Part shown: positions 1 through 42,038 of the stretch, in pieces
Position numbering within the stretch: position 1 is the stretch's first letter
Layout of the letters: every line of letters begins with the position of its first letter
Assembly (NCBI RefSeq): GCF_016862555.1
Contig: NZ_BONE01000067.1
Coordinates: 1-42,038, forward strand
Length of the DNA stretch: 42,038 nt
Direction of reading: 5' to 3'
Source of the DNA: Asanoa siamensis
Lineage (GTDB): Bacteria > Actinomycetota > Actinomycetes > Mycobacteriales > Micromonosporaceae
Notes under the pieces: model-generated
The model's database searches: none
What the model saw: the letters and a program-made list of their open reading frames with translations, nothing else
Told to the model about the DNA's origin: nothing
Position numbers and translations under genes: made by a program

Positions 1-2
1 GG

Positions 3-37
3 CGGCCCGCCACCCCGAGTCCCGGGGTGGCGGGCCG
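3..37. terminator. Strong hairpin terminator at left edge
   Basis: A perfect 15-bp inverted repeat (3-17 paired with 23-37) encloses a 5-base loop. It is very GC-rich and is followed by TTC rather than a T run, as is usual for high-GC actinomycete terminators. No gene lies to its left inside the window, so it most likely ends a gene outside the window. Being symmetric, it could act on either strand. Confidence 0.7.
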
Positions 38-179
38 TTCCGCCGCTCACCAGCGAGACCCTGCGCCGCCCGCGGTGTCGGAAATCGGCACCGCCCCCGA
101 CCCAGCCCACGTACCCGGGTGCTCCGAATCAGCTATGTGCCGACCCGTCCGGGACGGTATGACCTGAGTGGAGGATCGG

Positions 180-1036
180 ATGCGTACCAAGTGGATTGCC
201 GGCGGCCTGGCCGCCGCGGGTGCGGTCGCGGTGGGCGCGCTCGCCATCGATGCCATGCGGCCCGGGCCGGCGCCGGCCGATGCCGTGCTCGTGGGCAACT
301 CGGATCAGGTGCCGCGGGTCGTCGGGCTCACCCGCGGCGGTGACCTGGTGAGCTTCCGGGCCGACAAGCCCGGCGACGCCCGCCGGATCGGCGCGGTCAA
401 GGGCCTGACCACCGACAAGCGGTGGTCGGCATCGACGTCCGGGTGCAGGACGGCAAGCTGTACGGCATCGGCGACAAAGGCGGCGTCTACACGCTGAACA
501 CGTCGACCGCGCGGGCCACCCGGGTCTCGCGGCTCACCGTGCCGCTGGCCGGCACGCGCTTCGGTGTCGACTTCAACCCCGCCGCCAACCGGCTGCGGGT
601 CGTCAGTGACACCGGCCAGAACCTGCGCCACAACGTCGACGACCCGGCGGGCGCCCCGGCGGCCGGCAGGACGGCCACGGACACGATGCTGACTGTGCCG
701 CCGGCGACCGCGGCCGCGACCGGCGTGACGGCGGCGGCGTACACGAACAACGACCTCCACGCCGCGACCGCCACGACGCTGTTCGACCTGAACACCATGA
801 CGGACCAGATCGTGCTGCAGTCGCCGGCCAACCAGGGGACGCTCGCCCCGACCGGTGGCCTCGGCGTCGACGCGGCCGGCGACGCCGGATTCGACATCGC
901 GCGCGGCAACACGGCGTACGCGGCGCTGACCGTCGACGGCCGGCAGCGGTTCTACCGGATCTCCCTGCTGACCGGCCGGGCCGACCTGATCGGCGGGTTC
1001 CGGACTCCGGTCATCGACATCGCCGTCGGCAAATAG
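180..1036 (+). pseudogene. DUF4394-type secreted protein gene, frameshifted
   Basis: The first part starts at ATG 180, 5 nt after a GGAGG site at 170-174. It opens with a signal-peptide-like stretch (MRTKW, then an Ala/Gly/Val-rich core) and the DUF4394-like text VVGLTRGGDLVSF. The frame is lost at about 421-422, and the same protein continues in the next frame from VVGIDVRVQDGKLYGIG to the stop at 1036. Adding one G at 421-422 would restore an open frame of about 285 residues, the expected size for a DUF4394 protein (function unknown, exported). Both halves keep good coding character and the family pattern (FGVDFNPAANRLRVVSD, TGGLGVDA), so the break is recent or a sequencing error in a short G run. 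If it is real, only an 83-residue N-terminal piece with an altered tail would be made. Confidence 0.75.
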
Positions 1037-1073
1037 GTTTGCGAGCGGCGGGGTCGCTGGTTGGCTGGGTGTC

Positions 1074-1811
1074 ATGAGCAGATTCGGCGACCCCGCGTTC
1101 TTCGGAGACCGCTACGCCCACGAGTACGACGGGCACAACGAGCTCGATCCCACGCCCGCCGTCGACTTCCTGGCCGGTCTCGTGCCGGCCGGTGGGCGAG
1201 CGCTGGAACTGGCCGTCGGCACCGGGCGCGTGGCCGTCCCGCTGGCCGCCCGCGGCGTCACGGTCGACGGCATCGAGGGGTCCGCGGCCATGGTCGAGCG
1301 CATGCGCACCAAGCCGGGCGGCGTGGGCATCCACACCGTGGTCGGTGACATGGCCGACCTCGCCGGCCTCGACGGCCCGTACGACCTGGCCTATCTGGTC
1401 TACAACACGCTGTTCAACCTGCCCACGCAGGAGCGACAGATCGATTGCTTCCGCAACGTGGCCCGGGTGCTGGCCCCCGGCGGCCGCTTCGTCGTCGAGG
1501 CGTTCGTCCAGGACCTGACCGTGTTCACCAACGGGCAGCGGGTCAACACCCGCGCGCTGACCGAGGACGAGGTCCGGATGGAGTACGAGCTGCACGACCC
1601 GGTCGCGCAGACGGTGACCTACCAGCGGGTGACCATCGACGCCACGGGGCGCACGACGCTGCGCCCGCTGCTGCTGCGCTACTGCTGGCCGAGCGAGCTC
1701 GACCTGATGGCCCGGTTGGCCGGCCTGCGCCTGACGGCCCGCTACACCGACTGGGACCGCTCGCCGTTCACAAAGGACAGCAGGCGACACGTCAGCGTGT
1801 ACGGGCGATGA
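1074..1811 (+). CDS. Class I SAM-dependent methyltransferase
   Basis: This 245-residue cytoplasmic protein has the Rossmann methyltransferase layout. Motif I is LELAVGTGR (about residues 44-52), followed by an acidic motif II (VDGIEGS) and VVGDMADL before the YDLAYLVYNTLFNL strand. ARVLAPGGRFVVEAF is the usual post-III motif. The C-terminal third, with RYCWPSELDLMARLAGL, matches the substrate-capping region of small-molecule methyltransferases, but the substrate cannot be read from sequence. ATG 1074 is the first start in frame and has only a weak ribosome binding site. It follows the broken DUF4394 gene by 37 nt and is convergent with the sugar operon across a shared terminator. Confidence 0.88.
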   Translation: MSRFGDPAFFGDRYAHEYDGHNELDPTPAVDFLAGLVPAGGRALELAVGTGRVAVPLAARGVTVDGIEGSAAMVERMRTKPGGVGIHTVVGDMADLAGLDGPYDLAYLVYNTLFNLPTQERQIDCFRNVARVLAPGGRFVVEAFVQDLTVFTNGQRVNTRALTEDEVRMEYELHDPVAQTVTYQRVTIDATGRTTLRPLLLRYCWPSELDLMARLAGLRLTARYTDWDRSPFTKDSRRHVSVYGR

Positions 1812-1815
1812 GGGA

Positions 1816-1851
1816 CGGCCCGGCATCCCGCGCGTGCGGGATGCCGGGCCG
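1816..1851. terminator. Bidirectional terminator, 16-bp stem
   Basis: A perfect 16-bp stem (1816-1831 with 1836-1851) closes on a GCGT loop and is followed by GTTTGT. It sits between the stop of the plus-strand methyltransferase (1811) and the stop of the minus-strand binding-protein gene (1866). It is therefore placed to end transcription from both sides. Confidence 0.85.
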
Positions 1852-1865
1852 GTTTGTCGTACGGG

Positions 1866-2852
1866 TCAGCAGCTCGCCTTGTAGGCGGCCGCCTTGCCCT
1901 CGGGGCTGTCGATGGTGTCCTTGGTGATGATGGTCGAGCCCGTCTGGATGTTGGCCTCGTTGGCCTCGCCCTTCAGGGCCTTGACGGCCTGCTGGACGCC
2001 CTGCACGCCGATGTCGCCCGGCTGCTGGGCGATCAGCGCCTGGACGGTGCCGTCCTGCAGCGCCTTGATCTGCTCCGGGCCCGCGTCGAAGCCGACGACG
2101 TTGACCTGGCCCTGCTTGCCGGCCTGACGGATGCCGGTCGCCGAGCCCTGCGCCGAGAACAGGTTCGAGGCGAAGATGCCGACGATGTCGGGGTCCTTCT
2201 GCAGCGCGGCGGAGACGATCGAGGCGGCCTTCGCCGGGTCGTTCTGCGAGTACTGCACGCCCAGGTAGGTGAACTTCGAGTCGGCCTTGGCGGCGTCGGC
2301 GAAGCCCTTGTCGCGGGCGTCGGTGGTGCTGATGCCGGGCTGCACGCCCACGCCGAGCACCTTGCCGCCGTTGGGGGCCAGCTTCTGGATCGCCTCGAAC
2401 GCCGCCTTGCCGCCCGCGCTGTTGTCCGACGAGATCGCCGAGACCGCGACCGACGGGTCGTTGAGCGTGGTGTCGACCAGCACGATCTTGATGCCCTGGG
2501 CCTTGGCCTGGGCGATCGGCTGCTGCATCGCCGCCACGTCGGTCGGCGCGATCAGGATCGCGTCGGGCTTGGAGGCGATCACCGACTGCAGCACCGGGGT
2601 CTGCAGCGTCGGGTCGAACTTCTGTGCACCCTGGACGGTGACGGTGGCGCCCTGCTTGGCCGCCTCCTCCTTGATGCCGCACTCCATGGTGATGTAGAAC
2701 GCGTCGCCGGCGACGCCCTGGACGAACGCCAGCTCGTAGCCGTCCGACCCACCACCGGCGTTCGAGCCGCCGTCGCTGTCGGAACCACAGGCGGCCGCGC
2801 CGAGCGCGACGGCGGCCAACACGGCGACTATGACGGTTGACTTGCGCTTCAT
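1866..2852 (-). CDS. Sugar ABC transporter substrate-binding lipoprotein (CUT2/RbsB type)
   Basis: A 328-residue lipoprotein: a MKRK start, hydrophobic core and AAAC lipobox (Cys about 22), then a Gly/Ser-rich linker. The rest is a periplasmic-binding-protein type 1 fold as in ribose, fructose and inositol receptors. Recognisable pieces are ELAFVQGVAGDAFY at the first strand, KPDAILIAPTD, KIVLVDTTLND, GIFASNLFSAQG and VNVVGFDAGPEQIKALQ. It captures a monosaccharide outside the membrane for the permease and ATPase encoded just upstream. The start ATG (2852) overlaps the permease stop (ATGA) and has an AAAGGGA site. It is the last gene of the operon, an unusual place for the receptor gene. The sugar cannot be assigned; the neighbours suggest a ketose, an aldose such as mannose, or a polyol. 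Confidence 0.9.
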   Translation of the reverse strand: MKRKSTVIVAVLAAVALGAAACGSDSDGGSNAGGGSDGYELAFVQGVAGDAFYITMECGIKEEAAKQGATVTVQGAQKFDPTLQTPVLQSVIASKPDAILIAPTDVAAMQQPIAQAKAQGIKIVLVDTTLNDPSVAVSAISSDNSAGGKAAFEAIQKLAPNGGKVLGVGVQPGISTTDARDKGFADAAKADSKFTYLGVQYSQNDPAKAASIVSAALQKDPDIVGIFASNLFSAQGSATGIRQAGKQGQVNVVGFDAGPEQIKALQDGTVQALIAQQPGDIGVQGVQQAVKALKGEANEANIQTGSTIITKDTIDSPEGKAAAYKASC

Positions 2853-3940
2853 GCTGATCCCTTTCTCGATGCGCTTCCCGCTCCTCCTGCTCGGGACAGG
2901 AATGGCAGGCGTGGTGACGTGCCGCGCAGAGCCGCGGCACGACGGAGCTGGTCGACGTAGACGACGGCGACGAGCACCGCGCCGACGACGACCTGCTGCC
3001 AGAACGGCTGCACGCCGACCTGGATGAAACCGTTCTGCAGCACGATCGGGATGAACAGTCCGATGACGGTGCCGAACACGGAACCGATGCCACCGAACAG
3101 GCTGGTGCCGCCGATCGCGACACCGGCGATGACGTTCAGCGGCGTGTTGCTCTGGCCGCCGATCGTCGTCGACTGGAAGAAGCCGAGGTTGAGCAGGCCG
3201 GCGAAACCGGCGAGCAGCCCCGCGAACGCGTACACCTTGATCAGGTGTCGTTCGACCTTGACGCCGGACCGGCGGCCGGCCTCGGCGTTGGACCCGATGG
3301 CGTAGGTGTAGAGGCCGAACCGGGTGCGGTGCAGCAGCACGATGCCGAAGACGACGACCACCGCCGCGACGACCGCGATGGTCGGCACCTGGCCGACGAT
3401 GTTGCCGAATCCGATGTCGTTGACCAGCGCCTGCGGCGCGTCCCGCAGGTCGAGGCCCTTCGTGATGATCTGCGCGAAGCCCAGCGCCGCGCTCAGCGAG
3501 CCGAGTGTCACCACGAGGGGTGGCACCTTGGCCTTGGCCACCAGCACGCCGTTGACCAGACCCCAGGCCAGGCCCGAGGCGAGGGCGGCGACGAGTCCAA
3601 CCAGGACGGTGGCCCAGCCCTGCCCGCCGTACCAGACCATCACCTTGTCGGCCACGACGCCGCTGAACACCAGCACGCTGCCGACCGACAGGTCGATGCC
3701 GCCGGTGATGATGACGAACGTCATACCCACGCCGAGTACGGCGTAGATGGCGGTGTTCTGCACGATGCCCCGGATGTTGAACCCGGTGAGGAACGTGTCG
3801 GGGCGTAGCGCCGTGAACACCGCGATCGTGACGACCAGCAGGATCAGGATCTGCAGCGCCTGCAGGCGGGAGATCCGGGAGAGGCGGCTGGCCGGCGCGT
3901 CCTCGGTGGCCACGGTCGGTGTCGTCTGCGTCGCACTCAT
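2849..3940 (-). CDS. CUT2 sugar ABC transporter permease (RbsC/FrcC type)
   Basis: This is a 363-residue membrane protein of the BPD_transp_2 family with about 8-10 hydrophobic segments. Family landmarks are ILLVVTIAVFTALRP in the first membrane span, GMTFVIITGGIDLSVGS, AKAKVPPLVVTLGS, and GVAIGGTSLFGGIGSVFGT near the C-terminus. It forms the membrane channel for the sugar captured by the downstream lipoprotein. The start is ATG 3940, preceded by AGGAGG and overlapping the ATPase stop in an ATGA; longer upstream extensions run back through the ATPase gene and are not used. It ends by overlapping the binding-protein start in the same way. Confidence 0.92.
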   Translation of the reverse strand: MSATQTTPTVATEDAPASRLSRISRLQALQILILLVVTIAVFTALRPDTFLTGFNIRGIVQNTAIYAVLGVGMTFVIITGGIDLSVGSVLVFSGVVADKVMVWYGGQGWATVLVGLVAALASGLAWGLVNGVLVAKAKVPPLVVTLGSLSAALGFAQIITKGLDLRDAPQALVNDIGFGNIVGQVPTIAVVAAVVVVFGIVLLHRTRFGLYTYAIGSNAEAGRRSGVKVERHLIKVYAFAGLLAGFAGLLNLGFFQSTTIGGQSNTPLNVIAGVAIGGTSLFGGIGSVFGTVIGLFIPIVLQNGFIQVGVQPFWQQVVVGAVLVAVVYVDQLRRAAALRGTSPRLPFLSRAGGAGSASRKGSA

Positions 3941-4695
3941 GACGCCTCCTGCGCCAACGCGCCGGTCATCGCCGACACGAGTTGTTCCATCGAGGTGTCG
4001 GCCTTGTTGTAGGTGGCCACGCGGCGGCCGCGCCACATCACCTGGATGCGGTCGGCCACCTCCATCACGTGGGGCATGGAGTGGCTGATGAACACCACGC
4101 CGATGCCCTCACCGCTGACCCGGCGGACCAGTTCCAGCACGTTCTGGGTCTGCACCACGCCGAGCGCGGCGGTCGGCTCGTCCAGGAAGATGACCTTCTG
4201 CGCCCAGGCGGCGGCGCGGGCGACCGCGATGCCCTGCCGCTGGCCGCCCGACATCGAGCCCACCGGGCCGTTCAGGTTGCGGACGGTCGCGCCGAGGCGG
4301 TCGAAGGCCGCGCGGCTGCCGTCCCGCATGGACTTCGCGTCCATGAAACCCAGCTTGCCGAGCAGGCCGTTCCGCATGACCTCGCGGCCGAGGTACATGT
4401 TCTGCACCGGCGACAGGTGCGGCGCGAGGGCCAGGTCCTGGAACACCGTCTCCATGCCGAGCGCGCGGGCATCGGTCGGCGAGCTCAGGTGGACCGGCCT
4501 GCCGTCGAACAGGATCTCGCCCGAGTCCGCCGGCTCCGCGCCGGAGAGGATCCGGACCAGCGTGCTCTTGCCGGCACCGTTGTCGCCGATCAGCGCGACC
4601 ACCTCGCCGGCCTGCACGTCGAAGTTGGCGTCGGCCAACGCCTCGACGTGTCCATAGTGCTTGGTGATGCCACGGGCCTCGAGCACCGCGCTCAT
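3937..4695 (-). CDS. Single-domain CUT2 ABC transporter ATPase (FrcA-like)
   Basis: This 252-residue protein has one complete ABC nucleotide-binding domain: Walker A GDNGAGKST (37-45), Q-loop VFQDLAL, signature MSGGQRQ (about 148-154), Walker B VIFLDEP (168-174) and switch His in ISHS (205). It powers uptake with the adjacent permease. CUT2 ATPases such as RbsA usually carry two fused domains and about 500 residues. A one-domain form is known from the FrcBCA fructose/mannose/ribose importer, which this resembles; it presumably works as a homodimer. The start ATG 4695 overlaps the aldolase stop (ATGA), and the protein then begins directly at the first ABC strand (LEARGITKHYG). There is no sign of truncation, because the next gene also overlaps it by 4 nt. 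Confidence 0.92.
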   Translation of the reverse strand: MSAVLEARGITKHYGHVEALADANFDVQAGEVVALIGDNGAGKSTLVRILSGAEPADSGEILFDGRPVHLSSPTDARALGMETVFQDLALAPHLSPVQNMYLGREVMRNGLLGKLGFMDAKSMRDGSRAAFDRLGATVRNLNGPVGSMSGGQRQGIAVARAAAWAQKVIFLDEPTAALGVVQTQNVLELVRRVSGEGIGVVFISHSMPHVMEVADRIQVMWRGRRVATYNKADTSMEQLVSAMTGALAQEAS

Positions 4696-5597
4696 CCCGC
4701 CACCTCCGTCCAGGGCCGGGCCCGGCCCGCCACGGTGTCCAGGCAGGTCTGCAGGCGCGGGCGGGCGACGGTGTCGAGGAACTCCCGCCGCGCCGGGCCC
4801 GCCAGGCCGATCGCCTCCTTCCAGATCGAGCGGCCCGCGATGAAGCCGGACGCGCCGCCCTCGTCGCAGGAGACCCGCAGGACGGTCTGGAACTCCTCGA
4901 AGCCCACGCCCGCCGAGAGCACGGCCCACGGCGCCTTGACCGTGTCGGCGACGCGGCGGCAGCCCTCGGCCGAGCCCGGGTACTCGATCTTCACCAGGTC
5001 GACGCCGGTGTCCGCGATCTGGACCGCGGCCTCCACGATCAGGTCCTCCCGCTGTTGCGCGGTCAGTTCCTCACCCGGCAGCGCGTAGACGAGGTTCTCC
5101 ACGACCGACGGGATGCCGGCTTCCCTGCAGTCGGCCGCCACGGCGCGGACGATGTCGAGCACCTCGGCGGCGATGTCCGGGCCGTCGCCCACCGGCCGGC
5201 CGGGGCGGAGTTGCACGAGGAACTTCACCGCGTCGCCGCCCTGGGCCCGCACCCACGCGGCGTCCTGCTTCGGGTCGCGATGCGTACGCGGCTCGCCGTT
5301 GTAGTTGCCCCGGTCCGCCGGCTCGGCCGCGACGAGCAGGCCGCACCTCCCGGCCCGGGCGCCCGCCTCGGTCGTCGCGGGCACGCCCCACGTGGGGTCG
5401 AGCAGGATGCCGCTGGCCAGTGGCGTCAGGGCGGCCGCGACGTCGATCTTCGCCTGGCGCAGGTCGGCGTCGCCCGCGTCCGGCTGCCCGACGGCGGCGA
5501 ACATGCGGCGCAACGTGTTGCGCTGGTCCATCGCCACGATCGAGAAGACGCCGTCGGCGTCCGCGATCGCGGCCAGACCGCTATTTCGGTCCGTCAT
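4692..5597 (-). CDS. Class I ketose-bisphosphate aldolase, LacD/YihT family
   Basis: A 301-residue TIM-barrel aldolase. The N-terminal VAMDQRNTLRRMFAAVGQP closely matches the YihT/LacD start pattern. DLVKIEYPG places the Schiff-base lysine at about K203, and GASGFIAGRSIWKEAI is the phosphate-binding end. Known members split tagatose 1,6-bisphosphate (LacD), fructose 1,6-bisphosphate or sulfofructose 1-phosphate (YihT) into DHAP plus an aldehyde. With two sugar kinases in the same operon, a ketose bisphosphate is the more likely substrate here. ATG 5597 has an AAAGGA site and lies inside the 3' end of the FGGY kinase gene (17-nt overlap). The aldolase is the step that would feed glycolysis. 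Confidence 0.85.
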   Translation of the reverse strand: MTDRNSGLAAIADADGVFSIVAMDQRNTLRRMFAAVGQPDAGDADLRQAKIDVAAALTPLASGILLDPTWGVPATTEAGARAGRCGLLVAAEPADRGNYNGEPRTHRDPKQDAAWVRAQGGDAVKFLVQLRPGRPVGDGPDIAAEVLDIVRAVAADCREAGIPSVVENLVYALPGEELTAQQREDLIVEAAVQIADTGVDLVKIEYPGSAEGCRRVADTVKAPWAVLSAGVGFEEFQTVLRVSCDEGGASGFIAGRSIWKEAIGLAGPARREFLDTVARPRLQTCLDTVAGRARPWTEVAG

Positions 5598-6963
5598 GTG
5601 TGGTCCTTTCCGCGGTGTCGTGGAACTGCCGCGTCACCTTGTCGAACGGGACGTCGTAGGCGGCCCGGGCGGCGAACATCGCCGCACCGCGCACGCCCGG
5701 TTGTTCGAGGGCGGAGATCCGCAGTCGCGGGATCACCTCGGCCTTCGCGCGCCGTACGCTGGCCATCCGGGTCCAGCCCCCGGCCGCGACGGCCGTGCGG
5801 TGCTCACCGACCACGGAGTTGACGGCGGCCAGCAGGGCCGCGGTCTGCTCGCCGAGGTACGCGAGGGTGGCCGCCCAGAGCTGGTCGGGGCCGGCGCCGT
5901 CACGGATCCGGATGGTCACGTCGTTGTCGTGCGGGGCGGCCGGCAGGATCGTGACGCCGTCGCCCGCGCCGGGGCTCCACCCGTCGTCGAGCGCGGCCCG
6001 GCGGTCCGCGTCCTGGGCGCCGATCAGGGCGAGCACCCGGCGCATCACGAGGCCCGAGCGCATGCCGCCGATGAGCACGGCGTGGTCCGGCAGCACGTGC
6101 CGGCCCGCGTCGATGCCGAGGCCGACCAGGGTGGCGCGCTCGTCGTCGGTCAGGATCCGGGGCACCGAGCGCAGCAGCACCTCGGCCGTGCCGCACGAGT
6201 TGAACAGGTCCTGCGGTCCGGTGGCACCGGCGCCGATCGCCGCGACCGGGTGGTCGTGGCCGGCGACGGTGACCGCGGCCCCGCGGATCGCCGTGCTTCC
6301 GCTGGTCACGTGCCCGGCCGGCTGCCCGGCGACGCGCGTCTCCGGCAGGAATGCGGCACCGGCCCCGATCCGGTCCAGCGCCTCCGGCCAGGGCCGGCCG
6401 GTCGACTGGTCCAGCAGCCCGGTACGGGAGGCCAGGGACGGCTCGCTGACGAGCGCGCCGGTGAGCGCGTACGCCACGTACTCGGGCATGTTGAGCCAGC
6501 GCGACGTGTGGTCGATGCTGATCCCGGCGCCGCGCATCCACAGCAGCTTCGGCAGGCTCCACTGTGTGCCCAGCGGCAGGCCCGTGCGGCGCGGGAACTC
6601 CTTGACGAACGCCGCGCCCTGCGCGGCCAGCTCGGCGGCGCCGCGCTCGTCGAACCAGGCGATGACGGGTGAGGTCTCCCGGCCCCGAGTGTCGAGCACG
6701 ACGCCGCTCTCGGCGAGACCGGCCAGGCCGATCCCGGTCACCCGGACGGGCCCGAGGGTGCTCTCGGCGACCGCGACCGCGTCTTCGAGGGTACGCAGCA
6801 CGTCGCCCGCCAGTGCGGCGCCCGTCGTCTCCAGCCGGCCGTCGGCGGTCGTCGTCCAGCTCGTCGCGGTGCGGGCGAAGGCGACGGTCTCGCCGTCGGG
6901 CCGGGTCAGCACGGCCTTGGTGTCGGTGGTGCCGAGGTCGACCCCGGCGACGAGCTCGGTCAT
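5581..6963 (-). CDS. FGGY-family carbohydrate kinase
   Basis: This 460-residue kinase has the ASKHA fold: phosphate-1 motif GVDLGTTDTKA at the N-terminus, a conserved substrate-side segment VIAWFDERG (about 100-108), the catalytic-base region VAGHDHPVAAIGAG (Asp about 237) and the C-terminal adenosine motif AVAAGGW. Family members phosphorylate xylulose, gluconate, glycerol, erythritol, fuculose and other sugars and polyols, and substrate cannot be told from the sequence. The length is normal. Its ATG (6963) overlaps the LacI stop as ATGA and its 3' end overlaps the aldolase start, so it is translationally coupled on both sides. It is one of three kinases in the locus and is a candidate for the first phosphorylation of the imported sugar. 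Confidence 0.9.
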   Translation of the reverse strand: MTELVAGVDLGTTDTKAVLTRPDGETVAFARTATSWTTTADGRLETTGAALAGDVLRTLEDAVAVAESTLGPVRVTGIGLAGLAESGVVLDTRGRETSPVIAWFDERGAAELAAQGAAFVKEFPRRTGLPLGTQWSLPKLLWMRGAGISIDHTSRWLNMPEYVAYALTGALVSEPSLASRTGLLDQSTGRPWPEALDRIGAGAAFLPETRVAGQPAGHVTSGSTAIRGAAVTVAGHDHPVAAIGAGATGPQDLFNSCGTAEVLLRSVPRILTDDERATLVGLGIDAGRHVLPDHAVLIGGMRSGLVMRRVLALIGAQDADRRAALDDGWSPGAGDGVTILPAAPHDNDVTIRIRDGAGPDQLWAATLAYLGEQTAALLAAVNSVVGEHRTAVAAGGWTRMASVRRAKAEVIPRLRISALEQPGVRGAAMFAARAAYDVPFDKVTRQFHDTAERTTHDGPK

Positions 6964-7994
6964 GGCCGCGGCCGGTCGGGCGCGAGCTCGCCGCTGCCGC
7001 GCGCGACGATCCGCAGCGGGGCGAAGATGGTCTCGACGGGTGGCTCGTCGCCGGCGAGGCGGCTGAACAGCCGTTCCGCGGCGAGCCGGCCGATCGCCTC
7101 GGGCGAGTGGTCGACGATGGTGATCGCGGGCGTCAGCGTGTCGGCCATCGCGAAGTCACCGAACGAGACGAACCCGAGGTCGGTACGGCGCAGCCGGTGC
7201 AGCGTCGGCAGCGTACCCAGTGAGCAGCGGGTGTTGGCACTGAAGATCGCCGTCGGCGGCGCGGGCAGCCGCAGCAGTTCCTCCGCCGCCACCCCCGCGT
7301 CGCCGTCGGCCGGCTCGACCTCGGCGACCAGCGCGTCGTCGGCCGCGATGCCGGCCCCGTCGAGGGCGTCCCGATAACCCAGGAGGCGGTGGCGGGCGGT
7401 CGCCGTGCTCAGCCGGTCGCCGATGTAGGCGATCCGCCGGTGCCCGTGGCGCAGCAGGTGCTCGACCGCCATCCGGGCGCCACCGCGGTCGTCGACCACC
7501 ACCGCGTCGGCGGCCAGGTCCTCGGCGGCACGGTCGATGAAGACCAGCGGGCAGCTCGAGTGCCGCAGGTAGGCGTGGTTGTCCGAGATGGACGCGATGA
7601 TGAGGCCCGCGACCCGGCGTTGGTAGAGACCGTCGAGGACGATCCGCTCGCGCTCCTCGCGGCGCCGGGTGCTGGCGATGATGACCGAGACGTCGCGGTC
7701 GATCGCCATCCGCTCGATCTCGCCGATCACGCTGGCGAAGAACGGGTCGCCGACCTCGTCGACGACGACGCCGATGGTCTCGTCTAGGCCGCGGCGCAGC
7801 GACCGGGCGAGCGGGTCGGGCCGGTAGCCGAGGTCGAGGACGGCCTGCTCGACCCGCGCCCGGGTCTCCGCGGCCACCCGGTCGTCGCCGTTGATGACGC
7901 GGGACGCCGTCTTGGTGCTCGTACCCGCCGCCTCCGCGACGTCCCGCAGCCGGGCGCGTTGCTGGCGTGCCGAGCGCGCGAGCCGGTCGGTCAT
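6960..7994 (-). CDS. LacI-family transcriptional regulator
   Basis: This 344-residue repressor has an N-terminal LacI helix-turn-helix (RLRDVAEAAGTSTKTASRVI, about residues 14-33) with the hinge helix near ARSLRRG, and a C-terminal periplasmic-binding-like sensor domain (GVVVDEVGDPFF, VAGLIIASIS, RIAYIGDRLS, GFVSFGDFAMADTLTPAITI). It is the second gene of the catabolic operon, between PfkB and FGGY kinase, with ATGA overlaps on both sides. That arrangement predicts autoregulation of the whole operon and release by the sugar or one of its phosphates. Likely operators lie in the divergent region at 8998-9033. Longer readings of this frame upstream are only the antisense shadow of the PfkB gene. 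Confidence 0.92.
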   Translation of the reverse strand: MTDRLARSARQQRARLRDVAEAAGTSTKTASRVINGDDRVAAETRARVEQAVLDLGYRPDPLARSLRRGLDETIGVVVDEVGDPFFASVIGEIERMAIDRDVSVIIASTRRREERERIVLDGLYQRRVAGLIIASISDNHAYLRHSSCPLVFIDRAAEDLAADAVVVDDRGGARMAVEHLLRHGHRRIAYIGDRLSTATARHRLLGYRDALDGAGIAADDALVAEVEPADGDAGVAAEELLRLPAPPTAIFSANTRCSLGTLPTLHRLRRTDLGFVSFGDFAMADTLTPAITIVDHSPEAIGRLAAERLFSRLAGDEPPVETIFAPLRIVARGSGELAPDRPRP

Positions 7995-8971
7995 GGCATC
8001 GGCTTCTCTGTCACGGGCTGGCGCTCGACGAGCGCCAGCAGCTCGGCGGCGCGGCGCGGGTCGACGCCGCCGGCGAGCAGGTGCTCGCAGGAGGCGCTGG
8101 CGGTGGCGGACCCGCGCCGCACCGCGGCGCCCCACGCCTCCCGCGTCTCGAGCGCGAGCAGCACGCCGGCGAGGAACGAGTCGCCGGCGCCGACGGCGCT
8201 GACCACGTCGACCTTGACCGCGGGGAACCAGCGGATCCGCCCGGCGCCGGTCTCCGCGAGCGCGACGCCGTGCGCGCCGGCCGTGACGGCGGCGTTGCGG
8301 GCCCCGAGCCGGCAGAGCGTGGCGGCGGCGTCCATGGCGCGCTCGCGGACGTCGCTGTCGGCGTCGGTGAGCAACAGGCCGGAGGCGCCGGTGATCGCCG
8401 CCTCCGCCTCCTGGAGGTTGGGCTTGACCAGGTCGGGTCCGCTGGCGAGGCTGGCGCGCAGGGCGCCCGGCGCGGAGTCGACGAGGGCGAGCACGCCGGC
8501 CTCGTGGGCGAGCGCGACGAGCTGGCCGTAGCCGTCCTCGGGTGCGCCCGGCGGGAGGCTGCCGGAGCAGGCCAGGGTCCGGGTCCGGCTGCTGTCGAGA
8601 CTGCGCGCGACGGCGTCGCGGTATCTTCCCCAGGTCCCGGCGTCGATCGTGGACCCTTGCTCGTTGACGATCGTGGTGCGCCCGCCCTGCTCGATCATGA
8701 TGACCGCGTTGCGGGTGTCGCCGGGCATCGGCACGTCGACGACGTCGGCGCCCTCGTCGGCGAGCAGCCGCAGGAGCCGCGCGCGGTCGTTGTCGGCGAC
8801 GAGCCCGACGACGGTCGCGGGGCGTCCGTGTGCCCGGGCGACGCGCGCGATGTTGACGCCCTTGCCACCGGCCGTGACCTCGACGGACCGGGCGCGCATC
8901 ACGCCGCCCAGAACGAGTTCCGGGACGAGCTGTGTCCTGTCCAGACACAGGTTGGGCGTCGCGATCAGCAC
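7991..8971 (-). CDS. PfkB-family sugar kinase (1-phosphofructokinase/tagatose-6-P kinase type)
   Basis: This protein of 326 residues has the ribokinase/PfkB fold. The first strand is LIATPNLCLDRT, as in 1-phosphofructokinase and tagatose-6-phosphate kinase. The PfkB signature 1 is AGGKGVNIARV, and the anion-hole/catalytic loop is VSAVGAGDSFLAGVLLALE, with the catalytic Asp in GAGDS. Members of this subgroup add a second phosphate to a ketose phosphate. I choose GTG 8971 because an AGAGGGGA site lies 8 nt upstream and the protein then starts at the family's usual position; ATG 8995 would add eight residues. The GTG sits in the loop of a 6-bp hairpin. It is the first gene of the operon and overlaps the LacI start by 4 nt. 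Confidence 0.88.
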   Translation of the reverse strand: MLIATPNLCLDRTQLVPELVLGGVMRARSVEVTAGGKGVNIARVARAHGRPATVVGLVADNDRARLLRLLADEGADVVDVPMPGDTRNAVIMIEQGGRTTIVNEQGSTIDAGTWGRYRDAVARSLDSSRTRTLACSGSLPPGAPEDGYGQLVALAHEAGVLALVDSAPGALRASLASGPDLVKPNLQEAEAAITGASGLLLTDADSDVRERAMDAAATLCRLGARNAAVTAGAHGVALAETGAGRIRWFPAVKVDVVSAVGAGDSFLAGVLLALETREAWGAAVRRGSATASASCEHLLAGGVDPRRAAELLALVERQPVTEKPMP

Positions 8972-8997
8972 TGATCGGGTCCCCTCTACGCGCATCG

Positions 8998-9033
8998 GGT
9001 AATCGTTGTCAGCAGACGAGGTAATCGATGTCA
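8998..9033. promoter_or_regulatory. Tandem 14-bp direct repeat, candidate LacI operators
   Basis: Two copies of GGTAATCGWTGTCA (8998-9011 and 9020-9033) differ at one base and are 22 bp apart, which is two helical turns. Each has a central CG, and read on the minus strand each begins TGACAWCG, like the half-site of many actinobacterial LacI operators. They lie between the predicted transcription start of the minus-strand operon and its first codon, where a bound repressor would block transcription. Assignment to the operon's own LacI protein is inference. Confidence 0.5.
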
Positions 9034-9046
9034 CAGCGGTGCCCGA

Positions 9047-9076
9047 ACTATGTGCACGGACCTTCATGACTGTCAA
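9047..9076 (-). promoter_or_regulatory. Predicted sigma70-type promoter of the sugar operon
   Basis: Read on the minus strand there is a perfect TTGACA (9076-9071), an 18-bp spacer and CATAGT (9052-9047). The predicted start of transcription is near 9040, leaving a leader of about 70 nt before GTG 8971. It is the best promoter match in the divergent region and is followed directly by the tandem repeat. Confidence 0.5.
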
Positions 9077-9109
9077 GATGACGAAGAGTTTTCGCGGACG
9101 TTTCGTGAC

Positions 9110-9122
9110 TGGATCGTTTCCA
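9110..9122. promoter_or_regulatory. Second LacI-like palindrome in the divergent region
   Basis: The sequence TGGATCGTTTCCA has TGGA/TCCA arms and resembles the classical LacI/CcpA-type operator TGGAAACGTTTCCA. It is nearer the plus-strand kinase gene, 71 nt before its start, and could allow the same repressor to control both divergent arms. It is an imperfect match, so the call is tentative. Confidence 0.3.
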
Positions 9123-9192
9123 TGGCCGCGGTACGCGACATCGAGAGTGACCGTTTCGTCACCGGATGTCGTTCCGGGGAGGAGGTGCGCGC

Positions 9193-9861
9193 GTGCCACC
9201 GCTCGCTGTGCTCGTCGGCGGCCCGCCGGCAAGCGGCAAGACCGCACTGGCACGGGCGTTGGCGGCTCACCTCGGTGCGACGCTGCTCGACCTGGACGTG
9301 CTGACGGGAGCGCTGACCGCGGTGGTCGCGGAACTGGTCGGCGCCACGGACCTGGACGACCCGCGGCTCGCGGGCGTGAGCCGGGAGGCCCGTTATGCGA
9401 CCGTGTTCGACGCCGCGGCGGACAACCTCGCGATCGGCAACGCCGTGGTGCTCGTGGCGCCGTTCACCCGCGAACGTCGGTCGCCGGCCGCTTTCGCGGC
9501 CGCCGCGGAGCGGCTTACCACCGCGGGCGGAGTCGCCGCCGCGTTCGGGCCCGACGCCGCGAGCATCGCCGCAGACCGGACCGCCGACGTGGGTGGGGTC
9601 GAGGCGGCGGGTCCGGTCGGTGCGGTTGTCGGGCGTGGCCGGCCCGTGCTCGTGTGGCTGCGTGCGTCGCCGGAGCTCGTGCGCGCGCGGATCATCGCGC
9701 GCGCTGCCGACCGGGACCGCGACAAGATCGCGGACGTCGCGGCCTTCCTCGAGCGGGTCGATTTCGGCCCGCCCCAGGTCGACCACGTGCCCGTCGACGC
9801 CGCGCTCCCGGTGGCCGCGCAGGTGGAGCTGGTGGTTGACGCCCTGCGCCGCGCACCCTGA
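9193..9861 (+). CDS. P-loop (AAA_33-like) small-molecule kinase
   Basis: A 222-residue protein that starts with the Walker A strand: LAVLVGGPPASGKT (K16, T17). LLDLDVLTG follows as the usual acceptor-side acidic motif, NAVVLVAPFTRER as the second core strand, and VLVWLRASPELVRARIIARAADRDRDK contains the arginine-rich lid. This architecture is shared by gluconate kinase-like, chloramphenicol phosphotransferase-like and zeta-toxin-like enzymes; I cannot name the substrate. No antitoxin-like gene is adjacent, and the sugar locus context favours a metabolic kinase. GTG 9193 is preferred because GGGGAGGAGG lies at 9176-9185; a longer start at 9166 would place that site inside the gene. The stop overlaps an upstream ATG of the next frame by one base, indicating coupling with the isomerase gene. 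Confidence 0.75.
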   Translation: MPPLAVLVGGPPASGKTALARALAAHLGATLLDLDVLTGALTAVVAELVGATDLDDPRLAGVSREARYATVFDAAADNLAIGNAVVLVAPFTRERRSPAAFAAAAERLTTAGGVAAAFGPDAASIAADRTADVGGVEAAGPVGAVVGRGRPVLVWLRASPELVRARIIARAADRDRDKIADVAAFLERVDFGPPQVDHVPVDAALPVAAQVELVVDALRRAP

Positions 9862-9899
9862 TGATCACCGACAGCCCCCGTCTCCCGGAGGAGAACGTC

Positions 9900-10892
9900 A
9901 TGAGCGTCGTCGTCCTGCCCGCCAACCAACCCGCCGACCGGTTCTATCTCGGCGGTGACCGGATCGCCGCCTTCCGCGGCACCGCGCCGGCCGGCGACCA
10001 CGTGCCCGAGGACTGGGTGGGCTCCGCCACGACGGTGGCCGGCTTCGACGAGGTCGGGTTGACGGTGCTGCCGGACGGCCGGTTCCTGCGGGCCGCGCTG
10101 GCCGAGGATCCGGTGCGCTGGCTCGGTGCCGCGCATGTCGCCCGTTTCGGGGCCAAACCCGCGCTGCTCGTCAAGCTGCTCGACGCGGGCGAACGGCTGC
10201 CCGTGCACGCGCACCCCGACGACGCGTTCGCCCAGTCGCATCTCGGTTGCCGCAACGGCAAGACCGAGTCCTGGATCATCCTCGACGCCGAGCCGGGCGC
10301 GAAGGTCCACCTCGGCTTCCGGGAAGACGTACCGCCGTCGACACTGGCGTCGTGGGTCGAGACCCAGGACCGCGAGACGATGCTGGGCGCGCTCCACGAC
10401 ATCGAGGTGACGGCGGGCGACACGGTGTACGTCCCGGCCGGCTACCCGCACGCGATCGGCCCCGGCATCCTCCTCCTGGAGCTGCAGCAGGCGGCCGACC
10501 TGTCGCTGCTGCTGGAATACGACGGTTTCGCGATCGACGGCCCGCGCGACGGCCACCTCGGCATCGGCTTCGCCGCGGCCCTCCCCTGCGTCCGCCACGA
10601 GGCGGTGCCGGCCGGGACGCTCGAGGAGATCAGGGGCAGGATCGACGACCGACACATCTTCCCGGCGTACGCGGACAGCTTCTTCCGGGCCGATCACCAC
10701 AGTGGACCGTCCACGTGGGAGCCCGGCTTCTCGATCGTCGTCGTCCTGTCCGGCACCGGCCGGCTGACCTGGGGCACGGACTCGTCGGTCGACCTGCGCC
10801 AAGGCACCACCGTGCTGGTCCCCCACGACGCCGGCAGCATCCGGATCGACGGCGACGTCGCCCTGGTCCGCTGCCGCCCGCCGGCGGCCTGA
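9900..10892 (+). CDS. manA: Class I mannose-6-phosphate isomerase-like protein
   Basis: This 330-residue cupin has the phosphomannose isomerase type I metal site: PVHAHPDD (His 103 and 105), KTESW (Glu 123) and VPAGYPHAIG (His 184). The N-terminal RFYLGGDRIAAFRG and EDWVGSATTV are typical of the shorter actinobacterial group (about 330 rather than 390-400 residues). The classical reaction is interconversion of mannose 6-phosphate and fructose 6-phosphate. In this locus it would supply a ketose phosphate to the PfkB kinase, although the exact hexose is not certain. ATG 9900 has GGAGGAG at 9887-9893; an in-frame ATG at 9861 lacks a site. It follows the P-loop kinase gene by 38 nt and probably shares its transcript. 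Confidence 0.82.
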   Translation: MSVVVLPANQPADRFYLGGDRIAAFRGTAPAGDHVPEDWVGSATTVAGFDEVGLTVLPDGRFLRAALAEDPVRWLGAAHVARFGAKPALLVKLLDAGERLPVHAHPDDAFAQSHLGCRNGKTESWIILDAEPGAKVHLGFREDVPPSTLASWVETQDRETMLGALHDIEVTAGDTVYVPAGYPHAIGPGILLLELQQAADLSLLLEYDGFAIDGPRDGHLGIGFAAALPCVRHEAVPAGTLEEIRGRIDDRHIFPAYADSFFRADHHSGPSTWEPGFSIVVVLSGTGRLTWGTDSSVDLRQGTTVLVPHDAGSIRIDGDVALVRCRPPAA

Positions 10893-10939
10893 CGGCGTGG
10901 GGCACCCTGCGGCTCGACCCGATGATGGCGCCGGAGCCC

Positions 10940-11612
10940 CTACTCGGCCCGGTCTCCGAGCCACTCGCCGGGGTGGGCGACGCGGAACTCGGCGAGTGCC
11001 TCGTCGGTGCGGGCTGAGATCATGAAGAAGTCGCCGTGGCGCTTCAACAGGATGTCGCGGCTCGCGTGCCACACCGCGGTCCACGGCTGTGGCGGCAGCA
11101 GCCGGTCGAGCGGCGTGAACCCGGCCAGCAGGTCGCCGTCGTAGTCGTTGACCCGGCGGCAGTCGGTGCGCTCACCGGCCTCGATGTTCTCCAACAGCAC
11201 GAGGTCCACCAGGCTGAGCGAGAAGCGATCCGCGTACGGGCGGGTGCCCACGAACACCGGCGGGTCGTCGCTCCACGGCCGCAGCCGCGCGGAGAAGAAC
11301 GCCGTCGCCCTGGTGGGTGCACCGGAACTCCAGCATCCCGTCGCCGCGGTCGTACTCCAGCTCGTCCAGCTCGTACAGGTCGTCATGCCGGCTCGTCAGG
11401 TGGCGATGCCGCCCCACCAGCCGGTAGCCCTCCCGCACCGCCTCCGGCAGCCGCACCCCCAACCGCTCCTCGACCGCGTCGAGCTCCGCGTCGGTGACGT
11501 CGTCGGCCGCGTCGACGGGCGTGGCCCACGCGGCCGCGAACGCCCGGACGAACCGCCACGCGTCGTCCCTGGTGTCGAGCTGCCCCAGCCCGGCCACGAC
11601 GTCGAAGATCAT
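10940..11612 (-). pseudogene. SMI1/KNR4-like protein gene, frameshifted
   Basis: The N-terminal part, from ATG 11612 (MIFDVVAGLGQL), reads in one frame through the SMI1/KNR4-type core (VTDAELDAVEERLGVRLPEA, then YRLVGRHRHLTSRHDDLYEL) to MLEFRCTHQG. At about 11300-11312 the text moves to the neighbouring frame and continues as ATAFFSARLRPWSDDPPVFV and ILLKRHGDFFMISARTDEAL up to the stop at 10940. A one-base change in the GGCGACGGCG stretch would join them into about 223 residues. SMI1/KNR4 proteins in bacteria are often immunity proteins of contact-dependent or polymorphic toxins, but no toxin gene is adjacent here. Both halves still look like protein, so the break is recent or a sequencing error. 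Confidence 0.65.
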
Positions 11613-11644
11613 GGCCACCGAGCATACGAGGCCGGGCAACGGTT

Positions 11645-12229
11645 CTAGGCCGGCAGGTGCGCCTCCGCGTGTTCCAGCCACAGGGCCGCGAGGACGTCGT
11701 GGCCGCGGGCGCTCGGGTGCACGCCGTCAGGGGCGATCTCGGCCGGCGTGCCCGCCGCGGCCAGCGCCGCGTCCGCCGGCACGAGCACGGCGCCGTACTC
11801 CGCCGCCAGCGTGCGGACCACCGCCAGCTTCGGGTCCAGGTCCGCGCGCCAGGTCACCTGCTCCGCGTCGATCGGCAGCAGGAACGGCTCGATCAGCACC
11901 AGCGGTACGCCGGCCAGCGGGTCCAGCAGCGCGCGGTAGTTCTCCTCGAACGCCGCCTCCGTCGTGACCGTGCCGCTGTCGTACCGCCGCCACGTCTCGT
12001 TGATGCCCACCAGCACGCTCACCAGCGACGGGCGCTCCGCCAGCACGTCGGTCGTCCACCGGGCCCGCAGGTCGCCGGCCGTGTTGCCGCTGATCCCGCG
12101 GTTGACGACCCGGACCTCCGGGCCCAGGGCCGACGCCAGGCGCCGCACGTACCCGTCGCCCAGGCCGGCCGGGTCCGTGCGCCGCTCGCAGTCCGTGATG
12201 CTGTCGCCGGCGAAAACGATGGTGGTCAT
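11645..12229 (-). CDS. SGNH/GDSL hydrolase (lipase/acylhydrolase type)
   Basis: This 194-residue cytoplasmic esterase has the SGNH blocks in order: FAGDSITD (nucleophile Ser, block I), NRGISGNTAGDL (Gly, block II), VLVGINETWR (Asn, block III) and DGVHPSARGH (catalytic Asp and His, block V). It has no signal peptide. The ATG (12229), with a GAGAGGA site, overlaps the alpha-galactosidase stop by 4 nt, so the two are made together. The natural reading is removal of acetyl or other acyl groups from imported oligosaccharides before glycosidase action. The exact ester is inference. Confidence 0.88.
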   Translation of the reverse strand: MTTIVFAGDSITDCERRTDPAGLGDGYVRRLASALGPEVRVVNRGISGNTAGDLRARWTTDVLAERPSLVSVLVGINETWRRYDSGTVTTEAAFEENYRALLDPLAGVPLVLIEPFLLPIDAEQVTWRADLDPKLAVVRTLAAEYGAVLVPADAALAAAGTPAEIAPDGVHPSARGHDVLAALWLEHAEAHLPA

Positions 12230-14376
12230 GAGGTCCTCTCGATGTCGAACAGCATTGCCTGTTGCGGGTTCAGCGTCGGCAGCGGCACCCCGGCCACCGC
12301 CAGCACCGCCCCCGACAGCTCGATCGGCGCGTGCGCCACCCAGTCCGGGTCGTCGGCCTGATGCCGGCTCGCCGCGCCCAGTTCCGTGCGGACCACGACC
12401 CGGTAGCGCGCCGCCGGATCCAGCCCCGGGAAGCGGACCCGGCCCGTCTGCCCGGCGGGTGAGGTCCGGAAGCGCAGCCAGGTGAACAGCGCCCGCGACC
12501 CGTCCCGCGCCACCGTGCCGTACAACGCGACCGCGTCGTCCGCCAGGTCCGCGTTCACCACCCGCCCGGTGTGCAGCAACGGCCGGAACTCGCGGTACAA
12601 GGCCGACCACGCCGCGATGATGGCGAGGTCGGCCGGAGACGCGGCGGTCAGATCCTGCTCGATGCCCGCGTGCGCGGTCAGCGACACGGCGAGCCGGAAC
12701 GACAGGTCCGTCGTCCGGGACGTGGTGTGCGACCGGGCGGCACCGAGGTGGGAACCGATCAGCTCCGGGGGTACGAGCACCCGCGTCCACCGCTCGATCT
12801 GCGCCCGCTCCACCGGGTCGTTGCAGTCCGAGGCCCACACCCGGTCGGTGCGGTCCAGGATGCCGAAGTCGACCCGGCCGCCACCGCCGGAGCACGTCTC
12901 GATCTCCAGGCCGGGGTGGCGGGCGCGCAACTCGTCGAGCAGCCGGTAGAGCGCGAGCGTCTGCCGGCGCACCCCAGGCCGCCCGGACGGCCGGCTCACC
13001 GCCTCCAGCAGGTCCCGGTTGTGGTCCCACTTCAGGTGGTCGACCCCGTGGGCGGCCACCAGGGCGTCGAGCCGCGACAGCAGATACGCGTACGCGTCGG
13101 GGCGCGCGATGTCGAGCACGTACTGCCGCCGCGCGCTCGGCCCCAGACCGTCCGCCGGACCCAGGATCCAGTCGGGATGCGCTCGGGCCAGCTCCGAGTC
13201 GAGGTTCACCATCTCCGGCTCGAACCAGAGCCCGAACTGCATCCCGTGCGCCCGCACCACCTTGACGAACGGTTCGAGCCCGTCCGGCCAGACGTCCGCG
13301 TCGACGAACCAGTCGCCGAGCCCGGCGTCGGCCGCCCGGCGCCCGCGGAACCAGCCGTCGTCCAGCACGATCCGCTCGACCCCGACGGACGCGGCCCGCT
13401 CGACCAGCGCGGTCAGCCGATCCAGGTCGTGGTCGAAGTAGACGGCCTCCCAGGTGTTGAGGACGAGCGGCCGGGCGGTGACCGGATGGCCGGGACGGGC
13501 CCGCAGCCGCCGATGCAGGCGGTCCGCGACACCGTCCGTGCCCTCGCCGGACCAGACGAACAGCACCGGCGGCGCGTCGTATCGCTCGCCCGGAGCCAGG
13601 ATCACCTCGCCCGAGCGCAGCGACTCGCCGGCGCCGACCAGAGCCGCGAACGCCCCCGCGCCCTCCGGCAGCCGCTCGGCGAGATAGCGCTGCTCGCCGC
13701 TCCACGCCAGGTGTGCCGCCCAGATCTCGCCGTGCCCGAAGCCGAAGCCCGAGGTTCCCGCCATCAGCAGGTACGGGGAGTCGTGGCCCGGCTTGCCGCG
13801 CCGGGTCGCCCGCAGGTGGGTCCCGAACCCGAACGGCGCGCGCTGCGGAGCCCGCTCGCGGCACCACTTCCCGGTGAAGTCGACCAGCTCGACGGCCCGG
13901 TCGGGCACGGGCAGCAGGGCCAGCAGACCATCCAGTGTGTACGGACGGTCGGCCGAGTTCCCGACGCTGAGCGAGACGGCCAGCACGCCGAACCGGTCCA
14001 GCTCGTAGACGACCGTGCCGCGCAGCCCGCCGTCGGTGAAGCTCAGCTCGAGCCGCCCGCCGACCCCGTCGTCCGGCACGTCGACCCGGTGGCCGGCCAG
14101 CACCGGGCGCGGCGTCGTGCCGTACCCGGCGAAGTTTCCGCTCTGCGCGGGCGTCCCGGACCAGCCGTCGCGCTCAGTCGGCCAGACGGAGAACACCCGC
14201 GGCGAGTCGGGCGAGTTGTTGAGGACGGCCGGCCCGGCGGTGCGCCGGAGGTCGTCCGCGGGGGCGTCGAGGTCCGCGCCCCAGTGCAGCACCGCGGGCA
14301 CCGGTTCGCGGATCTCGACGACGAAGGCCGCTCCTCCGGCACGCAGGGCGATGACGGCGTTCGCGCCGGATTGCAT
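12226..14376 (-). CDS. GH36 alpha-galactosidase
   Basis: This 716-residue enzyme contains the family GH36/clan D layout: an N-terminal beta-sandwich (to about 300), a TIM barrel opening at PLVLNTWEAVYFD, and a C-terminal beta domain. The nucleophile is in LKWDHNRD (Asp about 451), the acid/base in WASDCNDP (Asp about 517), and DDGWF, GLWFEPEMVN and CSGGGGRVDFG are typical substrate-site motifs. It releases alpha-linked galactose, or a related residue, from oligosaccharides. There is no signal peptide, so it acts on imported substrate. ATG 14376 is 9 nt after GGAGG; TTG 14382 is possible but too close to that site. It is transcribed divergently from the importer genes and coupled to the SGNH hydrolase by ATGA. 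Confidence 0.92.
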   Translation of the reverse strand: MQSGANAVIALRAGGAAFVVEIREPVPAVLHWGADLDAPADDLRRTAGPAVLNNSPDSPRVFSVWPTERDGWSGTPAQSGNFAGYGTTPRPVLAGHRVDVPDDGVGGRLELSFTDGGLRGTVVYELDRFGVLAVSLSVGNSADRPYTLDGLLALLPVPDRAVELVDFTGKWCRERAPQRAPFGFGTHLRATRRGKPGHDSPYLLMAGTSGFGFGHGEIWAAHLAWSGEQRYLAERLPEGAGAFAALVGAGESLRSGEVILAPGERYDAPPVLFVWSGEGTDGVADRLHRRLRARPGHPVTARPLVLNTWEAVYFDHDLDRLTALVERAASVGVERIVLDDGWFRGRRAADAGLGDWFVDADVWPDGLEPFVKVVRAHGMQFGLWFEPEMVNLDSELARAHPDWILGPADGLGPSARRQYVLDIARPDAYAYLLSRLDALVAAHGVDHLKWDHNRDLLEAVSRPSGRPGVRRQTLALYRLLDELRARHPGLEIETCSGGGGRVDFGILDRTDRVWASDCNDPVERAQIERWTRVLVPPELIGSHLGAARSHTTSRTTDLSFRLAVSLTAHAGIEQDLTAASPADLAIIAAWSALYREFRPLLHTGRVVNADLADDAVALYGTVARDGSRALFTWLRFRTSPAGQTGRVRFPGLDPAARYRVVVRTELGAASRHQADDPDWVAHAPIELSGAVLAVAGVPLPTLNPQQAMLFDIERTS

Positions 14377-14412
14377 GTGCAACAGCCTCCGCAGACGTTA
14401 CGACAGGGTTAC

Positions 14413-14440
14413 TTGACGGCGTAAATAAACCATGTTTAGT
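14413..14440 (+). promoter_or_regulatory. Promoter with embedded palindrome (candidate ROK operator)
   Basis: TTGACG (14413-14418), a 16-bp spacer and TTTAGT (14435-14440) form a plausible promoter for the importer operon. The perfect palindrome TAAACCATGTTTA (14426-14438) occupies the spacer and -10 region, so a bound protein would exclude polymerase. The AT-rich TAAAC/GTTTA arms resemble operators of ROK repressors such as XylR/NagC, and a ROK gene closes the locus. The site stands out as the only AT-rich patch in this 120-bp divergent region. Confidence 0.5.
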
Positions 14441-14493
14441 CTGGCGCGGCAAGCGCCGGGCAACGGCCGGAACATGCGGAAGCAGGCAGACCA

Positions 14494-15453
14494 ATGGCGG
14501 TCCTGGAAACAACGGCACGCGAGCAGCGGCCACCGCGCGAAGCGGTCCGGCGGCGCCGTGCGGCCGGCTTCACCTCGCCGGCCCATCGCGGCGACGCCCG
14601 GCTCGCCTGGGTGCTCATCGCGCCGGCGCTGATCGGGTTCCTGGTCTTCGCGGCCTATCCGACCGTGCGCGGCATCTACCTGAGCTTCACCGACTTCGCC
14701 GTGCTGAGCCCGCCCGAGTGGATCGGCCTCGACAACTACACGCACCTGCTGCACGACGAGGTCTTCTGGTCGGCGCTCGGTGTGACCGTCTACTTCGTCG
14801 TGTTGTCGGTGAGCATCAGCCTCGTGGTCTCCATCGTCACGGCCGCGGTGCTGCACCGGCTGACCTCCTCGACGGTGATCCGCGGCCTGATCATCCTGCC
14901 GTTCCTCATCTCCGCGGTCGTCGCCGGCACCGTCTGGTCCTGGATGCTCGACACCCAGCTCGGCATCGTCAACATCGTCATCAAGGCGCTCGGCGGCGAC
15001 GGCATCCAGTTCCTGACCTCGCGCGGCTGGGCGATCCCGTCGATCGCGCTGATCAGCGTCTGGAAGCAGATGGGCTACACGTCCATCATCATCTTCGCCG
15101 GGCTGCAGACGATCCCGCCGACCATCTACGAGGCGGGCCGGGTCGACGGCGCGAGCGAGCTGAAGATGTTCCAGCGGCTCACGTTGCCGCTGCTGCGCCC
15201 GATCCTCGCGCTCGTGGTCGTCCTCAACGTCATCGGCGCGTTCCAGGTCTTCGACATCGTCCAGGTGACCACCAAGGGCGGCCCGGCCAACGCCTCCAAC
15301 GTGCTGCAGATGTACATCTACAGCAAGGCGTTCGGGCAGTTCGACTTCGGGTACGCGGCCGCGATGTCGCTGTCGCTCTTCGTGATCCTGATAGCCATCA
15401 CCTTCCTGCAGATGCGCCTGCTGCGGGCCAACGAATCGGACACCAACGCATGA
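14494..15453 (+). CDS. CUT1 sugar ABC transporter permease (MalF/UgpA type)
   Basis: This 319-residue inner-membrane protein has six predicted hydrophobic segments (WVLIAPALIGFLVFAAYP is the first) and the EAA loop EAGRVDGASELKMFQRLTLP, which docks the ATPase. The N-terminus has an Arg-rich cytoplasmic tail. It forms half of the oligosaccharide channel. ATG 14494 lacks a strong ribosome binding site but fits the family start. Its stop overlaps the next permease as ATGA. No ATPase gene is present in the locus; actinomycete CUT1 systems commonly borrow a shared MsiK-type ATPase encoded elsewhere. Confidence 0.93.
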   Translation: MAVLETTAREQRPPREAVRRRRAAGFTSPAHRGDARLAWVLIAPALIGFLVFAAYPTVRGIYLSFTDFAVLSPPEWIGLDNYTHLLHDEVFWSALGVTVYFVVLSVSISLVVSIVTAAVLHRLTSSTVIRGLIILPFLISAVVAGTVWSWMLDTQLGIVNIVIKALGGDGIQFLTSRGWAIPSIALISVWKQMGYTSIIIFAGLQTIPPTIYEAGRVDGASELKMFQRLTLPLLRPILALVVVLNVIGAFQVFDIVQVTTKGGPANASNVLQMYIYSKAFGQFDFGYAAAMSLSLFVILIAITFLQMRLLRANESDTNA

Positions 15454-16340
15454 CGCCGCGCCGTCGCACGTTGCGCATCGGCCGCACCGCCGCCTGGACC
15501 TACCTCGTCGCTGTGCTGTTCGTGACGATCTTCCCGTTCTACTGGATCCTGCGGACCGCGCTGTCCGACAACTACGCCCTGAGCGCGAACCCCGCCTCGA
15601 TCCTGCCGGTCGGCTTCACCTGGGGACCGTTCCAGCGCGTGCTGGGTCTGGCCACGACCGAGCAGTCGATCGCCGAGGGCGGCTCGGGCGCGTCCATCTC
15701 ACTGGGCCACTATCTGGTCAACTCCATCGTGTACGCATCGGTCTCGACCGGCCTCATCGTCTTCTTCTCGACCCTCGCCGCGTACGCCTTCGCCCGCCTG
15801 CACTGGCGCGGCCGGGACTTCATGTTCAGCCTGTTCCTCACCGCGCTGATGGTGCCCGGCATCCTCACGCTGCTGCCGAACTTCGTGCTGGTGAAGGAGC
15901 TCGGGCTGCTCAACACGTACGCGGGCCTGATCCTGCCCGGCGCCCTCTTCTCCGCCTTCAACATCTTCTTCCTCCGCCAGTTCATGCTGGGCCTGTCGAC
16001 GGAGATCGAGGAGGCCGCGCTGCTCGACGGCGCCGGCAAGCTGCGGGTGCTGTTCGGCATCACGCTGCCGATGACGAGCGGGCCGATCGTGACACTGTCC
16101 ATTCTGGGCTTCATCGGCATGTGGAACGACTACTTCTGGCCGCTGCTGGCCACGAGCGACGACTCGGTGCAGCCGTTGACGCTGGCGCTGGCCGTGTTCA
16201 AGCAGTCCTCGCCGCAGGCCCAGCCCGACTGGGCGGGCCTGATGGCCGCCACGCTCGTCGCCGCGCTGCCGATGCTGGTGCTGTTCATGGCGTTCGGCAA
16301 GCGGATCGTCAACTCCATCGGCTTCTCGGGGATCAAGTGA
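15450..16340 (+). CDS. CUT1 sugar ABC transporter permease (MalG/UgpE type)
   Basis: This 296-residue partner permease opens with WTYLVAVLFVTIFPFYWILR, a typical MalG first span. It carries the EAA loop EIEEAALLDGAGKLRVLFG followed by ITLPMTSGP and ends with the usual MAFGKRIVNSIGFSGIK. A somewhat long periplasmic loop (residues about 40-80, with TTEQSIAEGGSGASI) follows the first span. The start ATG 15450 overlaps the MalF-type stop. Its own stop overlaps the GTG of the glycosidase gene (GTGA), tying transport to hydrolysis. Confidence 0.93.
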   Translation: MTPRRRTLRIGRTAAWTYLVAVLFVTIFPFYWILRTALSDNYALSANPASILPVGFTWGPFQRVLGLATTEQSIAEGGSGASISLGHYLVNSIVYASVSTGLIVFFSTLAAYAFARLHWRGRDFMFSLFLTALMVPGILTLLPNFVLVKELGLLNTYAGLILPGALFSAFNIFFLRQFMLGLSTEIEEAALLDGAGKLRVLFGITLPMTSGPIVTLSILGFIGMWNDYFWPLLATSDDSVQPLTLALAVFKQSSPQAQPDWAGLMAATLVAALPMLVLFMAFGKRIVNSIGFSGIK

Positions 16341-18706
16341 CGACCGGGAACCTGCGCCTGTCCTGGGCGGCGCCCGCGACCGACTGGGTCGAGGCCGTCC
16401 CGCTCGGCAACGGCCGCATCGGCGCGATGGTGTTCGGCGGTGCCCGGGCGCGGATCCAGGTCAACGACGCGACGCTCTGGTCGGGCCACCCGGCCGGGCC
16501 GGCGCAGGCCCTGGACGCGGTGCTGGCGGCGGGTGCCGGTCCGGCGCGGCTGGCGGAGGTGCGGGCGGCGATCGACGGCGCCGACCTCCGGCGGGCCGAG
16601 GCACTGCTCATGACGTTCGAAGGGCCGTACTCCCAGGAGTTCCTCCCGTTCGTCGACCTCGTGCTGGACACCCGCGGCGTGCGCGGCGCGCCGGCCCGGG
16701 TCCTGGACCTCGACGAGTCGCACGTGACCGAGCGGCTCGACGTCGAGGGGACCCGCGCCACGCGGCGTACCTTCGTCTCGGCGCCGGCCGGGTGCCTGGT
16801 CGTCGAGTACACCGCCGACGGGCCGGTCCTCGATGTCGACGTCGCGCTGTCGACGCCGCTGCGCGCGGTCGGGCGGGAGGTCGACGGTGCGGGGATCACG
16901 CTCGACGTGGTCGCGCCGGCCGACGGCGCACCCCTGCACGAGCCCGGTGTGGAGCCGGCGCATCGCTACGCGGACGACGGCTTCGACCACTTCGCCACCG
17001 CGGCGCTCGCGGTGCACAGCGACGGAACGCACGGTCGGGACGGCGACCTGCTGCGGGTCCGTGGGGCGAGCCGGCTGCTGATCGCCCTGTCGACGTCGAG
17101 CCGGGCCGGCTTGTGGTGGGACGACCCGGACGGCGACGACTGGCGGACCTCCTCGCGGGAGGAGATCCGGGAACGCGCGCGCTCGACCGCGCGGGCCGCC
17201 CTCGGGCGGTCGACGGACGAGCTGTTCGCCGCGCATCTGGCGGACATCCGTGACCACGTCACGGGAGCGCGGTTCGCGATCGGCGGCCGGCGAGCCGGCA
17301 CCTGGGACGTCGCCCGCGACGTCCTGCGGGGGACGGATGAAGGCCTGCGCGCGACCGTGGTCGCGGAGTACGGCCGTTATCTGCTCGGCGCCTCGTCCCG
17401 CGCGGGCGGCCCGGCCGCCAACCTGCAGGGCATCTGGAACCAGGAACTGCGGCCGCCGTGGTCGTCGAACTACACCATCAACATCAACACGCAGATGAAC
17501 TACTGGCCGGCGCCGGTGGTCGGACTTTCCGACCCGGGCGAGCCGTTGGCCGCGCTCGTCCGGCGGCTCGCCCGCACCGGGCCCGACGTGGCCGCCCGGC
17601 TCTACGGCGCGCGCGGCTGGGTCGCGCACCACAACAGCGACCTCTGGGGCTGGAGCCTGCCCGTCGGCCTGGGCCACGGCGCGCCGAGCTGGGCGATCTG
17701 GCAGCTCGGCGGCGTCTGGCTCGTCCACAACCTCTGGGACGCGTACGAGTTCTCCGGCGACCGCCGGCTGCTCGGCGACACGGTGTGGCCGCTGCTGCGC
17801 GGCGCCGCGCTGTTCTGCCTGGACTGGCTCGTGGCCGATCCCACGACCGGCGGGCTGCGCACGATCCCGTCGACCTCGCCCGAGAACCTGTACGTAGGCC
17901 CGGACGGGCGACCCGAGGCGCTCACCGTCTCCGCCACCGCGGACATCGCGCTGATCCGGGCCCTGTTCGCCCGCGCCCGCACCGCCATCGCGGACCTCGG
18001 GCTCGACGACCCGCTCGACGCGGACCTGGCCGCCGCGCTGGACCGCCTGCCCGCGTTGACGGTCGGCGCCGACGGGCGGCTGCGGGAGTGGTCGACCGAC
18101 GTGGCGGACGAGGACCCGCACCACCGGCACCTGTCGCCCCTCGTCGCCCTCTATCCGCTGGACCTCGTCGACACACCGGAGTTGGCCGACGCCGCCCGTC
18201 GGTTCCTCGACGGCCGCGGGCCTGGCGCGATGGGCTGGTCCTGGGCCTGGAAGATCGCATTGCGGGCGCGGTTGGGCGACGCCACCGAGGCACGCGCCCT
18301 GCTGCTGGAGGCCATGACCCCCTTCGACCGCGACCACCGCGAGCACTCCCCGGTCGACGGATCCGAATGGGGCGGGCTCCTGCCGAACCTGTTCAGCACG
18401 CACCCACCTGTCCAGCTCGACGGCAACTACGGCTTCACGGCGGCGATCGCCGAGCTGCTCGTGCAGAGCCACCGCGGCCGCGTCGAGCTGCTGCCCGCAC
18501 TGCCGCCGCAGTGGCCGCACGGCCGGGTGACCGGCCTGCGGGTCCGCGGCGGGCTCGAGGTCGACCTGTCCTGGGTCGACGGTGCCGTGGCGAGCGCGGT
18601 CCTGCGCGACGTCCGCGGCGCGCCACACCACGTCGTCGTGGCACACGACGGCCGACTGTCCGAACTCGACATCCCGGCCGGCGGCGAGGCCTCGCTGATC
18701 GGCTGA
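16337..18706 (+). CDS. GH95 glycoside hydrolase (alpha-L-fucosidase/alpha-L-galactosidase family)
   Basis: This 789-residue enzyme has the GH95 arrangement: N-terminal beta domain (RLSWAAPATDWVEAVPLGNG, then NDATLWSGHP), an (alpha/alpha)6 barrel and a C-terminal beta domain. Residues matching the catalytic set described for Bifidobacterium AfcA are visible: NIN in TININTQMNYW (382, 384), Glu in PSTSPEN (about 516) and Asp in VQLDGNYGF (about 695). Known activities are 1,2-alpha-L-fucosidase and alpha-L-galactosidase, acting by inversion. The usual EMNYWPAE text reads QMNYWPAP here, so substrate preference may differ. There is no signal peptide, which is unusual for this family and implies action on imported oligosaccharide. 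GTG 16337 is chosen from the GTGA overlap with the permease and the start of homology. Confidence 0.9.
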   Translation: MTTGNLRLSWAAPATDWVEAVPLGNGRIGAMVFGGARARIQVNDATLWSGHPAGPAQALDAVLAAGAGPARLAEVRAAIDGADLRRAEALLMTFEGPYSQEFLPFVDLVLDTRGVRGAPARVLDLDESHVTERLDVEGTRATRRTFVSAPAGCLVVEYTADGPVLDVDVALSTPLRAVGREVDGAGITLDVVAPADGAPLHEPGVEPAHRYADDGFDHFATAALAVHSDGTHGRDGDLLRVRGASRLLIALSTSSRAGLWWDDPDGDDWRTSSREEIRERARSTARAALGRSTDELFAAHLADIRDHVTGARFAIGGRRAGTWDVARDVLRGTDEGLRATVVAEYGRYLLGASSRAGGPAANLQGIWNQELRPPWSSNYTININTQMNYWPAPVVGLSDPGEPLAALVRRLARTGPDVAARLYGARGWVAHHNSDLWGWSLPVGLGHGAPSWAIWQLGGVWLVHNLWDAYEFSGDRRLLGDTVWPLLRGAALFCLDWLVADPTTGGLRTIPSTSPENLYVGPDGRPEALTVSATADIALIRALFARARTAIADLGLDDPLDADLAAALDRLPALTVGADGRLREWSTDVADEDPHHRHLSPLVALYPLDLVDTPELADAARRFLDGRGPGAMGWSWAWKIALRARLGDATEARALLLEAMTPFDRDHREHSPVDGSEWGGLLPNLFSTHPPVQLDGNYGFTAAIAELLVQSHRGRVELLPALPPQWPHGRVTGLRVRGGLEVDLSWVDGAVASAVLRDVRGAPHHVVVAHDGRLSELDIPAGGEASLIG

Positions 18707-18721
18707 CCCATTCCGCCCCTG

Positions 18722-18746
18722 ACATCGGCCGCCGAGCGTCCGATGT
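18722..18746 (+). promoter_or_regulatory. Intercistronic hairpin between GH95 and binding-protein genes
   Basis: Perfect 7-bp arms ACATCGG/CCGATGT (18722-18728 and 18740-18746) enclose an 11-base loop. The hairpin lies 16 nt after the GH95 stop and 72 nt before the lipoprotein start. Such structures commonly protect or process transcripts so that the binding protein is made in excess. It might instead be a weak terminator or an operator. Confidence 0.4.
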
Positions 18747-18817
18747 GGATACCACCTGCCCTCGGGCGGGTCCTGGACACCCACCACACCCCCGTAGAAA
18801 CCGACAGTGAGGATCCG

Positions 18818-20167
18818 ATGAATCCGAAGAAGATCGTGGCGGCGGTCGCGCTCGCGCTCACGGCGACCGCGGCGCTGTCCGCCTGTGGCAACGACAGCGA
18901 CAGCGGCGGCGGCGAGGCCGGCGGCAAGACCGTCAACTGGTGGACGTGGGACGAGCGGCAGGCCGCCTCGTACAAGAAGTGCCTGCCGGGCTTCGAACAG
19001 GCCAACCCGGGCATCACGGTGACGATCTCGCAGTACGCCGTCGACGACTACTTCACGAAGCTGACCGCCGGCTTCGTCTCGGGCTCCGCGCCGGACGCGT
19101 TCCAGAACAGCGTGCCGCTACTCGGCGCGTACGCGGGCCAGAAGCAGATCATGGCTCTGGACGACCAGATCAAGAAGACCGACTACGACCTGTCGGTCTT
19201 CGACATCGGTGTGGAGTCCTGGAAGTTCACCGACGGGAAGCAGTACGGCATCCCGCTGGACTGGGCCGGCGCCGCCATCTACTTCAACGAGGACAAGGCG
19301 AAGGACGCCGGCGTCACCGCGGAGCAGATCCGGGACATGACCTGGAACCCCGACGACGGCGGCACGTTCGACGACATCGTCGCCAAGCTCACCGTCGACA
19401 AGAACGGCAAGCGCGGCGACGAGCCCGGGTTCGACAGGACGAAGGTCGCCACGTACGGCATCGGCAGCCTGGCCTCCGGCGACTTCAACGGCCAGACCTC
19501 GTGGAACCCGTTCGTCTCCACGACCGGCTGGCGGCTCGGCGACAAGCCGGCGTGGCCGTCGAAGTTCCCCTACGACGACCCGAACTTCGTCAAGACCCTG
19601 GAATACATCAAGAGCCTCGGCGACCGCGGCCTGATGCCGAAGTTCGGCCAGCTGACCGTGGCCGGCAGCCAGCAGATCGGCTCGGGCACCGTGGCGATGG
19701 TGCAGGGCGGCACCTGGGACGCGACCTCGATGACGAAGATCCCGGGCGTCAAGGTCGGCGTCGCGCCGACGGTCAAGGGACCGCAGGGCCGCTCGATGAT
19801 CAGCAACTCGAACGCGAACAACATCTACGCGGGTACGAAGAACCTCGACTCGACGTGGAAGTGGGTCACCTACATGGGTTCGGAGGCCTGCCAGTCCGCG
19901 GCCGGCGCGGACGCCACCTTCCTCCCGTCGATCGCGAAGTCGCTCCAGGTCGCGGTGGACGCCCAGAAGGCGCAGGGCCTCGACCTGTCGGGCTTCGTCA
20001 CGGCGCTGAACAACGGCGAGCTGTACCCGGCCCCGCCGACCGTCAACGGCCAGGAGATCGTCGACACGATCCAGCCGCTGTTCGAGGCGTACTTCAGCGG
20101 TGAGCGCGACAAGGCCGTGTTCCCGGAGATGGCCGCGAAGACGCAGGAGATCCTCGCCAAGAAGTAG
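18818..20167 (+). CDS. CUT1 extracellular sugar-binding lipoprotein
   Basis: This 449-residue receptor starts with a lipoprotein signal (MNPKKIV, hydrophobic core, LSAC lipobox at about Cys 24) and continues as a family-1 solute-binding protein: VNWWTWDERQAASYKKCLPG, GITVTISQYAVDDYFTKL, SAPDAFQNS, GIPLDWAGAAIYFNED, GTVAMVQGGTWDAT and FLPSIAKSL. It delivers an oligosaccharide to the two permeases upstream. ATG 18818 has GAGGA at 18809-18813; earlier in-frame codons lack a site and would spoil the signal peptide. It stands after the glycosidase rather than before the permeases, the reverse of the usual order. It is closed by a hairpin terminator. Confidence 0.93.
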   Translation: MNPKKIVAAVALALTATAALSACGNDSDSGGGEAGGKTVNWWTWDERQAASYKKCLPGFEQANPGITVTISQYAVDDYFTKLTAGFVSGSAPDAFQNSVPLLGAYAGQKQIMALDDQIKKTDYDLSVFDIGVESWKFTDGKQYGIPLDWAGAAIYFNEDKAKDAGVTAEQIRDMTWNPDDGGTFDDIVAKLTVDKNGKRGDEPGFDRTKVATYGIGSLASGDFNGQTSWNPFVSTTGWRLGDKPAWPSKFPYDDPNFVKTLEYIKSLGDRGLMPKFGQLTVAGSQQIGSGTVAMVQGGTWDATSMTKIPGVKVGVAPTVKGPQGRSMISNSNANNIYAGTKNLDSTWKWVTYMGSEACQSAAGADATFLPSIAKSLQVAVDAQKAQGLDLSGFVTALNNGELYPAPPTVNGQEIVDTIQPLFEAYFSGERDKAVFPEMAAKTQEILAKK

Positions 20168-20178
20168 CGGTGTCACCG

Positions 20179-20211
20179 GTGCCGGGGCGGGCAGGTCGCT
20201 CGCCCCGGCAC
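20179..20211 (+). terminator. Terminator after the oligosaccharide importer operon
   Basis: An 11-bp GC-rich stem (20179-20189 with 20201-20211) with an 11-base loop begins 12 nt after the lipoprotein stop. It separates the transport operon from the ROK regulator gene, whose start is 64 nt further on. It is not followed by a T run. Confidence 0.65.
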
Positions 20212-20274
20212 ACGGGCTGCCGTATCGTCCATCTGCGACTCCCGCCGGCGTCGACCCGATAGGAAACCCCAGCA

Positions 20275-21447
20275 ATGCATGATGCAGCCGCCGCCATCGC
20301 GCTCCTCGAGGGAGCGTCCGCGGCAGCGGCCGACGTCTTCCGGGCCATCCTCACCCGGGGCCCGATCAGCCGGATCGACATCGCCCGGCTGCTGGGCCTG
20401 TCCCAGGCGGCGGTCACGAAGGCGGTCGGCCCGCTGCTCGAGGTGGGCCTCGTCTCCGACGAGCTGTCGCTGCCGCGCGACGGGCAACCGGGCCGGCCGG
20501 CCAACCCGCTCATGGTGGTCGCCGACGCGCTGGTCTCGATCGGCGTCAAGGTGAACGCCGACGAGATCGTGGGCGTGGCCACCGACCTGACGACGAGCGT
20601 CCTCGCCGTCGACCGCCGCCCGCTGAAGACGACGAGCGTGTCGTCGGTGGCCGACGCGATCGAGGCCTGCACGGCGACGCTGGTGGACGCGCTCGGCCCG
20701 CTGGCCCCGCGGTTGTGCGCGGTGGGCGTCAGCGTCTCCGGCGACGTCGACACGCACCGCGGCGTGGTCCGCGAGTCGGCCATCATGGGCTGGACCGACG
20801 TGCCGCTCGCCACGATCCTCACGGACCGCCTGGGCCGCGACGTCCTGGTGGAGAACGACGTCCGCGCGCTGACGGTCGGCGAGCACTGGTTCGGCGTGGG
20901 CGTCGGCACCGACCTGTTCGCGATCGTCACGATCGGCCGCGGCATCGGCAGCGGCCTGCACATCAACGGCGACGTCGTCGAGGGCGCCTACGGCGTGGCG
21001 GGCGAGATCGGCCACCTCCCCCTGACGTCCCCGGAGCACCTGTGCCCGTGCGGCCGCCGCGGCTGCGTCGAGGCGGTCGCGGCCACGCCGGCGATCGTCG
21101 CCGCGGTCTCCCGCGGCCACGGCCACGACCTGACGATCGGTGAGATCGTCGAGTTGGCCCACGAACGCGACCCGATCGCGGTCCACACCTTCGAACACGC
21201 GGCGACGGTCATCGGCACGGCGATCGCGACGCTGGTCAACCTGACGGGCCCGCAGCTCGTCATCATCGGCGGCGAGGCGGTCAGCAACTTCGACCTCTTC
21301 GAGACCCACCTGCGCGCCGCGTTCGAGGAGCACGCCTTCGGCGCGGCGGGCCGCTGCGAGATCGTCACCCGCCCACACACCTTCGAGGACTGGGCCCGCG
21401 GCGCGGCCGCCTCGGCCATCCGCCGCCTGGCGGAGAAGGGCGCCTGA
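20275..21447 (+). CDS. ROK-family transcriptional regulator
   Basis: A 390-residue protein with an N-terminal winged helix (RIDIARLLGLSQAAVTKAVG, about residues 33-52) and a C-terminal ROK sugar-sensing domain. That domain shows VLVENDVRALTVGEHWFGVG, TIGRGIGSGL, and the GEIGHLPL...CPCGRRGCVE segment, whose His and Cys residues bind zinc in the family. The DNA-binding domain makes it a NagC/XylR-type repressor rather than a plain glucokinase. It closes the alpha-galactosidase/GH95/importer locus and most probably represses it through the palindrome at 14426-14438. ATG 20275 has an AGGAAA site. It is separated from the operon by a terminator, so it probably has its own promoter. Confidence 0.92.
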   Translation: MHDAAAAIALLEGASAAAADVFRAILTRGPISRIDIARLLGLSQAAVTKAVGPLLEVGLVSDELSLPRDGQPGRPANPLMVVADALVSIGVKVNADEIVGVATDLTTSVLAVDRRPLKTTSVSSVADAIEACTATLVDALGPLAPRLCAVGVSVSGDVDTHRGVVRESAIMGWTDVPLATILTDRLGRDVLVENDVRALTVGEHWFGVGVGTDLFAIVTIGRGIGSGLHINGDVVEGAYGVAGEIGHLPLTSPEHLCPCGRRGCVEAVAATPAIVAAVSRGHGHDLTIGEIVELAHERDPIAVHTFEHAATVIGTAIATLVNLTGPQLVIIGGEAVSNFDLFETHLRAAFEEHAFGAAGRCEIVTRPHTFEDWARGAAASAIRRLAEKGA

Positions 21448-21511
21448 GCGCGGCCACGTCGGCTGCGGCCGCATGCTCGTCCCGGCGCCGCCACCACCGT
21501 GACGGCGATGC

Positions 21512-22174
21512 TCAGAGGCGTGGACCCAGGTTCAGGCGTGCTTCGGAGACCCAGCCGGCGACCGCGTGGGCGCCTGACTCGACCGCCAGCGTCGCGGCCT
21601 CATCGAGGAGGGCGCTTGGGTCGCCCGGGCCGCCCTCGGCGGTGAAGTAGGCCTCCGCCACCAGGTTGGCCGCGACGCCCGCCGTGAAGCCGAGGTCGCG
21701 GCGGAGCCTGGTCGACTCCGCCAGCGCCGCGTGGGCCTCCGCGACGCGGCCCGCGTGCTGGGCCGCGAAAGCCAGGTGGCGCAACGCGTACGAGCGGGTC
21801 AGGTCGTCGCCCGCCGCCTCCGCCAGGTCGCGGGCGCGGGCGAACATCGGCTCCGTCGTGTCCATGTCGCCGCGGACCACCTGGTGGTAGCAACCCACCA
21901 GGAACTGGGCCTCGGCCTCGCCGCGGGTGTCGCCCAGCGACCGGTAGAGCTCGAGCGCCCGCTCGAACAGCGCGATCTCGGTCGGGTCCTCGGCCGGCTG
22001 CTCCCCCGCCGCGCGGGCGGAGAGATAGCGGGCGTGCCGGATCCGGCCGCGGGCCAGGGCTGTGTCGGCCTCGACACCGTCGAGGGCCCGGTCGGCGGTG
22101 TCCAGCCCGCCGTCGGCCCCGGCGAACACCGCGGCCTCGTAGCGCTCCCGCGCCTCCAGTAGTCGATCATCCAT
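21512..22174 (-). CDS. Hypothetical protein with TPR-like helical repeats
   Basis: This 220-residue soluble protein is almost all Ala/Glu/Arg-rich helix. Repeated units resembling tetratricopeptide repeats are visible: IALFERALELYRSLGDTRGE, EPMFARARDLAEAAGDDLTR and AHAALAESTRLRRDLGFTAG. Similar stretches occur in the C-terminal arms of actinobacterial regulators, but there is no DNA-binding or ATPase domain here. The likely role is protein-protein contact; no specific function can be given. ATG 22174 fits the coding start, and the gene lies 87 nt downstream of the glycosyltransferase gene on the same strand. Confidence 0.65.
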   Translation of the reverse strand: MDDRLLEARERYEAAVFAGADGGLDTADRALDGVEADTALARGRIRHARYLSARAAGEQPAEDPTEIALFERALELYRSLGDTRGEAEAQFLVGCYHQVVRGDMDTTEPMFARARDLAEAAGDDLTRSYALRHLAFAAQHAGRVAEAHAALAESTRLRRDLGFTAGVAANLVAEAYFTAEGGPGDPSALLDEAATLAVESGAHAVAGWVSEARLNLGPRL

Positions 22175-22261
22175 CGCGTCCCAGTCTAGGGAGGGCTCGC
22201 ACCACGGAACGGAACCCCTCCCCGTCGGTCGGCTCCACTGTGGTGCCGCGCGCTGGTCGGG

Positions 22262-23911
22262 TCAGCGGTAGCAGCCCGTGACCGGCGCCCATTCGCCGGC
22301 CGGGCGGAGTTCGACCACCATCGCGAGCCACTTCGACCCCTGCGAGCGGTCCGCGACCACCGTGCCCATCCCGGCGAGGTCCGCGCGCACCTGCGCGCCC
22401 GTCGTGGCCGGCTGGCCGTCCTTCAACGCGCCGTAGACGAGGACCCGCTGGAAGCCGTCGACGATCGCCCGCAGGTCGCGCCCCGCACAGGCCGTCCCCG
22501 GCGGTGGCGGCGCGGCCACCGGCTCGCGGCGGGGCTGCAGTTCGTGGTCGGCGTACCAGCCCACCGCGTGGCGGCTCAACGAGAGCACCAGCGTCACGTC
22601 ACCGGGCCGGTGCTCGGCGGCCAGCCAGCGGACCGTGGCCCGCTCGTCGAAGTCGCCCGCCGGCAGCGGACCCGTGCGGGCCACCGCCAGCGGACCGAGC
22701 AGCGCGAACACCAGGACGACCGCGGCCGCCCCGCCGGCCAGGGCCAGCGCGCCGCGCCAGGTCCGCCGGGCCCCGCGCGCGGCCGCCACCGCCAGCTCCG
22801 CACCGGCGTCGGCGGCGAAACCGACCGCCACCCACACGGCGGGCAGGATCCAGATCGCCATCCGCATGTAGAGCGGCACGACCTCCGCGAACGCCAGCAC
22901 GTACGCGAAGAGCACGACGCCCGCCAGCAGCGCGCCGAAGGGCCGGCTGCGGCGGGCGGCGGCCAGGCAACCCAGCCCGGCCAGCAGCCAGAAGACCCTG
23001 GTCACCGCGGCGAGGTAGCGGCTGCCCTGGTCCGGCGGGACGAGGCCGAGCGGGTCGCCGGCGAGCAACCGGAGCCGGCCCAGCGACCAGGTGACGGTCT
23101 CGCCCAGTGACGCACCCGGCGGCGGGTAGCCGCGCCCGCCCCAGAAGGTGGCCATGTACTCGCTGCCGACCACGTACCGCAGCGACACCAGGTAGTGGAC
23201 GACGAAAACCGCGAGCCAGACCAGGAACGGCAGCGCCGCCCGCAGCGCCGACCGCCATCCGGACCGCAGCCAGGCGGCACCGACCAGGACCGCCGCGAAG
23301 ACGGGGGTGGCGAGCATCGCGCCCATGCTGAACAGGCAGGCCAGCGCGGCCAGCGACCACCAGAGCACGTACTGCCGGACGGTCGGCCGCGCCCGCTCCA
23401 GCAGCAGCATCGTCGCGCCGAGCAGCAGCATCGTCCAGAACAGGTCACCGGAGTACTGCTTGACCTCCGCCGCGTAGCGGATCGCGGCGGCGCTGGTGGC
23501 GACGAACGAGACCAGCACGACCGCGCCGACCGGGCCGAGCCAGCGGCGGCCGATCAGCCAGGCCAGCACCAAGGTGCCGAGCGCGGCGAGCAGGGGCAGC
23601 AGGCGCAGCGCGTACTCGTCGGTCCCGAGGATCGTCGTCACCGCGTGCTGCGCCCAGAGCCAGCCCAGTGGCGCGCTCTGGTTGTAGTCGAGCGCGCCAC
23701 CGAGGTCGAGGAAACCGCGGTCCCGGATGTTGCGGGCGATCATCTGCTCGTCGCCCCAGAGCGGCGCACCGGCGGCATAGGCGCGGACGAACAGCACCAC
23801 GCCGGCGACCAGCGGGATCAGCGAGAGGTCGGCCCAGGTGAGCCTCCACCATGGCCGGCCCGCGGGCGGCGTCGTGGCGGTCGTCGGCGCGGCAGTCGTC
23901 GCGGTGTGCAT
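22262..23911 (-). CDS. Membrane glycosyltransferase, GT39/ArnT-like (GT-C fold)
   Basis: This protein of about 549 residues has roughly 10-11 hydrophobic segments in the first 400 residues and a soluble, exported C-terminal tail ending VTGCYR. The first extracytoplasmic loop carries LWGDEQMIARNI, the Asp-Glu pair typical of polyprenyl-phosphate-sugar-dependent GT-C enzymes (protein mannosyltransferase, ArnT). It is followed by YNQSAPLGWLWAQH and AEVKQYSGDLFWTM, as in the actinobacterial family. It would transfer a sugar from a lipid carrier to a protein or envelope glycan outside the membrane; the acceptor is unknown. ATG 23911 is used; GTG 23917 would add two residues, and neither has a clear ribosome binding site. 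Confidence 0.82.
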   Translation of the reverse strand: MHTATTAAPTTATTPPAGRPWWRLTWADLSLIPLVAGVVLFVRAYAAGAPLWGDEQMIARNIRDRGFLDLGGALDYNQSAPLGWLWAQHAVTTILGTDEYALRLLPLLAALGTLVLAWLIGRRWLGPVGAVVLVSFVATSAAAIRYAAEVKQYSGDLFWTMLLLGATMLLLERARPTVRQYVLWWSLAALACLFSMGAMLATPVFAAVLVGAAWLRSGWRSALRAALPFLVWLAVFVVHYLVSLRYVVGSEYMATFWGGRGYPPPGASLGETVTWSLGRLRLLAGDPLGLVPPDQGSRYLAAVTRVFWLLAGLGCLAAARRSRPFGALLAGVVLFAYVLAFAEVVPLYMRMAIWILPAVWVAVGFAADAGAELAVAAARGARRTWRGALALAGGAAAVVLVFALLGPLAVARTGPLPAGDFDERATVRWLAAEHRPGDVTLVLSLSRHAVGWYADHELQPRREPVAAPPPPGTACAGRDLRAIVDGFQRVLVYGALKDGQPATTGAQVRADLAGMGTVVADRSQGSKWLAMVVELRPAGEWAPVTGCYR

Positions 23912-24025
23912 CGGCACGGACGCTAGCCCATCGACCGTTGGACGCGCGTCTCACCATGGGCATCGCCGCGAAACTGTCCATTGCGACCACTGTGCGCGCG
24001 ACCGCCGGTCCGGAAAGCTGGCGGG

Positions 24026-24742
24026 ATGATGCCGCCCGCCCAGCTCGACCACGTCTCCCTCGCCGTGCCCGCCGCGGCACCGGCCTGGCCGCTGCTGCGC
24101 ACCCGGCTCGGCGGCGCGTGGGCGATCGGCGGCACGGCGCCGACCTTCCGGTTCAGCACGCTGCGGTACGCCAACGGCATGTGCCTCGAGCTGCTCGAGC
24201 CGCGCCCGGAGTCGGCGTTCGTCACCCGCTTCCTCGACCGGTCGGGGCCCGGCATGCACCACTTGACGTTCAAGGTGCCCGACCTGCAGGCGGCCGTCGA
24301 CGCCGCGGCCGCCGCCGGCTATCCGTGCTTCGGCGTCAACACCGACAACCCGGCGTGGCAGGAGGCGTTCATCCACCCGCGGGTCGCCGGTGGCACGCTG
24401 GTGCAGCTCGCCCGGTCGCTGCCGGACGAGCCGCCACCGGCGCCCGCCGACCTGCCACCGGCGGGCTCGGCCCCGGCGACGCTGCGGACGGTCGAGTGGA
24501 GCGCGACCGACCCCGCCCGGGCGATCGCGTTGCTGCGGCTGCTCGGCGGCCGGGTCACCGGCGGCGTGCCCGGCCCGGTCGAGGTCACCTTCCGGACGAC
24601 GCGGATCAGGGTCCGCGACGTCGCGGGGCCGGCGCGGCTCGAGTTCGAGGGCGTCGACCCGGTCACCCGGGTGAGCTATGCCGGGCGCGGCGGCGTGCCG
24701 TTCCGCGATCCGACGCTCGGCGTCGACATCGTGCTGCGGTAG
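24026..24742 (+). CDS. VOC-family protein (glyoxalase-like, two modules)
   Basis: This 238-residue protein has an N-terminal vicinal-oxygen-chelate module beginning LDHVSLAVP, with GMHHLTFKVPDL and GGTLVQLARSL later, the His/Glu pattern typical of metal-binding VOC folds such as methylmalonyl-CoA epimerase. The second half (LRTVEWSATDPARAIALLRL, LEFEGVDPVTRVSY, RDPTLGVDIVL) is a more divergent second module. The reaction is not known. ATG 24026 is the first of two adjacent ATGs after GCGGG. The last 80 bases overlap the 3' end of the LuxR gene on the other strand. Confidence 0.75.
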   Translation: MMPPAQLDHVSLAVPAAAPAWPLLRTRLGGAWAIGGTAPTFRFSTLRYANGMCLELLEPRPESAFVTRFLDRSGPGMHHLTFKVPDLQAAVDAAAAAGYPCFGVNTDNPAWQEAFIHPRVAGGTLVQLARSLPDEPPPAPADLPPAGSAPATLRTVEWSATDPARAIALLRLLGGRVTGGVPGPVEVTFRTTRIRVRDVAGPARLEFEGVDPVTRVSYAGRGGVPFRDPTLGVDIVLR

Positions 24743-27470
24743 GCGCCGCGCGGGAGTGGATGCGCAGCTTCTGGTAGGCGTGCGCGAGGTGGGTCTCCAC
24801 GGTGCGCCGGCTCACCGTCAGGCGCTCGGCGATCTCGCGGTTGGTCAGGCCGCGGGCGGCCAGGTCCGCGACCCGTTGCTCGCCGTCGGTCAACGCGTCC
24901 GGTCCGCGTACGGCGTCGCGGCGCGGACGGGCACCGGCGGCGTGCAACTCGTCCCGGGCCCGCCCGGCCAGCCGCTGCGCACCGCCCGCCGCGGCGATGT
25001 CCAGGGCGGCCCGCAGCGGCTCCCGGGCCTCGGTGCGCTGGTTGGCCCGGCGCAGGGCACAACCCAGGTCGAACAGGGCGTACGCGTAGGCCAGGCGGGC
25101 CGGTGAGCCGGCGGTCTCCCGGACCGCCGCGCGCAGGAGATCGATCCGGCCGCCCCGGTCGAGCAGCGCCGCCGCCCGCAACGCCGCCGCCCGCGGGCCG
25201 GCCGTGCCCGCGCGTTCCGCCAGCTCCGCGTGCTCGCGCACCAAGCGGGCGGCCTCCGTGCGCTCGCCGAGCGCGAGCAGTGGTGCCACCGCGTCGGCGC
25301 GCCAGGTGACCAGGCCCGGATGCACGACCTCGGCCGCGGCCCAGCGGACGCCGGCTTCGCGCAGGTCCTCGAGCGCCTCCCGCGGGCGGCCCTGCACGAG
25401 CCGCAGCCGGGCCCGGCTCTGCAGCACCATCGGCGTGCTCACGGCGTCCGGCGGCAGCTCACGCGCCTCGGCGAGCGCCGCCTCGGCCTCGGCCGGACGG
25501 CCGGCCTCGACCAGCGCGTCGACGAGCGGTGCCAGCGCCCACTGCAGCGCACCCGCCGGGGTGGCGCCGCGCAGCTTGAACGCGACCGCCGCGCCCGCCT
25601 CCGCCGCCGCGGGACCGACCTCGCCGGCCGCCAGCAGCGCGTGGGCGAGCAGGAACCGGCCGTGGGCGGCGGTGCTCGGCCAGCCCCGCTCCTCGGCCGC
25701 GACGACCGCCGCCCGGCACATCGCCCGCACCCGGTCGAGGTCCTCGACCAGGATCAGGCCGATCGTCGCGACGGTGGGCAGCAGCGAGTCGGGCTCGGCG
25801 GCGAGCAGGTCGTCGTCCAGCACCGGGTCGAGCAGGGCGTGGCAGTCGGCCGCGGTGCCACCGGCGAAGACCGCCGCCGTCGCGGCGTTGACCCTCCACA
25901 GAGGAACGGCCGTGCGCGGCCGGCGCAGCGCGGCCCGCAGCAGCGGCAGGGTCCGCCGGTCGGTCCACGCGGCCGCGACGAGCTCGGCCTCCAGCCGGGC
26001 GAGGGCCGGCTCGGGTACGCCCGCCGGGTCGTCGAGCACCATCCGGTAGAGCTCGATCGCGGCGGCGCCGTCGCCGGTCAGCGCGAGCCCGCGGCCACAG
26101 CGCAGCGCGGCGTCGGCCCGGGCCGCCGGGGCGTGGATCCGGGCCACCACCTCGCGGGCCAGCTCGGTCGCGCCGGGCCGGCGCTCCGCGGCCAGCGCGA
26201 GGGCCAGGTCCAGCCGGATCGCGGCGTCGACCTCCGGGTCGCCGGGCGGCTCCGCGAGCGCGCGGCGCAGGAACGTCGCCGCCGCCTCCGGCGCGCCGCG
26301 GGCGGTGGAGCGCTCGGCGGCGGCCCGCAGCAACGCGACCGCGGCCGGGTCGCCGGCGGGCGCCGCCCGCAGCAGGTGCGGCGCGGCCCGGGCGGGGTCG
26401 CCGCCGTCCGCCGCGAGCAGCCGGGCGGCGCGGGCGTGCCGGACGCCGCGCTCCCCCGGGCCCAGACCGTCGTGCAGCGCCGTCGCGACGATCGGGTGGG
26501 CCAGCGCCAGCGTCTCGGTGGGCGCGAGGATGCCGGCCGCCCGTAGGGTGTCGGCGAGCACCGCGGCCCGGTCGAGGTCCAGGCCCGCGAGCGCGGCGGC
26601 GTGCCGGGGCTGCGGCGCCGGCCCGAGCACCGCCAGCGTCCGGGCCAGCTCGGCGCAGCCGTCGGGGAGGGTCCGGAGCTGCTGGTCGACCCAGCGGCCG
26701 ACCCGCTCGGGGCCGGGCGTGCCCGCGGCGGCCACCGCGTCGGGCGTCATCGGGCCGCCGGCGAGCTGGGCGAGCAGCGCCCCGAGCAGGAACGGGTTGC
26801 CCGCGGCGGCCTGATGGCAGGCGTCCGCGAAGGCGGGGCCGGCGGTCGGCAGCGCCGCGCGGACGAGCGCGGCCGCCGGCCCGGGCGGCAGCGGGCCGAG
26901 CCGCACGGACGCACCGGCCAACAGCTCGCCCAGCACGCCGGGGTCCTCACTCGGCACGCCGGTGCGGACGGCCGCGACCAGCGCGACGCCCAGGTCGTCG
27001 ACCCGGCGGGCGACGCCGACCAGCCAGCGCAGCGACGGCAGGTCGGCCCAGTGCAGGTCGTCGACGCAGAGCACGGTGCGCCGGGCGGCGGCCTGGTTGG
27101 CGGTCAGGCAGAACAGGCCGTGCGCGGCCGCGGCGGTCGCGTCGGCGGCGCCCGCGGGCGGCGGCACGGCACCGAGCACCCGGTCGGCCAGCGCGGCCGG
27201 CCCCCGGCACAGGTCGGGCCAGGACGGCCCGGTCTGCAGCGGGGCGAAGAGCTGCCTGGCGATGCCGAACGGGAAGTCGCGCTCGAGCGGGTTGCCGCGG
27301 GCCCGCAGCACCGTGATCCCGCGGTGCCGGGCCCGGGCGGCGGTCGCGTCGAGCAGCGTGGTCTTGCCGATGCCGGCCGGACCCTCGACGACGAGCAGCG
27401 CACCGTCACCGGCCGCGACGGCGTCGAGCGCGGTGACCAGCACCGCCAGCTCCGCGTCGCGCCCGATCAT
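24663..27470 (-). CDS. Large LuxR-family (LAL-type) ATPase transcriptional regulator
   Basis: This 935-residue regulator has an N-terminal AAA ATPase domain (Walker A EGPAGIGKTT about 29-38, Walker B TVLCVDDLHWAD), a long helical-repeat middle region, and a C-terminal LuxR helix-turn-helix (LTDGEQRVADLAARGLTNRE at about 860-879, then RRTVETHLAHAYQKLRI). LAL regulators are mostly activators of metabolic or antibiotic genes in actinomycetes. The HTH is followed by about 28 extra residues of low-complexity Arg/Ala text that run antisense to the VOC gene's end, so the original stop was probably lost or moved. ATG 27470 has GGGAG upstream. It is divergent from the methyltransferase-monooxygenase-VOC genes, which are its likely targets. 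Confidence 0.9.
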   Translation of the reverse strand: MIGRDAELAVLVTALDAVAAGDGALLVVEGPAGIGKTTLLDATAARARHRGITVLRARGNPLERDFPFGIARQLFAPLQTGPSWPDLCRGPAALADRVLGAVPPPAGAADATAAAAHGLFCLTANQAAARRTVLCVDDLHWADLPSLRWLVGVARRVDDLGVALVAAVRTGVPSEDPGVLGELLAGASVRLGPLPPGPAAALVRAALPTAGPAFADACHQAAAGNPFLLGALLAQLAGGPMTPDAVAAAGTPGPERVGRWVDQQLRTLPDGCAELARTLAVLGPAPQPRHAAALAGLDLDRAAVLADTLRAAGILAPTETLALAHPIVATALHDGLGPGERGVRHARAARLLAADGGDPARAAPHLLRAAPAGDPAAVALLRAAAERSTARGAPEAAATFLRRALAEPPGDPEVDAAIRLDLALALAAERRPGATELAREVVARIHAPAARADAALRCGRGLALTGDGAAAIELYRMVLDDPAGVPEPALARLEAELVAAAWTDRRTLPLLRAALRRPRTAVPLWRVNAATAAVFAGGTAADCHALLDPVLDDDLLAAEPDSLLPTVATIGLILVEDLDRVRAMCRAAVVAAEERGWPSTAAHGRFLLAHALLAAGEVGPAAAEAGAAVAFKLRGATPAGALQWALAPLVDALVEAGRPAEAEAALAEARELPPDAVSTPMVLQSRARLRLVQGRPREALEDLREAGVRWAAAEVVHPGLVTWRADAVAPLLALGERTEAARLVREHAELAERAGTAGPRAAALRAAALLDRGGRIDLLRAAVRETAGSPARLAYAYALFDLGCALRRANQRTEAREPLRAALDIAAAGGAQRLAGRARDELHAAGARPRRDAVRGPDALTDGEQRVADLAARGLTNREIAERLTVSRRTVETHLAHAYQKLRIHSRAAPTAARCRRRASDRGTARRRARHSSPG

Positions 27471-27570
27471 GCGTACTCCCGAAATCTCCGTATGCCCTCC
27501 ACGATGGGCCGGTCCGCCCGGCTGGTCCAGCCTCGGGGCACAAGGCCGACAACTTTCTGGAGGTGCGGCG

Positions 27571-28374
27571 ATGACGTACGTGCTGGGGCGGACCGACGCG
27601 GAGTACGCGCGGCTGCGCGAACAGGCGAGGATCTGGGCGGACGCGACGGGCGCGCTGCTCGACGCGGTCGCGCTGAAACCGGGGGCGCGCTGCCTGGACG
27701 TCGGCTGCGGCCCGGGCGAGACGATGCGGACGATGGCCGCGCGGGTCGGTCCGTCGGGGCAGGTCGTCGGGGTCGACGTGGACGGTGACCTGGGGCGGAC
27801 GGCGGTGGCGGCGCTGTCCGCCGAGGGCTACGGGAACTGCGCGTTCGTCGAGGGAGACATCGCGTCGGGGGACCCCGTACCCGCCGGCGGTTTCGACCTG
27901 GTCTTCGGGCGGTTGATCCTGCTCCACGTCGCCGATCCGGTGGCCGTGCTGCGGCGGATGTGGTCCTGGACAGCGCCGGGCGGGGTGCTGGTGGTGCAGG
28001 ACTACGACATGCGCGGCGTCGACACGTACCCGCCGCTGGCGGTGCTCGACGAGTGGCGGCGGGTCTTCCTGGGGACGTTCACCGCGATCGGGCGGGACGT
28101 CGGGCTCGGTCGGCGCCTGCCGTCGCTGTTCGCGGAGGCGACGGGCGCGCTGCCGGACGGCACGCAGGTCGCCGGGCGGCTGGACCGGTTCGCGACGAGC
28201 GGCGGGATGCTGGCCGCGACCTACCGGAGCGTGACGCCGGCCGGGATCGCGCTCGGCACGGTGACCCAGGAGGAGGCGGACGCGTTCCAGGCCTCCATCG
28301 CCGAGGCGATCCGCTCGTACCCGGACCATCAGGCGCTCTGGCCGCTGCTCGTCGGCGCGTACCGGCGGCGCTGA
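27571..28374 (+). CDS. Class I SAM-dependent methyltransferase (UbiE/MenG-like)
   Basis: This 267-residue protein has motif I CLDVGCGPGE (41-50), acidic motif II VVGVDVDG (about 65-72), CAFVEGDIASGD, FDLVFGRLILLHV, and TAPGGVLVVQDYDM after the sheet. The N-terminal text YVLGRTDAEYARLREQARIW is typical of a group of actinobacterial small-molecule C/O-methyltransferases. ATG 27571 has an excellent GGAGG site at 27559-27563, 7 nt upstream. It is the first gene of a plus-strand set with the FAD monooxygenase (43-nt gap) and the small VOC protein, divergent from the LuxR regulator. That suggests modification of an aromatic or polyketide-like compound, but the substrate is unproven. Confidence 0.9.
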   Translation: MTYVLGRTDAEYARLREQARIWADATGALLDAVALKPGARCLDVGCGPGETMRTMAARVGPSGQVVGVDVDGDLGRTAVAALSAEGYGNCAFVEGDIASGDPVPAGGFDLVFGRLILLHVADPVAVLRRMWSWTAPGGVLVVQDYDMRGVDTYPPLAVLDEWRRVFLGTFTAIGRDVGLGRRLPSLFAEATGALPDGTQVAGRLDRFATSGGMLAATYRSVTPAGIALGTVTQEEADAFQASIAEAIRSYPDHQALWPLLVGAYRRR

Positions 28375-28417
28375 AATCGGACTGCCACGGACGGCATCGA
28401 TCCGCGATGATGCCGTG

Positions 28418-29566
28418 ATGCGGGCGGTCGTGGTCGGGGGCGGGATCGGCGGACTGGTCACGGCGCTGGCGCTGCGCCGGGTCGGCGTGGAGGTGCGGGT
28501 CTTCGAGCAGGCCGCGGTCGTCGGTACGGCGGGTGCGGGGATCCAACTGGCGCCGAACGCGACCCGGATCCTCGCGTCGCTCGGGCTGCTCGGGTCGGTG
28601 CGGCAGGTGGCGGTCGCGCCGACCTCGTTCGAGTTCCGGCGGTGGGACGACGGGCGGCTGCTGTCCGCGACGCCCCTCGGTCCGGCGGTGCTCTCCGCGT
28701 ACGGCGCGCCGTACCTGCACGTGCACCGGGGTGACCTGGTCGCCCTGCTGGCCGGGGCGGTGCCCGTCGAGGCCGGCGCCCGCTGCGTGGACGTGTCGCC
28801 CGACGGGGAGGTCGTCCTCGCCGACGGGCGGCGGGAGCGGGCGGACCTGGTGGTGGGCGCGGACGGCATCCACTCGGTGGTGCGGCGGTCCATCCTCGGC
28901 GCGGCCGACGCGCGGTTCACCGGCCACGTCGCCTACCGCGGCCTGATCCCGGCCGACCGGGTGGCGGGGCTGCCGGTTGCCCGGACCGCGACCGTACGGA
29001 TGGGCCCGGGGCGCCACTGCGTCCACTATTTCGTGTCGTCGGGCCGGTTGCTCAACGTCGTCTGCGTGGTCGAGGAGTCGCGCTGGACGCGGGAGTCGTG
29101 GACGGACGTCGGTGATCCTCTGGAGGTGAGGGCCGCGTTCGCGGGCTGGGACCCGGTGGTGTCGGCCCTGGCGGGCGCGCTGTCGGCGCCGCTGAAGTGG
29201 GCGCTGTTCGACCGGGAGCCGATTCCACGGTGGAGCAAGGACGCGGTGACGCTGCTCGGCGACGCCTGCCACCCGATGCTGCCGTACGGCGCGCAGGGCG
29301 CGGCACAGGCGATCGAGGACGCCTTCGTGCTGGCGGCGTGCGTGGCCGACTCCTCGGACGTGCCGGCGGCGCTGGCCCGCTACGAGGCGCTGCGGCACGA
29401 CCGCACGGCCCGGGTGCAGGACCTGTCCCGCGGCAACGCGACGCGCTTCCACCTGCCGGACGGCCCGGCGCAACAGGCCCGCGACACGGCGATCGCGTCG
29501 ACCAACGGCCTGTCCGCGGACCTGGACTGGCTCTACGGCTTCGACCCGCTCACCGGCCGGGCGTGA
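28418..29566 (+). CDS. FAD-dependent monooxygenase (PHBH/salicylate hydroxylase type)
   Basis: This 382-residue flavoprotein of the group A hydroxylases has the dinucleotide site VVGGGIGGL (about 5-13) with Glu 30 ending the second strand (VRVFEQA), the second FAD motif VVGADGIHSVVR (about 144-155) and the third, LLGDACHPMLPYGAQGA (about 278-294). Such enzymes use NAD(P)H and O2 to hydroxylate aromatic or polyketide substrates. There is no membrane segment. ATG 28418 directly follows a GTG in the same frame (28415); neither has a strong ribosome binding site, so coupling to the methyltransferase transcript is likely. Substrate unknown. Confidence 0.92.
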   Translation: MRAVVVGGGIGGLVTALALRRVGVEVRVFEQAAVVGTAGAGIQLAPNATRILASLGLLGSVRQVAVAPTSFEFRRWDDGRLLSATPLGPAVLSAYGAPYLHVHRGDLVALLAGAVPVEAGARCVDVSPDGEVVLADGRRERADLVVGADGIHSVVRRSILGAADARFTGHVAYRGLIPADRVAGLPVARTATVRMGPGRHCVHYFVSSGRLLNVVCVVEESRWTRESWTDVGDPLEVRAAFAGWDPVVSALAGALSAPLKWALFDREPIPRWSKDAVTLLGDACHPMLPYGAQGAAQAIEDAFVLAACVADSSDVPAALARYEALRHDRTARVQDLSRGNATRFHLPDGPAQQARDTAIASTNGLSADLDWLYGFDPLTGRA

Positions 29567-29649
29567 CGACCGACCGCTGGAAGGATGTCGAGGACGGCCT
29601 GGCGGTTCCGTCCCAGCAGCGGACACCGAGCGGTAGGGGGAAGCACCGT

Positions 29650-30093
29650 ATGACGATCAAGCGGATGGACAACGTGCTCATCGTGGTCGACGACCTGGAC
29701 GCCGTCGTCGCGTTCTTCGTCGCGCTCGGCATGGAGCTGGAGGGCACGGGGCCGGTCGAGGGGCGCTGGGTCGAGCGGGTCATCGGGATCGACGACGTGC
29801 GGCAGGACGTGGCGATGCTGCGGATCCCGGGCGGCGTCTCCGGGCGGATCGAGCTCGCGCGCTTCCACGCGCCGAAGGCGATCCGGTCGGAGCCGACCGA
29901 CGCGCCGGCGAACACGCTGGGCATCCGCCGCGTGATGTTCGCGGTCGACGACGTCGACGCCGTGCTCGCCCGCCTGCGCCCCCACGGCGGTGAACTGGTC
30001 GGGACCGTGGAGAACTACGAGAACGTCTACCGGCTCTGCTACGTACGCGGGCCGGAGGGCATCGTCGTCGGCCTGGCCCAAGAGCTCGGGTGA
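29650..30093 (+). CDS. VOC-family protein (glyoxalase/dioxygenase-like)
   Basis: This 147-residue single VOC domain begins MDNVLIVVDDLDAVVAFFVA and shows a second beta-alpha-beta-beta-beta half starting GIRRVMFAVDDVDAVLARLR, then GGELVGT, and ends YVRGPEGIVVGLAQEL, the typical terminal metal-ligand strand. This is the usual text of actinobacterial glyoxalase/bleomycin-resistance proteins with no fixed function. ATG 29650 follows AGGGGGAA. It lies 83 nt after the monooxygenase gene and may belong to the same transcript. It converges with the lactonase-like gene with only 13 nt between the stops. Confidence 0.88.
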   Translation: MTIKRMDNVLIVVDDLDAVVAFFVALGMELEGTGPVEGRWVERVIGIDDVRQDVAMLRIPGGVSGRIELARFHAPKAIRSEPTDAPANTLGIRRVMFAVDDVDAVLARLRPHGGELVGTVENYENVYRLCYVRGPEGIVVGLAQELG

Positions 30094-30106
30094 GACGCGC
30101 CCCGGG

Positions 30107-31135
30107 TCAGGCCGCGGCGAGGCCGGCCGCCGTCGGTGGGAGCCCACCCCAGGAGCCGATCGCCGACAGGGTGCCGTTGGCGCCGACCGACCAGCCGAAG
30201 ACCTGCCGGGAGTCGGCGTCCAGCGCGTAGAGGAAGCGACCGTCGGCGCTGAGGTCCTCGTCGCGCAGCCCGGAGTGCCCGTCGATGCCGACCGCGGCCG
30301 CCGGGTCGTCGAGGGTGAGGCTCCCGTCGTCGCCGATGGCGTACCGCGAGACGCCGCTGTCGGCGAAGTTCGTCGTGTAGAGGTAGCGGTTGTCGTCGGA
30401 CACGACCGCCCAGCAGATCTCGCTGCGTCCATTGGGGACCGACGCGGAGACGGGCGTGACCTCGTCGCCCGCGGTCGCGTACGAGGACGTCGCCGCCCTG
30501 CCCTCGGCCGCGCCGAACGCCTCGACCACCAGCAGCGTGCCGTCGTCGGTGAAGGCGAAGCCGTACGGGGTCCGCCCGGAGGACGAACGGGTCCGCGGCT
30601 CACCGAGTCGACCGTCGGCGCCGACCGGGTAGCTGACGATCGCGTCCGCCATCCGCTGCGTGACCACCAGTGTCGAGCCGTCAGGGCTGAACCCCACCTG
30701 GGCCGGATCGGACCCGGCCTCCAGCGGACGCGTCGACCCGGTGATCGGCTCGAGGCCGCCGGCACCCAGCCGTAGCCCGCACACCGACGGGTCGCCGGTG
30801 TTGAGCACGTACACCAGCCCGTCGTGCTCGGTGACGCTCTTGGGCGCCGACCCGACCGCGGTCGTACCCATCGCCTCGGGCCCGTCGCCGTCGACCGCGA
30901 AGAGTGAGACGTCGTCGCTGCCCGCGTCGGTGACCAGGAGGCGCCGCCCGTCGCCTGTCAACGCCAGGGAGCCCTGTGACGCGAGATGCGCGGTCCCGTC
31001 GCCGGCGCCACCGGTCGCGATCGGGCCGGGTCCCCACAGCACGCCGTTCGGACTCGTCCGGAAACACAGGAGTTGGTTGCCGTCACGCTGGTTGCTCTGG
31101 ACGTAGACGGCACAGGGTTCCGAATCAGGGCGCAT
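30107..31135 (-). CDS. Lactonase-family seven-bladed beta-propeller protein
   Basis: A 342-residue protein built of repeated propeller blades: SQGSLALTGDGRRLLVTDAG, QVGFSPDGSTLVVTQRMADA, YGFAFTDDGTLLVVEAFGAA, CWAVVSDDNRYLYTTNFADS and DLSADGRFLYALDADSRQVF. These are the WD-like strands of the 6-phosphogluconolactonase-type (Lactonase) family, whose members include true lactonases and many proteins of unknown activity. I prefer ATG 31135, where GGGGGAGG lies 8 nt upstream, over a start 69 nt earlier with no site. No convincing signal peptide is visible with either start. It is convergent with the VOC gene. Confidence 0.8.
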   Translation of the reverse strand: MRPDSEPCAVYVQSNQRDGNQLLCFRTSPNGVLWGPGPIATGGAGDGTAHLASQGSLALTGDGRRLLVTDAGSDDVSLFAVDGDGPEAMGTTAVGSAPKSVTEHDGLVYVLNTGDPSVCGLRLGAGGLEPITGSTRPLEAGSDPAQVGFSPDGSTLVVTQRMADAIVSYPVGADGRLGEPRTRSSSGRTPYGFAFTDDGTLLVVEAFGAAEGRAATSSYATAGDEVTPVSASVPNGRSEICWAVVSDDNRYLYTTNFADSGVSRYAIGDDGSLTLDDPAAAVGIDGHSGLRDEDLSADGRFLYALDADSRQVFGWSVGANGTLSAIGSWGGLPPTAAGLAAA

Positions 31136-31199
31136 CTCGAGAACCTCCCCCGGCAACAGGTTCAAACACTCGCCATACCCGTTGCCGGCGGCACCAACC

Positions 31200-31354
31200 A
31201 CCAATCGGGAACCCGACCGTCGTCAGCACGGGACTTCTACTCGCGCGTGCTCGGCGGCACCCCAGACAAGGCCGGTACCACGGTCGTCGACCACGAGCCC
31301 GGCGACACGACCTCGATCTTCCTGAACCTGCGCCTGGAGGACCTATCGGGCTGA
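31200..31354 (+). pseudogene. VOC-family gene fragment (N-terminal piece)
   Basis: In one plus frame the text SSARDFYSRVLGGTPDKAG, then TTVVDHEPGDTTSIFLNLRL, reads like the first third of a VOC/glyoxalase protein (DFYSRVLGG is the classical helix), ending at a stop at 31354. No start codon with a ribosome binding site and no second half are present nearby. It appears to be the remnant of a deleted gene. The upstream limit is approximate. Confidence 0.4.
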
Positions 31355-31653
31355 TACGGGCCACGAGCGGGTCAGCGGCGCCAGCGGGCCGCCGTGGACG
31401 CCGAACGTTGCCGCCTCCAACTCACCCGCCTGCGTCGAACGGGTGGAGTCAGACTCTGCCGGCTGGTCCGCGGCGCTGTCGCGGGAACAGTACTCATGCC
31501 GGACCTTACTGACCGTCGCCGCCGTAACCCGTTCGCCTTACTTGTGCTATCCACGCGCGGCCGACAGTGGACACGTGCGCGGACTGTGCCGTGCAGGCCG
31601 CGCCTTATCGGCGCTAGGTGAGCGTGCCTGGTCTTGCTGTCGGCGCAACGCAC
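31355..31653. other. Intergenic DNA with no supported gene
   Basis: Short open frames on both strands give Arg/Cys-rich text with no recognisable domain and no ribosome binding site. GC content falls toward the right end, just before the PadR promoter. I see no tRNA, repeat array or transposase remnant here. Confidence 0.5.
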
Positions 31654-31690
31654 TGTGTCGCTATACCTTCGCAGGCGATATATTGTCCGC
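31654..31690 (+). promoter_or_regulatory. Leaderless promoter and TATA-flanked site of the padR operon
   Basis: TATATT (31679-31684) lies exactly 6 nt before ATG 31691, so transcription would begin at or next to the start codon. TGTGTC (31654-31659) is a weak -35, 19 bp upstream of the -10. The segment from 31662 to 31682 has TATA at both ends (TATACCTTCG...GGCGATATA), the kind of AT-flanked spacing used by PadR repressors for autoregulation. No ribosome binding site exists before the ATG, which fits leaderless translation. Confidence 0.45.
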
Positions 31691-32041
31691 ATGGAAACGC
31701 CGCTCCGCGAACCCACATTCCTGATCCTCACCGCCCTGGCCGGCGAGCCGATGCACGGGTACGGCTTGATCGCTGAGGTGACCCGGCTTTCCGACCACCG
31801 CATCTCGCTGCGGCCTGGCACGCTCTACGGCGCGCTCGACCGCTTGGTCGACGCGGACCTGGTCGCCGTCGATCACGAAGAAATCGTCGACGGCCGGCTG
31901 CGGCGTTACTACCGGCTCAGCGAGGCGGGCAACAGGTTACTGGCCGCCGAAACCGAACGCATGCGCCGCAACGTGGAAGCGGCGACCAATCGGCTGCGCG
32001 CCACCGCGACCTCGCCTCGCCTGAGTGGAGAACTCGCATGA
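31691..32041 (+). CDS. PadR-family transcriptional regulator
   Basis: This 116-residue winged-helix protein has the PadR core: EPTFLILTALAGEPMHGYGL at the first helices, RISLRPGTLYGALDRLVDAD as the recognition helix, then GRLRRYYRLSEAGNRLLAAE for the wing and dimer helix. PadR repressors usually control a neighbouring membrane or efflux protein and themselves. Its stop overlaps the start of the adjoining membrane protein gene (ATGA), a widespread PadR-membrane protein arrangement in actinobacteria. ATG 31691 is supported by the homology start and by the -10 box immediately before it. Confidence 0.92.
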   Translation: METPLREPTFLILTALAGEPMHGYGLIAEVTRLSDHRISLRPGTLYGALDRLVDADLVAVDHEEIVDGRLRRYYRLSEAGNRLLAAETERMRRNVEAATNRLRATATSPRLSGELA

Positions 32042-33105
32042 GCCCGGTGAAGAGCCGACACGACAGCCCTGGCGACCATGACGAAGGGCGAACTGCCGTG
32101 ACCGGGCTGGAACGCCACTACGGGCGTTGGACGGCACTGTTCTATCCGGCCGACTATCGGAGAGAGCGCGGTTCCGAGCTGATGGATACGTACCTGTCTC
32201 TGGCAGCGCCCGGCCGGAAGAGGCCCTCCCCGGCCGACATTGCGGACCTGGCGACTGGAGGCCTGCAGCAGCACCTACGGATCGCACAGGGACTCGGCCC
32301 CGGAGTCCGGCTCGCCGGCCAGCTCGCGCTGATGACGGCGACCGTGTTCGCCACCGGGTCGATGGTCTTCGAGGTGCTCGCCCCTAGGCAGCCCTGGTTT
32401 TCGCACGTCGGGCCATTCCAGTCGCTCGGCGCTGCGGCATGGGCGGCGTGGTTGCTCGCCGCCGTGGTGCACGTCGTGGCGAGCGCGCGGTGGTTGCGCT
32501 GGACGGTCAGCCTGGCCGTACTGGTAACGGCCGGCGTCGTGCCGGTCGCGGCGTTGACCGGATTGCCCCGCCCGCCGCTGGCGGTGCTGCTGCCTCAGAT
32601 CGTGCTCGGTGTCGTCGCGCTCGGCGTGGCCGGTCGGCGCCCATGGTGGGTCCGGCTGATGCCGGTCGCCGCCACCGCGGCGACCGTCCCAGTCGCCATC
32701 GACACGGCGCCCGACCTGTCCTATTACACCGGTTACTCCGATCTCAGCAGATCTGTCTTGCCGGCCGCTGCGGTGACGCTGCTGATCGTTGCGCTGCTGC
32801 TCGGGCTCGGCCTGGCCGCCCGGCGCGATTCCCGCGGCGCGTGGGCGATGCTGATGCTGCTCACGCCGATCGGGATGCTCGCGGTGAACCCGCTCGGCGC
32901 GGTGCTTGACGACTCCGGTCCCGGCCAGGCCGTGATTCCGGCGTGGTCGGCCATGGTCGTAGTGTCGGCGCTGGTCGCGGTGATCGGACCGATGCTGGTA
33001 CTGCTCGCCCTGGTAGCACGGGGCCGGCTGTCGCCGGGCCACCGTCCACCCGGGACAGACATATATCGCTGCCCAACCTGCGGCGAACCTTCGCCAACCG
33101 TGTAG
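32038..33105 (+). CDS. PadR-coupled multi-pass membrane protein, unknown function
   Basis: This protein of 355 residues has a soluble N-terminal segment of about 85 residues (ERHYGRWTALFYPADYRRER is the usual opening of this family) followed by about 7 hydrophobic spans, and a short C-terminal tail with a CPTCGE (CxxC) motif. No transporter signature is visible. The family is commonly encoded after padR and may be sensed or controlled with it. The start at ATG 32038 (ATGA overlap) is used; GTG 32098 sits nearer the family's common start and is an alternative. Function not assigned. Confidence 0.8.
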   Translation: MSPVKSRHDSPGDHDEGRTAVTGLERHYGRWTALFYPADYRRERGSELMDTYLSLAAPGRKRPSPADIADLATGGLQQHLRIAQGLGPGVRLAGQLALMTATVFATGSMVFEVLAPRQPWFSHVGPFQSLGAAAWAAWLLAAVVHVVASARWLRWTVSLAVLVTAGVVPVAALTGLPRPPLAVLLPQIVLGVVALGVAGRRPWWVRLMPVAATAATVPVAIDTAPDLSYYTGYSDLSRSVLPAAAVTLLIVALLLGLGLAARRDSRGAWAMLMLLTPIGMLAVNPLGAVLDDSGPGQAVIPAWSAMVVVSALVAVIGPMLVLLALVARGRLSPGHRPPGTDIYRCPTCGEPSPTV

Positions 33106-33520
33106 TCCACCGCAGGACCGAGCTCAGCCCGCGAACCCAGACAACACGGGCCTCGGCCACACCCGAGCAAAGGGCGGGCATGGCGGTAGAGCTTGCGGCG
33201 CCCGCTCATCACCATGCTCGAATGCACCGTTCTCGGTATGAGAGTGCGTTGTCCGGCTAGGCGTAGCGGCATGAAGGGTCGTTTCTCACCGCCACAGACC
33301 AAGCCAGCGAAGCCATATGCGGCCGCGGACCAACCTGCCGCACCCGTTCGAGGCTCGGCGAGGCCGCCGAGCATTCGGACCTGCCCCATGACCGGCTGCA
33401 AGCGGCGCACTTGCAGCAATTGCCAGCCGGTCCGCCGCGCAGCGGCGCCACGTCGAGGTCGTGCGCCGGGACGCAGCGGGATCCGGACGGCCATTGCAGT
33501 GGTCAGACGCTGCGAGCGGG
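33106..33520. other. Intergenic DNA with no supported gene
   Basis: Several frames are open on both strands, but their translations are Arg/Pro/Cys-rich and carry no recognisable motif, no ribosome binding site and no consistent codon preference. I find no inverted repeats typical of an insertion sequence. The stretch separates the membrane protein gene from the VOC remnant. Confidence 0.45.
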
Positions 33521-33842
33521 CGTGACACGGGCACGCTGGAGTCGCTCGGAATTGCTCCCGGCTACCGTGCTGACGGTGTCGCCGAGTATTGGTATCCGGA
33601 TCAAGACACCGTCGCTGTCCTTGGAACGTGCGGAGTCAGCGGCGACTGCGACCAAGGCATCGCACCTGGCGTTCGCGGCTAGCAGCCGGGCGGCGGTAGA
33701 CGCCTTCCACGCCGCCGCCGTGGCAGCGGGGCGCACGAGCCGACACGCTCCGAGGTTTCGGAGTCAGTACCGTGCCTACTGCGCGTTCGTCAACGATCCC
33801 GATGGCAACAACATCGAGGCCGTTCACAAGGAGGTCCAGTGA
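33521..33842 (+). pseudogene. VOC-family gene remnant, frameshifted
   Basis: In one frame LESLGIAPGYRADGVAEYWY (33530-33589) matches the middle of a VOC protein, where these proteins usually read GYGxDGxPDFW. The C-terminal half continues in another frame as SHLAFAASSRAAVDAFHAAA and YCAFVNDPDGNNIEAVHKEV, with DPDGNNIEAV being the classical end. The frame changes between about 33620 and 33655, and the N-terminal beta-alpha unit with its start codon is not recognisable. It is therefore a decayed gene rather than a short protein. It lies at the edge of the gene-poor junction before the Wadjet operon. Confidence 0.6.
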
Positions 33843-34344
33843 CGGCTCGGGCCTGGTCAAACCGAGCCACGGCACGGGACGCATGCCCAACGGACGCCCT
33901 CTAGCTGATGCAGTTGCGTTCGCGCCGTCCGGGGGGGAACGCGAGGCACTGTCAACAGGGGTAGCCCCGTAGAACCGTCGCCACAACTCTCGCGGAGCCA
34001 TGCGTGATCCGCGCACCTACGCACACCGCGAAGATGCGCAGGTATTCGCACCAGCTGCCACCCAGTAACCCTTAGGTCAATCGCCGACGTAGGGATACGT
34101 GACCAGGTAACACCCAAGACGCAATCTTGAACCATAAGGTCTCTCAGCTAGTAGACCAACCGTCAGGTTGAGCAAAATCCATGATGACTTGGCACTAATC
34201 GCGGCCCGCGCGGGCCTGCAGGTTCAAGACGCCAGTCGGTGAGATTGTGAAGCAGCCAACCTGCGCACGCTGTCCGGATCGGCCGTGATGAAAGTTCAGC
34301 CCGTCGTTGAGTTGCAGCCACGATGGCGCGATCTGCGCGGCGTG
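33843..34344. other. Lower-GC intergenic region between VOC remnant and jetD
   Basis: The stretch 34030-34270 is visibly less GC-rich than the genes around it and contains stops in all frames. I looked for a tRNA or attachment site, since it borders a defence operon: the GGTTCAAGAC text at about 34222 resembles a T-loop but has no pairing stems. No transposase or integrase text is seen. It carries no supported gene. Confidence 0.5.
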
Positions 34345-35655
34345 TTACTGCGGTGGGTGCCCTGCCATGAGGTCAGAGAGGAGCGCCTCAATCAGGCTCT
34401 CCTCGTATGCCGCTTGGCCGCGCTCGTCCATGGCGGCTCGAAGTGCCGGATCCCACGGTGTGTCGGGAACGGCGTCGTGGCCTAGCCGGACTCGGTCATC
34501 GGCTGGCGCGGTCGCAAGACTGGCGAGGTAGTCGGCTGGGGCCATTCGCCACGGTCGGGAGGCTGGTACTCCTCTGAGTAGCGCGTTGACGTGTCGTAGT
34601 CCCGCCTGGTCGAAGTCGGCCCGGACGGCGATTCGCCATCCGGTTTCTGCGAGCCGGTTGATGGCCGAGATTTCGAGCGTCGAGGGGGTCCCGACGGTGC
34701 ACAGCAAGCGGAGGCCGGTAGCGGGCGGGTTCTGGGCGGCGAGTCGGTCGGCGGCTGCGGTGACGACAGACGGGTTCTCGGTGACGAATATCCACTGGCC
34801 GTGTTTGGTCGGTGTTGGCCATCCGCACTTGGCGAGTTCCCTGGGCGGCAGCGTAACTACTGCTTCCGGTGGCAGGAACCAGCCGACGGGATGGATGCCG
34901 AGCGTGAGGAGGCCGCCGGTCAGGTCGTCGCAGTCGACGCCGACCGCTGCCCAGGCGGCCCGCGGCGGCAGGCCAGTCGTCATCGCACCGGCCGCAGCGA
35001 GGATTGACAAGACCAGGCCGGGTAGCGGACCAGCGTCCAGGGCGTGCGGAAAGCGAGTGACGGTATCTGCGAGGCGACGGCGGTCGAGTCGCTCGCCGTC
35101 GGCCGGCAATGCTGCGATGACCGCTGCGGCTTGGTCGATGAGGGCCGTCCCGTCTGGCGCTGCCGACAATCGGCCGATCCATCCGTTGCGTTGAAGAATC
35201 GGCCAGATGGCGTCGAGGTCGAGCTGGACGACGGCTGCTTCTTCGAGCCGGTCGAACGAGTCGGTCATGCGCTCTCGCAGCCGCGCGACGGTGTCGCGAC
35301 GCTGTGCCATTTCACGGATCCGCTCGCCGAGCCGGCGTTCGGCGGTGTGGGCGGCGATCATGCCCGGCGTGAGCCGTACGTCGTGGGCATGCAGGCGAGT
35401 GGTCAGATCCGTGAGGTTGATTCGGATGCGCTGATCGGCGCGGGGGCTTCGGCCGCCGAGCAGTCCGAGCACGGCCGCGCGCTGCGACGGATTGCCTGGT
35501 GCGGTGGCCGTGGCGAACCCGGTGGTGAGATCGTGGTCGCCGCGTCGGTCCCCGATGTCGGCGAGTTGTCGCCAGAACCAGTCGATGTGGGCACCACGAA
35601 CTGGCGTGAAGTCGATGCTGTCGCATTCGTTTGTGCACCACGGGCACGGAGTCAC
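34345..35655 (-). CDS. jetD: Wadjet JetD-like nuclease subunit (TIGR02679, DUF3323/DUF2399)
   Basis: This 436-residue protein is the last gene of the operon. The N-terminal half (about 1-230, DUF3323-like) is helical; the C-terminal DUF2399 half holds a Toprim-like site: Glu in WIFVTENPSVV (about 293) and the DxD in RADFDQAGLRHV (about 347 and 349), preceded by LLCTVGTPSTLEISA. In characterised Wadjet systems JetD is the Toprim nuclease that cuts circular plasmid DNA once the SMC motor JetABC has scanned it. GTG 35655 overlaps the jetC stop as GTGA. The N-terminus shows a Cys cluster CPWCTNEC (residues about 4-11), possibly a metal site. The sequence is less GC-rich than the sugar operons. 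Confidence 0.88.
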   Translation of the reverse strand: MTPCPWCTNECDSIDFTPVRGAHIDWFWRQLADIGDRRGDHDLTTGFATATAPGNPSQRAAVLGLLGGRSPRADQRIRINLTDLTTRLHAHDVRLTPGMIAAHTAERRLGERIREMAQRRDTVARLRERMTDSFDRLEEAAVVQLDLDAIWPILQRNGWIGRLSAAPDGTALIDQAAAVIAALPADGERLDRRRLADTVTRFPHALDAGPLPGLVLSILAAAGAMTTGLPPRAAWAAVGVDCDDLTGGLLTLGIHPVGWFLPPEAVVTLPPRELAKCGWPTPTKHGQWIFVTENPSVVTAAADRLAAQNPPATGLRLLCTVGTPSTLEISAINRLAETGWRIAVRADFDQAGLRHVNALLRGVPASRPWRMAPADYLASLATAPADDRVRLGHDAVPDTPWDPALRAAMDERGQAAYEESLIEALLSDLMAGHPPQ

Positions 35656-38600
35656 GCGGGCTCCCACGACACGTCGTCGGGAAGCGGGTGCAGCCCGCGG
35701 ACGAGCATTGGGAAGGCGACCACGGTGGTGTCCGGTCCGGCTTCCAGGTCCCAAGCGTCGACTCCGTCCCACGCTCCGGGCGCCCCGTCCCACAAATAGC
35801 TCGTGCAGATGAGGTCCAGGTCGAGTTCGGCGATGTAGCGGGCGAGTCCTTCCCGGCCGCGTTCGTCGACCTCGGCTGGTACCTCATCGAGGGCAGCGAG
35901 ACGCAGCCCGGCCAGATCGAGCTGGTCGTAGAAGGCGGCGACCGCGGCGAGCATCGGCGCGAGGACGACGAGACGCCGTTCGCCGCCAGACAGTCCTGTC
36001 TTCGACGTCCAGCGGCTGATCTGCCCGCCCGGGCGCACGATCTCGTACGAGATGTCGAGCCACTTGCGTACGTCGACGGCGCTGGTAAGTCGTTCGGTCA
36101 TGGTGGCGCCGTCGGCGGCGTCGATGAGGGCTCGGAGCGCGTCGCCGACCTCGGCCTGCTGGGCTGCGGTCAGTGTAGATTCCTTGCAGGCCAGCCGGTG
36201 GACGGTGAGTTCGGCGGCGCTGAGGTCCTTCACCAGGGCCTTGCTGATGCGCACGCCAACGCCTGACGAGGCAGCGGCCTTCTGCATCTTGCGGTTGACG
36301 CCCTTGATCCAGTCTTCGATGCTCACCCATGCGGTGCCGATCGCCAGCGGCAGACGGCCGATGACGAACTCGCGCAGTGCGGACTCCTCGGCCTGGTTGA
36401 GCGCGGCCTGGGCGCGGTCCCGGAGTCGGCGGCCGGCCTCGGCCGCTGCGGGCGGCGGGTAGGCGGCTCCGTCGTGGGTCAGGACGTAGGTCTCGAGGCC
36501 GTCGCGGGGATCGTCGAGATCGAGTGTCCACAGGCCAGCGAGCTCCGCGCGGCAGCTGTCGTACCGCTCTCGTAGCAGGCGGCGGCCAACCGAGCGGCGG
36601 CCCATCAATGCCTGCCGGACGAGGCCGACGACAGGGTCGTCCCGTTCCGCGTTCTCGATTGGCGGTAGTAGGACCGGTACCGGCTCGAACAACACTTCGG
36701 GCACGCCGGGCACATCAAGGAGGCTGCGTAGCGCTCGCCGCTCCGCAGCCACCGGCACCAGCGCAGCCTCGGTCTGCTGTACTGCGTGCTCTAGCCCCAG
36801 CTTCAAGCCATGCATCTTGTCGTGGGTGTCTCGTTCGTGGCGCTCGGCCCTGAGGATCTCGCCGGCCAACGCCCTGCGCTCGTTGACGGCTTCGGTGTGC
36901 TGGGCGATCGCCTCCGCGGCGTTGAGACCGACGGCGCGAACCAGGGCCTCGTGCTCTGCGGCGAGCTGCGCCGCCTGGTCTGCGGCCGCTACCGTGTGGG
37001 CGTGCTGCCCGGCGAGATCACCGGTTCGCTGCGCGTCATCGTCGGCTTCAGCGGTGAGTTCGCTGAGTCGCTGGCGGATTCGGCCGCCGAGCTTCGCCAA
37101 GGCCTCGCCAAGGCCTTTGGCTCGCTGGGCACCGTCATCGCGGAGGTGCGCCAGGTCGCCGACGTTGATAGGCAGACCGGTCGACCGGGTGCGCCGCTCC
37201 CACTCAAGGCGCAGGACTCGCGCGATCTCGGCTTGTTCCGCAGCCGCATCTGCCGTGTCCTCGGCCGCCTGGCGGAGTTCGGCGGCGCGTTTCGCTGCGG
37301 CCGACCGGGCGGCCTCGGCCCTGGTTGCCTCGGCGTAGGGCGGGAACGTACGCAGCGCGCCGACGATGCTGGTGGCGCCGTCCCGGTTCCGGGCGGCAAC
37401 CTCCCTCTGCCGGTCGGCCTCGCCGTCGAGCTCCGCTGCCTCGGCCTCGAGTTCCGCTGCCCGGGCGAGAGCCGCCGCGCGTCGCTGAGCAGCGCCGACG
37501 TACTGGGCGGAGGGAGTGGGTGCGTCCATCGACAGCGGCCGGCCGTACAAGGGCCCGGCGGAGAACGTTCCGTCCCGTCCGATCGCCAGGCAGGACGTCC
37601 CCGTGGCCGGGCCGGTGGTATCCCGCAAGGGTATGCGGCCGAGGATCTCCCGCGCGGTTGCCGCCAGCGGATGTGCTGCCTCAGCGATCAGCACCTCGGA
37701 GAGACCGGCTTCCGCCGACGTGCCTGCCAAGGCGTCGACATACCAGCGATCGGTGTGCGCGCCGTCCGTCGCCAGGGCTGCGCCGAGCAGGCCGCTGGCG
37801 GTCAGCGCAGTTTCGATGAGCGCCCGGGCCGATGGATCAGTGAACGCGGGCTGCCAGTCGATCGCATCGACGAACGCGGTGCCATCGGGCGCCGGGCCAG
37901 CCCAGGCCGGGCGCGGAACCGGGAGGAGCTCACCGCCACGGAGCTTCCGCGCCTCCGCCCGCTGCCGGTCTCGTTCAAGCTCCAGGTGCCGGATCGCGTC
38001 GAGGGTGACGCGATGCCGGTGACGCAGGACAGCGGCGGCGGACTCCCCGGTCAGTCGGACGAGGGCGGCGATGCCGTCGAGGCCGGCGAGGGCCTGCGCC
38101 GGTTCGTCCTGGGCCACTGCGTCAAGGTCGGGTCGCTGCCATGCGATTCGCTCGTCGTCGTTCGCGTCGAGGTGTTCGTCCTGGTGCGTCGTCTCGACGA
38201 CGAGGGCGATCGCGCGGTTGTTGCTGAACCACGTCTCGACGGCGTCGACGACCCGCCGAAGGGCCGACCGGCCCGCCCGTTCCGCCCGAGCCAGCCGCTG
38301 TTGCTCCTCGTCGGCGACTAGGACCGCGGTGCGTGCCGCTGCCGCCGCATCGCGCGCCGCGCCCTCGGCGCCGTCGGTTTCCCGCCGGTCGATCAGCGCA
38401 AGCGAAGCCGCGTTCGCTCGGGCCTGATGCTGCTGCGCGAGGGTGTTCCACGACTCGACGACACCGTCGATCCGGTCCTGGTCGACCTCGATGACGATTC
38501 CTGGCCCCGGATCGGCGGACGTGTCGGCGACCAGGTACGCCTGTCGTGGCCGCACGCGGTGGCGGAGCAGCGGTTGATCGGGCCGGGCGCGGCCGTCATA

Positions 38601-39836
38601 CCGGTCCGCGCCCGCGACGATCTCGTCGAGTTCGTCGGCGAGATTCTCGGCGTTCTTGCGCAGCATCTCGGCTCGGCGCCGGCTGCCGTCGACCTCGGAC
38701 CGGAATGCGGCGACCTCGGAGGCGGCGACCTTCTTCTCGGCCTCGACGCGGCCCTGGAGGTCGGTCAGGCGACCGGCAGCCTTATATTCGTCCGACTCCT
38801 CGAGCCCACGAATCGTCGCATCAAGGCTCTGGGCACGCCGCCGGAGCGCGCTGAGACTGGCGTCGGCCTCCGTGTGTGTCCGTTGGGCCGTCTGGAGGTT
38901 CCGCTCGAGGCCCTGCTGGGCCCGTTTGGCCTTCGCGGCATCGTTCATCGCCGTCACAACCGCGTTGTGCGCGGTGCCGACGACTTCGACCACGTGGCCG
39001 GTCCACGCGTCGGCGAAGCGGTCTAGGGCTGCTGCGGCGTCGCTGTCGCGTTGGAACGCCTCTCTGGTCGCTTCAGACTCGGCGAGTGCCTCGGCGGTGG
39101 CGCTGATGACGTCGTCGGATACGCCAGGCAGCGCGTCACGCAGTGCGTCGGCAGCGGCGCGGGGCGACACGTCGCCGAGCAGCGTGGGATTGCGGACCGC
39201 CCGGATGCGGTTTGCCAGCTCGAGCGGTTCACGATTGTCGGCGGCCCACATCCGGGTGGCAAGGTGTGCGATGTATGCGTCCTCGTCAGGGAAGACCGTG
39301 CCGCCAGCGCCAGTGATCGCATCGGTGAACTGTTCGGCAAAGAGGGCTGCCCGGTTCGGGCCATACAGTGGCACGTCCTGCAGCGGCACACCTGGTGTCA
39401 CGAACGGCGTGACCCGCACGGCAGGGGAGCCGCTTTCGCTGTAGAGCAGCCGGACGCCGTAGGAGTACCGGCCCTCGCCCGCCGGTGCGGCGACGGTCAA
39501 CCAGACATAGCCGCACCTGCGCTTATTGCCGTTAGATCCCTCCCGCATGAGCAGCGCCAGCGTCGTGGGCCGTGCCTTGCCCGCAGCCAACCGCTGCGGG
39601 TTCAAGTCGAGCAAGTAGGGCCACAGCGCCTCCAGCGCCGTGGTCTTGCCGGTGCCGTTCGGGCCGCGTAACAGTAGCCGGCCGCTGGGGGCTTCAAGGT
39701 GGAGGTCGCCATAGCGCCATACGTTGGCCAGGCCGGCGCCGACCAGCCGCCAACGAGTGGCGAACCGTTCGCGGTGGCCGGCCGGCTCGATCAGGTCCTC
39801 CCCGTCGAACAGCGCAAGTTCGTCAGGCAGTGCCAT
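35652..39836 (-). CDS. jetC: Wadjet JetC-like SMC/SbcC-family ATPase (TIGR02680)
   Basis: This very large protein (1394 residues) has an SMC-type layout. The N-terminal half-ATPase has RLLLRGPNGTGKTTALEALW (Walker A about 58-65). Long Glu/Arg/Ala-rich coiled-coil stretches follow (about 280-420, 460-570, 800-960 and 990-1080), with a hinge-like middle around 650-780. The C-terminal half has TGLSGGERRLVVLAPML (signature about 1281-1286) and LRLAALDEVPAEVDERGREG (Walker B Asp/Glu about 1317-1318). Such subunits form the DNA-translocating motor that recognises small circular DNA. Family length is about 1350, so this is complete. ATG 39836, with GGGGAGAG, overlaps the jetB end by 14 nt; the stop overlaps jetD by GTGA. 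Confidence 0.93.
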   Translation of the reverse strand: MALPDELALFDGEDLIEPAGHRERFATRWRLVGAGLANVWRYGDLHLEAPSGRLLLRGPNGTGKTTALEALWPYLLDLNPQRLAAGKARPTTLALLMREGSNGNKRRCGYVWLTVAAPAGEGRYSYGVRLLYSESGSPAVRVTPFVTPGVPLQDVPLYGPNRAALFAEQFTDAITGAGGTVFPDEDAYIAHLATRMWAADNREPLELANRIRAVRNPTLLGDVSPRAAADALRDALPGVSDDVISATAEALAESEATREAFQRDSDAAAALDRFADAWTGHVVEVVGTAHNAVVTAMNDAAKAKRAQQGLERNLQTAQRTHTEADASLSALRRRAQSLDATIRGLEESDEYKAAGRLTDLQGRVEAEKKVAASEVAAFRSEVDGSRRRAEMLRKNAENLADELDEIVAGADRYDGRARPDQPLLRHRVRPRQAYLVADTSADPGPGIVIEVDQDRIDGVVESWNTLAQQHQARANAASLALIDRRETDGAEGAARDAAAAARTAVLVADEEQQRLARAERAGRSALRRVVDAVETWFSNNRAIALVVETTHQDEHLDANDDERIAWQRPDLDAVAQDEPAQALAGLDGIAALVRLTGESAAAVLRHRHRVTLDAIRHLELERDRQRAEARKLRGGELLPVPRPAWAGPAPDGTAFVDAIDWQPAFTDPSARALIETALTASGLLGAALATDGAHTDRWYVDALAGTSAEAGLSEVLIAEAAHPLAATAREILGRIPLRDTTGPATGTSCLAIGRDGTFSAGPLYGRPLSMDAPTPSAQYVGAAQRRAAALARAAELEAEAAELDGEADRQREVAARNRDGATSIVGALRTFPPYAEATRAEAARSAAAKRAAELRQAAEDTADAAAEQAEIARVLRLEWERRTRSTGLPINVGDLAHLRDDGAQRAKGLGEALAKLGGRIRQRLSELTAEADDDAQRTGDLAGQHAHTVAAADQAAQLAAEHEALVRAVGLNAAEAIAQHTEAVNERRALAGEILRAERHERDTHDKMHGLKLGLEHAVQQTEAALVPVAAERRALRSLLDVPGVPEVLFEPVPVLLPPIENAERDDPVVGLVRQALMGRRSVGRRLLRERYDSCRAELAGLWTLDLDDPRDGLETYVLTHDGAAYPPPAAAEAGRRLRDRAQAALNQAEESALREFVIGRLPLAIGTAWVSIEDWIKGVNRKMQKAAASSGVGVRISKALVKDLSAAELTVHRLACKESTLTAAQQAEVGDALRALIDAADGATMTERLTSAVDVRKWLDISYEIVRPGGQISRWTSKTGLSGGERRLVVLAPMLAAVAAFYDQLDLAGLRLAALDEVPAEVDERGREGLARYIAELDLDLICTSYLWDGAPGAWDGVDAWDLEAGPDTTVVAFPMLVRGLHPLPDDVSWEPA

Positions 39837-41037
39837 AACTCTCCCCTCGGCGCGTCCGACCCTTCTGCGGCTCTGGCGGTTGCTCCCATCGTCCGGTCGC
39901 AGGCGCGAACCACCACGTCTCGTCCTCGATCCGGAGTAGGTTGGCCCCGCTCAGGAGCCTGGCGACCTCGGCGGCCAGGCCGGGTAGGTTGCCGACGTGC
40001 TCGGCCGACCAGCCCTGGGTCGCATACCGCTCCGCAAGCATCGCCAACTGCTCGGCGATCCGATCGCGAGGCACGCCGCGCCAGCTCTGCCGGTCACCGT
40101 CGACGGTGCCGTCGGCATTGGCCATGTCGCACAGCAGCAAGCCGGCATGGGCCACTGTTCCGCCGCTCGGGAATGGGCGATCGCCGAGCTCGCTGCGGGA
40201 TCGGAATGCTTCATCCGGCAGGACGAACGCCGCGCCTTCGGCTCGGCGCTCCAGGTGCAGCCCGAACGCTTCCGCCAGCGGCAGGCCGTCATCGCCGCGG
40301 ACCCGTCGCGACAACCAGTCCGCCTCGTCCGGGTCCAGTTCACCGGCGTAGACCGCGGTGTCGTCAACGAGCCGACGTCGCATGCGTCGCGCCGGCTCTG
40401 GCTCCCGTTCCACCATTTCCAGCCATCCTGCGGGGTCGCCGACGGGGTCGGCCACGGCGAAGTTCGCGATCACGTGCACCAGCCGATGGTGATGGATCGC
40501 CAGCAGGACAGGCGGGTCGTCGTTGCGCAGGAACTCGTTCACGTCGCCGTCGAGGCTCTCGACCACCCCCCGGTCGTCAAGCATCCGCAACGCGGTGAGG
40601 ATCGCGTGCCGCTCCGGCCGATCGTCCGGCGCCGCAACCCCGGCCTCAGCAGCAGCGGTACGTGCCGCTGCGACCAGCTGGCCGATGCTGACCCGCGGTG
40701 GCATCGACTCGGCGGCGGCGACCAGCAGAAAGAACCATGAGCAGGCCAGCGGAGTCGGGCCTCCTGCCGCCCAGGCTTCACGCCGAACCGGCGGGGACTT
40801 GCGCAGACGCACGAAGTCTCGGTCTAGGACCAGCACCCATCCGAGCCGTGAGAGCACGTCGCGGATGGCCCTCTCGTTCCGGCGCACTGTTGCGATGGCG
40901 CCGTCATCCCGCCCGGCAATGAGCCACGGCCGCACCATGAGTAGGCGCAGGATGGTTGCGGTCTCCGCCGCGGCCTCGGGCGCTTGGGCGCCGCGCTGCC
41001 GCCAAGCTTTGGCGCCCGACGATCTCACGCTGGTCAC
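39823..41037 (-). CDS. jetB: Wadjet JetB-like subunit (TIGR02678, DUF2398)
   Basis: This protein of 404 residues matches the DUF2398/TIGR02678 family: TILRLLMVRPWLIAGRDDGA and LSRLGWVLVLDRDFVRLRKS near the N-terminus (winged-helix-like), CSWFFLLVAAAESM, ILTALRMLDDRGVVESLDGD, and NLLRIEDETWWFAPATGRWE near the end. In Wadjet complexes this position is the KITE-type accessory subunit that binds the kleisin and the SMC heads. GTG 41037 overlaps the jetA stop (GTGA); the longer frame upstream is only a shadow of jetA. The overlap with jetC (14 nt) shows translational coupling. Confidence 0.88.
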   Translation of the reverse strand: MTSVRSSGAKAWRQRGAQAPEAAAETATILRLLMVRPWLIAGRDDGAIATVRRNERAIRDVLSRLGWVLVLDRDFVRLRKSPPVRREAWAAGGPTPLACSWFFLLVAAAESMPPRVSIGQLVAAARTAAAEAGVAAPDDRPERHAILTALRMLDDRGVVESLDGDVNEFLRNDDPPVLLAIHHHRLVHVIANFAVADPVGDPAGWLEMVEREPEPARRMRRRLVDDTAVYAGELDPDEADWLSRRVRGDDGLPLAEAFGLHLERRAEGAAFVLPDEAFRSRSELGDRPFPSGGTVAHAGLLLCDMANADGTVDGDRQSWRGVPRDRIAEQLAMLAERYATQGWSAEHVGNLPGLAAEVARLLSGANLLRIEDETWWFAPATGRWEQPPEPQKGRTRRGESYGTA

Positions 41038-42038
41038 GCCGCGCCTCGGACCGGCTCGAGGATAGCGACGGCGCGATGTTGCGGATCTGGGGTCGCCTGG
41101 CGTGGCGCTGAAATCCACTGTCCGGGTTGGTGGAAGATCGGCAGTCGTCCGGGCAGCAGGACGCGCCAGGTCGGTCCGCGAACCACGCCGACGTCGGCAC
41201 CTACGTGGAAGAGGGTACAGGACAGTCCATCTCGTGTGCCGGTACGACGGTCGGTTGTACCGGGTGTCAGACCGACCCGCGCGGCGGCCATCAGCGACGC
41301 GAGCGCCGCACCCGCGGCCCGGACCGACAGTAGCTGACCGGGAGTGGCTGCTAGGACCTCCTCGATCGCCACGGCATGCTCGGCCAGCCTCCGTTGCCGT
41401 GCAGCCTGTACCGCCGCTCGGGCGGCGGAATCGTCGCGGGCGGCTGGTGCTCGGCCCCGCGCGCCGGTTCGGCCTGTCGTGCGCAGCAGCTCCGGCACGT
41501 CCACCGCTGGCCCGCCCCGCCAGGTTGGATTGCTCGCAAGTTCTGTGTCGTCGGCCTCGCCGTACAGCTTGCGCCATGGATGGTCGCCGGTAGCTGCCTG
41601 CAGGATCGCCGTGCCGTACCGGTCGTCGAGGCACGCCCGGGCCAGGAGCAGCGCCCGTGTCCGGCCGGTGGCGTAGCCCGCAGAGGTGTGCAGCCGTCGC
41701 AGGTTTGCGTGCATACTTGGTAGCGCCCGTACCAGCCGCAGCGCGAACCGGCTGGAGCGTCCGGTATGCGGGTCACACCAGGCGGCCAAGCCCTCCCAGT
41801 CGGCCACCCGGCCGCCCTTGGATGCGGTCAGGGCACCCCGTTCGATGAGGGCCCGTGCCTGCGATTCGGCCACCGCGACCCCGGCGAGAGTTTCGAAGTG
41901 CGGACGCAGGTGTCGATGGAGGATGTCGAAGGCCCGGTGAGCGCCGCGCTCCAACTCGCCGGCGACGTGCGTCGCGTAGTCCACGAGAAGACCCTTGAGC
42001 TCGGCGGTCGACTCCCGGTCCAGGTCGAACCGGTCGGC
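41034..42038 (-). CDS. jetA: Wadjet JetA-like subunit (TIGR02677, DUF2397), N-terminus outside window
   Basis: The visible 334 residues are the C-terminal part of a DUF2397/TIGR02677 protein; the frame is open to the window edge. Typical text is DYATHVAGELERGAHRAFDI, ALIERGALTASKGGRVADWE, WCDPHTGRSSRFALRLVRAL, AGYATGRTRALLLARACLDD and, near the end, LFHVGADVGVVRGPTWRVLL. Members are about 480-500 residues, so roughly a third is missing to the right. JetA is the kleisin-like bridging subunit of the Wadjet motor. It is the first gene seen of the operon and overlaps jetB by 4 nt. Any promoter lies outside the window. Confidence 0.85.
   Translation of the reverse strand, partial: ADRFDLDRESTAELKGLLVDYATHVAGELERGAHRAFDILHRHLRPHFETLAGVAVAESQARALIERGALTASKGGRVADWEGLAAWCDPHTGRSSRFALRLVRALPSMHANLRRLHTSAGYATGRTRALLLARACLDDRYGTAILQAATGDHPWRKLYGEADDTELASNPTWRGGPAVDVPELLRTTGRTGARGRAPAARDDSAARAAVQAARQRRLAEHAVAIEEVLAATPGQLLSVRAAGAALASLMAAARVGLTPGTTDRRTGTRDGLSCTLFHVGADVGVVRGPTWRVLLPGRLPIFHQPGQWISAPRQATPDPQHRAVAILEPVRGAA

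Follow-up and report, generated by a model that had tools for sequence, protein, structure and literature searches.

Does the operon at one end of contig C67 of the Asanoa siamensis assembly encode a working Wadjet system, or what is left of one? The window, meaning the whole stretch of DNA that was analyzed, is the entire contig, 42,038 bases, and it ends inside jetA, the kleisin gene. JetABC is described as extruding circular DNA to completion, whereupon JetD cuts (PMC10586767, PMC12647877). All four subunits are reported to be required for suppression of plasmid transformation in B. subtilis (PMC10586767), and nvJET, the type II complex from Neobacillus vireti, is described as cleaving naked circular DNA (PMC12647877). 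Wadjet has been reported in 42% of actinobacterial genomes (PMC10482375), and loss of a clostridial Wadjet has been linked to better plasmid uptake (PMC12287153). Taken alone, C67 would credit the strain with a working Wadjet; across the genome, the kleisin gene is seen to be interrupted by an insertion sequence (IS). With a probability of about 0.88, we take the locus to be the remnant (jetA'-jetB-jetC-jetD) of a type II Wadjet acquired by horizontal transfer, with jetA broken by an IS5-family element and the operon most likely inactive.

Gene content and class of the operon

The Wadjet locus comprises four overlapping open reading frames (ORFs) on the minus strand, at positions 34345-42038 in the ORF list, where the earlier note on this DNA had placed them.

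34345-35655, minus strand: jetD, nuclease with DUF3323 and DUF2399 Toprim, 436 aa, open ORF; the GTG start is set from the GTGA overlap with the jetC stop
35611-35655, minus strand: N-terminal CxxCxxxCxxxD segment of JetD, residues 1-15 (C4, C7, C11, D15)
35652-39836, minus strand: jetC, SMC-like ATPase, TIGR02680, 1394 aa, open ORF
39823-41037, minus strand: jetB, KITE protein, DUF2398, 404 aa, open ORF; the start is set from the GTGA overlap with the jetA stop
41034-42038, minus strand: jetA, C-terminal part only, kleisin, DUF2397; frame open to the contig end

The overlap is GTGA at both jetA/jetB and jetC/jetD, and it extends over 14 bases at jetB/jetC, as in a translationally coupled operon. 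PADLOC matched the genes, in the order A-B-C-D, to the profiles JetA2 (PDLC00538, positions 188-494, E 3.5e-138, for the part on C67), JetB2 (PDLC00548, E 6.6e-154), JetC2 (PDLC00549, 1411.6 bits), and JetD2 (PDLC00557, E 1.6e-65). With the Pfam matches, this order and these profiles identify a known system, a type II Wadjet; the earlier note had recognized the class and left the type open. The Pfam matches, to DUF2397, DUF2398, the SbcC/RAD50-like Walker B family, and DUF3323 with DUF2399, all lay above the curated cut-offs, which bears out the DUF families that had been read from the letters. The four models TIGR02677-TIGR02680, proposed at the same time as a check, were indeed the best NCBIfam families, but all four scores fell below the curated cut-offs (38/166, 91/125, 312/463, and 144/196 bits), and the operon is thus an outlying branch of these models. 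By descent, on the PADLOC labels, the C67 operon belongs to type II Wadjet; in function it is probably defective.

The structures 9qe0 and 9qe1 in the PDB, labelled JetA, JetB, and JetC, are presumably those of nvJET. These three proteins belong to families related to those of the C67 operon but are distant in sequence: phmmer gave E 2.8e-17 for JetC (9qe0_A) and E 0.011 for JetB (9qe0_D), and the match of JetA (9qe0_E) with the C67 JetA profile was weak (E 0.2), below a chance-like match. A search by sequence found no JetD of nvJET in the PDB.

The ATPase motifs of JetC are those of an SMC-type protein. Walker A (GPNGTGKTT) is identical in nine of ten relatives, the signature LSGGERR in eight of the nine relatives covering the region (L052 reads VSTGEAR), and Walker B (LDEVP) in 9/9. 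In JetD, the Toprim catalytic acids E293 and D347xD349 are invariant across all 11 aligned sequences, so that Walker A, the LSGGE signature, Walker B, and the Toprim residues are as intact as first described. Between JetC and its counterparts in L043 and L045 (Paractinoplanes, see below), identity is 66-92% in the heads but drops to 30-56% in the middle. Exchange of the hinge or an arm as a module was considered and rejected, as the middle of JetC is also of low identity in the other non-close pairs printed; its sequence reads as ordinary coiled-coil divergence.

Two halves of jetA and an insertion sequence

Of jetA, the window holds just the last 334 codons. Searching the entire genome for DUF2397 gave three places above the cut-off, on contigs C51, C67, and C6. 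The profile is covered in full on C51; C67 covers its C-terminal half (172-459) and C6 its N-terminal half (2-168). The features at the break are as follows.

Within L012:1324-1989 (end of contig C6): N-terminal part of jetA, with the IS directly after it; limits approximate at the start codon
L012:1991-2921 (contig C6): IS of the IS5 family, 931 bp, directly after the N-terminal half of jetA and reaching the last bases of C6
42038 of the window, minus strand: IS site in jetA; a G that completes the CTAG whose CTA ends C6

A single JetA2 model (PDLC00538) is covered at 9-187 by the C6 piece and at 188-494 by the C67 piece. In 12 of the 13 relatives whose JetA has at least ∼50% identity across the C67 half, the C6 half (to residue 222) and the C67 half (from residue 1) align to directly adjacent codons; these 12 are 10 of the 11 relatives of a first comparison together with L050 and L051. 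In the thirteenth, L052, the halves overlap by 6 bases. JetA matches were present in 22 loci other than the strain's own, 11 of them in the first junction comparison and the other 11 examined after. Nine are distant (L034-L042, 24-32% identity) and speak neither for nor against the junction, which most of their alignments fail to reach cleanly; for L040, L041, and L042 the C6 half gave no match within E 1.

The IS ends are perfect 21-base inverted repeats. Its ORFs, in two frames, match DUF4096 (E 4.6e-30) and DDE_Tnp_1 (E 1.8e-17), as in an IS4/5-type DDE transposase, and have the orientation of the operon. CTAG stands on the left; on the right, CTA ends C6 and G starts C67, a target copy that rests on the inferred C6-C67 join. 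IS5 elements duplicate short targets of the CTAG kind, and the C6 element is like that family in its DDE transposase with DUF4096, its inverted ends, and its CTAG target. Related copies have 77% and 76% identity, matching bases 1-934 and 5-934 of 934, and no closer match than 77% was found among the 120 other genomes searched. CTAG flanks related copies on both sides in L071 and L072 (the right IS end of L072 being one base shorter) and on the right in L073, where the left end is not covered. Related copies also occur on actinomycete plasmids, where 5 of the 10 matches listed are annotated as IS5 family transposase. Further IS ends within the window were sought and rejected, with zero matches at up to 3 mismatches.

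The left IS junction lies inside C6, whereas the right end falls at the contig break, which no contig spans. From the codon adjacency, the shared PADLOC model, the split CTAG, and the synteny of the flanks described below, we infer that the two halves of jetA belong together and that C6 and C67 are physically continuous. The description of the operon as complete-looking in the earlier note therefore does not hold, since the other half of jetA is on C6 and separated by an IS; the integrity of jetA beyond the window, which that note had singled out as decisive, is lost in the assembly.

The assembly contains one copy of the IS at full identity, so the contig break by itself does not prove a repeat; it could be explained by repeat collapse or by a mixed population in which some cells lack the IS. 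If jetA were intact in most cells, the IS being a product of the assembly or present in a minority of the sequenced culture, the operon would be a working type II Wadjet. A mixed population would indeed produce the same break at the outer IS end and the same single copy, and jetB, jetC, and jetD are open and of lengths like those of relatives. We nevertheless consider this unlikely. The left junction runs without a break within C6 into 938 bases containing the complete IS, both perfect ends, and the CTAG target, as a genuine insertion would be, and the whole-genome DUF2397 search found no uninterrupted copy of C67-type jetA in the assembly.

Inactivation by an IS or otherwise has been described for other defense genes: ISBli2 in a putative abortive phage resistance gene in 4 of 7 genomes (PMC6579920), and the antiplasmid system apsAB, often inactivated in colonies that retain plasmid (PMC11096173). 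Our literature search, which left subscription titles mostly outside its reach, found no report of an IS-broken jetA or of a JetD metal motif; it likewise returned no papers treating both Wadjet and Actinoplanes and none naming at least two of the five DUF/TIGR families. A metagenome contig (L051:1717-2752) gave a match to the C67 half of jetA in two overlapping pieces in different frames, perhaps a frameshift, which might reflect a second case of a broken jetA or an error in the sequence.

Probable acquisition and loss of function, and a second Wadjet

The flank on C6 (L030:5607-12011) and the flank on C67 (window ∼28419-29551) adjoin and face each other in four of the five same-genus genomes, with spacings between the matches of 15 (G001), 831 (G003), 17 (G004), and 1165 bases (G005); in G004 the C6-flank match is shorter, only part matching there. 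In G002 the C6 flank alone is in place. Between the flank ends that lie 15 bases apart in G001, A. siamensis carries 2990 bases on C6 and a further 12487 on C67. C67-type JetA has no match in any of the five same-genus genomes, and none of ten relative loci has a nucleotide match of over 200 bases outside the operon. Among the closest relatives, JetA of Paractinoplanes lichenicola (L043) and P. deccanensis (L045) is 79% identical over the C67 half, with the gene order and JetD Cys motif of the C67 operon, and that of G037, from the same family, is 83% identical over this half, on a contig that ends inside jetC. Unlike in C67, jetA is uninterrupted in all three, and outside the operon they have no nucleotide match. 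The missing JetA in the five same-genus genomes, the absence of matches outside the operon, and the synteny of the flanks point to horizontal acquisition; the operon is probably an acquired segment into which the IS came later. An RNA or tRNA feature serving as an integration site in the window was rejected, as the window contains no tRNAs and no Rfam matches at gathering score.

This distribution also bears on the function of the operon. SMC, kleisin, and KITE subunits are common to condensins, and MksBEF has been described in chromosome organization (PMC10586767), so that the locus might encode a chromosome-organizing complex of that kind and not plasmid defense. We regard this as highly improbable: jetC is overlapped by the gene of a JetD nuclease whose Toprim site is intact, and the absence of C67-type JetA from the five same-genus genomes, like that of matches around the operon in the ten relative loci, is unlike a housekeeping complex.

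How an intact type II Wadjet would work can be outlined from published work on other Wadjets. JetABC would be a loop-extruding SMC motor drawing in small DNA circles, and would then trigger JetD, a Toprim nuclease of topoisomerase VI-A type, to cut them. In A. siamensis the IS sits inside jetA after a codon CTA, and the jetA frame on C6 continues for 22 codons into the IS before a stop. The product would be a fragment of ∼200 residues followed by 22 IS-coded residues, the cut falling after about residue 183-202 of 510-555 as numbered in relatives, for which we chose the JetA starts. The C-terminal half would be left without its normal start; a possible in-frame GTG lies at 41984, and a C-terminal fragment might be made from it. 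A whole kleisin gene, as a Wadjet requires, is absent from the locus. Assembly of the complex should depend on a complete kleisin to bridge the JetC heads, so the operon is most likely inactive. In all likelihood the kleisin gene has been knocked out naturally by the IS, with function apparently lost, and the open frames of jetB, jetC, and jetD fit an insertion that appears recent.

It is scarcely credible that the split jetA still works, its two fragments binding the two JetC heads and being held together by JetB: the C67 half does have an open frame with a possible start, and transcription into jetBCD is conceivable given the direction of the transposase, but the cut lies inside a strongly conserved block, not a variable linker (GAEDxLxxL/ADRFDLD in 9/9 relatives printed, the slash marking the cut; AAEDAIVAM/AERYDLD in L052), and the two JetA parts are contiguous at the cut point in the 13 relatives that could be aligned over both.

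A second type II Wadjet is present in the same genome, on contig C51 (L029, 6674-14885), in the gene order JetD, JetC, JetB, JetA (392, 1336, 442, and 565 aa, respectively). It shares the JetA2/B2/C2/D2 order with the C67 operon; the C51 operon looks whole, whereas the C67 jetA is broken. Its best PADLOC models for A, B, and C (PDLC00536/545/553, versus PDLC00538/548/549 on C67) place it in a different subgroup, and its JetD is without the Cys motif. The strain probably keeps one Wadjet, and a single-gene defect beside an apparently intact second copy offers a clean background for asking about redundancy of type II systems. A transposase-like ORF (15311-16225) lies just upstream of the C51 jetA, not inside it, and parts of it match the C6 IS at 69-76%.

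Several smaller features were observed around the C67 operon. On C6, on the other side of jetA, an ORF with a DUF4291 match (L030:12028-13326, E 3.2e-78) falls in the segment missing from the empty G001 site. Beside the end of jetD, the window contains a glyoxalase-like fragment at 33411-33842 (Pfam positions 52-120 of 121), possibly a gene remnant, and farther away, at 30107-31204, a lactonase-like ORF whose best Pfam stretch is 148-307 of 344, possibly truncated. Positions 33554-33646 are 95% identical to G000:C33:18935-19029, a small repeat near the operon.

The N-terminal cysteine cluster of JetD

The earlier note had also pointed to the JetD cysteines as deserving attention, and they proved to be conserved. 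C4, C7, C11, and D15 are invariant in the 11 aligned JetD sequences, as are W26, W28, and D36-R37-R38-G39-D40; a quirk of a single strain was thereby rejected. When 25 JetD loci were scanned, CxxCxxxC was found at the N terminus in 11 (42-62% identity to the C67 JetD), two of which, L047 and L076, share the jetD start exactly and may be one sequence, and was not found in 14 (29-37%), in several of which its absence is less certain because the alignment covers the C-terminal part only or, in L082 and L089, because the locus carries a stop. The motif precedes both the DUF3323 match (from ORF residue 102, JetD 56) and the stretch matched by the PADLOC JetD2 profile (from ORF residue 66, JetD 20).

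Judged from these alignments, the cluster is a conserved trait of the clade, and our guess is that it forms a putative metal site, zinc or iron-sulfur, at the JetD N terminus. It is possible, if on balance doubtful, that the branch carries an extra JetD module, made up of the CxxCxxxCxxxD metal site and the WxW...DRRGD block and lacking in other type II JetD proteins, which would gate the nuclease through coupling to JetABC or through redox or metal sensing and would define a mechanistically distinct type II subtype. The conserved Cys motif provides a testable handle on JetD control in this branch.

A search of the PDB by sequence gave no convincing match to a JetD-like solved structure. The AlphaFold2 model of JetD, built from 11 sequences, had a mean pLDDT of 89.5 and a pTM of 0.51. 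Foldseek identified as the best solved matches a nuclease from C. glutamicum (8b7f, E 2.3e-7), which we take to be MksG, as well as the type I JetD 7til and the topoisomerase VI-A structure 1d3y, with E values up to 2.5e-4; the TM-scores over the query were low (0.28-0.32 for the six best), and the matches support the predicted domain types of JetD, not the arrangement of its domains. The three structures (7til, 8b7f, and 1d3y) share 11-17% identity with JetD.
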